From: Candidatus Brevefilum sp.
GTDB lineage: Bacteria; Chloroflexota; Anaerolineae; Anaerolineales; Anaerolineaceae
Assembly (NCBI GenBank): GCA_029210815.1
Contig: JARGGB010000012.1
Span: forward strand, 1-51,839
Direction: 5' to 3'
Length of the DNA: 51,839 nucleotides
Shown here: positions 1 to 51,839 of the stretch, piece after piece
Numbering within the stretch: position 1 is the stretch's first letter
Layout: the number at the start of each line of letters is the position of its first letter
Made by a program: the position numbers and the translations under genes
The notes under the pieces: generated by a model
Told to the model about the DNA's origin: nothing
Seen by the model: only the letters and a program-made list of their open reading frames with translations
The model's database searches: none

Positions 1-2
1 TG

Positions 3-383
3 AGAAAATTGATTGCTGGTTTTGGTTGTCGTCTCATTCAGAATCGGAAAGGACATTGTGAAGAAAATGCCCATGTCGAACGTTCTCATCGCACCGATGA
101 TGATGAGTTTTATATCCCCAGATCCCTTCATTTTATAAATGAAAATTCTTTATTAGAGGAATCTTTAGGCTATATCTATTATTACAATAATGTCCGTGAA
201 CATTCCTCTCTTGATTATCAAACGCCTTTCCAAACCCTTAAACAATGTCTACCAAACATCGATGAAAATATCCGTTGTACTATCCCTGTGTTACTAGATG
301 ATGCCGCTGTTAATATCGGCCCATGGAGTGGATACAATGTCCTGGCACAGCACCTTTTAACGACTAATTTTATTGTTTATTAA
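3..383 (+). pseudogene. DDE transposase/integrase, C-terminal part (cut by the window edge)
   Basis: The reading frame is open to the left edge, so the true start lies outside the window and the TTG at 9 is not a credible start. The visible part is the end of an rve-type (DDE) catalytic core. It has an N-A-H-V-E-R motif, whose glutamate should be the third catalytic acidic residue, followed by Y-Y-N-N-x-R-x-H-x-S-L-x-Y-x-T-P, the usual ending of IS3/IS481-like transposases. After the TP motif there is an unusual tail of about 45 residues. Whether the full gene is intact cannot be seen, and no terminal inverted repeat can be assigned because the other end is missing. Family assignment beyond DDE/rve is not secure. 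Confidence 0.75.
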
Positions 384-466
384 TAAAAAATTAATCCCAG
401 TCTCTTTTATTTGTGTCTCGTTTTTGTTTCGCAGTTAGTATAAATTTCATGATCACCGGATCTGGT

Positions 467-1315
467 TTACTCATGAATTAAGTTGATGTTTCCGACTGCC
501 ATATCCAGGTTGATGGTTAATTTTGGACCTTCTACCATGGTGGTGTAGGTTTCATCAGTTACAAGCCATGTGCCCTGGGTATTAATGTTGCTGACCATGC
601 CGTGGTTGACCACAGCGGCGTTCATATCCGCAGGGATAATGATTGTGAGGTTGCTTACACCTGCTTTGATATCGACAGTGCTTTCCATGCTTAAGGCGCC
701 GGTAAAATCAAGGGTGTAATCGCCAGCACCGCAGGAGAAATTCATTGATATAAAATTTGCATTACCCAGACCGTAGAGTTTTGCTGAGGATGCACCCGTT
801 TTAAAGCTGAATTCCTTCATCAGCACAGGATTGGGTGTGTCAAATCGCACTTCTGTTTCACTGGCGCCCTGGGTGATGTTGAGATTGGTCAATTGCAATC
901 CAGAGAAATCAAATGTGTTTTCACTCGCGCCGCCCTGGATGGTTAAATCCAGGGGCAGGACGGTTGAAAGACCAAAGTCCCAATGGTTTTCAATATCCCC
1001 GGTAGGGATGCCCGTGATACTGTAAGGGTTCTTTTGTTTGATTTCGTAATAATAGGTGCTGCGTGTGAATTCCGGTTCCCACCGTTCAACGTTATAGGTG
1101 ATGCTGCCTTTAACCAGCCCATCGGCACCGGGGGAAAGGTTAAATTTCCCACCTGTCATGGTAAACGCCAGTTCAGTACCAGCAAGGTCTGTGGGTAAGG
1201 GTTCTGCAATCGTCACAACTTGTATATCGATGGTTTTCATCTCAATATTTTGAATGGAACATGCAAAACTGGCGAGAATCAGAACCAATACTGCGGCGAT
1301 AAGTTGTTTCTTCAT
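467..1315 (-). CDS. Secreted lipoprotein with a beta-rich adhesin-like (LiaF/DUF2154-type) body
   Basis: This 282-residue protein starts with a lipoprotein signal peptide: two lysines, a hydrophobic stretch and the lipobox L-A-S-F-A-C with Cys19 as the lipidated residue. The rest is rich in beta-forming, Thr/Gly/Asn-containing segments. It resembles the repetitive beta-solenoid folds of DUF2154/DUF4097 'toast-rack' or LiaF C-terminal proteins found beside envelope-stress regulators. That match is by general pattern, not by a unique motif. The start is supported by AGGAGG five bases before ATG. It lies 62 bp downstream of the bactofilin-like gene and is probably the last gene of the sigma/anti-sigma operon. 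A role as a surface-exposed envelope component controlled by the sigma factor is inferred. Confidence 0.75.
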   Translation of the reverse strand: MKKQLIAAVLVLILASFACSIQNIEMKTIDIQVVTIAEPLPTDLAGTELAFTMTGGKFNLSPGADGLVKGSITYNVERWEPEFTRSTYYYEIKQKNPYSITGIPTGDIENHWDFGLSTVLPLDLTIQGGASENTFDFSGLQLTNLNITQGASETEVRFDTPNPVLMKEFSFKTGASSAKLYGLGNANFISMNFSCGAGDYTLDFTGALSMESTVDIKAGVSNLTIIIPADMNAAVVNHGMVSNINTQGTWLVTDETYTTMVEGPKLTINLDMAVGNINLIHE

Positions 1316-1377
1316 AAAATCCTCCTGACATTCAGGTCAGATGTATCAATTTAATATGTTAAGAAGTGTTGCAAGCT

Positions 1378-2658
1378 TTATTCCGATGAACCCGGAATAT
1401 CATACCCTAATCGACTCAGCGCGTCCTTCAAATCCTGCATCGATTTTTGATCAAAATTTTCAAGAGCACTTAACCCTTCATCACCGTTAGCAAAGCGCTC
1501 AAGGATGTCGTCAATGGTTGCCATGCCGGCATTCTTCAAGGTCATTGTGTCGTTTTCATGCAAACCAAGGTCCTCAATAGGTCGCCTGGTAATTTTGCTT
1601 TCACTGGAAGGATCAACCTCTTCAGCTTTCCATTCGTTAGCAGTGTCCGCTTGTTTTTCTTCAAACAGAAGAATTTTTTCTTCGTTTTCTTTGTCCGTAC
1701 CGTGCGGGTATGTTTTGGTGCCAAATAATGTAACGACCGTCGTCCCCAGCCCAAATAAAGCGGCAATCAGGACCAGGAATCCACCCAGGCAGGGGATCAG
1801 GTCGAGCCCTGCTGCAATCAGGTAAAGTAAAAAGTTACCGAGGGCAGCTGAAAGGACAGGATGCCAGGTGGCTTTGAACAGGCTTTCAGAGATCTTCTTG
1901 CCCAGTTCATAGCCCAGGGTGAGCCATCCGACCAGGCCAGCCAGGGCAACAGCCATGCCTGCCAGAATGACCACGGGGATCAGGCAGATGGTGATAGACA
2001 AGATGATGCCGCCAATTACCATCACAAATGCGGTCAGCGCGCCGTAACCAAGCATCACCCAGGGTTGTGATTCCAGGGCTGTTGTCATGACTTGTGTCGA
2101 CTTTGGCATCATTAGCAATAACAATGCGCCTAAAGCTGTCAGGATCAAGGAAAATGCAATGCCTCTTCCAATGCGAGTGGCAGCAGTGATAATTTGAGTT
2201 TCAGGTCTTATGAAGTCACCCCGAGGGTCGAACTCTGGTATGTTGAAACCAGTCCAGGGGATATTCCAGTTTTGTATTTGATCGCCTTCAACGGTGGCAC
2301 CCGGATCTTGATTGATATAACTGGCAGGTGAGACCAGATTGCCTTTTATGACAGCATTCTCGTTCAGGTTGACTGTGCCGCCGACTGCCGTCAGATCGCC
2401 AAGGATAATGCCGTCTATGGTTACCAGTCCGCCAATAACATTGACATTTCCGTTGACCTGCGCATCTTTTTCGATTTCAACCACACCACCAATGACATTT
2501 AAATCTCCATCGAGGATTCGTCCTGATTCCAGGGTGTAATTTTCTCCAAAAATGGTTCTGTCGTCTTCTAATGATGCGGCGGATACATGGCTGGGGAGGG
2601 CGAAGAAAATTATTAAGGATGTCAGAAGTATTAAGAATAATTTTTGTGTTTTTTTCAT
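1378..2658 (-). CDS. Bactofilin-like polytopic membrane protein with a C-terminal RNAP alpha-CTD-like domain
   Basis: This 426-residue protein has four parts. Residues 1-27 look like a signal peptide (cleavage near V-S-A). Residues 45-126 form a polymer-forming (bactofilin-type) beta-helix with repeated G-x-V/L-x-V-I/V-G-G turns. Residues 165-312 contain four or five hydrophobic membrane segments. Residues 360-422 resemble the C-terminal domain of the RNA polymerase alpha subunit, with L-G-L, a helix, A-G-M-x-T-I-D-D-I-L-E-R, then K-S-x-x-D-L-K-x-A-L and G-Y-x-I-P. The Arg and Asn that contact UP-element DNA in alpha-CTD are Asn and Met here, while the Lys-Ser pair remains. The last domain is therefore more likely a protein- or helix-hairpin-type module than a DNA binder. 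The gene starts 5 bp after the anti-sigma factor stop. Its role is probably envelope organisation or sensing under the sigma factor; this is inferred. Confidence 0.8.
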   Translation of the reverse strand: MKKTQKLFLILLTSLIIFFALPSHVSAASLEDDRTIFGENYTLESGRILDGDLNVIGGVVEIEKDAQVNGNVNVIGGLVTIDGIILGDLTAVGGTVNLNENAVIKGNLVSPASYINQDPGATVEGDQIQNWNIPWTGFNIPEFDPRGDFIRPETQIITAATRIGRGIAFSLILTALGALLLLMMPKSTQVMTTALESQPWVMLGYGALTAFVMVIGGIILSITICLIPVVILAGMAVALAGLVGWLTLGYELGKKISESLFKATWHPVLSAALGNFLLYLIAAGLDLIPCLGGFLVLIAALFGLGTTVVTLFGTKTYPHGTDKENEEKILLFEEKQADTANEWKAEEVDPSSESKITRRPIEDLGLHENDTMTLKNAGMATIDDILERFANGDEGLSALENFDQKSMQDLKDALSRLGYDIPGSSE

Positions 2659-2663
2659 TGAGA

Positions 2664-3206
2664 TTAACCTCTTTCTTGAACAGGTTGATATAACCTGATA
2701 ATTGAGCTAAACCAAGTGATCATTAATGCAAATGATACGGAAAGCAATCCCACACCAAATGTCAAAGATACTGGAATTAATATTGGAAATGCCCTGGTTA
2801 TTGATTTTGCGAATTTGAGCAGGTTATTTAACCTGGTTGCAAATAGGCTGACATTGGCAGCAAATTGCGCGAGGACATATGAGCCGTTGAAATTGCTCAG
2901 GTTGATAAAGAACAAGCCCAACAAGATAAAGCAGGCAAGTGTAAATAAACCGAGGATGAAGAACCAGATTCTGCGTTCCTGCTGTTTTTCTCGATATACC
3001 GCTAAATTCTGATACCAACGTTGGGTAAACCCCGGGCTTGGCTCAGGTGTTTTAGCCGTTGAGATCGTCTCGAAAACCTGGTCTAAGGCTGTTGACAATT
3101 CTAGGCATTGTTCACATTGCTTGAGATGTTCCTCCAATGCTTCAGAGTCTTCAGGGTCAATTGTTTCATCCGAAAAAAGCCAGTTCTCAAAAGGCTGGTG
3201 ACTCAT
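2664..3206 (-). CDS. Membrane anti-sigma factor with zinc-finger-like N terminus
   Basis: The 180-residue product has a short N-terminal anti-sigma domain with the signature H-L-K-Q-C-E-Q-C (H-x3-C-x2-C), typical of zinc-associated anti-sigma factors that bind ECF sigma factors. After it come a linker, a membrane segment near residues 80-102, and a second hydrophobic region near 140-165. The start at 3206 is preferred over the in-frame ATG at 3221 because GGAGAG lies just upstream of 3206 and itself sits in the codons after the earlier ATG. The start overlaps the end of the sigma gene by 20 bp, so the two are translationally coupled. It should hold the sigma factor at the membrane until an envelope signal releases it. 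No protease site motif could be identified. Confidence 0.85.
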   Translation of the reverse strand: MSHQPFENWLFSDETIDPEDSEALEEHLKQCEQCLELSTALDQVFETISTAKTPEPSPGFTQRWYQNLAVYREKQQERRIWFFILGLFTLACFILLGLFFINLSNFNGSYVLAQFAANVSLFATRLNNLLKFAKSITRAFPILIPVSLTFGVGLLSVSFALMITWFSSIIRLYQPVQERG

Positions 3207-3783
3207 GGGCTCTCCTTTCATTTATGGGCTTTGACTTTTCTGATTCGATATAGGATTTTGCCAAAGCCTGTCGAGCGCGATACAAGCGGCTTTTTACTGC
3301 ACTGACCGTCAGATCCAATGTTTCTGAGATTTCCACTTCCGAGCACTCATGCCAGTAACGCAATATGATTGCTGCTCGGTCCGTTGGATTTAACTCGTCA
3401 ATCAGATTCTGGATCAAGACTTCTTTCTCCTGCTGCCTGTATTCCCTTTCGGGGTTAGGTGCATTTCGGTCAGAGATGATTTCTGCTGGCAGTGAATCTG
3501 TGGATATGGTGGGCAAACGTCTTTTCCGAGTTTGGTCAATACAATAATGAGCAGCAATGGATAGAAGCCATGTGGCGAAGGAACGATTGGGGTCGTATTT
3601 TTTTAGATACCGATAAGCACGAATGAAGCTTTCCTGTGCAGCATCCTCTGCGTCTTTGCTGTTACCAAGCATGCGGTAACACAGGCTAAAGACGGGCTTT
3701 TGATATTCTTCAACAAGGTTTCCAAAGGCATGATCGTCACCTTGCAGTGCTTTTTGTATCCACAGTGCTTCTTGCTCGTTCAC
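3187..3783 (-). CDS. ECF-family RNA polymerase sigma factor (SigW/RpoE type)
   Basis: The 198-residue protein has both ECF sigma regions. Region 2 (about residues 20-90) contains the core-binding helix and D-A-E-D-A-A-Q-E-S-F-I-R-A-Y followed by F-A-T-W-L-L-S-I-A. Region 4 (about 125-180) contains L-N-P-T-D-R-A-A-I-I-L-R-Y and the helix-turn-helix ending S-A-V-K-S-R-L-Y-R-A-R. The frame is open for another 86 codons upstream, but GTG at 3783 is chosen: it has AGGAGACC just upstream, gives the normal family length, and the upstream stretch encodes nothing sigma-like and runs into repeats. A SigW-type promoter lies 32 bp upstream, which suggests autoregulation. The downstream anti-sigma factor overlaps it. 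Confidence 0.9.
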   Translation of the reverse strand: MNEQEALWIQKALQGDDHAFGNLVEEYQKPVFSLCYRMLGNSKDAEDAAQESFIRAYRYLKKYDPNRSFATWLLSIAAHYCIDQTRKRRLPTISTDSLPAEIISDRNAPNPEREYRQQEKEVLIQNLIDELNPTDRAAIILRYWHECSEVEISETLDLTVSAVKSRLYRARQALAKSYIESEKSKPINERRAHESPAF

Positions 3784-3814
3784 ACGGTCTCCTGAATGTT
3801 GCTCTAAAATAATA

Positions 3815-3840
3815 TACGACAAAATGGAAAATAAGTTGCA
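3815..3840 (-). promoter_or_regulatory. Putative ECF (SigW-type) autoregulatory promoter of the sigma operon
   Basis: Read on the minus strand the sequence is TGCAAC, 16 bases, then CGTA. This closely matches the TGAAAC-N16-CGTA form recognised by SigW-like ECF factors. It sits about 32 bp upstream of the GTG start of an ECF sigma gene, where an autoregulatory promoter is expected. The single mismatch in the -35 element and the lack of experimental data keep this at moderate confidence. Confidence 0.55.
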
Positions 3841-3915
3841 AACTGATCGGGTGGACTTTTGATAATAATTATACGGGATTTGTGCTCGGAAGTTTATCGT
3901 GAGGGTTTCCACGCA

Positions 3916-4138
3916 CCAAAACCCATCAATGATTTCACCTGTACTATTATTATTGGTTGAATTGGTGTCACAAAATGGTGCGGTGAAAAACCCACCGCAC
4001 CCTACGAAAAGATTGATGGCGTGAGTCTTCCCCTGGGCCAAAACCCATCAATGATTTCACCTGTACGATTATATTGTTGGTTGAATTGATGTCACAAAAT
4101 GGTGCGTTGAAAACCGCAACGCATCCAACGAAAAGATT
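3916..4138. repeat. Two direct repeats of about 100 bp, each carrying a covarying hairpin
   Basis: Copy 1 is at 3916-4014 and copy 2 at 4038-4138. Both begin CCAAAACCCATCAATGATTT and end ACGAAAAGATT. Each contains an inverted repeat: GGTGCGGTG with CACCGCACC in copy 1, and GGTGCGTTG with CAACGCATCC in copy 2. The change G to T in one arm is matched by C to A in the other, so pairing is preserved. This fits a dispersed palindromic (REP/MITE-like) element. The spacer 3784-4232 holds only these repeats, the sigma promoter and the tandem repeat that follows. Confidence 0.8.
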
Positions 4139-4160
4139 TAGAATGTCGAATTTTTGGTGC

Positions 4161-4225
4161 TAATAACCAATCACCTAATACCCAATCACCTAATACCCAA
4201 TCAACTAATACCCATTCACCTAATT
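4161..4225. repeat. Imperfect tandem repeat, 15-bp unit
   Basis: Four imperfect copies of TAATACCCAATCACC run head to tail from 4161 to 4220, with a degenerate fifth start. Within the unit, two related half-units (TAATACC and CAATCACC) alternate, so the array can also be read as a 7/8-bp degenerate repeat. It ends 8 bp before the stop codon of the deoxynucleoside kinase gene. A related GGTATTGGGCGATCA repeat occurs at 46850-46880. Confidence 0.8.
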
Positions 4226-4232
4226 GCCATCC

Positions 4233-4868
4233 TCAGAACACCATTTCTTCACGTCCGGATAGTTTCTCTTTGATTCTATCGACAACGATATCGAGATGTT
4301 CTGTTTCGTGGACAAAATCGAGGGCGTCGCTGCGGATGGTCAGCACCGGGCAGAGGTCGAAGGCTTCTATCCATTCGGTGTAAAATCGCTCGAGCAGCGA
4401 AAGATATTCCTGAGAAATGCCTGTTTCGATGTTTCGTGCACGTCGTTGAATGCGCGCCATCAGCACAGAAACAGGTGCCTCCAGGTGGATTAAAAGATCG
4501 GGTTTTGGCAAGTCATTGACAACCAGGTTGTAGAGCCTGAGATAAGCATGATAATCGCGGTCATTCATGTTTCCCATTTGGTGGAGGGCGCGGGCAAAGA
4601 TGTGAGCGTCTTCATAAATACTGCGGTCGAGGATCGCTGATTGGGGATGCTCTGCCAGGTAGATATGCTGTTCAGCGCGATGCCCGAGGAAATAAATCTG
4701 CAGGTGAAACGCCCATGCCTTCATGTTTTCATAGAAATCTGGCAAATAGGGATTGTCAGCGACAGATTCGTAAGCAGTTTTCCATCCCAATCTTTCGCCG
4801 ATGCGTTCAGTCAGGGATGTTTTTCCTGCGCCAATATTTCCAGCTAAAAGGATCAAGCGCTTCACCAT
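4233..4868 (-). CDS. Deoxynucleoside kinase (deoxyadenosine/deoxyguanosine kinase family)
   Basis: The 211-residue cytosolic enzyme transfers phosphate from a nucleoside triphosphate to a deoxynucleoside in salvage. The N-terminal P-loop is G-N-I-G-A-G-K-T-S (residues 10-18). The catalytic D-R-S-I-Y-E-D motif follows near residue 81, and the R-x-x-R-R lid region is near 136-142. Length and motifs match bacterial dNK/dGK/dAK proteins. The base preference cannot be read from sequence. It lies 39 bp downstream of an alpha/beta hydrolase gene and in the same direction as nrdR-nrdJ, which fits a deoxynucleotide supply role. A tandem repeat begins immediately past its stop. Confidence 0.9.
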   Translation of the reverse strand: MVKRLILLAGNIGAGKTSLTERIGERLGWKTAYESVADNPYLPDFYENMKAWAFHLQIYFLGHRAEQHIYLAEHPQSAILDRSIYEDAHIFARALHQMGNMNDRDYHAYLRLYNLVVNDLPKPDLLIHLEAPVSVLMARIQRRARNIETGISQEYLSLLERFYTEWIEAFDLCPVLTIRSDALDFVHETEHLDIVVDRIKEKLSGREEMVF

Positions 4869-4907
4869 TGTTGGCTCATTTCTCCAGGCGCGGAATCTCG
4901 TATAGGT

Positions 4908-5735
4908 TTATGAAGAAATATTTCGTTTTAAGAATAAATCGACCATTTTCAAATAGGGTTGGTATTGCTCATAGCGGACACAATGACCAGCAGCACTGAT
5001 ATGCCCAAACTCTCCTTTTTCAAGGAGCTGAACAGCTTCAATGCCCAATGCAGGTGTCACAATCGCGCCGCGATCATTGTCTCCAGTGACGATCAGGGTA
5101 GGAATGGTGATCAATTTTGCAACAACCCGCCAGTCTATCGAGATATATGGATAATGGTCAAAGAAATTGGGGTCCAATTCGTGTTTTGACTGTGCCCATT
5201 CTTTTAAAATGGCTGCTTCCCAGTTTGGGGATTCCTTTTTCTTAAGCCTGATGAGGTCTTTAATCGATTTTTCTTTAGAAGCCAAATTTTGTTTTTTCCA
5301 TTCTTTCATGGCTTTCTTGAAGCCCTCTTCCGTTCCTTCCTGGTCTGACCAGGGTGGATCTTCAAGAACAAGGCATGATGCCATCTCGGGGTATTTCGCA
5401 GCGAAACCTGCTGCGGTCGCCGCACCCATCGAGTGCCCAACAAGCCCTGGTTTTTCGAGATTAAGGGCTTTAATAAAATCATGTAAATCTTCCACAAGGT
5501 CAAAGCGTTTCTCGGGTGAAACACGCGAGGATTTACCATGCCCATAGGCATCGTACATGATGATGTCGTACTTTTCTTCCAAATCGCTTGCAAATTGATG
5601 CCAGCACAGGCCAAAATCTGTCAGACCATGCGCAAGCACGAGGGGTGGTTTATCGCCGCTGCCCGTCCTTGTGAAGAAGAGCTGAATGCCGTTGTTTAAT
5701 GTTACAGTATCTTGTGTCCAATCTTTTTGCATCAT
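4908..5735 (-). CDS. Alpha/beta hydrolase
   Basis: The 275-residue protein has the complete alpha/beta hydrolase pattern: an oxyanion segment L-A-H-G-L-T (residues 34-39), D-A-Y-G-H-G, the nucleophile elbow G-H-S-M-G with Ser102, an acidic strand end V-T-G-D-N-D, and the catalytic His in A-A-G-H-C. No signal peptide is seen, so it should be cytosolic. The substrate cannot be predicted. Two ATG codons stand in tandem at the start; the second (5732) is better spaced from GGAGG, so it may be the true start. A TATAAT-like sequence is present on the minus strand at 5779-5784 without a good -35 partner. Transcription could also continue from nrdJ, 141 bp upstream. Confidence 0.85.
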   Translation of the reverse strand: MMQKDWTQDTVTLNNGIQLFFTRTGSGDKPPLVLAHGLTDFGLCWHQFASDLEEKYDIIMYDAYGHGKSSRVSPEKRFDLVEDLHDFIKALNLEKPGLVGHSMGAATAAGFAAKYPEMASCLVLEDPPWSDQEGTEEGFKKAMKEWKKQNLASKEKSIKDLIRLKKKESPNWEAAILKEWAQSKHELDPNFFDHYPYISIDWRVVAKLITIPTLIVTGDNDRGAIVTPALGIEAVQLLEKGEFGHISAAGHCVRYEQYQPYLKMVDLFLKRNISS

Positions 5736-5876
5736 TTGCCTCCAGGAAACTGACTCTCCAAGATTTATTATACTAATGATTATAATCCTATCGTCTTGTA
5801 CAAATGGTATTTTTCGAAGATTTTCCTGAAGAAATATTAAAACGTATCATCCTTCCTGAAAATAGAAGAGCCATGA

Positions 5877-8480
5877 TCAACACTCACTGAATCCACAGCT
5901 GTAGCATTTTTTACATCCTTCTTCGTTAACAAAAGTCGCCTGCCCACACTCCGGACAAAGTTCACCAATCTTGCGCTGCTGCGGGGCTTCCAAATTTTCT
6001 AAACCTTCTAAGGGAAGGGGTTGATATTCTACAAGTCTTGCTTCCTCAGGGATTTCATTCTCCCAGTGCCTGATGTAAAGATACTCATCCAGAGCTTTGG
6101 CAATCCCATCGGGCAATGATCGAATTCGGTTTGGGCCAAAACCAAGTGACCGACCTCCACCGATGCCCGCCAGCTGGTCCATAACGGCTTTGAGGCGTTT
6201 TCTTGGTTCAATGGGTGATGAAATGCGTAAGATGTAAGAAATCAGGCGCCCAATGGCTTCTGAGTGGGCTGCAGTCTCTGAGCCTGCTTTTGCTGACGTG
6301 ACGAACACCTCAAATGGTTGGTTACCGCCATTTTCATTGACGGTGACAAAAGCTTTCCCTAAAGGTGTTTCCACAGAATAAGTGTAACCTTTTAAGAAAC
6401 TGGGTCTTGGTTTTTTGGTGTCATGCCAAATTGGTAATTGTTGACCCATCTCCGTTTGTAAATCCTGTTCTGATTGCGTTATGTCTTCTTGTTTTGCTGC
6501 CAACTTCGATTCAGCAGTGCCTCTGGTTTCAAGCACAACCTGTTCCCGGGAACCGGTGACATAGACCGTGAGACCTTTGCAGCCTAATTCCCAGGCCAGT
6601 AAGTATGCCTTCGCTATATCCTCAGGCTTTGCTGTGGGTGGGAAGTTGATTGTTTTGCTGAGGCTGTTATCAACAAATGCCTGAAGCGCTGCCTGCATCC
6701 GAACATGTTCTTCTGCTGTGATGTCGGAGGAGACAACAAAGATCTCTTTTGTAGATTCAGGAAGGCCTTCAATTTGCTGGCAGGTGCCAGTTTCAATGAC
6801 CTCAGAGATGATTTCCTCCCGTTGTTCAGGGCTAATGCGCAAGTTGTCCAATGCACGCTGGAATTGGGGGCTGACATAATTTAATTGAAGGTCCTTACCA
6901 TTGTCGTTAACATGGCGGATATAAGCCAAAGCAAACACAGGTTCACAGCCGTAGCCTTCGCAGCCGGCAACAGTAGCAATTGTGCCGGTGGGGGCAATAG
7001 TTGTTTGTGCTGCATTCCGTATGCCGTACTTCAAAATACCTTTGGTAATGCTTTCCCAGTCAATATCAGGTCGTCCATAATCGTGTTTGAAGGGCTCGAC
7101 GGGTTGTGGCGGCTGCCAATTTAAATCCTGTGGGTCATAGATGCTGCCGTCAATAGCGGGGAAGGTGCCCCGCTGTTTTGCAAGCTCAATGCTGGTGCGC
7201 ATCGAATGGTAACGGATAAAAGCCATAACCTGGGCTGCAAACTCCTGGCCTTCAGGGCTGCCATAACGAATACCGACATGATAGAGCAGATCGGCTAAAC
7301 CCATAATGCCCAGACCAATCCGGCGGGCACGTTTTGCTGATTCTTCGAGCTGCGGCACCGCGGGAACGTAGGCATTGGCTTCGACGACATCGTCCAGGAA
7401 GATTGTTGCTGTTTGAACGGTTTCCTGGAGCGCTTGCCAATCCACATTTTTGTTCGGGCTAAAATGCTTTGCAAGGTTGATAGATCCCAGGCAGCAACTT
7501 TCGTAAGGGCCAAGCCACTGCTCACCACAAGGGTTTGTTGATTCGAGGCGGTAGAGATGCGGTACGGGATTATTTTTGTTTGCAGTATCAAGGAATAACA
7601 TCCCAGGTTCCCCATTGTGATGTGCCTGGCTGACGATATTGTCAAATAACTCCCTAGCTCTGATGGTTTTAAAGGTCTTAATGGGCAAGCCTGCATGTAA
7701 TGCATCATCTAAGTCACCGTTGAAATCCTGGTATTCGGGAGCTGTTACATCGGGGAATCGCAAGTCCCATGATGCATCTTCTTTAACTGCTCTCATGAAC
7801 GCATCGGTAATACCCACTGAAATGTTGAAGTTTGTAATGGCATTTTCCGATGTCTTGCAAGTGACAAATTGCTCAATATCCGGGTGATCGACCCGCAGCA
7901 CACCCATATTCGCCCCTCGTCGTGTGCCGCCCTGGGCAATTTCACCAAAGGCTTCGTCATATACCCGCATGAACCCAATCGGACCCGTTGCCTGGCCAGC
8001 AGATTTTTTCACTCGGGAGCCGCTTGGGCGCAAGCGTGAAAAACTGAATCCATTGCCGCCACCCGTTTGTTGAATCAGGGCAGCATTACGCAGGGTTGTG
8101 AAAATACCATCCTCGTGCCTTCCCATGTCATCTGAAATGGGTAGAACGAAACAGGCAGCTAATTGGCCTAAAGGTGTTCCTGCACCAGTAAAGGTAGGTG
8201 AATTTGGAAAGAATTTTTTCGAGGTCAGCATTTGATAAAAATCGCGTGCTCGAGGTTCATAATCTTCGTCCCATGTTTCTTCAATTTTCGCAACATGATA
8301 GGCGACTCGCCAGAACATTTCATCAATGGTTTCCACAGGCTCCCCGTCTTTACCCTTACGCAGATAACGTTTGGCAAGAACCTGTCGGGAGTTTTCGGTA
8401 AGTTCAATGCTTGGCATATCTTCAGGAAGTGGTGGGGTGGGCTGCATACCCGTCAAATTTCTACCATTATTTTTTGACAT
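5877..8480 (-). CDS. nrdJ: Adenosylcobalamin-dependent (class II) ribonucleoside-diphosphate reductase
   Basis: The 867-residue enzyme reduces ribonucleotides to deoxyribonucleotides using a B12-derived thiyl radical, so it does not need oxygen. It shows the N-P-C-G-E active-site motif (Asn316, Cys318, Glu320), a redox Cys near residue 110 (L-A-A-C-F-V-L-P), a later E-S-C-C-L-G segment, and P-T-G-T-I. Near the C terminus there is a TSCPD domain with G-G-N-Q-P-F-E, and the protein ends in a Cys-rich tail (C-P-E-C and C-x-x-C-x-x-C) for thiol exchange. The frame extends 40 codons further upstream, but ATG at 8480 is chosen because AAGGAG lies just before it and the upstream extension overlaps nrdR. 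It sits 28 bp after nrdR and is probably co-transcribed. The vitamin B12 requirement is an inference from the family. Confidence 0.97.
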
Positions 8481-8508
8481 GCGAGACTCCTTAAATTTTT
8501 TATTTTTA

Positions 8509-8961
8509 TTATTCTTCTGATAAAAGCCGGTCAATTTCTGAGCGAATCGATTGTAAATCTTCAAATTGAAGATAAACAGAAGCGTAGCGAATATAAGCAA
8601 TATGATCCAGCTCTCTCAAAGCCTGGATGACCATGTCGCCAACCACCCGAGATGAAACCTCTGATTTACCCATTCTCTGCAGCGTCGATTCAATTTCGCC
8701 GATCAAGCGTTCAATGTCAGCACCGGATACAGGCCTTTTAGTGCAGGCAAGGCGAATGCCGTGAAGCAGTTTTTCCCGATTGAATTCTTCTCGCGTACCA
8801 TCCTGTTTAACGACTAAAGGGGTTGCCAGGATTGCCCTTTCCAGGGTGCTGAACCTTTCACCGCAATTTAAACATTCGCGCCTTCGACGGATTCCACCGG
8901 GGGCGTCTTTGGTGGTGTCAACGACTCTGGATTTTTCGTGCTGGCAATAAGGACAATGCAT
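8509..8961 (-). CDS. nrdR: Transcriptional repressor NrdR
   Basis: The 150-residue regulator senses the nucleotide pool and represses ribonucleotide reductase genes. The N-terminal zinc ribbon is C-P-Y-C (residues 3-6) with C-L-N-C-G-E-R-F about 28 residues later. Next comes the R-R-R-E-C segment, then an ATP-cone domain ([11 protein letters not shown] through A-Y-I-R-Y-A-S-V-Y). The ATG at 8961 is preferred to the TTG one codon earlier. It is the first gene of the nrdR-nrdJ unit, so NrdR probably regulates nrdJ and itself. I could not find a convincing pair of NrdR boxes near the promoter. Confidence 0.97.
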
Positions 8962-9002
8962 CAATTATCCCTTCTCATCATGGATGGTTTTCGCCGTGTA
9001 AC

Positions 9003-9056
9003 AGTCCCCCAAATATGGGGGTGGAACATTCTGTTCCCCCTACCAATTGGGTAGGT
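9003..9056 (-). repeat. Three tandem hairpins in the nrdR mRNA leader
   Basis: Three adjacent inverted repeats are visible: CCCCC/GGGGG at 9006-9021, GGAACA/TGTTCC at 9023-9037, and CCTACC/GGTAGG at 9039-9055. They fall between the predicted nrdR start of transcription and its start codon. The GGGGG arm could also pair with the CCCCC at 9036-9040, so alternative folds exist. The GGTAGGGG core resembles the palindrome at 48008-48035, which suggests a dispersed element rather than a dedicated riboswitch. Confidence 0.6.
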
Positions 9057-9060
9057 TTCT

Positions 9061-9089
9061 ATTGTAACATAGGTAAAAGGCTGAATCAA
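9061..9089 (-). promoter_or_regulatory. Predicted sigma-70-type promoter for nrdR-nrdJ
   Basis: On the minus strand there is TTGATT, a 17-base spacer, then TACAAT, with an upstream TG making an extended -10 (TGTTACAAT). The start of transcription would be near 9054, which leaves a leader of about 93 nt that contains the three hairpins. Confidence 0.6.
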
Positions 9090-9318
9090 CAAAAGATTCG
9101 TATATATTTCTTAAAATATTGTAATTTCGATGATTTTTTAACATTCAGAATTGGAAAGTTTAAAATATAAAGCTCAACCCGAGAAATCAGCAGACATGCA
9201 CAGCAGGATCAATAAAATTTGAGCCTGGTTAATAAATCTATTACGACCCTTCTCATCAGAGCAAGGGAATTCTCTTTTAAATTATCTGGTACCAGACCGC
9301 AATCTGCTGTTTCTGGTT

Positions 9319-9324
9319 TATAAT
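9319..9324 (+). promoter_or_regulatory. Candidate -10 element for ptsI
   Basis: TATAAT lies about 38 bp upstream of the TTG start of the enzyme I gene. No good -35 hexamer is seen at the usual distance. Apart from the nrdR leader and promoter, the rest of the 8962-9361 spacer is AT-rich, and I see no gene in it. Confidence 0.35.
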
Positions 9325-9361
9325 TTACAGGAACTATTGGTAAGGAGTAAAGGAGGAAATT

Positions 9362-11107
9362 TTGTCACAGGTTGATCAAACTATATTGAAGGGAATCCCG
9401 GCGGCACCAGGCCTGGCACATGGGAAGACGGCTCTGGTATCAGAAATTGAGCTGGAAATCCTGAATTATGAAATTCGCGAATTTGAAGATGAAATTCAAC
9501 GCATGATGGATGCCGTTGAAAAAGGGCAGGGAGAACTGATCGAGATCAAAAAAGAGGTCGAAAGCCGATCTGAGAAGAACGAGGCCGAAATATTTGAGGC
9601 CCATCGAATGATTTTAGAAGATGTTGCCCTGATTGACCGGGCAAAGAAATCGATCAAGCAAGGCACCAATGCAGAAAAAGCCTGGATGGATGCAATTGAG
9701 TTTTTTGCAAATATGATGGAGCAAATCCCCGATGAAACCCTTGCCAGCAGAGCGCTCGATATACGTGATGTGGGTCGGCGCGTGTTAGGTCATATGCTTG
9801 GCGTCAGTGCAGGGCGGACCGCCTTAACCGAGCCTTCAATTATTGTCGGTGATGATTTAACGCCCTCTGATACTGTTAGCCTTGATAAAGATTTTGTCTT
9901 AGGCTTTATTACCGCTCGGGGTGGACCAACATCACATGCCGCAATCCTTGCGAAAGCTTTTGGCTTACCAGCGGTTGTCGGCTTGGGAGAGGCAGTTTTA
10001 GAATTACAAGAAGGAACAATGGTCCTGGTTGATGGTGACAAGGGCGAGGTGGTCATTAACCCAGATGAAGACCAAATGAACGTGTTTATAGAGCATGAAA
10101 AGAAAGCCAGTGTTGAAAGGAAGAAAGCCAGAGCTGATGCCCAGGCACCCGGGATGACAGCAGATGGCGATCGGGTGGAAATCGTTGCCAATATTGGCGG
10201 CGTGGATGATGCACCGTTGGGTATAAAAAATGGTGCTGAAGGTGTTGGCTTATTCCGAACCGAATTCCTATATTTGGATCGGAAATTCTTACCAACCGAA
10301 GCAGAACAAGTCGAAGCTTATGTGGCTGTTTTTGAAAATTACCCAAACATGCCCGTTGTTGTGCGCACACTGGATATTGGCGGCGATAAGACCATCCCTT
10401 ACCTTGATTTACCAAAAGAACTCAATCCATTCCTTGGATGGCGCGGCGTTCGCATGTTAAATGGCGCTGAAGATATTTTTAAGGCACAATTTCGGGCGCT
10501 GCTGCAGGCAGGCGGGATCACCAACGTCGATTTACGTATTATGGTACCAATGGTATCGGGTATTGAAGAAATTCGTTCCGCCAAAGAATTGATGGAAGGA
10601 ATGAAAGCGGAGCTTGAATCTGAGGGCAAGCCGGTAGCCGCAAAGGTCCAATTTGGCATCATGATCGAGGTGCCTTCTGCGGCATTGTTAGCAGATAAGC
10701 TGGCAAAGGAAGTGGACTTCTTCAGCATTGGTACCAATGACCTGACTCAGTATACACTGGCTGTCGATCGAACCAACAGTAAAGTAGCCCATCTTGCCAA
10801 CCCTTTGAACCCAGCTGTCCTGCGGTTGATCAAGAACACGATTGACTGCGCCCATGCTGAAAATCGATGGGTGGGGTTGTGTGGTGAATTGGCAGGTGAG
10901 CCATTAGCAGCCCCCATTCTGTTGGGATTGGGTTTGGATGAATTCAGCATGTCACCGGCGCGTGTGCCTGTTATTAAGCAAGTCATGCGCAAACTGCATA
11001 AAAAAGAATGTGCCGAACTTGTTCAAAAAGTATTGGATAAATCAAAACATGAGGAAGTGATTGAAGAAAGCACTGCATTTCTCAAGGAACTTGGCATCGA
11101 TCTTTAA
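9362..11107 (+). CDS. ptsI: PEP-protein phosphotransferase, PTS enzyme I
   Basis: The 581-residue protein transfers phosphate from phosphoenolpyruvate to HPr, the first step of PTS sugar uptake or PTS-dependent regulation. The N-terminal HPr-binding helical domain is followed by the swivelling domain with catalytic His192 in G-G-P-T-S-H-A-A-I. The C-terminal PEP-binding barrel has F-R-T-E-F-L-Y, F-S-I-G-T-N-D-L-T-Q-Y and the G-L-C-G-E motif with Cys507. Length and motifs match ordinary enzyme I, not the GAF-containing PtsP. It starts with TTG preceded by a strong AAAGGAGG. No HPr, EII or DhaM gene lies nearby. A terminator follows at 11146. Confidence 0.95.
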   Translation: MSQVDQTILKGIPAAPGLAHGKTALVSEIELEILNYEIREFEDEIQRMMDAVEKGQGELIEIKKEVESRSEKNEAEIFEAHRMILEDVALIDRAKKSIKQGTNAEKAWMDAIEFFANMMEQIPDETLASRALDIRDVGRRVLGHMLGVSAGRTALTEPSIIVGDDLTPSDTVSLDKDFVLGFITARGGPTSHAAILAKAFGLPAVVGLGEAVLELQEGTMVLVDGDKGEVVINPDEDQMNVFIEHEKKASVERKKARADAQAPGMTADGDRVEIVANIGGVDDAPLGIKNGAEGVGLFRTEFLYLDRKFLPTEAEQVEAYVAVFENYPNMPVVVRTLDIGGDKTIPYLDLPKELNPFLGWRGVRMLNGAEDIFKAQFRALLQAGGITNVDLRIMVPMVSGIEEIRSAKELMEGMKAELESEGKPVAAKVQFGIMIEVPSAALLADKLAKEVDFFSIGTNDLTQYTLAVDRTNSKVAHLANPLNPAVLRLIKNTIDCAHAENRWVGLCGELAGEPLAAPILLGLGLDEFSMSPARVPVIKQVMRKLHKKECAELVQKVLDKSKHEEVIEESTAFLKELGIDL

Positions 11108-11145
11108 TATTGCAAATTTTTTTAGAGAGTTGTCAGATTATTATT

Positions 11146-11179
11146 ATGGCCGGGTTAAACATCTTCCCGGCCATTTTTC
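11146..11179 (+). terminator. Rho-independent terminator of ptsI
   Basis: ATGGCCGGG (11146-11154) pairs with CCCGGCCAT (11166-11174) around an 11-nt loop, and TTTTT follows. It lies 39 bp after the ptsI stop on the plus strand. Confidence 0.85.
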
Positions 11180-11190
11180 TCTATTAAAAT

Positions 11191-11361
11191 TTACTTCTGG
11201 GCAAACAGCTCTCGTCCTACTTGAATTTGCTGCAGTGAGCGAATATCCATCCCTGAGGCGTTCTGATACGCCACGAGATCAAATTCGGGTAAGATCGCCA
11301 GAAGGTGGTCAAATATTTCAGCCTGGTTGTCCTCAACGTCTTCCCAGCGTTTATCTTAATT
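11191..11361 (-). pseudogene. Possible coding remnant of unknown origin
   Basis: On the minus strand a frame of about 56 codons reads like real protein (a segment R-W-E-D-V-E-D-N-Q-A-E-I-F, then L-P-E-F-D-L-V-A-Y-Q-N and I-Q-V-G-R-E-L-F-A-Q-K, stop at 11191). It has no usable start codon at its upstream end and is preceded in frame by a TAA. The upstream DNA is AT-rich and non-coding. It could be the truncated end of a lost gene. I do not recognise the family. It lies in the 510-bp spacer between ptsI and ftsZ. Confidence 0.3.
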
Positions 11362-11423
11362 TTACGCTAATTAGATAAAATATATCAAGTATATCGAATT
11401 AGAAAGAGGATGCGCTTAAAAGA

Positions 11424-11451
11424 AAAACGCGGATACATTGACCCGCGTTTT
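11424..11451 (-). terminator. Rho-independent terminator of the mraZ-ftsZ cluster
   Basis: AAAACGCGG (11424-11432) and CCGCGTTTT (11443-11451) are perfect complements around a 10-nt loop. In the minus-strand direction the stem is followed by TCTTTT, so it should end transcripts leaving ftsZ. Because the stem ends in A/T runs on both sides, it could act in both directions. Confidence 0.7.
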
Positions 11452-11482
11452 ATTGTTAACCCCTGATATCCCATGTAAGGAG

Positions 11483-11587
11483 TCAGGTTACCCAGGATAG
11501 GGGGTCTTTGGAGCGTGCCGCAGGCATACCTAAAACCCGGTGCACGCGGTCAACCGCTAATATCAGCATCAAATTTGTTGTTTGCAC
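11483..11587 (-). CDS. Possible small protein downstream of ftsZ
   Basis: A 34-codon frame begins with GTG at 11587 and ends at 11483, between the ftsZ stop and the cluster terminator, in the same direction. It encodes a short hydrophobic start followed by R-V-H-R-V-L-G-M-P-A-A-R-S-K-D-P-L-S-W. The ribosome-binding site is weak, and no family is recognised. It may simply be chance. Confidence 0.2.
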   Translation of the reverse strand: MQTTNLMLILAVDRVHRVLGMPAARSKDPLSWVT

Positions 11588-11617
11588 AATGAGCTTACTA
11601 TCTCATAAAGTGATTAA

Positions 11618-12790
11618 TTAATTTTGATTCCTTTTCCGCAAAAAGGCAGGAACATCCAGATCGTCGGTGTTGATCCGGGTGGGGAACTCATAGCTTTCTT
11701 TCCTCTGTTGACCTGCAGGGACTTTGTTCCCATCTTCATCGATTAACATGCTTGGTAGCGGTCGTTGTTCAGCCTGTGCTTTTCGTTCAGCCTGCGTTTT
11801 TCGCCCTTCCTCTGTTCTGTTGAGAGAGGTACTGATACTTGTGCCTTCAAAACCTGTTGCGATGACGGTGATCCGTAAGTTGTCACCCATGCTTTCATCG
11901 ACCACAGCACCAAAGATCAGGTTGACATCGGGATGGGCTGTTTCTTTAATGATAGCTGCAGCCTGGTTAACCTCAAAGAGCTTCAAATCTTCACCGCCGG
12001 TGACGTTGAAGAGAATGCCATGAGCGCCGTCGATGGTCACATCCAGGAGTTGGTTGGAGATTGCCATTTCAGCAGCTTTGAGAGCTCGATCTTCACCGCT
12101 TGCCTGGCCGACTGCCATCAATGCAGCGCCGCCTTCGGACATGATGGTGCGAACATCAGCGAAGTCCAGGTTGATCAAGCCAGGGACCGTGATCAGTTCA
12201 GAGATGCCCTGAATGCCCTGGCGTAAAACGTCATCTGCCATTCGGAACGCATCTTGCAGACCGGATCGTTTATCGACGATTTGGAGCAATCGGTCATTGG
12301 GGATGATAATCAGGGTGTCTGCATGTTCTTTAAGGTTTGCCGCACCTTCTTCTGCTGCTCTTGCACGATGGGTGCCTTCAAAGGTGAAGGGGCGTGTGAC
12401 CACACCAATGGTCAGCGCGCCAATTTCCTTGGCAATTTGAGCAATGATGGGTGCTGCCCCTGTGCCGGTGCCGCCGCCAAGACCTGCGGTGACAAAGACC
12501 ATATCACTGCCCTTGAGCACCTCATACAATTCTTCAGCCGATTCTTCAGCTGCGACGCGACCGATACGTGGGTCGCCGCCTGCGCCTAAGCCTCGTGTTG
12601 ATTTTTCACCGATCCGCACACGGACTTTGGCTTTTGAAAATTGCAAAGCCTGTGCATCGGTATTTACGGAGATGAATTCGATGCCGGTCAGACCTTCATC
12701 GATCATCCTGTTGACGGCATTGCAACCGCCGCCGCCCACACCAACGACTTTAATTCTTGCAAATGATTCTGGGTTAAAATTCTTTTCCAT
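11618..12790 (-). CDS. ftsZ: Cell division protein FtsZ
   Basis: The 390-residue tubulin homologue polymerises with GTP into the Z-ring at mid-cell. It has the N-terminal [11 protein letters not shown], the tubulin signature [10 protein letters not shown] near residue 105, and the N-L-D-F-A-D-V loop that contributes to the GTPase site. A linker rich in Glu and Gln leads to the conserved C-terminal peptide [12 protein letters not shown], which binds FtsA and other partners. It is the last recognised gene of the cluster and lies 56 bp after ftsA, the largest gap in the cluster. Confidence 0.98.
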
Positions 12791-12846
12791 TGTTTGACTC
12801 CTGTTCTTGATGCTAAAGATTGATAAAATGTTTATTTCAAATTAAC

Positions 12847-14076
12847 TCATGGCAATAAGCGCCTGAGTAAATCCCTTAATTTTTCCGTCCAATCAGTGGA
12901 CGTTTTTGGACCACGCCGTTCAATGTATTGATCAGCCTCACTCATTAACAATGCCCACTCGAGCAATCCAACGCTGGTTGCATAAGCCGGAGAATCGAGC
13001 TGGTCTGTCAGACCGACCATATTCTGAGGCTTGGCAATCCGTGCGGGCAAGCCCATCACCTGGGATGCCAGTTGGCGGCAGCCGGGCATTAAACTTGACC
13101 CGCCTGTGAGGACGACGCCCGCCGGCAGCAGACCATCATATCCTGATCGGCGAATTTCCTGCAGCACGAGGTAGAAAATCTCTTCCATGCGAGCTTCAAT
13201 GATGTTTGCCAATTCTGAGCGGTTAATGCGGGTTGGTGCATCTCCGCCAAAGCTTCTCACCGTAAATTGCTCTTCAGAGCTGACTGCTGATTGTTGTGCA
13301 TGACCGAATTTGAGTTTGATCTCCTCCGCCTGTGAGATTGGCAAGCGCAGACCATGGGCAATATCTGAAGTGACCAGGTTGCCGCCTACGGGCAGGACCA
13401 TGGTATGCCAGACATCGCCGTCAATATAAATTGCCATGTCGGTTGTGCCGCCGCCGATATCAACAACAGCAACACCCATCTGGCGCTCGGTTTCCGAAAG
13501 GACAATCTCTCCAGATGCGAGGGGGTTGAGTACAAATTGTGAGACTTCGATTCCGGAAGCCCCGACGCATTGACGCAGGTTCTCAACCGTTGAAGAAGAA
13601 GCTGTGATGATATGTGCTTCTACTTCCAGGCGGAAACCGTGCATGCCGACAGGTGTTCGAATGCCATCCTGACCGTCGATAATAAAACCTCTTTGAATAA
13701 CATGGATAATTTCTCGATTGTGGGGGATAGCAACTGCCTGTGCAGCGTCAAGGGCACGGTCAATGTCTTCGTGATCAACAATGCCGCCGGTAATGCCAAC
13801 AACGCCGCGGCTGTTGATGGATGAGACATGTGACCCTGCCAGGCTGACCAATGCGGCGTTGATCTCAAAACCTGATGTTCGTTCTGCTTTTTCAACTGAG
13901 CGTGACACAGCAGAGGCTGCTGCGTTGAGATCGACAACCGTTCCCTTACGTAACCCCTGAGAAGGCTCGATACCCACCCCAAGGATACGTAAGTTGCTGC
14001 CTTCTTCAACTCTGGCAACCAAGGTGCATATTTTACTGGTTCCGATGTCGATTCCGACAATAATTGGTTCTTCCAT
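12847..14076 (-). CDS. ftsA: Cell division protein FtsA
   Basis: The 409-residue actin-like ATPase tethers FtsZ filaments to the membrane and recruits later divisome proteins. The phosphate-1 motif G-I-D-I-G-T-S-K-I appears at residues 8-16, the SHS2-type 1C region around 85-165, and V-V-D-I-G-G-G-T-T-D in the middle. The adenosine motif is V-L-T-G-G-S-S. The protein ends in a short amphipathic helix (K-L-R-D-L-L-R-R-L-L-P) that serves as membrane anchor. It starts 2 bp after ftsQ. Confidence 0.97.
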   Translation of the reverse strand: MEEPIIVGIDIGTSKICTLVARVEEGSNLRILGVGIEPSQGLRKGTVVDLNAAASAVSRSVEKAERTSGFEINAALVSLAGSHVSSINSRGVVGITGGIVDHEDIDRALDAAQAVAIPHNREIIHVIQRGFIIDGQDGIRTPVGMHGFRLEVEAHIITASSSTVENLRQCVGASGIEVSQFVLNPLASGEIVLSETERQMGVAVVDIGGGTTDMAIYIDGDVWHTMVLPVGGNLVTSDIAHGLRLPISQAEEIKLKFGHAQQSAVSSEEQFTVRSFGGDAPTRINRSELANIIEARMEEIFYLVLQEIRRSGYDGLLPAGVVLTGGSSLMPGCRQLASQVMGLPARIAKPQNMVGLTDQLDSPAYATSVGLLEWALLMSEADQYIERRGPKTSTDWTEKLRDLLRRLLP

Positions 14077-14078
14077 AC

Positions 14079-15083
14079 TTACGGCTCCATTCGATAAAAA
14101 GGTGAATGCAGAAATTCCAGACTGATTAAAGCAGGTTGGCGGTTCTCAGCGAGCAAAGTTGAGATGATTGTTTCGTATTCTGCAAGTTTGATGTCTATTT
14201 CTGAAGTATTACTTCCAAAGTAAACCAGCCACCCCCTTGGATCCTGCCAGCCCAATCCAAATTGTGGATCGTACTGCAAGTAGGTGTCTTCAGGCAGGTA
14301 TTCGCTCAGGGAAAGCATGCCGTGAATAAATTCGAGAGTGGTCTTCGGGTATTTTGGCTTGAGAAGAATTGATAATTCCTCATCTTCTTCTGTGGTTTCT
14401 TCCGTTACGATTGTTGCAATTTCAGGTGGATTCCCATTGGCTAATACGGTTAAGATTGTTTCAGCCTCTCCCCTAACCGGGAATGTGACACCCTCAGCAT
14501 CAATCCACAGGGGCATTTCTTCAGATTGCCAAAGGATGATCGGGTCTCGTTCGACCACCTGGATGTTGACGGATGCAGGCAGACCAGCAGAAACTTTCAC
14601 GGATTTCACACTCGGGAAACTCTCTGTAATTTCCTGTTTTACATCTTCAGGTTTGACGCTGATGATGGCTTTCCCTACCAGGTTTACCTGGGAGAGAATA
14701 GCTTCAGCACCTAACCTGTGACTGCCATTAAGATTGATCGTGGTGATTTCAAACGCGTCGAGGCTTGCGAAGCTAAACACAACAGCCAATGAGAGGAAGA
14801 AGATCGCACCCGAGATGAAGCGCCATCCCAATTGTAGCTGCGGGAATGCTGGCAGCTGCAGCTCTGCACCTTTTGTTCGCAGTGGCACGTTGACCTTTCG
14901 TCCCTGGCGTTTTACCATAGGGGCGCTTGGCATGGTGCGCCTTGTAACCGGCACCTTACGCTTGGTTTGTTTGCGCGTGGCGCTGCTCGCATAGGGTGAT
15001 TGCGGTGGATTCTTTCTGCCTGTCTGCCGGTAGGCTCGAATCTTTTCGAACCTATTTTCTTCTTCACGTTGGCGTTTTGCCAT
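14079..15083 (-). CDS. ftsQ: Cell division protein FtsQ/DivIB
   Basis: The 334-residue protein has a long, strongly basic cytoplasmic tail (about 85 residues rich in Lys, Arg, Pro), one membrane helix near 90-110, and an extracellular POTRA domain (V-N-L-N-G-S-H-R-L type start near 117). A beta domain follows. An acidic insertion with T-E-E-T-T-E-E-D-E-E lies near residue 230. It links the Z-ring to septal wall synthesis through FtsL/FtsB and the septal synthase. Position between ddl and ftsA (1-bp and 2-bp gaps) supports the assignment. The basic tail is longer than in Escherichia coli FtsQ. Confidence 0.9.
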   Translation of the reverse strand: MAKRQREEENRFEKIRAYRQTGRKNPPQSPYASSATRKQTKRKVPVTRRTMPSAPMVKRQGRKVNVPLRTKGAELQLPAFPQLQLGWRFISGAIFFLSLAVVFSFASLDAFEITTINLNGSHRLGAEAILSQVNLVGKAIISVKPEDVKQEITESFPSVKSVKVSAGLPASVNIQVVERDPIILWQSEEMPLWIDAEGVTFPVRGEAETILTVLANGNPPEIATIVTEETTEEDEELSILLKPKYPKTTLEFIHGMLSLSEYLPEDTYLQYDPQFGLGWQDPRGWLVYFGSNTSEIDIKLAEYETIISTLLAENRQPALISLEFLHSPFYRMEP

Positions 15084-15084
15084 G

Positions 15085-16191
15085 CTAACTTCTGAACTCT
15101 CTTTCTGTTTTGTCGCGCTGGGCTTTTCGCGCCAGTGCCAGGTCGATCAATTTTTCAATTAATTGCGGATAGGGAAGGTCGGACGCTTCCCAAAGCTTGG
15201 GATACATACTGATCTTTGTAAACCCAGGGATGGTGTTAATTTCGTTGAGATACAGTTCATCTGTTTCAGGATCAATCAGGAAGTCCACTCTGCCCATCCC
15301 CGCACAATCCGCTGCTTTGTAGGCTTTGAGTGCCAGCATTTGCACACGGGTTGACATCTCCTCTGAAATATTTGCCGGGATCAACAATTCTGCTGTATCA
15401 CTGATGTACTTCTCTCTGTATGTGTAGAAGATGTCTTTCGGGACAACTTCTCCTGGGATGGACGCTGTCGGGTATTCGTTGCCAAGGACGCTGACTTCAA
15501 TTTCGCGCGCTTTTTCAACGCCTTTTTCAACCACAATGCGCCGGTCATACTGCGAAGCAAACATCAATCCTTCCATCAGGTCATGGGGATTATTGCACTT
15601 GCTGATGCCAACAGAGGAACCTAAGTTTGCAGGTTTTGTGAACAGCGGATAGTCTCCAATGGTTTCAGCCATTTGCAGGCAGGTCTCCATATCCTGTTCA
15701 ATCATATAACGGTTAATCACCCTGTAAGGTAAGGTGGGGAGCTGATTGGCAATCATGATGTCTTTAAATAAGCCCTTATCCATACAGGCTGCTGAACCTA
15801 AAACGCCGGCACCAACATAAGCAACATCTGCAAGTTCAAATAAACCTTGCAAGGTGCCATCTTCACTGTAGGTGCCGTGCATCACAGGAAACACCACATC
15901 CAACGGCGAGTAAAGCGACATGCGGTCATCTTCACGGACGTAAATACCTGGTTTTTGTGGGCTTGGCAGGAAGATCGCTTCTTGAAGGCTGTCGTAATTT
16001 TCTGCCTTCAATTTATGCCACAGGTCACTGCCAATCAGCCACTGCCCTTGCCGGGTGATGCCAATTTCAATGACATCAAATTTATTACGGTCAATGACGG
16101 ATAAAACGGAACGAGCCGACATCAGTGAGACTTCATGCTCACCAGAACGACCGCCGTAGATAATGCCGAGTTTTAATTTACTTTCTATCAC
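15085..16191 (-). CDS. ddl: D-alanine--D-alanine ligase
   Basis: The 368-residue ATP-grasp enzyme makes D-Ala-D-Ala for the end of the peptidoglycan stem peptide. Visible motifs are the N-terminal G-G-R-S-G-E-H-E-V-S-L, the central V-F-P-V-M-H-G-T-Y-S-E-D-G-T-L-Q-G, and the substrate region F-T-K-P-A-N-L-G-S-S-V-G. The C-terminal metal and ligand motif is L-N-E-I-N-T-I-P-G-F-T. The length is typical of the longer Ddl enzymes. It overlaps murB by 4 bp. It supplies dipeptide for MurF, encoded in the same cluster. Confidence 0.96.
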   Translation of the reverse strand: MIESKLKLGIIYGGRSGEHEVSLMSARSVLSVIDRNKFDVIEIGITRQGQWLIGSDLWHKLKAENYDSLQEAIFLPSPQKPGIYVREDDRMSLYSPLDVVFPVMHGTYSEDGTLQGLFELADVAYVGAGVLGSAACMDKGLFKDIMIANQLPTLPYRVINRYMIEQDMETCLQMAETIGDYPLFTKPANLGSSVGISKCNNPHDLMEGLMFASQYDRRIVVEKGVEKAREIEVSVLGNEYPTASIPGEVVPKDIFYTYREKYISDTAELLIPANISEEMSTRVQMLALKAYKAADCAGMGRVDFLIDPETDELYLNEINTIPGFTKISMYPKLWEASDLPYPQLIEKLIDLALARKAQRDKTEREFRS

Positions 16192-17108
16192 TTAAATTCA
16201 CCTATAAGTTCAATTTCGGGTTCAAGTTTGACCCCGAATTTTTCATGGACTGTTTCTTGTGCAAGATTCATCAGTTGCCAGATATCCTTTGCAGAAGCGC
16301 CGTCAAGATTGATAATAAAATTTGCATGGACGGGACTGATCATTGCACGCCCAATACGGCGTCCCTTCAACCCTGCAGCTTCGATCAACCGGCCGGCATA
16401 ATCACCAGGAGGGTTTTTGAACATAGAGCCCATTGACGCCCCGGGTGGTTGCGTCTCTTTACGGTGTGCTTGATAGGTCATTATCCTTTCCCAGGCTTCT
16501 TCCTTGCTTGAAGGCACAGCATTTAAAATCGCAGATAGCACAACAACAGGCATACGTTCTCTTTTGAGAATGCTGCTGCGGTACTCATATGCCAGTTTTT
16601 CGACCGGCCAATCTTCTATGCCCTTATCTTTGTGCAAGATTTTTGCCATTTTCAGACTGGCAGCCATATCGCTTCCATGTGCCCCTGCGTTGCCATAAAC
16701 AGCGCCCCCAACTGTGCCTGGAACCGGAGCTGCCCACTCCATGCCGCTCAAGCCGCGCAAGGCTGATTGCCTGGCAACGGTACCTAGGATAGCACCGGAT
16801 TCTGCTTCGATTGAGGGTGGGTCTGATTTTGTGTTGATCTTGATATTGTGCGCCCGATTATGCAAGATAATGCAATCAAGCCCCCGGTCGCTGACTAAAA
16901 TATTGGAGCCGCTCCCCAAAATGATGAAGGGGATCTCCTGTTCCCAAAGCATTACTGACGCCTTTATCAAATCATCAATGCTCTGGATTGAAATTAAGGC
17001 AGGAACAGGACCGCCAACTTGTGCTGTTGTGAAATTGGCCATGACGATATTTTCATGCAGTTTTGAGCCAAATGTCTCTATTAGATCTTTCATGGGTATT
17101 GATATCAT
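16188..17108 (-). CDS. murB: UDP-N-acetylenolpyruvoylglucosamine reductase
   Basis: The 306-residue FAD enzyme reduces UDP-GlcNAc-enolpyruvate to UDP-MurNAc with NADPH. The FAD-binding part has T-A-Q-V-G-G-P and L-G-S-G-S-N-I-L-V. The C-terminal substrate domain has G-S-M-F-K-N-P-P-G-D-Y-A-G-R-L-I-E, which includes the catalytic Ser of type II MurB, and the ending P-V-H-A-N-F-I-I-N. It overlaps both neighbours, murC and ddl, by 4 bp, which suggests translational coupling. Confidence 0.96.
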   Translation of the reverse strand: MISIPMKDLIETFGSKLHENIVMANFTTAQVGGPVPALISIQSIDDLIKASVMLWEQEIPFIILGSGSNILVSDRGLDCIILHNRAHNIKINTKSDPPSIEAESGAILGTVARQSALRGLSGMEWAAPVPGTVGGAVYGNAGAHGSDMAASLKMAKILHKDKGIEDWPVEKLAYEYRSSILKRERMPVVVLSAILNAVPSSKEEAWERIMTYQAHRKETQPPGASMGSMFKNPPGDYAGRLIEAAGLKGRRIGRAMISPVHANFIINLDGASAKDIWQLMNLAQETVHEKFGVKLEPEIELIGEFK

Positions 17109-18505
17109 GGTCGATCCTGTTCCTTTGAAAAACGGAGCTGCAATTCCCTTAGAACATCCCTGCTAATCTTTGTGGCATCACCAGCTGAAAATACGATGAC
17201 CAGGTCATTGGGGTTTAATTCAGCGAGCAGAAAGTTTGTTGCATCTTCCATGTTTGGAATGTAATGAGCTTCGACGTCTGCGATCGATTGCGCAATTTTT
17301 TCTGCAGTGTAACCTTCGTTTTTTTCTCTTGAAGCGTATATTTTTAGGACGATGATTTTATCTGCCTGGCTTAGTGCTCGAATATATTCTTCTTCAAGCA
17401 ACTGCGTCCTTGAGAATGTATGTGGTTGCCAGACAGCCAGGATGCGATGATGTGGGTATCGTTCACGGGCTGCTTCAAGCGTTGCAGCAATCTGTGTCGG
17501 GTGGTGTCCATAGTCATCAATAATGACCCTGCCTTCGATGTTTCCAAGAATTTCAAATCGCCTTCCAGTTCCTTGAAAATTATTGAGCGCTAAAATTGCA
17601 TCATTGATGGGCATCCCTAACTGGTGGATAGCACTCAGTGCTGCGGTTGCGTTCAGGACGTTGTGTTGTCCCGGAACACTGAGTTTGATGGTGCCAAGGG
17701 TCTCCGTTAAGCCTCCATTCTTTTTAAACGAAAGTTTAAATTTCGTTATATCTTCTAAAACGCTAATGTCATGAGCATAATAATCAGCATTGGGAGATGT
17801 CCCATAGCTAATTAATTGGATTGGACTTTCTTGCATTTCCTCAAATAATGTGCGGGATTGGGGGTCATCCAGGCACAATACAGCGAAACCATCTGGTCGA
17901 ACGCGTCCCAGAAAGGCTCTAAAGGCATCCAGGTAATCACCTTCGGTTGGAAAACAATCAGGGTGATCATGTTCTATGTTGGTGATAATGGCAATCTTAG
18001 GCGAAAGCCCAAGGAACATATAGTCATATTCATCTGCTTCAATAGCGAAATAAGTGCCAGCACCTGCACGGGCGTTGCATCCGAGCTGGTTGATCATCCC
18101 GCCAGCAATGAAACTGGGATTGGTCCCTAAGGCTTCTAAAATCCAGATTACCATTGCTGTTGTTGTGGTTTTGCCATGGCTGCCTGCAACGGCGATGGTT
18201 TCTTTGTCGCCGGTAAGTTCTTCAAGGAAATCGGCGCGCTTGAGCACCTGGATCCCCTGTGCCCTGGCAGCGATGACTTCAGGATTGTCATCGGGAATGG
18301 CTGAAGAGCGGACTACAAGATCCGCGCCAGCGATTTGTTCGGGAGCATGACCTAAATATGTCCGGGCACCTGCAGCGGTGATTGCGTTGAAAAGGGGTGA
18401 CGCTTCACGGTCAGAACCGCTTACGGTGTATCCTTTTTCAAGCAGGACCCGAGCGATGGCAGAAAGGCCTGTGCCGCCAATCCCGATAAAGTGAACATGT
18501 TTCAT
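17105..18505 (-). CDS. murC: UDP-N-acetylmuramate--L-alanine ligase
   Basis: The 466-residue Mur ligase adds the first amino acid, L-Ala, to UDP-MurNAc. The N-terminal Rossmann motif is I-G-I-G-G-T-G-L-S-A, and the ATP loop is G-S-H-G-K-T-T-T-T. The central E-A-D-E-Y-D and N-I-E-H-D-H-P-D motifs are typical of MurC, as is the later D-D-Y-G-H-H-P-T-Q-I. The gene shares one base with the upstream CvpA-like gene and overlaps murB by 4 bp. Confidence 0.97.
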   Translation of the reverse strand: MKHVHFIGIGGTGLSAIARVLLEKGYTVSGSDREASPLFNAITAAGARTYLGHAPEQIAGADLVVRSSAIPDDNPEVIAARAQGIQVLKRADFLEELTGDKETIAVAGSHGKTTTTAMVIWILEALGTNPSFIAGGMINQLGCNARAGAGTYFAIEADEYDYMFLGLSPKIAIITNIEHDHPDCFPTEGDYLDAFRAFLGRVRPDGFAVLCLDDPQSRTLFEEMQESPIQLISYGTSPNADYYAHDISVLEDITKFKLSFKKNGGLTETLGTIKLSVPGQHNVLNATAALSAIHQLGMPINDAILALNNFQGTGRRFEILGNIEGRVIIDDYGHHPTQIAATLEAARERYPHHRILAVWQPHTFSRTQLLEEEYIRALSQADKIIVLKIYASREKNEGYTAEKIAQSIADVEAHYIPNMEDATNFLLAELNPNDLVIVFSAGDATKISRDVLRELQLRFSKEQDRP

Positions 18506-19035
18506 CAGATAAACACCACCAAAATAAAGACAAATGCAATTGCAACAGCGATGTAGATAATGGGTCCTTCAAGCCACTGCGGCGGAAGGAACTCGATAAT
18601 TTGCATGGCTTTTTGGCCAGCCTCGGTAATCGGGTCTGGCGCAGAAATCCAATCGAAGGGATATCCAGCTTGATGTAAGAAGAACCATGCTGATCCAAAG
18701 ATCAGGTAGCCATTGACAGCACCCAGGAAACCGCCCAGGAGGACGTCCTCAAATCGGTCCCGCACAAACCTGCCGCTTTCAATAAACCGGCGTAGATTGG
18801 GTCCCTGGTAGCCAAAAAAGGTTAATATTCCCAGGACGCCAATTCGAACCCAAAAAGTGGATTCCGGGGTGAGAGATTCGCTAATGATTGGGACATAATT
18901 CTCAATAACCGTCACGACAAAGAGCGCAACGACAACACCTGCAGAAACGAGGATCTCTTTTGCCCAACCACGCATTGCACCAATCAAGGCAAAAAGCACA
19001 ACATACATCCAAAAAAGAACTTGTAGGCTTATCAC
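18505..19035 (-). CDS. CvpA-like membrane protein inside the cell wall cluster
   Basis: This 176-residue hydrophobic protein has four or five predicted membrane segments and the early G-A-M-R-G-W-A-K-E-I motif that resembles the start of CvpA/colicin V production family proteins. A charged loop R-R-F-I-E-S-G-R-F-V-R-D follows the second or third helix. It starts with GTG, preceded by GGAGGT. It overlaps murG by 4 bp and murC by 1 bp, so it should be made together with them. In most dcw clusters murG and murC are not separated by such a gene. A role in envelope assembly is suggested by position only; the family assignment is moderate. Confidence 0.65.
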   Translation of the reverse strand: MISLQVLFWMYVVLFALIGAMRGWAKEILVSAGVVVALFVVTVIENYVPIISESLTPESTFWVRIGVLGILTFFGYQGPNLRRFIESGRFVRDRFEDVLLGGFLGAVNGYLIFGSAWFFLHQAGYPFDWISAPDPITEAGQKAMQIIEFLPPQWLEGPIIYIAVAIAFVFILVVFI

Positions 19036-20135
19036 GGCCTCATACCTCCGTTTTCTGTTTCAGCCAGGTCGTTGATCATCTGCGCAATTTTTTCGGCAGC
19101 GTCGGGTTCTGCTAAAGACTTCATTGCTTTTCTCATATTCGAAAGTGCTACTTGGTCAAACATTAAGTCAACGATACGATCGTATAATTTCTCCTGGAGT
19201 TTTTCGTCCTCAAGAATCTCTGCTGCACCACGGTCCGAAAGATAGCCGGCATTTACTTTCTGATAGCGCCAGGCATAAGGGTAGGGGACCAATATGGCAG
19301 GCAATCCAAATAATGGATACTCTCCTAAAATTGATGCGCCTGCCCTGGAAAGGATCAAATCTGCTGCACCTAACGCAGCGCCCATTTCGTGCAGGTATGG
19401 GAAGGGTTGATATCGTTTTGTGAGGTCTTCAGGTAATTGTTTCGCAGCCTGATCCACCACCTCCCAATCCAGGTGCCCTGTAAGGTGAACGATTTGCATT
19501 TTTTTCAATAACTGCGGAAGAATTTTGAGCACAGCCATATTGATCGATCGCGCGCCTTTGCTTCCACCTGCGATCGCCAGTGTCGGAATTGTTGGACTGA
19601 AATCGAAATAGGCTAATGCGTCCTCACGTGACCACTTTTCCAAACCCGGTCGCACCGGATAGCCTGTGACAGCTACTTTAGAATTATTAGGAAAAAAGGC
19701 TTTCGAGGTCTCTGTGGTTAAGGCGATTTTGCTTGCAAAACGTGATAATGCTTTCAAGGCTAAACCCGGTTCAATATCCGGGACGTAGAGCAAAGAAGGG
19801 GTGCCAGCCGCAGCAACAGCCATTGGAAACGCAACAAATCCACCGGTGAAAAAGAGGGCATCGGGTTTGAAACTTCTCAATATTCTCCGGGACACAAAAA
19901 TACCCTTGAGAAGCTGCCAGATATTACCCGGCAGTTTCCACAAGCCAACACCATGAACCCCTGCTGCTGGTATTGATTTAAAAGGGATTTCTCGTCGTGT
20001 TACCAATTCTTCCTCCATACCACCACGGCCGCCGACCCATAAAATCGAATCTTTTTCAAGATTAAGCGTTTCAAGAACGGTTACGGCGGGATACACGCCC
20101 CCGCCCGTCCCGCCTGCGCAGATCAACAACCGCAC
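19032..20135 (-). CDS. murG: Undecaprenyl-PP-MurNAc-pentapeptide GlcNAc transferase (MurG)
   Basis: The 367-residue GT-B glycosyltransferase makes lipid II from lipid I at the inner face of the membrane. The first glycine loop reads A-G-G-T-G-G-G-V-Y-P-A: the usual GGTGGH His is replaced by Gly (codon GGC). The second domain has G-G-S-K-G-A-R-S-I-N, then L-S-R-A-G-A-S-I-L-G-E and P-A-I-L-V-P-Y-P-Y for UDP-GlcNAc binding. The start is a GTG with AAAGGAG nine bases upstream, so the gene overlaps the end of ftsW by 65 bp. Position and all other motifs fit MurG. The lost His is discussed as a finding. Confidence 0.93.
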   Translation of the reverse strand: MRLLICAGGTGGGVYPAVTVLETLNLEKDSILWVGGRGGMEEELVTRREIPFKSIPAAGVHGVGLWKLPGNIWQLLKGIFVSRRILRSFKPDALFFTGGFVAFPMAVAAAGTPSLLYVPDIEPGLALKALSRFASKIALTTETSKAFFPNNSKVAVTGYPVRPGLEKWSREDALAYFDFSPTIPTLAIAGGSKGARSINMAVLKILPQLLKKMQIVHLTGHLDWEVVDQAAKQLPEDLTKRYQPFPYLHEMGAALGAADLILSRAGASILGEYPLFGLPAILVPYPYAWRYQKVNAGYLSDRGAAEILEDEKLQEKLYDRIVDLMFDQVALSNMRKAMKSLAEPDAAEKIAQMINDLAETENGGMRP

Positions 20136-21297
20136 TATGTGGACTCCTTTCCGATGCTTTATGCATCATGGATGTTCTTGAAATATTCATAATGATGCCG
20201 ATAGACGTTAAAGTAACCACCATGTTGGAGCCGCCGGCACTGATCAGGGGCAAAGCATTCCCTGTGAAGGGAATCAGTCCCACAATCACAGCCATGTTCA
20301 TCAATGCTTCAATGCCGATCCAAGTTGTCAGGCCAAAAGCCATCAAAGCGCCAAGCTGATCCGGGGCATTCTTTGCAATTTTGAAACCCCGCCAAATTAG
20401 AATTGTGTATAACACAACCATGATGAAGCCGCCCATGATGCCGGTTTCCTCAGCAATCACAGCAAAGATGCTGTCTGTGGGCGCAAGCGGCAAGCCTGTG
20501 AATTTTGTGTCTGCCTGCCCAATTCCCACACCAAACCAACCGCCTTTGACCACAGCCTCTAACGTGCGTTGAATATGGTAACTGCTTTCAAGGGGATTAT
20601 TCAAGCTGGTCAAATAAGATGTGATTCTTTCCCGCCCGGTTGGGTAGACGTACATCAAAGGAATACCGACCAGAAGGACAAGGATCACGACCAGTAAGAT
20701 CACCTTCCAATCCCCGCCTGCAAGAAAGAACAACAAGACGCCCATCATCAGAACTGTGATCGCTGCACTCAGGTCTGGCTGCAGCATGATCAGGCTGAAT
20801 GTCACGCCAAGAATAAGAATGAGGGGGAAATAAGCGATTTGAACGTCATTGAGAGAGTCTTTGCGATTGTAAAGCCAAAAGGATAAATAAATGATGATGA
20901 CAGCTTTTGCCATTTCCGAAGGCTGGATTGAACCGCCCAGAAGCATACGAGTACCTTTGCCACCGCCGGGGTCGTTTACGATCAAAACGGCAAACAATGA
21001 AAGAAGGGTTCCTAACCCTACAAAGGGGAGAATTCGTTCATAGAAGTGATAATTGATAAAACTAGCAATTACAGCAGTTCCGATGCCGAGTAAAACCCAC
21101 AAAATCTGCCTTCCAAACAGATAGGTTGCTTCTCTACCCATTAGTAAAGAAAAGTCCCAGCTGGCTGAATAAACCATCAGCAAGCCAAACACCAATAAGA
21201 CCACCACAACCAGCAGCATCGGCACGTCGAATGGCAGCCGAAGGGTTTGGTTTTTATTCGTCCTGGTTTTGTTCCTTACGTAAGTTCCTTCACCCAT
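20071..21297 (-). CDS. ftsW: Peptidoglycan polymerase FtsW (SEDS family)
   Basis: The 408-residue membrane protein has about ten hydrophobic helices and belongs to the SEDS glycosyltransferases, which polymerise lipid II at the septum with the class B PBP of the same cluster. Recognisable parts are L-L-G-I-G-T-A-V-I, the central Q-P-D-L-S-A-A-I-T-V-L segment with the catalytic Asp, and the late G-L-I-P-F-T-G-N-A-L-P-L-I-S-A-G-G-S motif. A short basic tail follows the last helix. It overlaps murD by 22 bp and murG by 65 bp. Confidence 0.95.
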   Translation of the reverse strand: MGEGTYVRNKTRTNKNQTLRLPFDVPMLLVVVVLLVFGLLMVYSASWDFSLLMGREATYLFGRQILWVLLGIGTAVIASFINYHFYERILPFVGLGTLLSLFAVLIVNDPGGGKGTRMLLGGSIQPSEMAKAVIIIYLSFWLYNRKDSLNDVQIAYFPLILILGVTFSLIMLQPDLSAAITVLMMGVLLFFLAGGDWKVILLVVILVLLVGIPLMYVYPTGRERITSYLTSLNNPLESSYHIQRTLEAVVKGGWFGVGIGQADTKFTGLPLAPTDSIFAVIAEETGIMGGFIMVVLYTILIWRGFKIAKNAPDQLGALMAFGLTTWIGIEALMNMAVIVGLIPFTGNALPLISAGGSNMVVTLTSIGIIMNISRTSMMHKASERSPHSAVVDLRRRDGRGRVSRRNRS

Positions 21298-22667
21298 TGT
21301 CTAAATCGCTTTCCACGTTCTTCAAAATCACTGAATTCATCAAAACTTGTCCCACCCGGAGACAAAAGCACAACATCGCCGGGTTCAACCAGTTTAGCAG
21401 CCTTCTTTACTGCTTGTTCAAGTCCTTCACAACGATCCTTTGTGAAAGGTCTTTCGCCAGGTTGGATATCACCAACAGCTTTTGCAACCAGGTCAGCCGC
21501 TTCACCGAACAGCACGAGATGATCCACCTTCTGGTGTATCCGTTCTCCAAATGCTTCCCAGGGCAGGTCTTTGTCACGACCGCCTGCCAGTAAAACGATC
21601 GGCTCATCAAAGGAATCTAAGGCTGCAATGGCACGTTCCGGTGATGTCGCGATGGAGTCGTTATACCAGGCGGCACCGCCCCAATCCCGCACAAATTCGA
21701 GGCGATGCGGCACGCCCTGGAAAGAAACGATCCCGTCGTAAATTGCCGCAATTGAAAACCTGGCAGCAGCAGAAATTGCAACGGCTGCCAGTGTGTTATA
21801 CAGATTATGCGTGCCGCGCAGATTGATCAACTCTGCTTTTATGACCTTGGCAACCTGTCCTGATGCTTGAAGGTAAAGTTTTTCCCGTTTGTAATAGGTT
21901 GAATCCTGTTTATTGTAGGGTGGATTCAACCCAAAGGTGATTTGTCTGCCTTTCACTTCGGGGAACAATTCCCTGACGCGCGGGTCATCTCGATTCAAAA
22001 CAGCGACATCTTCAGAGCGCTGATTGGTCAGGATATTTGATTTTGCCGAGATGTATTTGGACATTGACCCATGTCGATCGAGATGGTTGGGCGTCAGGTT
22101 CAGCACCGCAGCAATATTTGGCGAAACCGTCATAATTTCCAGTTGGAAGCTGGACAATTCCATAACGGCGATATCATCTTCCTTCATACGGTCGATATCT
22201 TGAATCAAGGGATTCCCGATATTCCCGCCAACCCACACCTGGTTGTCAGTTTGCTTGAATGCGAAGTGTTGTTTGGCAATTTCACCGACAAGAGCCGTTG
22301 TGGTAGTTTTTCCTGAAGAGCCGGTAATACCAATCACAGGGCAGGGTGCAGCTTCTAAGAAAATCTGCGAGTCGTTTGAAAGCGGAATATTTCGCTGGAC
22401 AGCCGCCTGTACAAGGGGGAGATCAAGCGGGATACCGCCTGAAAGGCACACCATGTCCACACCGTCGAGAATATCAATGGGGTGGTCGCCGGTCTCCCAG
22501 GTGATCGCCAGCCCCTCAAGTTCCTCTCGAGCTGCGGTTAATTCCTCGTCAGATCGTCGGTCATTGAGAATGACCTTTGCGCCCTTGTTTGCCAGGTATC
22601 GCGAGAGTGCAATACCCTGACGGGCTGCGCCGATCATGAGAATTTTTTTGCCTGCCCAATCTGTCAT
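21276..22667 (-). CDS. murD: UDP-N-acetylmuramoyl-L-alanine--D-glutamate ligase
   Basis: The 463-residue Mur ligase adds D-Glu to UDP-MurNAc-L-Ala. It has the N-terminal Rossmann fold (M-I-G-A-A-R-Q-G-I-A), the ATP loop I-T-G-S-S-G-K-T-T-T-T, and the central M-E-L-S-S-F-Q-L and N-L-T-P-N-H-L-D-R-H motifs that separate MurD from the other ligases. The C-terminal domain has L-L-A-G-G-R-D-K-D and L-L-S-P-G-G-T-S-F-D-E-F. It follows mraY by 3 bp and overlaps ftsW by 22 bp. Confidence 0.97.
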   Translation of the reverse strand: MTDWAGKKILMIGAARQGIALSRYLANKGAKVILNDRRSDEELTAAREELEGLAITWETGDHPIDILDGVDMVCLSGGIPLDLPLVQAAVQRNIPLSNDSQIFLEAAPCPVIGITGSSGKTTTTALVGEIAKQHFAFKQTDNQVWVGGNIGNPLIQDIDRMKEDDIAVMELSSFQLEIMTVSPNIAAVLNLTPNHLDRHGSMSKYISAKSNILTNQRSEDVAVLNRDDPRVRELFPEVKGRQITFGLNPPYNKQDSTYYKREKLYLQASGQVAKVIKAELINLRGTHNLYNTLAAVAISAAARFSIAAIYDGIVSFQGVPHRLEFVRDWGGAAWYNDSIATSPERAIAALDSFDEPIVLLAGGRDKDLPWEAFGERIHQKVDHLVLFGEAADLVAKAVGDIQPGERPFTKDRCEGLEQAVKKAAKLVEPGDVVLLSPGGTSFDEFSDFEERGKRFRQWVKELT

Positions 22668-22670
22668 TAC

Positions 22671-23666
22671 TTACTCCACTAAGACCAATGCCATGCCAAG
22701 CATGGTAAATACCAAACTTACCAACCAGAACCGCTGGACAACCTGCGTCTCACTCCAGCCAATCAGCTCGAAGTGATGGTGCAGCGGTGCCATTCTAAAA
22801 AATCGTTTGCCGCCCGTTGCTTTGAAATACAGCACCTGGACGACAACGCTTAATGCTTCACTGACCGGGATCACAGCAAGCAAAGGGATGATCAGCCATT
22901 GACCGGTCATTAAAGCGACGACACCCAGTGTAGCGCCAAGCGCCAGGGAGCCTGTATCACCCATGAACAGCCTTGCCGGGTGAACATTGAACCACAAGAA
23001 GCCAAACAGGGCACCAACCAATGAAAAACAAAACCGTGCCAGGTAGACCTGTCCTTGCATAACTGCAACAAATCCATACGCTGCAAAGGCTGTCGCTGCA
23101 ATCAAACCAGCCAACCCATCCAAACCATCCGTAAAGTTGACGGCGTTTGACATACCGACGATGATGAAAACAGCAATCGGGATGTAAAATGCACCGAGAC
23201 TGATGACCTCATTCGAAGTGAACCAGATCAATTGTGGCACATCCAGGATATCGCGCAGGGCGATAGCGATGCCAACTGCAAAGACGATCTGGATCGCAAA
23301 CTTCGTGATAGCCCGCATCCCCAGGCCGCGGCGTGGTCCCCGGATGCCTTCCCAGTCATCAATCATACCGATAACTGCGTAAGCCCACATCGTCAACAAT
23401 GGCAGCAGGACGGAGCGTCCTAATAGATTGAAGCCGAAGATCGAAACAGCATTAAAAAGCACCGTAATAAGCGTGACCGGTATCAGGATCATGAAACCGC
23501 CCATCGTGGGGGTTCCCATTTTTGCAGAATGCTCATCCGGTCCGTCCTGGCGGATGATTTTCCCAATTCGCCATGCGTTCAAGATGCGAATTAAGGGCTC
23601 ACCCCAAATGACGGTCATGATAAAGCTCAAACCGCTGAGGGCAATGGCTACAGAGGTGTTTTCCAT
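22671..23666 (-). CDS. mraY: Phospho-MurNAc-pentapeptide transferase MraY
   Basis: The 331-residue polytopic membrane enzyme transfers phospho-MurNAc-pentapeptide to undecaprenyl phosphate, making lipid I. Visible motifs are K-M-G-T-P-T-M-G-G near residue 50, the Asp-rich I-G-M-I-D-D-W motif, N-F-T-D-G-L-D-G-L-A, F-M-G-D-T-G-S-L-A-L-G, and the late P-L-H-H-H-F-E-L metal and ligand motif. The start shares one base with the murF stop (TGATG). Confidence 0.97.
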   Translation of the reverse strand: MENTSVAIALSGLSFIMTVIWGEPLIRILNAWRIGKIIRQDGPDEHSAKMGTPTMGGFMILIPVTLITVLFNAVSIFGFNLLGRSVLLPLLTMWAYAVIGMIDDWEGIRGPRRGLGMRAITKFAIQIVFAVGIAIALRDILDVPQLIWFTSNEVISLGAFYIPIAVFIIVGMSNAVNFTDGLDGLAGLIAATAFAAYGFVAVMQGQVYLARFCFSLVGALFGFLWFNVHPARLFMGDTGSLALGATLGVVALMTGQWLIIPLLAVIPVSEALSVVVQVLYFKATGGKRFFRMAPLHHHFELIGWSETQVVQRFWLVSLVFTMLGMALVLVE

Positions 23667-25087
23667 CAGCTTTTTCCCTCCAATGCTGCTGTGATCTGAT
23701 CCATTCGCATGCTGTTTGAGCCTTTAACCAGCACCACATCGCCGCTTTTGACGACTTTCAAAGCGGTTTCTCTTGCGTCCATGGCATTTGGATGCCAGTG
23801 GATATGTTCTTCTGAAAATCCACCTTCAATTGCTGCTTCTGCGATGGTCTTTGATCGCTCACCGACCAGTATCAATACATCAGCAATTTTTGCGGCGAAT
23901 TTTCCGACCTCATAATGCCCCGAACGCTCGTATTGACCCAGTTCAAGCATATCTCCCAGGATGGCAATCTTTCGCCCTTCAAGATCTCCCAGTAACTTCA
24001 GGGCAGCAGTGGTTGAGGCGGGGGAGGCGTTGTAAGTGTCATCCAGGATGACTGCCCCAACTGGGGATGAAAACTGCCGCATTCTTAAGTCGACCTGGCT
24101 GGCTGCAATCCCTGCTTCAATTGTTTCCCAATCAAGACCTTCCTTCAGGGCAACGGCAGCAGCACGTAAAATGGTGTAAGCAGAAAACGCCCCCAGCAAA
24201 GGGGAATGAACCCGATGGGTTTGTCCCTGGAAAGTCAGGTTACAAGAAATCCCGTTCAGACCGTGAACTTCAATTTCAGCAGCCATAAGATCTGCTTTTT
24301 GCTCAATACCGTAAGTAAACACATCTGCACGAGTATCGGCTGCCATAGCTCTGACGTAGGCATCGTCCATATTGAGGATGGCAACACCTTCAGGTCCTGG
24401 CGGCAGCATTTCGACCAGTTCAGCTTTTCCTTTGGCGATGATCTCCTTTGAGCCGGCACGTTCGGCGTGGACTGTCCCGATATTGGTCAGGACGCCAATC
24501 TGCGGTTTAGCAATTTCGCAGAGGGTGCGAATTTCACCCGGGACGTAAAAACCCATTTCGAGGACAGCAACTTCATGGCAATCCTCGAGCTCCAGCAAGG
24601 TTAATGGCAAACCAATTTCATTATTTCGATTTCCAGGGTTTTTTAAAACATTAAACTTTTGCGAAAGCAGTGATGCCGTCAATTCCTTGGTGGTTGTTTT
24701 ACCAACGCTGCCTGTTATCCCTATTGTGCGAACAGGGTGCTCCGCTCGCCAATAAGCTGCAAAATTTTGAAGAGCTTGGAGCGAATCTTCGACCAACAAG
24801 CAAAGAGGTAAGTCAGTGTTGATACCCTCATAGGTGATATCCGATTGACGGAGATCAAGCGTCTGGTGTTTATCAGATACCTGTTTGTGAACAAGCGCTA
24901 AAACCGCACCATTGTCAAAGGCGTTCTGAATATATCTATGTCCGTCAGTTTGTTCTCCTCGTAAGGCGATGAAAAGGCTGCCCGATGATGCCTGGCGTGA
25001 ATCAATCACAACACTGCTGATTGGTAAATCCAGCAGCGGCGATTGCTTTTGAGTCAGAGCCTGGACGATGTCCTTCAGGTTAAACAA
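23666..25087 (-). CDS. murF: UDP-MurNAc-tripeptide--D-Ala-D-Ala ligase MurF
   Basis: The 473-residue Mur ligase adds D-Ala-D-Ala. The early D-S-R-Q-A-x-x-G-S-L-F-I-A-L-R-G motif is shared with MurE, but the ATP loop G-S-V-G-K-T-T-T-K, the D-D-T-Y-N-A-S-P motif, G-D-M-L-E-L-G and the ending V-K-G-S-N-S-M-R-M identify MurF. The MurE diaminopimelate motif (D-N-P-R) is absent, so this gene does not stand in for murE. It starts 11 bp after the PBP gene and shares one base with mraY. Confidence 0.96.
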   Translation of the reverse strand: MFNLKDIVQALTQKQSPLLDLPISSVVIDSRQASSGSLFIALRGEQTDGHRYIQNAFDNGAVLALVHKQVSDKHQTLDLRQSDITYEGINTDLPLCLLVEDSLQALQNFAAYWRAEHPVRTIGITGSVGKTTTKELTASLLSQKFNVLKNPGNRNNEIGLPLTLLELEDCHEVAVLEMGFYVPGEIRTLCEIAKPQIGVLTNIGTVHAERAGSKEIIAKGKAELVEMLPPGPEGVAILNMDDAYVRAMAADTRADVFTYGIEQKADLMAAEIEVHGLNGISCNLTFQGQTHRVHSPLLGAFSAYTILRAAAVALKEGLDWETIEAGIAASQVDLRMRQFSSPVGAVILDDTYNASPASTTAALKLLGDLEGRKIAILGDMLELGQYERSGHYEVGKFAAKIADVLILVGERSKTIAEAAIEGGFSEEHIHWHPNAMDARETALKVVKSGDVVLVKGSNSMRMDQITAALEGKS

Positions 25088-25098
25088 AGGCGTTCCTT

Positions 25099-26883
25099 TT
25101 ACTCATTTGCTGTCCCCAATCGGATATTATCCGGGGGAATTCTCATCAAGACAACAAGTTGTTCAACAACATCTCTAAAGACAGGGGCTGCAACAACAGA
25201 GCCCCATTTTGAAATGGTCGGTTTTTCGAGCCAAACATATACGAGAAACTGGGGATCATCGGATGGTCCCCATCCTACAAAGGATGTGTTGGTTAATTCA
25301 CTGGTGTATCCAAATTCTGTTGGGATTTCCCCGGTGCCGGTTTTCCCGGCAATGCTGTAGCCTTCAACCAGTGCATCTGAAGCTTCTTCTTCAAGGGCAA
25401 CGGTAAGCATTTGAGTTAAAGTCTGGGCTGCTTCTGCAGATATTGGGCTGTTAATAACCTGGGGAGTGACATCGTACTGCTGCCCGCGATCAATGACGCT
25501 TCGTACAACATGCGGTGTCATCATCAAGCCGTCATTGGCGACCGCAGAGATTGCAGTCACCATTTGAATGGGGGTCACAGCAATACCCTGACCAAATGAA
25601 TTTGTTGCCAGGTCAATTTCAACCCATTGATTGCTTGTCGGCAGGCGAAGCGGGTAATTAGCTTCACTTGCCAGATCAATGCCCGTACTTTTGCCAAAGC
25701 CAAAGGCCTGTACATATTGGTAAAAAAGATCCTCATGTAAGAGGTCAATTGCTATGTGTGCAAGACACACATTCAACGAATGCTGCATACAGCCGGTCAT
25801 GTCCTGTTCACCCCATGCGCCGCCATCCCAGTTATAAATGGGCCAACTGTTGGCAACCCAATAAACGCCGGTTGCATCATTGTAGGTTGTGCTGGGTTCG
25901 GCAACACCGCTGTCTAAGGCAGCAGCCATCGTAATAACCTTGAAGACAGAGCCGGGTTCATAGGTTGTGCCGATTGCCCGGTTGTAGGGAGTGATGCCAG
26001 GAAATGTCTCTTCGTATTTCCAGTATTCATTTGGGTTGAAATAGGGAGTGCTTGCCATGCCAAGGATTTCACCAGTTTTCGGGTCAGCAACAATAATGGT
26101 GCCGCCCTCTGCGTCAGACCATTCAATGGCATCTGCAAGTGTTTTTTCGATCATGCTCTGAATGTCACGATCAATGGTGAGCACCAGGCTTGCTCCTGGC
26201 TGGATATCCGGTAATGCTTCAACCAGATAGGGGTCATTTGGCATGAAGACGCTTTGCGGCTTGCCTGTCAGCAGTCGGTTGTACGCCTCTTCAATCCCAT
26301 AGACACCCTGGGCTGTTTCACGGGAAAAATAATTGTAAAAACCAAGTATGTTGGCGGCTAAGGTGCCTTCAGGATATGTTCGCTGCTGCATGGGGTACCA
26401 CACCAAACCAGATAAACTGGGTTTGCTGGATTTCTCCTCCTGGCGTCTTTCAGCGTAGTTTTCCTTTAACCTTGCCAGTTCGTCAATTTTTTCTTTGCTG
26501 ACGTAGCTTGATAGAACGAAGTACCTGTTCTCAACATCACGCTTTTCTGTGTTGGCTAATTCATAAACATTGACATAATCCATGTCATCGATAATTGATG
26601 CAACAGAAAAAGCGATGGATTCAGGATCTGTGACAAATTTCAGGTCAATGCCGAGTTCAAAACCAACCTGGTTGGTAGCCAGGATGTGCCCTGAGCGATC
26701 ATAGATGTTCCCCCGTGAAGGGTAAATGACCTTTTCAATGCCCTGGTAATCTTCGGACTTTGCAATTAACTGTTGGGCATAGATTGTGTAGTTAATGCGA
26801 ACCATTTGAACTACAATTGCTCCTCCCAGGATGGCGCAAATAATAACAATAGATAAGAAACGACCATGGAATGGCATTTTCAT
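25099..26883 (-). CDS. ftsI: Class B penicillin-binding protein (FtsI/PBP2b type, septal transpeptidase)
   Basis: The 594-residue protein has one N-terminal membrane helix (about residues 9-28), a PBP dimerisation domain starting at S-R-G-N-I-Y-D-R-S-G, and a transpeptidase domain with all three motifs: S312-V-F-K315, S370-L-N372 and K514-T-G-T-G. There are no C-terminal PASTA repeats. It forms septal cross-links together with FtsW. It overlaps the ftsL-like gene by 4 bp. A plain FtsI is more likely than an elongation PBP because of its place in the cluster. Confidence 0.95.
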   Translation of the reverse strand: MKMPFHGRFLSIVIICAILGGAIVVQMVRINYTIYAQQLIAKSEDYQGIEKVIYPSRGNIYDRSGHILATNQVGFELGIDLKFVTDPESIAFSVASIIDDMDYVNVYELANTEKRDVENRYFVLSSYVSKEKIDELARLKENYAERRQEEKSSKPSLSGLVWYPMQQRTYPEGTLAANILGFYNYFSRETAQGVYGIEEAYNRLLTGKPQSVFMPNDPYLVEALPDIQPGASLVLTIDRDIQSMIEKTLADAIEWSDAEGGTIIVADPKTGEILGMASTPYFNPNEYWKYEETFPGITPYNRAIGTTYEPGSVFKVITMAAALDSGVAEPSTTYNDATGVYWVANSWPIYNWDGGAWGEQDMTGCMQHSLNVCLAHIAIDLLHEDLFYQYVQAFGFGKSTGIDLASEANYPLRLPTSNQWVEIDLATNSFGQGIAVTPIQMVTAISAVANDGLMMTPHVVRSVIDRGQQYDVTPQVINSPISAEAAQTLTQMLTVALEEEASDALVEGYSIAGKTGTGEIPTEFGYTSELTNTSFVGWGPSDDPQFLVYVWLEKPTISKWGSVVAAPVFRDVVEQLVVLMRIPPDNIRLGTANE

Positions 26884-27371
26884 GGCAGCATCCCCCCTTC
26901 AAACCCGGTTGAATTTATCGTTGGCTGCCAGATTTGATCGATGAACCATTCCCAAAGAGAAATTTTGTATGAAGACTTAACGATTGGGGACTCTGCAATG
27001 ATATTGACTCTTGGCGGCGCAAGTACAAGATTCGCATTTGGGTCATAGCCAGGGATTTCAAGATACACGGCGTTGTTGGGATCGATCATTTTGAACCCGA
27101 GTTCTTCTGCTCGTACACGCATATTTTTAGTGGATTGCGCTTTAGCAAGCTGGGTCGTCAGGTCTGCAATTTCATTATTTATGTCTTCAATATCACTTTC
27201 CAAATATTGAATTTTTCGGCCAGAAGTTGCTGCCTGGGCGCTGATATTCAGGTAAAGGCCGGTAATTGCGGCGATAAGCACCACGGCAAGCATAAACAGG
27301 CCAATCCATTGAATCTGGATTCGCCATGGGGCTTGTTTATAGGCTTGTAAAATTTGATTTTTCATAGCCAT
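26880..27371 (-). CDS. ftsL: FtsL-like divisome protein
   Basis: The 163-residue protein has a short basic cytoplasmic start, one membrane helix near residues 22-45, and a heptad-patterned coiled coil near 52-86 (Y-L-E-S-D-I-E-D-I-N-N-E-I-A-D-L), as in FtsL/FtsB. A longer C-terminal part of about 75 residues follows, with W-E-W-F-I near the end. FtsL sequences are poorly conserved, so the call rests on length, topology and position between rsmH and ftsI. It overlaps ftsI by 4 bp. Confidence 0.75.
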   Translation of the reverse strand: MAMKNQILQAYKQAPWRIQIQWIGLFMLAVVLIAAITGLYLNISAQAATSGRKIQYLESDIEDINNEIADLTTQLAKAQSTKNMRVRAEELGFKMIDPNNAVYLEIPGYDPNANLVLAPPRVNIIAESPIVKSSYKISLWEWFIDQIWQPTINSTGFEGGMLP

Positions 27372-27381
27372 AACCTTGCAA

Positions 27382-28362
27382 TTATTTTGCCTTGCTTTTT
27401 TTCTCTGCGATGCGCAGCTTTGCGCTGCGTGATCGCGGGTTTTCCTGAACTTCTTTCTTTGAAGCCGTAATTGGCTTCTTCGTAAGAATATTTAATGAAG
27501 CCTGGTGCCCACAAGTGCATATCGGTTGTTCTGGTGGGCAAATGCAATCCCGGCTTTCTTTTTTAAAGGTTTGCTTCACTATTCGATCTTCCAGTGAATG
27601 GAAGCTAATCACAGCAATTCTTGCACCAGGCTCAAGGCAAGCGATCAATCCTGGTAGGGCATTGGCAAGGGTTTCCAATTCCCTGTTGGTGGCGATGCGC
27701 AGCGCCTGGAAGGTGCGGGTTGCCGGATGTATTTGCGAAGAATACCCTGGAACAGCTTTCTGAACGATTGCAGCCAGGTCCTGCGTTGTGTGGATCGGCC
27801 TTTCCGCAATAAGTGCCCGGGCAATTCTTCGAGCATAGCGCTCATCTCCAAATTTCCAGATGATATCCGCTAAAACCTCTTCGCTGAGGGTGTTGACCAG
27901 GTCTGCGGCAGTCTTACCCGCTGCCTGGTTGAAGCGCATATCGAGGGGACCTTCTTCCATAAAAGAAAATCCACGAGATGGGCGGTCAATTTGCATTGAT
28001 GAGACACCCAGATCAAGCAGGATGCCGTGGACTCTGTGCCACCCAATCTCCGCTAATATTTCCGGTGCTATTTCATAGGATGCCTGGCGGATGATCGCCC
28101 GATCCCCAAAGGCTAAAAGGCGCTGGCGAGCAATTGCCAACGCTTCCGGGTCAAGGTCAAGGCCGAGCAAGCTCCCGTCGGGCGCTGAGGCATTGAGAAT
28201 GCCTTCTGCATGGCCTGCAGCACCCAGCGTGCCATCAAGGTAATTTTTGCCAGGCTCAGGTGCCAGAGCATCCAGGACTTCATGGTAAAGAACTGGTTGG
28301 TGAGGGAATTGATCGCCGGGGCTGCCAGCGACGGCTCCCTCCCCATGATTTGTGTCGTTCAT
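27382..28362 (-). CDS. rsmH: 16S rRNA (cytosine1402-N4)-methyltransferase
   Basis: The 326-residue S-adenosylmethionine enzyme methylates N4 of C1402 in the ribosomal decoding site. The substrate and cofactor motifs are H-x-P-V-L-Y-H-E-V, the T-L-G-A-A-G-H binding loop, and D-L-G-V-S-S-M-Q-I-D. Later come R-G-F-S-F-M-E-E-G-P-L-D-M-R and I-S-F-H-S-L-E-D-R-I-V-K. A short Cys-rich stretch with C-I-C-P-P near the C terminus is common in the family. The start overlaps mraZ by 4 bp. Confidence 0.96.
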   Translation of the reverse strand: MNDTNHGEGAVAGSPGDQFPHQPVLYHEVLDALAPEPGKNYLDGTLGAAGHAEGILNASAPDGSLLGLDLDPEALAIARQRLLAFGDRAIIRQASYEIAPEILAEIGWHRVHGILLDLGVSSMQIDRPSRGFSFMEEGPLDMRFNQAAGKTAADLVNTLSEEVLADIIWKFGDERYARRIARALIAERPIHTTQDLAAIVQKAVPGYSSQIHPATRTFQALRIATNRELETLANALPGLIACLEPGARIAVISFHSLEDRIVKQTFKKESRDCICPPEQPICTCGHQASLNILTKKPITASKKEVQENPRSRSAKLRIAEKKSKAK

Positions 28363-28799
28363 TGCAGGGTCTTTAAATCCAGGGCGCTGAATCTTTTTTC
28401 ATTCGCTTCGATATCATTCAGCGATGTTTGTTGTGCTTGCCAGTTTTCTGGCGACCACAATTCGAAGTATTCGCCACTGCCGACCACAACTGCGATCCCC
28501 TTGAGATTTGCAGTCTCTCTCAGGAATGCAGGTAAAAGAACGCGACCGGCACTGTCGAAACTTGTTTTCTCTGCGTTAGCAAAGAGAATTCGGCGGAGCA
28601 AGCGGCTGTTTGAGTCTAAATAGCTAATGGAGCGCACCTGCTTTGCCATCAATTCAAATAAATCTGCTGGAAAAGCCTGTAAATTGCCATCAAAGCCCTG
28701 GGTGATGTATACTGAATCCCCTAACGCCTCCCTGAATTTCGAGGGAATGGTTATTCGGCCTTTTTCATCAATGGTGTGCTCGTACTGACCCAAGAACAT
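28359..28799 (-). CDS. mraZ: Transcriptional regulator MraZ
   Basis: The 146-residue protein contains two AbrB/SpoVT-type repeats, each with a D-x-K/A-G-R motif (D-E-K-G-R-I-T-I-P near the start and D-S-A-G-R-V-L-L-P further on). MraZ binds tandem TGG-type boxes before its own gene and controls the division cluster. A start at 28871 would put the operator inside the coding region; ATG at 28799 gives the conserved M-F-L-G-Q-Y beginning and places the operator in the leader. A GGAG is 12 bases upstream of it, slightly far. First gene of the 17-kb cluster. Confidence 0.95.
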   Translation of the reverse strand: MFLGQYEHTIDEKGRITIPSKFREALGDSVYITQGFDGNLQAFPADLFELMAKQVRSISYLDSNSRLLRRILFANAEKTSFDSAGRVLLPAFLRETANLKGIAVVVGSGEYFELWSPENWQAQQTSLNDIEANEKRFSALDLKTLQ

Positions 28800-28827
28800 C
28801 TGTTCTACCACTCCTAATACCAATGGC

Positions 28828-28846
28828 GCGCCGGGTATGCCGGCGC
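28828..28846 (-). promoter_or_regulatory. GC-rich hairpin in the mraZ leader
   Basis: GCGCCGG (28828-28834) pairs perfectly with CCGGCGC (28840-28846) around a 5-nt loop. It lies between the MraZ boxes and the mraZ start codon on the transcript. No T-run follows, so it is not a normal terminator. Confidence 0.5.
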
Positions 28847-28881
28847 TCCACTTCAACCCACTATTCTCCACTTTTAACCAC
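28847..28881 (-). promoter_or_regulatory. MraZ operator, four GTGGN boxes at 10-bp spacing
   Basis: On the minus strand the boxes GTGGT, GTGGA, GTGGG and GTGGA occur every 10 bp (at 28877, 28867, 28857 and 28847), each separated by 5 nt. This is the known layout of MraZ-binding direct repeats upstream of mraZ in bacteria and mycoplasmas. They begin about ten bases downstream of the -10 element, so bound MraZ would cover the transcription start. Confidence 0.85.
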
Positions 28882-28891
28882 TAGTGCTTCA

Positions 28892-28920
28892 AGTATAGCG
28901 TAATCATGTTTTTAAATCAA
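28892..28920 (-). promoter_or_regulatory. Sigma-70-type promoter of the mraZ-ftsZ cluster
   Basis: The minus strand reads TTGATT, a spacer of exactly 17 bp, then TATACT. It stands directly upstream of the MraZ boxes, 93 bp before the mraZ start codon. Confidence 0.75.
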
Positions 28921-29190
28921 GGGGAAAAATGGGGAAATTAGGCTCTTTTGGTCTGATTAATTTGACTGGAGCCAGGTGTTTTGGTAGCGAATTTAATCTT
29001 TAACGCTCATATATTCAAAATCATGTGTTATTGCTGTCCGGTTTATCAAGGTTTTGCGTTCTTTTGTTATTTTGATGCTTTACAGGATAAATGTCAATGG
29101 ACGGATTTTATTTGGTTTTATTGACGAAGCGGGTATGATTATTGAAGTTAATTAATATGTAGGTACGTGGAATCAATCCCTGTGACCTGG

Positions 29191-29219
29191 TTGACTTTCG
29201 CGTTTGATGCCATTATAAT
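29191..29219 (+). promoter_or_regulatory. Consensus-like promoter for rplU-rpmA-rpmE
   Basis: TTGACT, a 17-bp spacer and TATAAT form the best sigma-70 promoter in the window. Transcription would start near 29226, giving a leader of about 110 nt before rplU. A second TATAAT at 29256 lacks a good -35. The remainder of the 28921-29190 spacer is AT-rich, and I see no gene there. Confidence 0.8.
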
Positions 29220-29231
29220 AATGTGACCTTG

Positions 29232-29273
29232 CCCCGGCAGGCATTTTTGCTGGGGTATAATATTGTAACCCCA
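29232..29273 (+). promoter_or_regulatory. rplU leader with two mutually exclusive hairpins
   Basis: Hairpin A pairs CCCCGGCA (29232-29239) with TGCTGGGG (29248-29255), one G-U pair included. Hairpin B pairs TGGGGT (29251-29256) with ACCCCA (29268-29273). Both need the same GGGG, so only one can form. Such a choice at the 5' end of a ribosomal protein mRNA resembles an autoregulatory leader, but no known L21 leader consensus was recognised. Confidence 0.45.
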
Positions 29274-29337
29274 ACTTTCCCGATCCCTGGCGGTGACACG
29301 CGAGCGAGGTTGGTTAAGTGAAGATTGGAGTAATGAA

Positions 29338-29655
29338 ATGAAATTTGTAATTGTCGAACAAGGCGGCAAACAATATCGAGCTGCCGAAGGTAATACGATT
29401 GAAGTTGATCGTTTGCCAAATGAGGTGGGTGAAGCGTTAACCCTTGAAGATATCCTTTTATCCGTTGATGGCGATAAAGTAGTCATTGGTACACCGGTCA
29501 TTGAAGGCGCAAAGGTTCAGGCAAAAGTGCTTGATCACTTCAAAGGTCGCAAGATCCTGGTCTTCAAATACAGGCCGAAGCAACGATATCGTGTAAAAAA
29601 CGGTCATCGGCAGCAATATACTCGTTTGCTGATCGAATCGATTGAATTGGAGTAA
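29338..29655 (+). CDS. rplU: 50S ribosomal protein bL21
   Basis: The 105-residue protein starts [15 protein letters not shown], the conserved bL21 beginning. It contains [18 protein letters not shown] and the ending [12 protein letters not shown], all typical. A 15-codon longer reading frame exists, but the ATG at 29338 has GGAG upstream and gives the family start. It is followed by rpmA after 5 bp, the usual pairing. Confidence 0.98.
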
Positions 29656-29660
29656 ATATC

Positions 29661-29927
29661 ATGGCACATAAAAAAGGCGGCGGCGCATCTCGTAACGGTC
29701 GTGACAGTAAATCGAAACGACTTGGTATTAAAAAATTTGGTGGTGAATTCGTTATCAGCGGTAATATCCTGGTTCGCCAGCGTGGCACCAAGATCCACCC
29801 AGGTTGGAACGTCGGTATGGGTAAGGACCACACCCTTTTCGCAACAACTGAAGGTCTCGTTCATTTTGAAACGATGCCCGGTGGGCGAAAAAAGGTGCAT
29901 GTCGTTACCATCCCTAATGAAGAATAA
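29661..29927 (+). CDS. rpmA: 50S ribosomal protein bL27
   Basis: The 88-residue protein begins M-A-H-K-K-G-G-G and has [17 protein letters not shown], then [10 protein letters not shown], which are diagnostic of bL27. The N terminus reaches the peptidyl transferase centre. There is no N-terminal prepeptide of the kind removed in Firmicutes. It lies between rplU and rpmE in one operon. Confidence 0.98.
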
Positions 29928-29962
29928 CGCTTATTCACTTTTGAAAGGATTGTAACGATATT

Positions 29963-30442
29963 ATGAAAAAAGACATTCATCCCGAATATTATCCAGAGGC
30001 GACAGTCATTTGCGGCTCTTGTGGTGCAACCTGGAAGACAGGTTCGACACAAAAAGAGATCCGCACTGAAGTTTGTTCCAATTGTCATCCCTTCTATACC
30101 GGTCAACAGCAGCGAATTCTTGATCGTGAAGGCCAGGTTGATCGATTCTACAAACGATTACAGGCTCGCCAGGAATATCTTGAAGATCAAAAAGCTAAAG
30201 AGGAAGAAAAAGTCTCCCCGGATCGCGCCATTTCAGAACTTGGATTGGGCACCCGTGTGGATAACGTCCTTGAAGAAGCCGGTATTAAGACCATTGCAGA
30301 TGTCCTTGAGCGCCTTGAAGGCGGCGAGCAAGCCCTGCTAGAGGTTAGCGGTTTTGGACGAAAATCTCTGATCGACTTAAAGAAAGCTTTACGTCAGCAG
30401 GGGTATAAAATTCCTGAAGCAGCTGAAGAAATCACCGTATAA
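29963..30442 (+). CDS. rpmE: 50S ribosomal protein bL31 fused to an RNAP alpha-CTD-like domain
   Basis: The 159-residue protein is about twice the usual bL31 length. Residues 1-68 are zinc-type bL31, starting M-K-K-D-I-H-P-E-Y with Cys17, Cys20, Cys38 and Cys41 and the motif C-H-P-F-Y-T-G. A charged linker (70-87) leads to residues 89-152, which resemble the C-terminal domain of RNA polymerase alpha: I-S-E-L-G-L, R-V-D-N-V-L, A-G-I-K-T-I-A-D-V-L and G-F-G-R-K-S-L-I-D-L-K. Arg98, Asn101, Lys134 and Ser135 align with alpha-CTD residues that touch UP-element DNA. The stop codon and a terminator follow directly, so this is one continuous frame, not a readthrough artefact. The function of the extra domain is unknown. 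Confidence 0.93.
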   Translation: MKKDIHPEYYPEATVICGSCGATWKTGSTQKEIRTEVCSNCHPFYTGQQQRILDREGQVDRFYKRLQARQEYLEDQKAKEEEKVSPDRAISELGLGTRVDNVLEEAGIKTIADVLERLEGGEQALLEVSGFGRKSLIDLKKALRQQGYKIPEAAEEITV

Positions 30443-30476
30443 AAGTATTTCAGCTTTAAAAAATCCGGTAAACTTA

Positions 30477-30512
30477 ACAGGCAGATGAATGTTCATCTGC
30501 CTGTCCTTTTTT
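30477..30512 (+). terminator. Rho-independent terminator of rplU-rpmA-rpmE
   Basis: ACAGGCAGATGA (30477-30488) and TCATCTGCCTGT (30493-30504) form a 12-bp perfect stem with an ATGT loop, followed by CCTTTTTT. The tdk ribosome-binding site lies just beyond, so tdk needs its own promoter or readthrough. Confidence 0.9.
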
Positions 30513-30536
30513 ATATCATTATCTCAGGAGCGATTT

Positions 30537-31109
30537 ATGAAACATGATGTAGGTTCGGTAGAAGTTATTTGTGGTTCCATGTTTTGCGGCAAGACGGAAG
30601 AATTGATCAGACGCTTGCGGCGGGCTAGGATTGCGAAACAAGAAGTCCAGGTGTTTAAGCCCGCCATTGATAATCGCTATGATCATAAAAAGGTAACCTC
30701 CCACTCAGGTTTGGATGTTGATGCACAACCTGTGGAAAGCTCGGAGGATATTCTTGCACAGCTGGATTCATCAACGACAGTCGTTGGCGTGGATGAAGTT
30801 CAATTTTTCGATGATGGCATTATTGATGTGGTTGAAACCCTGGCTGAACAGGGAATACGTGTGATCGTCACCGGACTGGACATGGATTTCAGGGGAGAGC
30901 CCTTCGGCTGTATGCCCGATTTGATAGCAAAGGCTGAGAAGGTTGAAAAATTGCAGGCGATCTGCATGGTTTGCGGCGAATCTGCCAGTCGAACCCAGCG
31001 TTTGGTAAACGGTGAGCCAGCGCATTATGAAGAACCCATTGTTGTGGTTGGTGCACAGGAAATGTACGAAGCACGATGCCGCTTGCATCATCAAGTCCCG
31101 CGAGATTAG
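30537..31109 (+). CDS. tdk: Thymidine kinase (type II)
   Basis: The 190-residue enzyme phosphorylates thymidine to dTMP. The P-loop [11 protein letters not shown] is near the start, the catalytic base region D-E-V-Q-F-F follows, and F-R-G-E-P-F-G is the lasso/substrate part. The zinc site is C-M-V-C-G with a later C-R-L-H-H. ATG at 30537 is chosen because CAGGAG precedes it and the upstream frame encodes the terminator hairpin. It belongs with hpt, 14 bp downstream, in a salvage operon. Confidence 0.96.
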
Positions 31110-31123
31110 GTGATTGGAGAACA

Positions 31124-31681
31124 ATGCAAGATTATCATTCTTTTTTGGCTGAGATATTAATTCCAGAAGATCAACTAAAAGCACGTGTTAAAGAATTGGG
31201 TGAGGAGATCAGCCGGGATTATGAAGATAAGGAAATTATGGCGATCTGCATCCTTCGCGGCGGCGTCATGTTTCTGACGGATTTGATTCGACACATCAAG
31301 CCACCAGTCGCTATCGATTTTATGGGTGTTTCATCCTATGGCGTTGGTTCACGAAGCTCCGATGGTCAGGTTCGCATCACACTGGACCTGACCACCAGTA
31401 TTGGCGGCAAACACGTTTTAATCGTTGAAGATATCATTGACAGCGGTAATACGCTTTCTTCTGTGATCGAAATGCTCCGCACACGAAACCCTGCCAGCCT
31501 GGAAGTGTGCACACTGCTCAACAAGTTTTCTCGGCGTGAAGTGGATGTGCCAATAAAATACTGCGGATTTGATATCCCTGATAAATTTGTCTTTGGCTAC
31601 GGCCTGGACATGGATGAATACTATCGTAACCTGCCATTCATTGGTGTGGTTGACCTGGATAAATATGAGGCTCAAGTTTAG
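31124..31681 (+). CDS. hpt: Hypoxanthine phosphoribosyltransferase
   Basis: The 185-residue enzyme makes IMP (and usually GMP) from base and PRPP. The PRPP-binding motif is V-L-I-V-E-D-I-I-D-S-G-N-T-L, and the flexible loop contains S-S-Y-G-V-G-S-R-S-S. The end has Y-C-G-F-D-I-P-D-K-F-V-F-G-Y-G-L-D, with the purine-binding Lys and Phe/Val and the catalytic acidic residues typical of this family. ATG at 31124 with TTGGAG upstream is taken as the start, not the longer frame that overlaps tdk. It overlaps the cca start by 17 bp. Confidence 0.95.
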   Translation: MQDYHSFLAEILIPEDQLKARVKELGEEISRDYEDKEIMAICILRGGVMFLTDLIRHIKPPVAIDFMGVSSYGVGSRSSDGQVRITLDLTTSIGGKHVLIVEDIIDSGNTLSSVIEMLRTRNPASLEVCTLLNKFSRREVDVPIKYCGFDIPDKFVFGYGLDMDEYYRNLPFIGVVDLDKYEAQV

Positions 31682-33143
31682 TCCGGCGTTGGAACAATTA
31701 TTAGACCTGATCCTGGCGGAACTCCCAGATGATCAGGCGCTTTATATTGTGGGCGGTGCAATACGGGATATTTTGCTCGGACGACCTTTACATGACCTGG
31801 ATTTTGTGATGCCGGATGATCCGACAAGCCTGGCAAAGAAAATCGCCCACAAGCTGCAGGTCGGTTTTTTCGTTTTGGATGATGAGCGGCACACCGCAAG
31901 GGTCCTATTTCGCAGGCAGGAAAATCAGATTTTCCCGCTGGATTTTATTCAGTTCACCGGTGAGGACCTGCATTCTGATCTGATGCATCGTGATTTTACA
32001 ATCAATGCCATTTCGGTTTCGGTTCGTGAGACTGGAAAACTGATCGATCCCCTTGACGGCATCAAGGACCTGGCGGCCGGCTTACTTCGTACCTGCAGTG
32101 ACCATGCGCTTACGGATGATCCCGTGCGTGTATTGCGCGGCATTCGCCTGGCAATGCAATTTAACCTTTCGTATGCCCCGGGTTTGCCTGAGTTAATGAC
32201 TGAAGCGAGCCAATTTTTGCCCCGCACGTCCGCTGAACGTCAGCGAGATGAGCTGTTTAAGATACTGGAAGGTCCTGACCCTGCTGAAGGCATGGCACAC
32301 TGCCATCAATTTGGCGTCTTTACGAGCTTGATTCCATCACTCATGGAGCAGGAAGATATCCCGTCATCACCGCCTCATACACTGAGATTGTTCGATCACA
32401 GCCTCAAAGTCCTTGAATACTTGAAGCAATTAATTGAGTCACCGGAAGATTTATATACTTGGTGGCTTTTGGATTTTCGATCGACAATCGAGCGGTTTTC
32501 TGAAAATATTGTAGATTACCTGGATGAAGAAATCACCCCCGGAAGATCGAAAAAAGGCTTATTGATGTTTGCAGCATTGCTGCATGATGTAGGCAAGCCC
32601 GAAACTTTTACAGTGGGTGAAGATGGGTATCTTCATTTTTACAACCATGCTAAAATTGGTGCGGATTTAGCCTGGAAGGCAGCAAAGGCTCTACAGTTTA
32701 GCAACGCGGAATCCGAATGGATACACACGATTGTTCAAAACCATATGCATCTACTGCCGTTTGGTAATCGGGATCGGAAGCCTTCACGAGTTGATGTTTA
32801 TCGCTTTTATCAAGAAACAGGCGGAGCGGGTGCGGCTGTTGCTTTGCTGTCCCTTGCAGATACACTGGCAACGTATAACCAGAACCTCACGCCTGAAAAA
32901 TGGCAGAACGCCCTGATGGTCTCAGAGGTGATGTTGTCCGCCTGGTGGGAAGCGTATCAATCTGTCGTTAGCCCGACCTTGTTGTTGGATGGGAATGACC
33001 TGCAGGAAGAATTTGGTATGGCGCCCGGGAAGGAAATTGGGGAAATTTTAGAAAAACTAAGAGAAGCGCAGGCTGCTGGCGAGGTGACGACACGCGAACA
33101 GGCCGCAGCCTTTATCCAATCTCAAATTAAAGGCATTGAGTAA
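31665..33143 (+). CDS. cca: CCA tRNA nucleotidyltransferase/poly(A) polymerase family protein with HD domain
   Basis: The 492-residue protein has a class II nucleotidyltransferase head: Y-I-V-G-G-A-I-R-D-I-L-L-G followed by D-L-D-F-V-M (metal-binding aspartates), then R-D-F-T-I-N-A-I-S and the R-x-L-R-G-I-R-L-A neck motif. The C-terminal part has an HD phosphohydrolase-like domain with L-L-H-D-V-G-K-P. This is the usual form of bacterial CCA-adding or related tRNA-maturing enzymes. Whether it adds CCA, only A, or has another tRNA role cannot be read. ATG at 31665 inside the end of hpt is preferred; the upstream 32 codons only shadow hpt. Confidence 0.88.
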   Translation: MRLKFSPALEQLLDLILAELPDDQALYIVGGAIRDILLGRPLHDLDFVMPDDPTSLAKKIAHKLQVGFFVLDDERHTARVLFRRQENQIFPLDFIQFTGEDLHSDLMHRDFTINAISVSVRETGKLIDPLDGIKDLAAGLLRTCSDHALTDDPVRVLRGIRLAMQFNLSYAPGLPELMTEASQFLPRTSAERQRDELFKILEGPDPAEGMAHCHQFGVFTSLIPSLMEQEDIPSSPPHTLRLFDHSLKVLEYLKQLIESPEDLYTWWLLDFRSTIERFSENIVDYLDEEITPGRSKKGLLMFAALLHDVGKPETFTVGEDGYLHFYNHAKIGADLAWKAAKALQFSNAESEWIHTIVQNHMHLLPFGNRDRKPSRVDVYRFYQETGGAGAAVALLSLADTLATYNQNLTPEKWQNALMVSEVMLSAWWEAYQSVVSPTLLLDGNDLQEEFGMAPGKEIGEILEKLREAQAAGEVTTREQAAAFIQSQIKGIE

Positions 33144-33155
33144 GAGAGAAAAAGT

Positions 33156-33944
33156 ATGAAAGCAGAAATTAATGGCATTCAAATTGGATTTGAGATCATT
33201 GGCGGGATGGGTCTTCCCATCGTTTTGATCCATGGGTTTGGATTGAACCGCAGCATTTGGAAAGCATTGGCTGAAAATTATTTAAGTGCGCATACGGTTA
33301 TTCTTCCAGACCTGCGCGGTCATGGCGAGAGCCAGGCAACAAAAGGGGCGTATTCGATGGATGTCCTGGCAGACGACCTGTCTGCATTATTGGATTTTCT
33401 GAATTACGAGAAGGCTGTCATTTGCGGTCATTCCATGGGTGGCTATGTCACCCTTGCATTTGCTGAAAAATTCCCGGAACGACTTTCAGGTTTGGGATTG
33501 ATCACAACCCATGCGGCAGCAGATTCAGAGGCAAAACAAAAAGATCGATACCAGATGGTTGAGGCTGTCAGGGGAAACGGCGCAGTTGTGCTGGCTGAAA
33601 GTTTGGCACCCAAATTGACACAGGATGATAGTGTCAGTCGTCAAAGCTATCAAATATTGTCTGGGACAGACCCGGATGGGATCATTGGTGCATTAATCGG
33701 AATGGCAGAAAGACCCGCAAGAATGGATTTGCTGCCTAAAATTGAGGTGCCCGCACTTGTTGTTGCTGGTAATGAGGATCAGATCATTGAAGTTGAGATC
33801 GCTCGACAAATGGCAGATTCCCTTCCGCAAGGAAGATTTTTATTGATTGAGGATGCCGGTCATATGCCGATGATTGAAGCACCAAAAGTATTAGGAGAGG
33901 GTTTATCATGGCTTTTATCAAAAGTGAAGGCTGATAAGGTCTGA
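33156..33944 (+). CDS. Alpha/beta hydrolase
   Basis: The 262-residue protein shows H-G-F-G (oxyanion region, residues 26-29), D-L-R-G-H-G-E-S, the nucleophile elbow G-H-S-M-G-G with Ser93, an acidic position in A-G-N-E-D, and the catalytic His in D-A-G-H-M-P. No signal peptide is seen. The substrate is unknown; such genes include esterases, carboxylesterases and 3-oxoadipate enol-lactonase-like enzymes. It begins 12 bp after cca and is probably in that operon. Confidence 0.88.
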   Translation: MKAEINGIQIGFEIIGGMGLPIVLIHGFGLNRSIWKALAENYLSAHTVILPDLRGHGESQATKGAYSMDVLADDLSALLDFLNYEKAVICGHSMGGYVTLAFAEKFPERLSGLGLITTHAAADSEAKQKDRYQMVEAVRGNGAVVLAESLAPKLTQDDSVSRQSYQILSGTDPDGIIGALIGMAERPARMDLLPKIEVPALVVAGNEDQIIEVEIARQMADSLPQGRFLLIEDAGHMPMIEAPKVLGEGLSWLLSKVKADKV

Positions 33945-34014
33945 ATATAAACGCCTAATAATTTTCGCATTTTATTAATTCCAGAATAGACAGAACCAAG
34001 GTAGAAATAACAAA

Positions 34015-34533
34015 ATGACTATCATTGACACCATTTATGCTCGAAGGAGCATTCGACATTATCAAGAAAAGCCGGTTGAAAAAGAAAAGTTGGAAACCTT
34101 GCTGAAAGTGGCGATGGCAGCACCCTCGGCGATGAATATCAAACCATGGGAATTTATTGTCGTCACTGATCCAAAAACGATTGATTCAATCCGTTCATCA
34201 TTAATGTTTGGAAAACATAATGCCCCTGCTGCGATTGTCGTTTGCGGGAATACCTCATTTTTTAAACATCCAAAGGCGGCTGATTTTTGGGTGCAGGATT
34301 GCAGCGCTGCAACAGAAAATATTCTTTTAGCAGCAGTAGTATTGGGTTTAGGGACGGTTTGGTTGGGGGTACACCCAATTCACAATTATAAAAAACGAGT
34401 TTCAGAAATTCTTAGTCTCCCTGAAAATGTGGAACCTTTGAATGTTATTTATGTGGGTTACCCCGCAGAGGAGAAAAAACCGCGCACGCAGTATGATCCC
34501 GATCGGGTGCATTGGGAAAAGTATTCGTCTTAA
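34015..34533 (+). CDS. Nitroreductase family protein
   Basis: The 172-residue flavoenzyme has the family start I-x-x-R-R-S-I-R-H-Y, then M-A-A-P-S-A-M-N-I-K-P-W-E-F, which contacts FMN, and the C-terminal L-G-L-G-T-V-W-L-G-V. It should reduce nitro or quinone-like compounds using NAD(P)H. The physiological substrate is not predictable. It ends 9 bp from the convergent epimerase-like gene. Confidence 0.9.
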   Translation: MTIIDTIYARRSIRHYQEKPVEKEKLETLLKVAMAAPSAMNIKPWEFIVVTDPKTIDSIRSSLMFGKHNAPAAIVVCGNTSFFKHPKAADFWVQDCSAATENILLAAVVLGLGTVWLGVHPIHNYKKRVSEILSLPENVEPLNVIYVGYPAEEKKPRTQYDPDRVHWEKYSS

Positions 34534-34542
34534 TCTTTACCT

Positions 34543-35553
34543 TTAATATTCGATATTGTGTTCCGGGGTGTACTTTATCAGCAGTTCGGTTTCCCGGGCG
34601 ATATCCATGCCTGCCTTCAATTTCTTCGTTTCAGGGCGGGTTTTTAGCCAGGCGAGGGTATCGGACACGGTTTGTGATAAAGGTCGAAAGCTTAATCCTG
34701 CTTTTACTGCTTTATTATTATTGATATTATAAAACCCCGTAAAATTTGGGTCAGATGAAGGGATCCACAAGGGCAAATCCACCCAAGGGGTGACACCTTC
34801 TCTTAGTAAAAACGTTTCTTCTGCCCAAACGAAGCTGGCGTCGGATAGAGATGCTTCTCGGCTTGACACTAGCAAGGATCCCATTGTGACTGGCTTTTTA
34901 GGTCCGGTGACGTTATACACACCTTCACTTTGTTTTTCCACCATTCGAACAATAAAATCTGCAAGATCGCGAACATCAATGAATTGCATGTTTGAACTGG
35001 GGGGCGCTGGCGCTAATACCTTTCCGCCCAGAGAGACACGCCAGGGCCAATAGGTGAAACGATCAGTAGGATCATTCGGTCCGACAATAAGACCCGGGCG
35101 AAGGACAAGGACTTTGCCATCAAAGTTTTGTTGAATCTCATATTCACAAAGCGCTTTGAGTGGGCCATAAGAATCACCGGCGTAATCTTCATCCGATGGG
35201 TCTTCTAATTGGGCTAATGGGTAGTCTTCAGTGATATCGGGGGTCTTAAAATCCTGGTAGACCGACAGTGATGAAATGAATACATACAAATTACAATTGT
35301 CTGACAAAAAGGAGGCAGATTGTTTGACAATTCTGGGAATAAACCCGCTTGTATCGACAACAGCATCCCAATTATTGCCCTTTAGCGCTGTGAGATCGCC
35401 GTCACGGTCACCAATCAGGTTCTCAACCATGGGAAACATTTCGGGGTTGGTCAAACCGCGGTTGAAAAGTGTGGGCGTATGACCTGCCTTCAGGGCAGCT
35501 TCTACCAGTGCAATACCTAAAAATCGTTTGCCGCCTAAAATCAATATTTTCAT
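34543..35553 (-). CDS. NAD-dependent epimerase/reductase (extended SDR, CSP41-like)
   Basis: The 336-residue protein has the N-terminal nucleotide-binding motif G-G-K-R-F-L-G (a G-x-x-x-F-x-G variant of the usual GxxGxxG), S-S-L-S-V-Y where the catalytic Ser/Tyr should lie, and Y-G-P-L-K, which may supply the active-site Tyr-Lys. The variant glycine motif and overall order match atypical SDRs related to the plant CSP41 proteins. The substrate is unknown. It starts with ATG after AGAGGTTCC. Confidence 0.82.
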   Translation of the reverse strand: MKILILGGKRFLGIALVEAALKAGHTPTLFNRGLTNPEMFPMVENLIGDRDGDLTALKGNNWDAVVDTSGFIPRIVKQSASFLSDNCNLYVFISSLSVYQDFKTPDITEDYPLAQLEDPSDEDYAGDSYGPLKALCEYEIQQNFDGKVLVLRPGLIVGPNDPTDRFTYWPWRVSLGGKVLAPAPPSSNMQFIDVRDLADFIVRMVEKQSEGVYNVTGPKKPVTMGSLLVSSREASLSDASFVWAEETFLLREGVTPWVDLPLWIPSSDPNFTGFYNINNNKAVKAGLSFRPLSQTVSDTLAWLKTRPETKKLKAGMDIARETELLIKYTPEHNIEY

Positions 35554-35578
35554 AGGAACCTCTTATGTCTGCAAATTT

Positions 35579-36784
35579 TCATCGCCGTGTAACGTCACGA
35601 AGACGCTGCGCGGCATTTGTTTCAAGTTCAGCGATCAGTTGAATTTGGTTTGATAAACGTTCGAAAAGTTTACCAACCTCATACTTGTCGAGAGGAAAAT
35701 TATTGATGATCTTCTCCTCCAATACTTCAAGCTTTTTGACTGTGTTTTCAACAGTATCCCAATCACCTTCTCGGTACGATTCATATTTCTTATTCAGCAA
35801 TTTCTTGACCCGGTCAAAATCAGCAATTTTTGACGGAAGGGCGTTTTCAGCAAGATATGACCAATGGTTTGAAAGCTGCAGATATTGACCGGTTATGGCG
35901 TTTAACGCTGGATTGCTGAGAATGCCTGCAGCCTCATGTAAAAAGTCAGCATAAAGTTTTCTTAATGCAAAACCTTCTGTCCCGTTAAGTTTAATCGATT
36001 CATAGATTGTGCGGAGGGCTTGATACAAACCAATTTGGTTTTTGAAAGCAACTGGCCATGCCTGACGGTCATGACGATCGGTTAGTTTTTGAGCCCAATT
36101 TTCGAGATTGCTGATGCCAATGGTTTTTAGTGGGCGAGTCAGTCGTGTGGCACAGGTTCTGATTCCATCAAGAATACCTTCACGCAGTTCATTATCGCTA
36201 ATACTTCCTGCTTTTTGGTAAACCATCATTAAAAAATTATTCTGGCTGAGGTTTGCCCTGGCAGAAGTTAAAGTTTTTTCTCTGATTTCAATAGGGTGCT
36301 TTGATAAATCGTCAAGGAATAAACGCCATAAGCGGCCATCACGTTCGTAAACTGTCACCTGGTAATTGATCAAACCTTTGAAAGTTTCCGGTAAGCGGTG
36401 GTAGGGCAGATATGCCTTATCGACCCAAACAATGGCAGGTTTACCATCTTGTAATGCTCTTTGAAGTCCGTCCTGTGCTTTAGTTTCATCTGGATATTCA
36501 AAGAATGTCATAGATAAAAATAAGCGCTCAGATAGATTATGTAGAAACGCCTGTGTATAGTTCCACTGGTTGCGAAAGCCAAGAACCAGTAAAGGGTGCG
36601 GCAGGTGATGAAATTGATAAAGGACGTAGCCCATGTCAATCCCACCGCCAATACCTAGAAGAAGTGCCTCTGAATACGGCTGATCAGAAATTGGATTCTT
36701 TACCCCATTCAATTGCAGAATTCTTGCAATTGCGGCTGTTGGTGGATGTACCCCTGTTGAGCCTTCGGGGAATTCTATTTTCAT
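35579..36784 (-). CDS. BtrH N-terminal domain/DUF4872 protein
   Basis: The 401-residue protein starts with a segment characteristic of BtrH-type proteins: T-G-V-H-P-P-T-A-A-I-A-R-I-L, then E-A-L-L-L-G-I-G-G-G-I-D-M-G-Y. Later it has G-K-P-A-I-V-W-V-D and a DUF4872-like part with L-S-Q-N-N-F and R-T-C-A-T-R-L. The C-terminal 120 residues look helical. BtrH in butirosin synthesis transfers an acyl group from a carrier protein, but most homologues are uncharacterised. ATG at 36784 is preferred to GTG at 36790 because the AGG element fits better. No carrier-protein gene is nearby. A TATAAT on the minus strand at 36862-36867 may be its -10. Confidence 0.7.
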   Translation of the reverse strand: MKIEFPEGSTGVHPPTAAIARILQLNGVKNPISDQPYSEALLLGIGGGIDMGYVLYQFHHLPHPLLVLGFRNQWNYTQAFLHNLSERLFLSMTFFEYPDETKAQDGLQRALQDGKPAIVWVDKAYLPYHRLPETFKGLINYQVTVYERDGRLWRLFLDDLSKHPIEIREKTLTSARANLSQNNFLMMVYQKAGSISDNELREGILDGIRTCATRLTRPLKTIGISNLENWAQKLTDRHDRQAWPVAFKNQIGLYQALRTIYESIKLNGTEGFALRKLYADFLHEAAGILSNPALNAITGQYLQLSNHWSYLAENALPSKIADFDRVKKLLNKKYESYREGDWDTVENTVKKLEVLEEKIINNFPLDKYEVGKLFERLSNQIQLIAELETNAAQRLRDVTRR

Positions 36785-37002
36785 AATCACCTTTCAAATC
36801 GTGCTGCTGCTTTCAAGTAAAAGATCGAAAATTTTATTACGATAAAAGAAATCGCCACTTAATTATACAATATTCAGCAAATCTAATTTAAGATTATCCA
36901 GTTAATCTGATAAACTTACAAAAGTCCCAACCTGTTTGGGTGTGTTAATTATTAAAAAACAAATGAATTGATCGAATAATATTTGACTGGCAGGAGAACA
37001 TC

Positions 37003-38193
37003 TTGAGTATTGAATTAAACAAAGAAGAGCAAGACTTCCAAACAAAAAAAGTTTCTATTCTGGCATCTGCGCACGCGATGCACGATACCTATACTGCCTT
37101 TCTGCCGGCTTTATTACCTGTTTTAATTGAGAAATTTTCGATGACCAACACTGCTGCGGGATTATTATCGGTGTTTCTCCAAGTCCCATCTTTACTGCAG
37201 CCGCTAATCGGGCGCCTGGCTGATCGAAGGAATTTGAAACTGATGATCGTTCTCAGTCCAGCAATTACCGGGGTTGCCATGAGTTTACTGGGTATCGCGC
37301 CATCCTATGGAATTTTGATATTGCTGCTGCTTTCTGCGGGGATCAGTTCTGCATCGCTGCATGCGGTTGCACCCGTATTGGGAAGCACTTTTTCTGGCAG
37401 CAAGTTGGGGAAAGGAATGAGTTTTTGGATGGTCGGTGGAGAGCTTGGACGTGCTTTGGGACCCCTGATCATCGTGACAGCTATTGCTTACCTTGAGCCT
37501 GGCGGTTTACCCTGGCTCATGATTGGCGGCATATTGATGTCCGTATTTCTTTTTGGAAAATTGGATGGCATTACAACCAGGCCAAAAAAACATCCGATTT
37601 CTTCTCATTGGTGGCAAGCGATAAAAAAGATGAAGCATATTATGGGTCCGGTTGCTGTTTTGCTATTCACACGGTCGATGGTGTCTGCAACCCTAACCAC
37701 CTTTCTCCCAACATACTTGAAGTCCCAGGGATCCACATTATGGGTTGCTGGAGCTTCATTAACCATTCTTCAGGTAGCGGGAATGCTTGGGGCATTAATT
37801 GCAGGCCCTCTCAGTGATCGGTTTGGACGCAGGAAATTGCTCTTCAGCTCGTATCTTATTACCCCAATTCTGATGTTTTTCTTTATCCAGTCAGATGGGA
37901 TCCTTAAAATCCTTTTGTTGGTACTGCTTGGCTTCTTTGCCATTGCGATTGTGCCGGTTTTAATGGCTGTAGTTATTGAGAATTTTTCCGATAATCGGTC
38001 ATTTGCCAACGGGGTTTATATGGCGATTAGTTTCATTTTGCACTCGATGGCAATTCTCCTGGTTGGTTATTTGTCTGACCTGGTTGATTTACGCTTTACT
38101 TTCCTGATCAGTGCGGCTGTGCTGCCTCTTGGACTCTTGTTTATCAAGCTACTGCCAAAGACAAATGGAAACGCCATCCAGCCGGGGTTATGA
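37003..38193 (+). CDS. MFS transporter, fosmidomycin-resistance-like (Fsr) subgroup
   Basis: The 396-residue protein has about twelve membrane helices. It contains an early H-A-M-H-D-T-Y-T-A-F-L-P-A-L-L-P segment typical of Fsr-like exporters, G-R-L-A-D-R-R-N-L-K between helices 2 and 3, and D-R-F-G-R-R-K in the second half. It should use the proton gradient to export small molecules; the substrate is not known. It begins with TTG after GGCAGGAG and is transcribed away from the BtrH-like gene. Confidence 0.85.
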   Translation: MSIELNKEEQDFQTKKVSILASAHAMHDTYTAFLPALLPVLIEKFSMTNTAAGLLSVFLQVPSLLQPLIGRLADRRNLKLMIVLSPAITGVAMSLLGIAPSYGILILLLLSAGISSASLHAVAPVLGSTFSGSKLGKGMSFWMVGGELGRALGPLIIVTAIAYLEPGGLPWLMIGGILMSVFLFGKLDGITTRPKKHPISSHWWQAIKKMKHIMGPVAVLLFTRSMVSATLTTFLPTYLKSQGSTLWVAGASLTILQVAGMLGALIAGPLSDRFGRRKLLFSSYLITPILMFFFIQSDGILKILLLVLLGFFAIAIVPVLMAVVIENFSDNRSFANGVYMAISFILHSMAILLVGYLSDLVDLRFTFLISAAVLPLGLLFIKLLPKTNGNAIQPGL

Positions 38194-38195
38194 CG

Positions 38196-39695
38196 CTAAT
38201 TCATGTCAATCCAAACGGCGTTGATGTTGGAGTAATCGCTGAGGTTGGCTGAGGTCAGTATCAAAGTGCTCTGTTTTCGATTAACATCATAAAGATATAA
38301 TTCGCCGCTCAAACGATATAGGAAAGCAGACCCATCAGGCAGCCAGCGGATTTCGAGCGGTGTGCCCTCAAGCAGGACAGGCTGGCGTTCAAGACTGATT
38401 TGATTGAGTAGAAAAGTTCCATCGTCCTGATTTACAAAAATGACATTGTCACCCCCAGGTGCTGAAGAAAGCAAGGAGACCCGATCTCCAAGGGGGGTCA
38501 CGTGTAAATTTTCATCCAGCAGCAGACTGTCCGTTGCACAATTTATAAGGATGAAGTCAGAAATTCTCCCTTTGTAAAGGCATCGGTCGTTGAGCTCTTG
38601 CTGTTTCAGCGTTTCCCCTTCATAGTTGATGAGAGAAATTGTTGTGATATCGGAAGCATTATTTTGTTTGAGAACAAATAATCTGTCTTTATACTGGTTA
38701 GTGTGTGTGTAGGGACCTTTGATAACTTGCCTTAATGCCTGGTTGTTCAGGTTGAAAATAGAATAATCCACACCGCCGATAGGATGCATTTGATGGTTTA
38801 TACCAATCAGCTCGTTATTGAGCCAGGAGAGGCTCGGGTTATCAACCAGGGAGGGCATTGGGATGGGCTGGACTTCTTTCGTGTCAACATTAATTAGGTA
38901 ATAAAGATCGTGCATCCACGTTTGTGGATCATCAACATACGCTTTTTTAACCAGAATGTGCTTCCCGCCAGGAGAAACCCGGTAGTCCAGGATCAGTCCT
39001 GGCAGCTTTTCGAGTGCAATTTGGGTTTTTGATGCAAGGTCTAATAATGACAAATTGGTACTTGTGGGTGTTGAATCGTGGACTGTGAGCATGTATTGAT
39101 CGTTTTGATACCAGCGGATGTCTGTGATGGATTCTTTATATGCGGTTTCAATGGCTGTCAATAAATTGGCATCGGGATAGTCTATTTCTGTCAAGCTGGC
39201 TCGTGCTTCTTCAACTGCTAAATTCAGATCGAAAATTAAAGCATTGTTTGATGGGGAATGGGTTTCAAGAATTTGTCCAGTTGTCAAATCTGTCAGGATG
39301 ATATTTCCCTGAGCATCAAAAAAAAACATTTTTTGGCCGCTGGGGGAAAGCCTATCATTCAAACTGAATCCCCTGTTTGTCGTGGGCGGCATGAAGGAAG
39401 CAGATTCTCCTGTTGATAGGTCAAAAATATTATATTCTTCCAAATTGGTCTGGATCAATAAGAATGGTCCGCCCTGTTGAGGCAGAGGCGCATGGGTTTG
39501 ATTGGGTGCAGTTGTGGGAAGGACTTCTATGGATGCTGTTGGCGAAGCTTGTAATTCTCCTGTGTTCGGGTTGGCAGGCGAGGATAGACATCCAGGCAAA
39601 ATCATCCAGAGAGAAATGAGCAAGGTCAAATATTTAAGCGGTTTAATAAACCATCTCCAGATCATTCCAAAAATTTCAAAAACCATAAACCTCAT
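38196..39695 (-). CDS. Lipoprotein with beta-propeller-like body
   Basis: The 499-residue protein has a long hydrophobic N terminus with lipobox I-L-P-G-C, followed by a Thr/Pro/Ser-rich linker (residues about 40-75). The rest contains repeated blocks such as L-S-P-S-G-Q-K-M-F-F and V-S-P-G-G-K-H-I-L-V that resemble TolB/WD40-type propeller blades. It is probably anchored outside the cytoplasmic membrane. It overlaps the upstream GNAT gene by 4 bp. No enzymatic motif was found. The true start may be the internal Met at residue 4, since no strong ribosome-binding site is seen. Confidence 0.75.
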   Translation of the reverse strand: MRFMVFEIFGMIWRWFIKPLKYLTLLISLWMILPGCLSSPANPNTGELQASPTASIEVLPTTAPNQTHAPLPQQGGPFLLIQTNLEEYNIFDLSTGESASFMPPTTNRGFSLNDRLSPSGQKMFFFDAQGNIILTDLTTGQILETHSPSNNALIFDLNLAVEEARASLTEIDYPDANLLTAIETAYKESITDIRWYQNDQYMLTVHDSTPTSTNLSLLDLASKTQIALEKLPGLILDYRVSPGGKHILVKKAYVDDPQTWMHDLYYLINVDTKEVQPIPMPSLVDNPSLSWLNNELIGINHQMHPIGGVDYSIFNLNNQALRQVIKGPYTHTNQYKDRLFVLKQNNASDITTISLINYEGETLKQQELNDRCLYKGRISDFILINCATDSLLLDENLHVTPLGDRVSLLSSAPGGDNVIFVNQDDGTFLLNQISLERQPVLLEGTPLEIRWLPDGSAFLYRLSGELYLYDVNRKQSTLILTSANLSDYSNINAVWIDMN

Positions 39696-40174
39696 TTCAG
39701 CATCTTTTCCAGGCGCAGTTCATCCCGAATTGGTATGCCATGATATCCAATTTCTGGGATTTCTGTTTTTAATTGCCTGGAGATGAACACCTGTTTCGGA
39801 TAAAGGGTTGTTAGTTGATAGCCGTGTTTTTGGTAAAAACCCAGGGCATTGAGATTGTCATTGGTTGTGGTCACGCATATGAGATGACAGCCGCTGTATA
39901 ATGCGAACCCTTCAACTTCATTAAGTAGGGCGCTGCCAATGCCCTGTCCCGGGTTAAGGCTCGCCAGGGTGAGAATTTCACATTCTTTATCGGAGATTTG
40001 ATAATGACAGATCCCTGAAATTTTATTGTTGTCGACAGCCTTTATTCCATCCAGGCTTAGTGCATCAATTATTTCATTATGAACAACAATCTTGCTATCC
40101 CCCCAGAATGATTGCAGGATAGCAAGAATTTCTTTTTTATCTTTTTCACTTAGCTTCTCAATGTGAACTGCCAT
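39692..40174 (-). CDS. GNAT-family N-acetyltransferase
   Basis: The 160-residue protein has the acetyl-CoA loop N-P-G-Q-G-I-G-S-A-L-L (the Q/RxxGxG/A motif), then N-L-N-A-L-G-F-Y-Q-K-H-G-Y, typical of GNAT enzymes. The substrate is unknown. The start is supported by AAAAGGAAG. It is the first gene of a two-gene unit with the lipoprotein gene. TATAAT occurs on the minus strand at 40192-40197 and may be its -10 element. Confidence 0.85.
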   Translation of the reverse strand: MAVHIEKLSEKDKKEILAILQSFWGDSKIVVHNEIIDALSLDGIKAVDNNKISGICHYQISDKECEILTLASLNPGQGIGSALLNEVEGFALYSGCHLICVTTTNDNLNALGFYQKHGYQLTTLYPKQVFISRQLKTEIPEIGYHGIPIRDELRLEKMLK

Positions 40175-40350
40175 ATTTCTTCCTTTTGTTTATTATATCG
40201 ATTTGCCAATCAGATACACAAAAAGTGGTTTGATGTGTTCATTTTCACTCTTTTGAGGAGCAGAATCAAATCGGGTATTATGAAAAAGATGATGTAAAAA
40301 ATATCATCAGGATTCGCAGGTGAAAATCTGCTTATTTCCCCCGGATCTTT

Positions 40351-40379
40351 TTGGGAATCTTTATCCTGTATGGTAAAAT
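40351..40379 (+). promoter_or_regulatory. Predicted promoter of ppdK
   Basis: TTGGGA, a 17-bp spacer and TAAAAT, with TGG directly upstream of the -10 forming an extended element, lie 67 bp before the ppdK start codon. Confidence 0.6.
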
Positions 40380-40445
40380 TACTTGTTTGAATGATCAGGT
40401 TTCGTATCAAGATAGTTAATTAAATACTTTAATTTAGGAGGACGT

Positions 40446-43289
40446 ATGACAGAAAAGAAATGGGTTTATTTGTTCACCGAAGTTGAACAGGCAGAGAAAT
40501 ATGCCGGCAGTTGGGATGGGGTTCGCACGCTTCTTGGCGGTAAGGGTGCCAACCTTGCCGAGATGACGCGTATCGATGTACCTGTTCCACCCGGCTTCAC
40601 CATCACAACAGAAGCATGTATTTCCTACCAGGACGATCAGACATTTCCTGAAGGTATGTGGGACCAGGCATTAGCAGCATTGAAAGCTGTTGAAAAACAA
40701 ACCGGCAAGAAATTTGGTGATCCCTCAAATCCACTGCTGGTTTCCTGCCGCTCCGGTGCGAAGATGTCCATGCCTGGCATGATGGACACCGTGCTCAACC
40801 TCGGTTTAAACGATGAGACCGCTGAAGGCATGGTTGAATTGACTGAAAATGAGCGTTTTGTTTATGACTCATATCGACGCTTGATCCAGATGTTTGGCTC
40901 CGTTGTTTTGGGCATCGACGATGAAGCATTTGAAGAGGTCCTTGACGAATTCAAAACAGAAAAAGGTGCTGAAGCTGATACAGACCTGGGTGCAGAAGAT
41001 TTGAAAGAACTGACCGGAAAATTTAAAGCTGTTGTCAAACAGGCAATGGGTTTTGATTTTCCCCAGGACCCCGTCAAACAGCTTGAGTTAGCGACCAAAG
41101 CCGTCTTCAATTCATGGAACGCAAAACGCGCGATTGACTATCGACGGCGTGCAAATATTCCTGATGACCTTGGTACCGCAGTCAACATTGTTACAATGGT
41201 CTTCGGTAACATGGGTTGGGACTCTGGCACCGGCGTTGCCTTCACACGTGACCCCGGCACTGGTGAAAAGAAACTTTATGGCGAATTCTTGATGAACGCC
41301 CAGGGCGAGGATGTGGTTGCGGGCATACGCAACACAAAACCGATCCGGGAAATGAAGGATGAGCTTCCTGAGGTTTATAGCCAATTCCAGGACATCACCC
41401 AGAAACTTGAAAAGCATTACAAAGATATGCAAGATGTCGAATTTACCATTGAAAATGGTAAATTATGGATGCTCCAAACCCGTACAGGGAAGCGCACCGC
41501 CAAAGCGGCGATCAAAATTGCTGTAGATATGGCGAATGAGGAACTTATTGACAGAGAAACAGCTGTGATGCGCGTGGAACCTGATCAGGTCAACCAGATG
41601 TTACATCCTCAATTTGATAATGAAGGTATTGAGGACGCCCGTCAAGAAAATAAATTATTTGCCACCGGTGTTAATGCTTCACCTGGTGCTGCGGTAGGCC
41701 AGGTTTATTTTGATGCTAACACCGCCGAAAAAATGGCAGAGGAAAAAGGCCAGGATGTGATCATGGTGCGGCCTTTCACCAAGCCTGATGACGTCCATGG
41801 TATGCTGGCAGCCAAGGGTATTCTGACCAGTGAAGGCGGCGCCACCTCCCATGCGGCAGTGGTTGCCCGACAATTTGGCGTCCCATGTATCGTGGGTGCA
41901 TCCATGATGGTAATTGATATGGACAAACGCGTGATGAAATCCGACGGCAAAACCGTCAATGAAGGTGATTGGATTTCACTGGATGGCGGCACTGGAGAAG
42001 CCTATATCGGTAAACTTGATTTAGTAACACCTGATCTTGAAGAGCAGGAAGAATTGATGACCCTGCTGAGCTGGTCAGATGATATTGCTCGATTAGAGGT
42101 TTGGGCGAATGCCGATTATCCCGCTGATGCTCGCCGAGCACGATCATTCGGTGCCAAGGGTATTGGCTTGACCCGCACCGAGCATATGTTCTTTGAACAA
42201 GAACGTCTACCCTATGTACAAAAGATGATTCTTAATGCCGAAGAAGCGCAAAAGTATATCAACAATGTTGAACGCCTGGAAGGTTTCCTGGAAACCGGAA
42301 AGGTGGACGGCCAGAAGATGCGTGAAGTCACCCGAAAAGAGATTGAAGCAGAATTTGCTGAAGCCAAGAAAACACTTGAGGAATCAAAGGCAGTACATGC
42401 TTATTTTGATGCCCTTGATAATTTGCTCCCGTCACAGCGCTCAGATTTCTACGGCTTATTTGAAGCGATGGACGGCTTACCAGTGATTATCCGCCTGATT
42501 GACCCGCCATTGCACGAATTCTTGCCCTCACAGGAAGAATTGTTGGTGGAAGTAACAAAAATGCGGACCATGGGTGAAACCGAAGGTCTTGAAGAGAAAG
42601 AAACACTGCTAAACGCTGTTGAAAAACTGCATGAGAGCAACCCCATGATGGGATTGCGCGGTATCCGCCTGGGTATTGTCTATCCTGACATCATGCGTAT
42701 GCAGGTGCGAGCAATCTTTGAGGCTGCCAGCGATGCAGCACTGAAGGGCATCGATGTGAAACCTGAGATCATGATCCCCTTGACCGGTCATGTCAACGAG
42801 TTGAAGACTGTTCAACCCGAACTTGAATCAATTGCTAAGAAGGTTATGGAAGAAAAGGGTGTTGAATTCTCTTACAAGTTCGGCACGATGATCGAAATCC
42901 CACGTGCAGCTCTCACAGCTGGTGAGGTTGCAGAAGTGGCAGAGTTCTTCTCCTTTGGCACCAACGACCTGACCCAGATGACCTTCGGATACAGCCGAGA
43001 TGACGCTGAGCGCAACTTCCTCATCAACTATGTTGACGAGGGTATTTTGCCTCAGAACCCATTCCAGGTTCTGGATCGCAAAGGCGTTGGTCGTTTGATG
43101 GATATCGCTGTTAGTGAGGGTCGCAAAGTACGACCTGACCTTGAAGTTGGTATTTGTGGTGAACATGGTGGTGACCCCAGCTCAATCGAGTTCTGCCACC
43201 TGGTTGGCAATAATTACGTAAGCTGCTCACCATACCGGGTGCCTGTTGCCCGATTGGCTGCCGCACAGGCGAAAGTCAACAACGATTAA
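40446..43289 (+). CDS. ppdK: Pyruvate, phosphate dikinase
   Basis: The 947-residue enzyme interconverts pyruvate, ATP and phosphate with PEP, AMP and pyrophosphate. The ATP-grasp head has L-L-G-G-K-G-A-N-L-A-E-M. The swivelling domain has catalytic His469 in G-G-A-T-S-H-A-A-V, and the PEP barrel ends with Cys904 in G-I-C-G-E-H-G-G-D. Usual bacterial PPDKs are about 870-890 residues. The extra length falls mostly in residues 600-655, a charged, probably helical stretch between M-F-F-E-Q-E-R-L-P and L-L-P-S-Q-R-S-D-F. Its start has a strong GGAGG. With pdhABC downstream it places PEP/pyruvate/acetyl-CoA conversion in one region. A terminator follows. Confidence 0.96.
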   Translation: MTEKKWVYLFTEVEQAEKYAGSWDGVRTLLGGKGANLAEMTRIDVPVPPGFTITTEACISYQDDQTFPEGMWDQALAALKAVEKQTGKKFGDPSNPLLVSCRSGAKMSMPGMMDTVLNLGLNDETAEGMVELTENERFVYDSYRRLIQMFGSVVLGIDDEAFEEVLDEFKTEKGAEADTDLGAEDLKELTGKFKAVVKQAMGFDFPQDPVKQLELATKAVFNSWNAKRAIDYRRRANIPDDLGTAVNIVTMVFGNMGWDSGTGVAFTRDPGTGEKKLYGEFLMNAQGEDVVAGIRNTKPIREMKDELPEVYSQFQDITQKLEKHYKDMQDVEFTIENGKLWMLQTRTGKRTAKAAIKIAVDMANEELIDRETAVMRVEPDQVNQMLHPQFDNEGIEDARQENKLFATGVNASPGAAVGQVYFDANTAEKMAEEKGQDVIMVRPFTKPDDVHGMLAAKGILTSEGGATSHAAVVARQFGVPCIVGASMMVIDMDKRVMKSDGKTVNEGDWISLDGGTGEAYIGKLDLVTPDLEEQEELMTLLSWSDDIARLEVWANADYPADARRARSFGAKGIGLTRTEHMFFEQERLPYVQKMILNAEEAQKYINNVERLEGFLETGKVDGQKMREVTRKEIEAEFAEAKKTLEESKAVHAYFDALDNLLPSQRSDFYGLFEAMDGLPVIIRLIDPPLHEFLPSQEELLVEVTKMRTMGETEGLEEKETLLNAVEKLHESNPMMGLRGIRLGIVYPDIMRMQVRAIFEAASDAALKGIDVKPEIMIPLTGHVNELKTVQPELESIAKKVMEEKGVEFSYKFGTMIEIPRAALTAGEVAEVAEFFSFGTNDLTQMTFGYSRDDAERNFLINYVDEGILPQNPFQVLDRKGVGRLMDIAVSEGRKVRPDLEVGICGEHGGDPSSIEFCHLVGNNYVSCSPYRVPVARLAAAQAKVNND

Positions 43290-43309
43290 TTCACTAAAAA
43301 TTTCAATAA

Positions 43310-43339
43310 AGAGGCTGCCAGATCGGCGGCCTCTTTTTG
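43310..43339 (+). terminator. Rho-independent terminator of ppdK
   Basis: AGAGGCTGCC (43310-43319) pairs with GGCGGCCTCT (43325-43334), one G-U pair, around a 5-nt loop, and is followed by a run of T. Confidence 0.85.
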
Positions 43340-43406
43340 TTTGCTCGAAATTTCCTGATTTCTTTTTTTAAATCCCTGGACACACTCTCGTGAATTAAGA
43401 CTATTC

Positions 43407-43415
43407 TGGTATAAT
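43407..43415 (+). promoter_or_regulatory. Extended -10 promoter element for pdhABC
   Basis: TGGTATAAT is an extended -10 (TGnTATAAT) located 77 bp upstream of pdhA. The -35 position has no clear match, which is acceptable for extended -10 promoters. Confidence 0.55.
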
Positions 43416-43491
43416 TTATATTTGATGAAATTAACTGTATAATTGTTAATCATCAGTAAATCATATTTTTACGACGGAGGATACGACGCGT

Positions 43492-44505
43492 ATGGAAAAG
43501 AATGAATATTTAGATCTCTACCAGGAAATGGTCATCATCCGCCGGGTTGAAGAACGTGCTGCAGAACTTTATCAGCAGGGCAAGGTCGGCGGTTTTTTGC
43601 ACCTTTATATCGGTCAGGAAGCGGTTTGTGCAGGCATTGCTTCTGTTCGCAAACCTGAAGATCGCATTATCACAGCCTATCGTGATCACGGATGGGCGAT
43701 CAGCAGCGGGATTGACCCCAAGATTGTGATGGCAGAGCTCTTAGGCAAGGTCGACGGTTGTTCTAAGGGCAAGGGCGGTTCCATGCATATGGCAGATACA
43801 GAGAAGAATTTTTGGGGCGGACATGCCATTGTTGGCGCACACATCCCGATTGCCGCAGGCCTTGCGCTGGGCGATGTTTACCAGGGCAATGAAGATGCAA
43901 TTACCATTTGCATGTTCGGTGACGGTGCAACCAATATCGGCTTTTTCCATGAAGGCTTGAACCTGAGCAAAGTGTGGAATCTCCCTGTTCTGTGGGTTTG
44001 CGAAAACAACCAGTACGGCATGGGAACTTCTGTTGAACGCGCCTCTGCAGTCTCTGAAATCCGGCAGAAGGCAGAGGGCTATGGGATGCGCAATGAACGC
44101 ATTGAAGGCATGGACATTATGGGATTGCGAAAAGATGTGACTCGCGTGATGGAGACCATGCGTAAAGAGGGTGGCCCTTATTTTCTCGAAATTATGACTT
44201 ACCGTTATCGCGGCCATTCCATGGGTGATCCTGAACGGTACCGCGAAAAAGAAGAAGTTAAGAAATGGCAGGATGAAGATCCGATCGGTATATTCCGGAA
44301 GTACTTATTGGAAGAAAAAATTGCAACCGAAGCAGAACTCGATGAGCAGGATGACGAGGCTGAAAAGATCGTAGAAGAGGCTGTCGCCTTTGCTGAAGCC
44401 AGCCCTGATCCTGAAGATGAGGCATTATTTGAAGATATTTATACAGAGCCAAGACCGATTGAATACCGGGGCTACGAAATGGCACATGAAAGCGAGGGAG
44501 CGTAA
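43492..44505 (+). CDS. pdhA: Pyruvate dehydrogenase (or branched 2-oxoacid dehydrogenase) E1 alpha subunit
   Basis: The 337-residue thiamine-diphosphate subunit has the TPP motif G-D-G-A-T-N-I-G-F-F-H-E-G-L-N, with C-E-N-N-Q-Y-G-M-G-T at its end. The regulatory-loop region Y-R-Y-R-G-H-S-M-G-D-P, typical of E1 alpha, follows. It decarboxylates the 2-oxoacid with the beta subunit and passes the acyl group to the E2 lipoyl arm. Pyruvate is the likeliest substrate given the ppdK neighbour and E2 sequence, but acetoin or branched-chain acids cannot be excluded. Confidence 0.92.
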   Translation: MEKNEYLDLYQEMVIIRRVEERAAELYQQGKVGGFLHLYIGQEAVCAGIASVRKPEDRIITAYRDHGWAISSGIDPKIVMAELLGKVDGCSKGKGGSMHMADTEKNFWGGHAIVGAHIPIAAGLALGDVYQGNEDAITICMFGDGATNIGFFHEGLNLSKVWNLPVLWVCENNQYGMGTSVERASAVSEIRQKAEGYGMRNERIEGMDIMGLRKDVTRVMETMRKEGGPYFLEIMTYRYRGHSMGDPERYREKEEVKKWQDEDPIGIFRKYLLEEKIATEAELDEQDDEAEKIVEEAVAFAEASPDPEDEALFEDIYTEPRPIEYRGYEMAHESEGA

Positions 44506-44506
44506 G

Positions 44507-45487
44507 ATGTCACGAATGACCATGCGAGAAGCGATATCAAAAGCACTCTGGGAGGAAATGGAACGTGATGAGAGCGTTTTCATCCAGGGTGAGGAGGTTG
44601 GGCTTTGGGGTGGGACTTATGCTGTAACCAAAGGTTTTTTAGATCATTTTGGTGAAAAACGCGTTCGTGATACACCTATTGCTGAAGCTGCGATTGTTGG
44701 CAGTGCCATTGGTGCGGCATTGACAGGCTTACGTCCTGTGGCGGAGTTAATGACCATTAACTTTGCCTTTGTCGCGATGGACCATATCATCAATGAGGCA
44801 GCCAAGCTGCATTATATGTTTGGCGGTCAATTCAAACTGCCCCTTGTCATCCGTGCGACCAGCGGTGGTGGACGGCAATTAGGAGCAACCCACTCCCAAA
44901 CCCCCGATGCAATTTTTGCCCATTTCCCCGGTCTGGTTGTGGTCTCACCCGGGACACCGGCAGATGCTAAGGGACTCTTAAAATCCGCCATTCGAAGTGA
45001 TGACCCCGTCTTATTTATTGAAAATGCAACCCTTTACCAAACGCGCGGCGAAGTGCCAGATGATAAAGATTACCTGGAACCCCTTGGCAAGTCCAAGGTT
45101 CAACGTGAGGGTGATGATGTGACCATTGTGGCATATTCAAAAATGGTTCAATCCGCCCTAGAAGCAGCCGAGATGCTTTCTGAGGATGGGATTGAGGCAG
45201 AAGTCGTTGATCTTCGGACATTACGTCCACTGGATATGGACCCTGTGATTGAGTCCTTTAAACGCACGAATCGTGCGGTTGTGGTTGAAGAAGGCTGGCG
45301 CTCTTTTGGGGTAGGTTCAGAGGTGGCATCAAGGATTTATGAGCAAGCATTTGATTATGTTGATGCCCCCGTTAAACGAATCGCACAGGCTGAAGTGCCG
45401 CTGCCTTATAATGCGAAATTGGAACAACTGGCACTTCCGCAAACAGAAGATATTTATCATGCTGCTAAGGAGGTTTTATATGGCTGA
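44507..45487 (+). CDS. pdhB: Pyruvate dehydrogenase E1 beta subunit
   Basis: The 326-residue subunit begins M-S-R-M-T-M-R-E-A-I-S-K-A-L and has G-E-E-V-G-L-W-G-G-T-Y-A-V-T-K-G, D-T-P-I-A-E-A-A-I-V-G and P-L-D-M-D-P-V, all typical of E1 beta. It completes the TPP site with E1 alpha. ATG at 44507 is taken as start, one base after the pdhA stop codon; the longer frame would overlap pdhA. The end overlaps pdhC by 8 bp. Confidence 0.95.
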   Translation: MSRMTMREAISKALWEEMERDESVFIQGEEVGLWGGTYAVTKGFLDHFGEKRVRDTPIAEAAIVGSAIGAALTGLRPVAELMTINFAFVAMDHIINEAAKLHYMFGGQFKLPLVIRATSGGGRQLGATHSQTPDAIFAHFPGLVVVSPGTPADAKGLLKSAIRSDDPVLFIENATLYQTRGEVPDDKDYLEPLGKSKVQREGDDVTIVAYSKMVQSALEAAEMLSEDGIEAEVVDLRTLRPLDMDPVIESFKRTNRAVVVEEGWRSFGVGSEVASRIYEQAFDYVDAPVKRIAQAEVPLPYNAKLEQLALPQTEDIYHAAKEVLYG

Positions 45488-46793
45488 ACTTATAACCATG
45501 CCAAAATTAGGATTTGATATGGCTGAAGGCACCCTGGTGCGTTGGGTTAAGGCTGAAGGCGACGCTGTACAAAAAGGGGATGTCATTGCTGAGATCGAAA
45601 CGGATAAGGCAACCGTTGAAGTTGAGTCCAGCTACAGCGGAAAGATGTTCCGACACCTGGTTGAAGAGGAGACAACTTTGCCTGTCAACGCGCCGATTGC
45701 CGTGATTGCTGAGGAGGGCGAAGAACCCACCCAGGATGATATTGACGCGATGGTGAAGGAAGCTGGTGGTGAACCCGCTAAGAAAAAAGTTGAGAAAGAA
45801 GCGGAAAAGGTAGAGGAGAAGGACAAAGAGGAAAAGCCCGAAGCACCTGCACAGGAAGAAGCCGTTGAAGAAGAGGATGTCACGCCGGCAGGCGGTGTTC
45901 GATCATCCCCATTGGCGAGGAGGGTAGCTGAGGATAAGGATGTCAAACTTGCCAAGGTTGAGGGATCCGGCCCGCGTGGACGAGTTGTCAAGAAGGATGT
46001 TGAGCGATATCTCGAGAAAATGCAAGAAGCAGGTCGAGAAGTACAAGCTGAGGTTGTCAGCGAAGCCCTGCAGCCGATGACAGCATTCTCTGTAGGCGAA
46101 GTGCCTGAAGACCAGGTGGTAGAAATGAGCCGCTTGCGCCAGGCGATTGGCAGAAGGATGCAGGATTCTAACCAGAACTTCCCTCATTTTTATCTTTCAC
46201 GAGCTTATAAGACTGGCGCCCTTATGAAACTCCGCAAAGAGCTCAACCAGCTTTTACCTGAATCAGATAAGCTTTCTGTCAACGATTTTATTCTTAAGGC
46301 TGTTGCACTGGCGCTGCGTCAATATCCAAACTTGAATGCATCGATTGAAGATGAGAAACATATTCGCCGATTTGGACACGTCAATATTGGCGTAGCAGTT
46401 GCAGTTGAAGGTGGTTTGATGACGGTTGTGGTCAGGGACGTAGATCAAAAACCGCTTCGCCTGATTGCCCGCGAAGTGCGGGAGATGGCAGGAAGAGCCC
46501 GAGAAGGTAAGGTTCGAAACGATGACATCCAGGGTTCAACTTTCTCAATCAGCAACCTTGGTATGTTTGGCATCGATAATTTTGCTGCCATCATCAACCC
46601 GCCTGAAGCTGGTATTCTGGCAGTCTCTGCCGTTCAAAAGGTACCCGTGGTAGAAGAGGGCGAATTAAAGGTTGGCTCTCGCATGAATGCCACATTATCT
46701 GCAGACCATCGTGTGACAGACGGTGCCGAAGCAGCAGAATTTATGCAGGTATTGGCGAATTACCTGGAAGAGCCAATGCGATTACTGCTGTAA
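45480..46793 (+). CDS. pdhC: Pyruvate dehydrogenase E2 (dihydrolipoamide acetyltransferase)
   Basis: The 437-residue core enzyme has one lipoyl domain (residues 1-78) with Lys43 in E-T-D-K-A-T, a Glu/Lys/Pro-rich hinge (95-135), and the E1/E3-binding domain (140-178, S-P-L-A-R-R-V-A, then G-S-G-P-R-G-R-V). The acyltransferase domain ends in D-H-R-V-T-D-G with catalytic His410 and Asp414. Only one lipoyl domain is present. ATG at 45480 with TAAGGAGG is chosen; the upstream frame shadows pdhB. No E3 (lpd) gene follows. Confidence 0.95.
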   Translation: MAELITMPKLGFDMAEGTLVRWVKAEGDAVQKGDVIAEIETDKATVEVESSYSGKMFRHLVEEETTLPVNAPIAVIAEEGEEPTQDDIDAMVKEAGGEPAKKKVEKEAEKVEEKDKEEKPEAPAQEEAVEEEDVTPAGGVRSSPLARRVAEDKDVKLAKVEGSGPRGRVVKKDVERYLEKMQEAGREVQAEVVSEALQPMTAFSVGEVPEDQVVEMSRLRQAIGRRMQDSNQNFPHFYLSRAYKTGALMKLRKELNQLLPESDKLSVNDFILKAVALALRQYPNLNASIEDEKHIRRFGHVNIGVAVAVEGGLMTVVVRDVDQKPLRLIAREVREMAGRAREGKVRNDDIQGSTFSISNLGMFGIDNFAAIINPPEAGILAVSAVQKVPVVEEGELKVGSRMNATLSADHRVTDGAEAAEFMQVLANYLEEPMRLLL

Positions 46794-46812
46794 AAATAAT
46801 TCAGATAAATTT

Positions 46813-46844
46813 AGCCCACAGGTTTTAGCTTGTGGGCTTTTTTG
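46813..46844 (+). terminator. Rho-independent terminator of pdhABC
   Basis: AGCCCACA (46813-46820) pairs with TGTGGGCT (46831-46838), followed by TTTTTTG. Confidence 0.85.
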
Positions 46845-46849
46845 TTAAA

Positions 46850-47015
46850 GGTATTGGGCGATCAGGTATTGGGCTTGATCGAGCAGGTGTCCCCACCTGC
46901 GCACTAACAAATAATCAGGCAGCTGTTAATCAGTTATTAGAAAGTAGATGATCAGATAGTAGAAGATTCGTGTAACGTCCCTTACATTTTGGCGAGAGGC
47001 CTCTGCCCAGGTAAG
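46850..47015. repeat. Cluster of short repeats and palindromes
   Basis: This spacer contains two near-copies of GGTATTGGGCGATCA (46850-46880), a GCAGGTG/CACCTGC hairpin (46883-46900), and a larger palindrome at 46981-47015 with CTTAC/GTAAG outer arms around GGC-AGAGG/CCTCT-GCC. No gene is seen between 46794 and 47130. Confidence 0.6.
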
Positions 47016-47130
47016 GACTAGTCTGATATTTCTTTGTTTAATAACTGGATAGAGATTCGAATTTGGGTTAGAATTCAACGGATGTCTTGCTTTATGGATC
47101 ATATTTTCTACTTTAGAAGGAGATTATTAC

Positions 47131-47964
47131 ATGGAACATTTGGAGGGGATATTCACAGGCGCACGGGATACTCGGATTTTTTACCAGGCTTATTTACCAG
47201 AGGATCAAGTCAGGGCTTCAATTATCATTGTGCATGGTTTGGGAGAGCACAGCGGACGTTACGAAAATGTCGTCAATTATTTAGCTCCTTTAGGTTATGC
47301 CCTCTATTCTTTTGACCTTATTGGACATGGACAGTCGGATGGTGCAAGGGCGTTTGTTGAAGCGTATGAAGATTTTTCTGAAACACTGACGATGTATAAA
47401 AACAAGGTCAGGGGTTGGCAGCCTGACAAACCGCTGTTCCTGATGGGGCACAGCATGGGTGGATTAATTGCTTCAGAATATTTGATTGACCATTCAGATG
47501 AGTTTACCGGTGCGGTTATCTCTGCACCGCTGATCATGGTTCCGGACAATATCAACAAGGCAACAATCCTTGCAGGGAAGATACTTTCGAGAATCGCCCC
47601 AAATATGGGAATTACTGCTGTCGATCCCTCAGGCGTGTCTCGCGATCCAGATGTTGTTCATGCCTATGGAACCGACCCGCTTGTTTTTCATGGGAAAACA
47701 ACGGCGCGATTGAGCGCTGAGCTGCTCAAGGCAATTATGCGGGTCAATGATGAATTCAAGAAAATCACAGTTCCTTTTGTTGTTTTGCAGGGCAGTGACG
47801 ATAAACTGGTAAATCCCCGTGGGTCAAAAATGCTTTATGAACATGCTGGTTCGGATGATAAATCCATGAAGATTTATGACGGCCTTTATCATGAGGTCTT
47901 CAATGAGCCAGAGCGTGACCAGGTGCTGGCGGATGTTGCAGCATGGCTGGATGCAAGGTTGTGA
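47131..47964 (+). CDS. Alpha/beta hydrolase, monoacylglycerol lipase-like
   Basis: The 277-residue protein matches the Hydrolase_4 (lysophospholipase/monoglyceride lipase) pattern: V-H-G-L-G-E-H-S-G-R-Y (residues 34-44), D-L-I-G-H-G-Q-S-D-G, the elbow G-H-S-M-G-G with Ser108, an acidic residue near 223 in G-S-D-D-K-L-V, and His254 in Y-H-E-V-F-N-E. No signal peptide is present. The start has AGAAGGAG. It probably cleaves monoacylglycerols or lysophospholipids; this is inferred from the family. Confidence 0.88.
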   Translation: MEHLEGIFTGARDTRIFYQAYLPEDQVRASIIIVHGLGEHSGRYENVVNYLAPLGYALYSFDLIGHGQSDGARAFVEAYEDFSETLTMYKNKVRGWQPDKPLFLMGHSMGGLIASEYLIDHSDEFTGAVISAPLIMVPDNINKATILAGKILSRIAPNMGITAVDPSGVSRDPDVVHAYGTDPLVFHGKTTARLSAELLKAIMRVNDEFKKITVPFVVLQGSDDKLVNPRGSKMLYEHAGSDDKSMKIYDGLYHEVFNEPERDQVLADVAAWLDARL

Positions 47965-48007
47965 ATTTGTAAATTTTTACTTGAGAAAAATCAAATGCAT
48001 ATAGATG

Positions 48008-48040
48008 GTAGGGGTTCAGTATGCTGAACCCCTACTTTTA
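48008..48040. terminator. Palindromic hairpin between convergent genes
   Basis: GTAGGGGTTCAG (48008-48019) pairs perfectly with CTGAACCCCTAC (48024-48035), loop TATG, followed by TTTTA. It lies between convergent genes and can act as a terminator, but its GGTAGGGG arm also resembles the nrdR leader repeat, so it may be a dispersed palindrome used as a terminator. Confidence 0.6.
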
Positions 48041-48044
48041 TAGT

Positions 48045-50501
48045 CTAATCAAATAGCGATGTGTTATCACCATACAACCAGCGGTAAACAGCATGGATCT
48101 CGTTGATCAAACGGATATAATTTCGGGTTTCTTCGATTCGCACCGTTTCCAGGAATAAATCCGGGTCATCAGAACCGGCGAGCTCCTTCCAGATGAGGGT
48201 ATTGCCAGGTCCGCCGTTGTAAGCAGCTAGCATGGCGAACAAATCACCCTCGAATAAATTTCGCTGCTTCTTCAGGTAATTTGCACCAAATCTCATGCTG
48301 ACATAGGGTCGATACAAATCTTCAACGGTATAATCCTCTGGCCAGGCTAATTCAGCAGCTAATTGCTCCCCTGTGGCTGGCATGATTTGCATTAATCCAC
48401 GCGCACCAGCGCCTGAATCGATAAAGCCTTCAAAAGTGCTCTCCTGCCTGATAATAGAAAGCAAAAGTAGGGGGTAGATATTTTCTGACTCTGAAATTGG
48501 CAGCAGCCATTCCATGTAATAAGCGCCAAACCTGATGCGAGAGAAAAATTCCGGTGCTTGCAGAGCCTCCGCCCCTTCCAAGCCCGCAGACTTGAGCAGG
48601 TTGGTTGCTGCAACAAGGGCAGAACGATAAAGACCGATTTCAACCAGGGCAGGAATCAACCTGAAGGTTTGAGCCGGGTCAATTTCATATTCGCGCCGCA
48701 TCGATTCAAACTCGTCTTTGGCAGCCCGGTAATTCCCCAGTGCCCAAAACTCAAGACCGCGTTGAAATCGTGGGTCAGCGGCAAGCAATCCTGGGCTTTC
48801 CAGGTTGATGTCGCCCGGTAGTGCAAATGTCTCTCGCAACCACGACTCTGCTTCCATTCGGTAAGGGGTGAGATCAGGGTCCAGGTCGAAGCTGTTAGGG
48901 GATGTAAAGGGTGCCTGGTCGATTAACAGATCTTCAGCACGGATGCTGTAGTGACCAAAGGGGTCAGAAGTTTGAGCGATTTTCCAGCTGTCGAGGGCAG
49001 CGCTGATGTCCCCTTGTGCTTCCTGGCATTTGCCAATCCATAAATGTGCAGCGGCAACTTCAGCAGGTTCAGAGGTCAGAACGAGCGCTCTTGCAAACAG
49101 CGGCTGCGCGCCAGCCCAATCGCCCATACGCACCCGGGCAATACCTGCAAAATAGGTCGAGCGGAAGGTCTCGTCCGAGTTGGGGTATTCACTGGCAACT
49201 CGCATCCAGGTTTGAGCAGCCTGATCTAATAAGCCTGCGCGCTCATAAGAACGGCCGGCTAAGAATAGAAAATTTGGAGCCTCAGATGTTTCCGGCCTTT
49301 GGGCAACATAAGTTAAAGACGTTTGGGCAGCAGCCTCGTTTTCGCCCATATAAGCCCACTGCGTATACTCGATATCTTCCCAGGTGTCCACATAATAGCT
49401 GCTGGCGGGGTAGTCCAGAATTAACTGCTGCCAGATAGCAATAGCCGCTTCATTTTGCGGCACACCGGTTTGAACACCGTTTGCCCTGGTAGCTAAGGCT
49501 TTGAAGTACAGGGCTGCGTCAGCATTAGCTTCATTCTCAGAAGCAAGGTAACGGTCGAAGGCATCAATTGCCAGAGGGTAATTCTGCGTATAATAATTGA
49601 CCAGACCTCGCTGGTATTCGTTGACTTCAACACCAGCCTCCACCAGGGAAACAAGGGCGGTATAGGCATCATAGGTATACGGGAAGCTGTTTACTGCATC
49701 CTGGAAATAAGTGTAAGCCTCGTCAGGCATTTCCCGGTCAAGGTAAATGCGCCCGATTCGCAAGTCCATCTCAGCTTTCGTATAGTCATTATCCGAGTTG
49801 TTGTTGATATCTTTATAAAGCGATAAGGCAGTGTCCACATTGCCATTGTTTTCATAAGCGATGGCAATTTTAGTCACCAGGGGACTCATTGTATTTTCAG
49901 AATCGGAAAGAAACGCGTTTTCGTAGCTTTCAATCGCCCTGGCATAATCACCCAATGTGTTATAGATGTCGCCTCGCCGCTCATGAATGATGCTGTCGAT
50001 CACATCAGGGCGGAGATCAAGATAGGTCTGATAGGTGATCAGGGCTTCATCGTAGCGCTGCAATTCTGTATATATCTGCCCCATTAGGTAATTTGCACGG
50101 GCAGCCAGGATTGTATTATCGCCAACTGCCGTTTGCCTCAGATGATCGAGGGCTGACCCAAAATCTTCCTTATTGTAAAGCGCCTGGCCAATCCCAAAAT
50201 GGGCTTGTGCCGCTGTATTTGTATCGGGATTTTGATTTAAGCTTTGTTGGAAAATGTCATAGGCAGTATCGTAATCACCGACAAATAATGCCATTTCACC
50301 ATCGCTCACCAGGGCTTCTGGGGCTTTTGTCGGGGTGGGGGTTGGTAACGGTTCCTCAGTGGGACTTGGGCTTGCTTCCAGGATCTGGATTGGCCTGGGT
50401 TCGGAATCGATGACTGCTGTTCCGGGCTGCAAACATGCCGACAGGAGCAATGCGAATGCTGTAAGCGTGAGCAAATGTTTTGAAAGGTTCTTAATTGTCA
50501 T
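48045..50501 (-). CDS. Lipoprotein lytic transglycosylase with TPR repeats
   Basis: The 818-residue protein has a lipobox (L-L-S-A-C, Cys23) and a Pro/Thr/Glu-rich linker (about 36-65). Many TPR helices fill most of residues 70-600, with A-L-x-x-Y and repeated L-G-D-Y-A-R-A-I-E-S-Y-E-type units. The C-terminal SLT lysozyme-like domain has catalytic Glu687 in R-Q-E-S-T-F, G-A-R-G-L-M-Q-I-M-P-A-T and A-A-Y-N-G-G-P-G. It should cleave peptidoglycan glycan strands outside the membrane. The long TPR arm is a soluble lytic transglycosylase (Slt70)-like arrangement with a lipid anchor. Confidence 0.92.
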   Translation of the reverse strand: MTIKNLSKHLLTLTAFALLLSACLQPGTAVIDSEPRPIQILEASPSPTEEPLPTPTPTKAPEALVSDGEMALFVGDYDTAYDIFQQSLNQNPDTNTAAQAHFGIGQALYNKEDFGSALDHLRQTAVGDNTILAARANYLMGQIYTELQRYDEALITYQTYLDLRPDVIDSIIHERRGDIYNTLGDYARAIESYENAFLSDSENTMSPLVTKIAIAYENNGNVDTALSLYKDINNNSDNDYTKAEMDLRIGRIYLDREMPDEAYTYFQDAVNSFPYTYDAYTALVSLVEAGVEVNEYQRGLVNYYTQNYPLAIDAFDRYLASENEANADAALYFKALATRANGVQTGVPQNEAAIAIWQQLILDYPASSYYVDTWEDIEYTQWAYMGENEAAAQTSLTYVAQRPETSEAPNFLFLAGRSYERAGLLDQAAQTWMRVASEYPNSDETFRSTYFAGIARVRMGDWAGAQPLFARALVLTSEPAEVAAAHLWIGKCQEAQGDISAALDSWKIAQTSDPFGHYSIRAEDLLIDQAPFTSPNSFDLDPDLTPYRMEAESWLRETFALPGDINLESPGLLAADPRFQRGLEFWALGNYRAAKDEFESMRREYEIDPAQTFRLIPALVEIGLYRSALVAATNLLKSAGLEGAEALQAPEFFSRIRFGAYYMEWLLPISESENIYPLLLLSIIRQESTFEGFIDSGAGARGLMQIMPATGEQLAAELAWPEDYTVEDLYRPYVSMRFGANYLKKQRNLFEGDLFAMLAAYNGGPGNTLIWKELAGSDDPDLFLETVRIEETRNYIRLINEIHAVYRWLYGDNTSLFD

Positions 50502-50711
50502 GGGCTTAATAGTAACATATGGTCGGCTAGTGGTGAATTGCTAGAGTTGGTGCTGAATTTATTACTACTTATTGACAGTGATTTGCTGTCCAAAATGCCA
50601 GAATATGTCTTATGGTATTATTTTAAGCATAAATCGTCAATGAAATCAGCCTTTTAAAGTTTGATTGAAAAAAACGAAATTTATGTTAATAAAGTTTGAA
50701 AGGAGAAATTT

Positions 50712-50987
50712 ATGGCTAAAAAAACCAAATTATTCCGGCACAAAACCCGTAAAACCAAAGAAGAAGTCAGTGAATTCTTGCAGGAATTGGGTCAGAAGAT
50801 TGGTGAAGGGGAAGTCGTCTTAAAGCAAACACCTGATGATCTTGTTTTGGATATGCCTAAGCATTTGTCACTCAATGTTAAGGTCAATAAGAAGAATAAG
50901 AAAGTTAAAGGTACACGGCACAAGATGACCATCAGCCTTTCCTGGTACGACAGCGACCACAAGGATGATCCTTTAGCCCTGGGATAA
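50712..50987 (+). CDS. Amphi-Trp domain protein
   Basis: The 91-residue protein has K-T-K-E-E-V-S-E-F-L-Q-E-L-G-Q-K-I, then G-E-V-V-L, a D-D-L-V-L-D-M-P-K-H segment and the ending I-S-L-S-W, the pattern of amphi-Trp domain proteins, often encoded alone in anaerobes and archaea. Function unknown. The N terminus is rich in Lys and Arg. The start is preceded by GAAAGGAG. Confidence 0.72.
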   Translation: MAKKTKLFRHKTRKTKEEVSEFLQELGQKIGEGEVVLKQTPDDLVLDMPKHLSLNVKVNKKNKKVKGTRHKMTISLSWYDSDHKDDPLALG

Positions 50988-51109
50988 TTAAACTCGAAAT
51001 TTACTTCATAGAGACTCGATGCTATGTCTTGGTGCCTCTACCGAAAATTTTTTCACAACTTATTAATTTCGGAGCTACAGTGATAACCAAGACCAGATGT
51101 GTATAACAG

Positions 51110-51568
51110 CTAAAATCCCCAAATATCTTCTGAATCCACTATTGATGGGTCATCATAACGTTCCAATGTAGCCTGCCAATCGGACATTTCATCGCGGATT
51201 GTTGTTATAATCGAGGTGTAATCTTCATCTGTAATTTTATTTTTTTCTAAAAGAAACTTTCCAAACTTCTTGAGACTTGTTGCGTTATTTTTTATGGATG
51301 TGTTTGAAGCCCACAAGGCTTTCCGAATGAACCAGTACCCCAAGAACATGCTGACATACGCCCCATCCATGCCTTCTTCAGGTGGAATTGCATCAGTGTA
51401 TAACAAGTATTCGTTAATATAGAAATCAATATTTGAGATGTGCTTATTAACCGATTTGGATGACAATTCGGACGCAATCAACCAAGATTTGAAATCATTT
51501 AAAAGTTTCTTATTAGATGTTCTGATTTTTTGGGCTTCTTGTTCATAATTCTGATCGTCAATTGTCAT
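51110..51568 (-). CDS. Stand-alone recombinase core-binding (SAM-like) domain protein
   Basis: The 152-residue protein resembles the N-terminal core-binding domain of tyrosine recombinases (L-L-N-D-F-K-S-W-L-I, S-S-K-S-V-N-K-H-I-S-N-I-D-F-Y-I-N, then N-N-A-T-S-L-K-K-F-G-K-F-L-L). No catalytic domain follows, and no R-H-R-Y residues occur. The acidic C terminus ends D-I-W-G-F. The start has GGAGGTT. It is a complete small gene, not a truncated integrase, because the stop is followed by non-coding DNA. Its function is unknown. Confidence 0.6.
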   Translation of the reverse strand: MTIDDQNYEQEAQKIRTSNKKLLNDFKSWLIASELSSKSVNKHISNIDFYINEYLLYTDAIPPEEGMDGAYVSMFLGYWFIRKALWASNTSIKNNATSLKKFGKFLLEKNKITDEDYTSIITTIRDEMSDWQATLERYDDPSIVDSEDIWGF

Positions 51569-51828
51569 TTTGCAACCTCCACTTGGTTATTAAATCTTCA
51601 CTCTGACTCTATTTTATGAAAAATAATTTCATAAGGATTATAGGTGAAAATATTGGAAATGGTAGAATTTGTACCTTTCAATTTATTTGATATGGGTTTT
51701 ATTGTTGTTCTTGATTAATTCAACTTTAAAATGTGATCACTACTGTCAAGAAATTGCTTTCGCTCCTTTTTCGACAGACTATATAAAATTGATTGTGATG
51801 ATGAAAAAATAAATTAACGAATGTTTTC

Positions 51829-51833
51829 AGGAG
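51829..51833 (+). promoter_or_regulatory. Likely ribosome-binding site of a gene just beyond the window
   Basis: AGGAG stands 6 bases before the right edge in AT-rich non-coding DNA, which suggests that a plus-strand gene begins just past the window. Nothing else is seen between 51569 and 51839. Confidence 0.35.
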
Positions 51834-51839
51834 AAAACC

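Follow-up and report, generated by a model that had tools for sequence, protein, structure and literature searches.

Parts of the alpha-CTD, the C-terminal domain of the RNA polymerase subunit RpoA, carried by other polymerase subunits or by regulators are proteins of known kinds, and extensions of ribosomal proteins are known as well. In this regard, the RpoC model NF011498 (PRK14906) represents what we take to be a beta prime/alpha-domain fusion. In ribosomes of Enterococcus faecalis, the C-terminus of bL31 touches the 30S head at uS13, uS14, uS19 and helix 42 (PMC7530986). Searches of open-licence PMC text returned no report of an alpha-CTD on a ribosomal protein (bL31, bS16 or bL21), and nothing was found on the expressome side of the same literature. 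The locus described here holds such a combination, in which a zinc-type bL31 is followed in the same chain by an alpha-CTD.

The gene lies in the window, by which we mean the whole stretch of DNA analysed (51,839 nucleotides, Candidatus Brevefilum sp.). Here rpmE (29963..30442, + strand) is a single unbroken frame of 159 codons plus stop that encodes the bL31 core (residues 1-66, 29963..30160, with cysteines C17, C20, C38 and C41), a charged linker (residues 67-86, 30161..30220), and the alpha-CTD module as defined by profiles and predicted fold (residues 87-150, 30221..30412). Upstream in the same gene run, and on the same strand, are a plain rplU (bL21, 29338..29655) and rpmA (bL27, 29661..29927), both recognised by ORF and sequence reading. 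Just past the rpmE stop codon, direct reading of the sequence shows an inverted repeat followed by a T run (30477..30512, +), likely the terminator of rplU-rpmA-rpmE, and the next gene is thymidine kinase-like (30537..31109, +; ORF and sequence reading). The four cysteines of the zinc site are invariant in an alignment of 28 rows. No second bL31 was found in this genome, the three matches at 1e-8 being bL31, RpoA and a membrane protein. RpoA is a separate gene and is intact (324 residues, CTD at 68.8 bits), so that a bL31 copy replacing a lost RpoA CTD is ruled out here; the fused chain itself lacks the alpha N-terminal assembly domain, its N-terminal part being bL31.

Profile searches identify both parts of the protein. 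Ribosomal_L31 covers residues 1-66 in Pfam and TIGR00105 residues 1-67 in NCBIfam, and this full profile, together with two CxxC pairs, places the core among zinc-type bL31. RNA_pol_A_CTD (PF03118) covers residues 79-144 with 43.6 bits and an E value of 2.4e-11, above the curated cut-off of 23.8. The earlier note on this DNA had read one frame as a complete zinc-type bL31, a linker and an alpha-CTD-like domain, and the frame and the three models agree with that reading; the generic helix-hairpin-helix models that it had named as a competing identity are weaker on the module. HHH_5 (PF14520) stays under its cut-off of 27 both for the whole protein (17.5 bits) and for the module alone (19.7 bits), and HHH_9 (PF17674) is barely above its cut-off of 23.1 for the whole protein (23.4 bits), has its best stretch in the bL31 part (residues 4-32) and is not listed by Pfam for the module alone. 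A profile built from the tails of 81 RpoA of the class gives the module 59.8 bits (2e-18). In line with this, the NCBIfam models found on the tail are RpoA models, alpha subunits make up 49 of the 51 PDB sequences matching the module with an E value of at most 10 (best E 2.3e-5), and identity to the genome's own RpoA-CTD is 47%. The bL31-alpha-CTD fusion is real.

The predicted fold, which the earlier note had proposed to superpose on alpha-CTD, gives a concordant picture. From 28 aligned sequences (24 two-part and 4 plain bL31), AlphaFold2 produced a model with the bL31 strands, a single helix at 58-83 and helices at 90-93, 97-105, 111-119, 122-126 and 133-145 (mean pLDDT 75.4, pTM 0.39). The top 23 Foldseek rows are ribosome chains, bL31 by their length, and 11 of them have an E value of 0.001 or better; the first alpha-CTD (9dvt_A) comes at rank 24 with E 5.8e-3, rmsd 0.9 over 62 columns and a target TM of 0.89, and from there downward RNA polymerase alpha chains appear too, at E 5.8e-3 and weaker. 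Judged by titles and lengths, none of the 50 Foldseek rows shown is a bL31 chain with an alpha-CTD. When residues 83-153 of the model were compared by VIA-align, solved alpha-CTDs ranked best, with a top Z of 10.6 and an rmsd of 1.9 over 67 aligned positions; Dmc1 led the non-alpha chains (Z 8.9), and the HhH domains of RAD51 and Dmc1 (8.1-8.9) were intermixed with the lower alpha-CTD rows. Given these rows, and since a Z below about 13 may correspond to a common arrangement in helical bundles, the fold supports the alpha-CTD identity and the profile decides it. A generic HhH identity, weaker on the module by profile and by structural comparison, was rejected. The linker probably forms a helical arm. 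With a pTM of 0.39, the modelled placing of the module against bL31 is tentative, as is the angle of the arm to the ribosome; a helical linker could bend.

The survey of rpmE across Chloroflexota that the earlier note had suggested places the fusion throughout the sampled order. At 1e-12, 132 of 151 genomes of the order gave a bL31 match (19 gave none), and 131 of these 132 carry both parts, 130 in one stretch and G561 across two contigs; the match of G596 covers residues 50-153 only, and G600 has an extra short bL31-like match. One stop codon falls inside the matched range in 3 of the 130 stretches (G055, G437 and G565), that of G055 being the natural gene end. In a class sample of 130 genomes, 127 matched at 1e-8 and both parts were present in 26. 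Main group A comprises the window's own order and families f138, f11, f127, f136, f13 and f9, and group B families f112, f131 and f135; in family f119, G518 is fused, G494 is plain by frame length and G467 is without a bL31 match. ORFs were read for 25 of the 26 two-part genes (all but G046; that of G514 is truncated where its contig stops) and for 32 plain ones, the remaining plain assignments being made by match end and frame length.

Each of the 51 fused bL31 tested matches the profile of 81 RpoA tails (9e-7 or better), and none of 31 plain ones does. A scan of contigs, in which ORFs were read for 35 of the best 80 loci, placed the fusion in at least 23 loci among these 80 (L006-L028), from records named Anaerolineae, Anaerolineales, Anaerolineaceae, Mesolinea, Chloroflexi or Chloroflexota. 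Together with the 131 of 132 order genomes, these named-record loci exclude a chance or assembly join. Among plain bL31, 30 of 32 have at least 99 residues, with tails unlike the module, and the other two have 76 and 83. Long repeat-rich tails, charged or proline-rich, were observed in plain Chloroflexota bL31 at L030, L262 and L268. Some bL31 are without zinc cysteines (L139, L141, L142, L143 and L265, families f9 and f5); those of f9 retain the module and the single one of f5 is plain.

Module residues were compared in E. coli numbering through alignment to an RpoA profile, the E. coli tail being identical to PDB 1lb2_B, in 45 main-group modules from 30 order members (best-scoring loci, nearest the window) and 15 members of other families. 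In the window, R98 (30254..30256) corresponds to R265, N101 (30263..30265) to N268, G132 to G296, and K134-S135 (30362..30367) to K298-S299, all on the + strand. The earlier note had described the four DNA contacts R265, N268, K298 and S299 as kept, which is accurate for this sequence but not for the family: the complete set of four occurs in just 3 of 45 main-group bL31 (G000, G168 and G200, the window's genus), compared with 81 of 82 RpoA, and the DNA binding deduced there from the four residues fails at that scale. Elsewhere, the complete set occurs in 0/5 group B, 0/1 G518, 4/5 bS16, 1/3 bL21 and 9/15 NusA modules, the bS16 counts covering five modules without the sixth, L280. Taken singly, the positions hold R/K265 in 41, N268 in 11, G296 in 40, K/R298 in 27 and S299 in 26 of the 45 group A modules. 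Classical minor-groove DNA binding is thus not what selection keeps across main-group bL31, and DNA binding through the four contacts was rejected as a family-wide trait; with R/K at position 265 in 41 of 45, some DNA-type binding may remain.

Another surface is shared by almost the whole main group. K/R at positions 304, 305 and 308, a basic triad on helix 4 represented in the window by K140, K141 and R144 (30380..30394, +; by alignment), occurs in 44 of the 45 modules of group A, versus 0 of 82 RpoA; the exception is G514, which ends early at a contig end. The same triad was found in 1/3 bL21 modules, and in 0/15 NusA, 0/5 bS16, 0/5 group B and 0/1 G518 modules. Net charge, ranging from -4 to +4 in the main group, was not useful as a marker. 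When the window is compared with its relatives, the module diverges more than the bL31 core, yet slowly: its dN/dS is 0.10 with L007 (0.11/1.15), 0.09 with L008 (0.17/1.85) and 0.13 with L009 (0.21/1.67), values that are rough because a dS of 1.1-1.9 is near saturation and was computable in three of five comparisons (not for L006 and L010). On these sequence comparisons, the alpha-CTD module is held by selection, with its surface changed. Between the GQVDRF anchor of bL31 and the module, 42 of 45 main-group sequences have 26 residues, two have 24 and one has 27; the spacing is 32 in all five of group B and 31 in G518. RpoA linkers are likewise little variable (26-36 residues in the 66 measured of 82, and 26-31 in 63 of the 66), so that the near-fixed bL31 spacing is suggestive only.

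The history of the fusion seems to involve more than one gain. The groups were named after a first RpoA tree of 81 rows, on which 6 changes are needed. On an RpoA N-domain tree of 78 rows, built without three long ones and read with three genomes of uncertain state disregarded, the AU test rejected a single clade of the 33 fused genomes (p 1.9e-6) and a clade of A plus B (p 0.0135), and did not reject A alone (p 0.56); this outcome cannot by itself separate gains from losses. In the first RpoA tree, G518 groups with the plain G494 and with G467 (support 99). At the DNA level, its bL31 module shares 83.9% identity with module 2 of its own NusA, on the same contig, versus 63.4% with its own RpoA, which we read as a separate and recent gain, most simply copied from NusA. 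At L119, a NusA with two tandem alpha-CTD modules lies divergently next to rpmE, which has a module 83.9% identical in DNA to that of NusA.

Trees of the modules themselves suffer from too few columns and from weak support. In the first, of 92 rows (35 of 82 RpoA and 26 of 51 bL31 modules, L162 modules and E. coli left out), a branch at 78 sets main-group bL31 to one side and the G518 bL31 falls among NusA modules at 89; in the second, of 57 rows (more hosts, some NusA and bS16 rows left out), neither a single bL31 clade (p 0.67) nor a clade of bL31, bS16 and bL21 (p 0.40) was rejected. Separate origins are not readable from the module tree and would be based instead on the species tree, the linkers of 26, 32 and 31 residues and the DNA identity seen in G518. 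As the module tree fails to reject one bL31 clade, it is likely, and no firmer than that, that group B gained its fusion separately.

Other ribosomal proteins of the class carry the same domain. A PF03118 search of 128 class genomes (122 of the class sample of 130 and six order members; E up to 1e-4 or 1e-5) found bS16 with a C-terminal module in at least six genomes (G453, G529, G505, G547, G479 and G544; loci L116, L117, L159, L160, L161 and L280; families f105, f134, f130 and f137), and bL21 with a C-terminal module in at least three (G453, G529 and G505; L156, L157 and L158), all of which have the bS16 fusion too. These counts are lower bounds, since the thresholds missed known bL31 modules (e.g. 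G240, G490 and G536). Of the fusions submitted to Pfam, three bS16 and two bL21, all have both domains above cut-off. The bS16 of L280 has a long Glu/Ala-rich repeat linker before its module. The NusA tail matches PF03118 in several class members.

The domain was also observed in hosts of quite different kinds. Two RpoC, identified by reading (L164 and L165), have an alpha-CTD-like segment in mid-chain, and weak matches occur in more RpoC-sized frames. A deoxynucleoside kinase (L163:943-1878, +) has the module inserted within the kinase, a protein with a receiver domain and a glycosyltransferase (L121:1343-4672, +) has three modules, and an HTH protein, so named by reading, has one (L166). Large regulator-like proteins (L162, L276, L277, L278 and L283) hold two to six alpha-CTD-like stretches, some of them weak, and a sigma-region-4-like helix-turn-helix by sequence reading. 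In the window itself, a membrane protein of 426 aa (1378-2658, - strand) combines an N-terminal part resembling bactofilin, which at 26 bits falls slightly short of its cut-off, with an alpha-CTD module at the C-terminus, which at 24.0 bits narrowly exceeds 23.8; the gene adjoins genes read as sigma-factor-like and anti-sigma-like, and a similar match was present in G168, with none listed for G200. In 56 genomes of other Chloroflexota classes, 56 of the 59 PF03118 matches lie in frames of 316-497 aa, the size of RpoA, and the remaining ones in frames of 820, 1613 and 148 aa, of which the 820 and 148 aa ones were read and neither is ribosomal. For annotation, it should be kept in mind that PF03118 matches in the class of the window are often not RpoA.

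With regard to function, we tentatively favour, at slightly less than an even chance, the idea that the alpha-CTD has been re-used as an arm on the 30S head and that this arm docks on a nucleic acid, rRNA being the most likely one. The last bL31 helix would continue from its usual place on the 30S head, next to uS13, uS14, uS19 and helix 42, and would hold the module about 25 angstroms past the point where bL31 normally ends, a distance reckoned from 17 residues with a rise of 1.5 angstroms each. There, the basic helix-4 face of the module may rest on 16S rRNA or neighbouring RNA, and the docked module could steady the bL31 inter-subunit bridge or the 30S head. In this role a DNA-binding domain would have been borrowed to extend a ribosomal protein, and the module would not act as a second polymerase arm. 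A docked ribosome extension is favoured by the basic triad, the near-fixed linker and the known site on the 30S head where bL31 ends, and the relaxation of the DNA contacts together with the conservation of a new basic face makes rRNA docking the best reading. Against it, bS16 and bL21 sit elsewhere on the ribosome than bL31, and their modules are not explained by a site next to bL31. Moreover, since the basic triad is missing in group B (0/5) and in G518 (0/1), the docking account covers the main group only.

The presence of one module on RpoA, on several NusA, on some RpoC and on three ribosomal proteins in the class suggests a second explanation, a serious rival that we nevertheless consider somewhat unlikely, namely that the ribosome displays an alpha-CTD mimic bound by the partners of RpoA-CTD (NusA, activators, promoter or nascent DNA) and that transcription and translation are linked in this manner. 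The mimic could keep ribosomes near the transcribing polymerase or, as a variant, compete with RpoA for NusA. The four DNA contacts are complete in 4/5 bS16 modules and in the window's own genus, which favours such a mimic, but in only 3/45 of the main-group bL31; bL21, besides, is distant from the mRNA entry side of the ribosome. Also in its favour, AR2 of NusA binds the alpha-CTD in E. coli (PMC6614801). The bS16 and bL21 fusions make a link between ribosome and polymerase more interesting, and are no proof of it.

In a broader version, which we hold to be unlikely, the alpha-CTD would be a shared gene-expression adaptor of Anaerolineae-type Chloroflexota, repeatedly attached to bL31, bS16, bL21 and NusA. 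If so, ribosomes would bear polymerase-type arms that either rival RpoA for its partners or work with it on them, and coupling, for which other bacteria use separate factors, would have a built-in physical basis.

It is quite improbable that the module is a largely neutral addition, that is, a copy of an abundant alpha-CTD that became attached and was kept because it is well folded and harmless. Tails of other types are common in the class, as 30 of 32 plain bL31 with at least 99 residues indicate, and modules do occur in unrelated hosts such as the deoxynucleoside kinase, the glycosyltransferase and the bactofilin-like membrane protein; however, a plain-only bL31 was found in 0 of 132 order genomes with a match, amino-acid change is slow, and a new basic triad is maintained in 44 of 45 modules. 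Very improbable, too, is autoregulation, in which the module would bind the DNA or mRNA of rplU-rpmA-rpmE and the amount of bL31 would feed back on its own operon. The bL31 of gamma-proteobacteria does repress its own mRNA, but through its N-terminal segment (PMC10931766), no Rfam family reaches its gathering score in the window, and the presence of the module on different ribosomal proteins disfavours one operon-specific site. Lastly, a precursor whose tail is cut off to leave plain bL31 in the mature ribosome is hardly credible, for although PMC7530986 describes a cleavage that removes seven residues from the end of bL31, and its effects, a discarded tail should not retain a folded domain and a surface triad.

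The findings presented here place a domain of RNA polymerase regulation on a ribosomal protein, one that belongs to an intersubunit bridge, throughout the sampled order. The uptake of the same domain by bS16 and bL21 makes what an alpha-CTD gives a ribosome directly testable, and these bacteria offer a natural system for the joining of transcription and translation or for new rRNA contacts of ribosomal proteins.

Among known systems, the large multi-module regulators (L162, L276, L277 and L278) share the domain with the window's rpmE but have several alpha-CTD modules per chain and are not ribosomal. The RpoC model NF011498 matches the window module at its positions 1315-1369 of 1459 (17.6 bits, E 0.00046), a weak match far under cut-off, and describes an RNA polymerase subunit. 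As for the C-terminal AR1/AR2 region of NusA, several NusA tails of the class match PF03118 and the bL31 module of G518 is 83.9% identical in DNA to that of its own NusA; modules of main-group bL31 stand apart from those of NusA in the module tree, with its weak support and few columns. The RpoA-CTD has the same profile and predicted fold as the bL31 module, and the main-group module differs from it in its bL31 host, in four contacts that are not kept family-wide and in a triad present in 0/82 RpoA. With zinc-type bL31 (bL31A, TIGR00105), finally, the fused protein shares the full core and the cysteines, and the window retains the rplU-rpmA-rpmE neighbourhood; what sets it apart is an extra helix and a domain of 64 residues.
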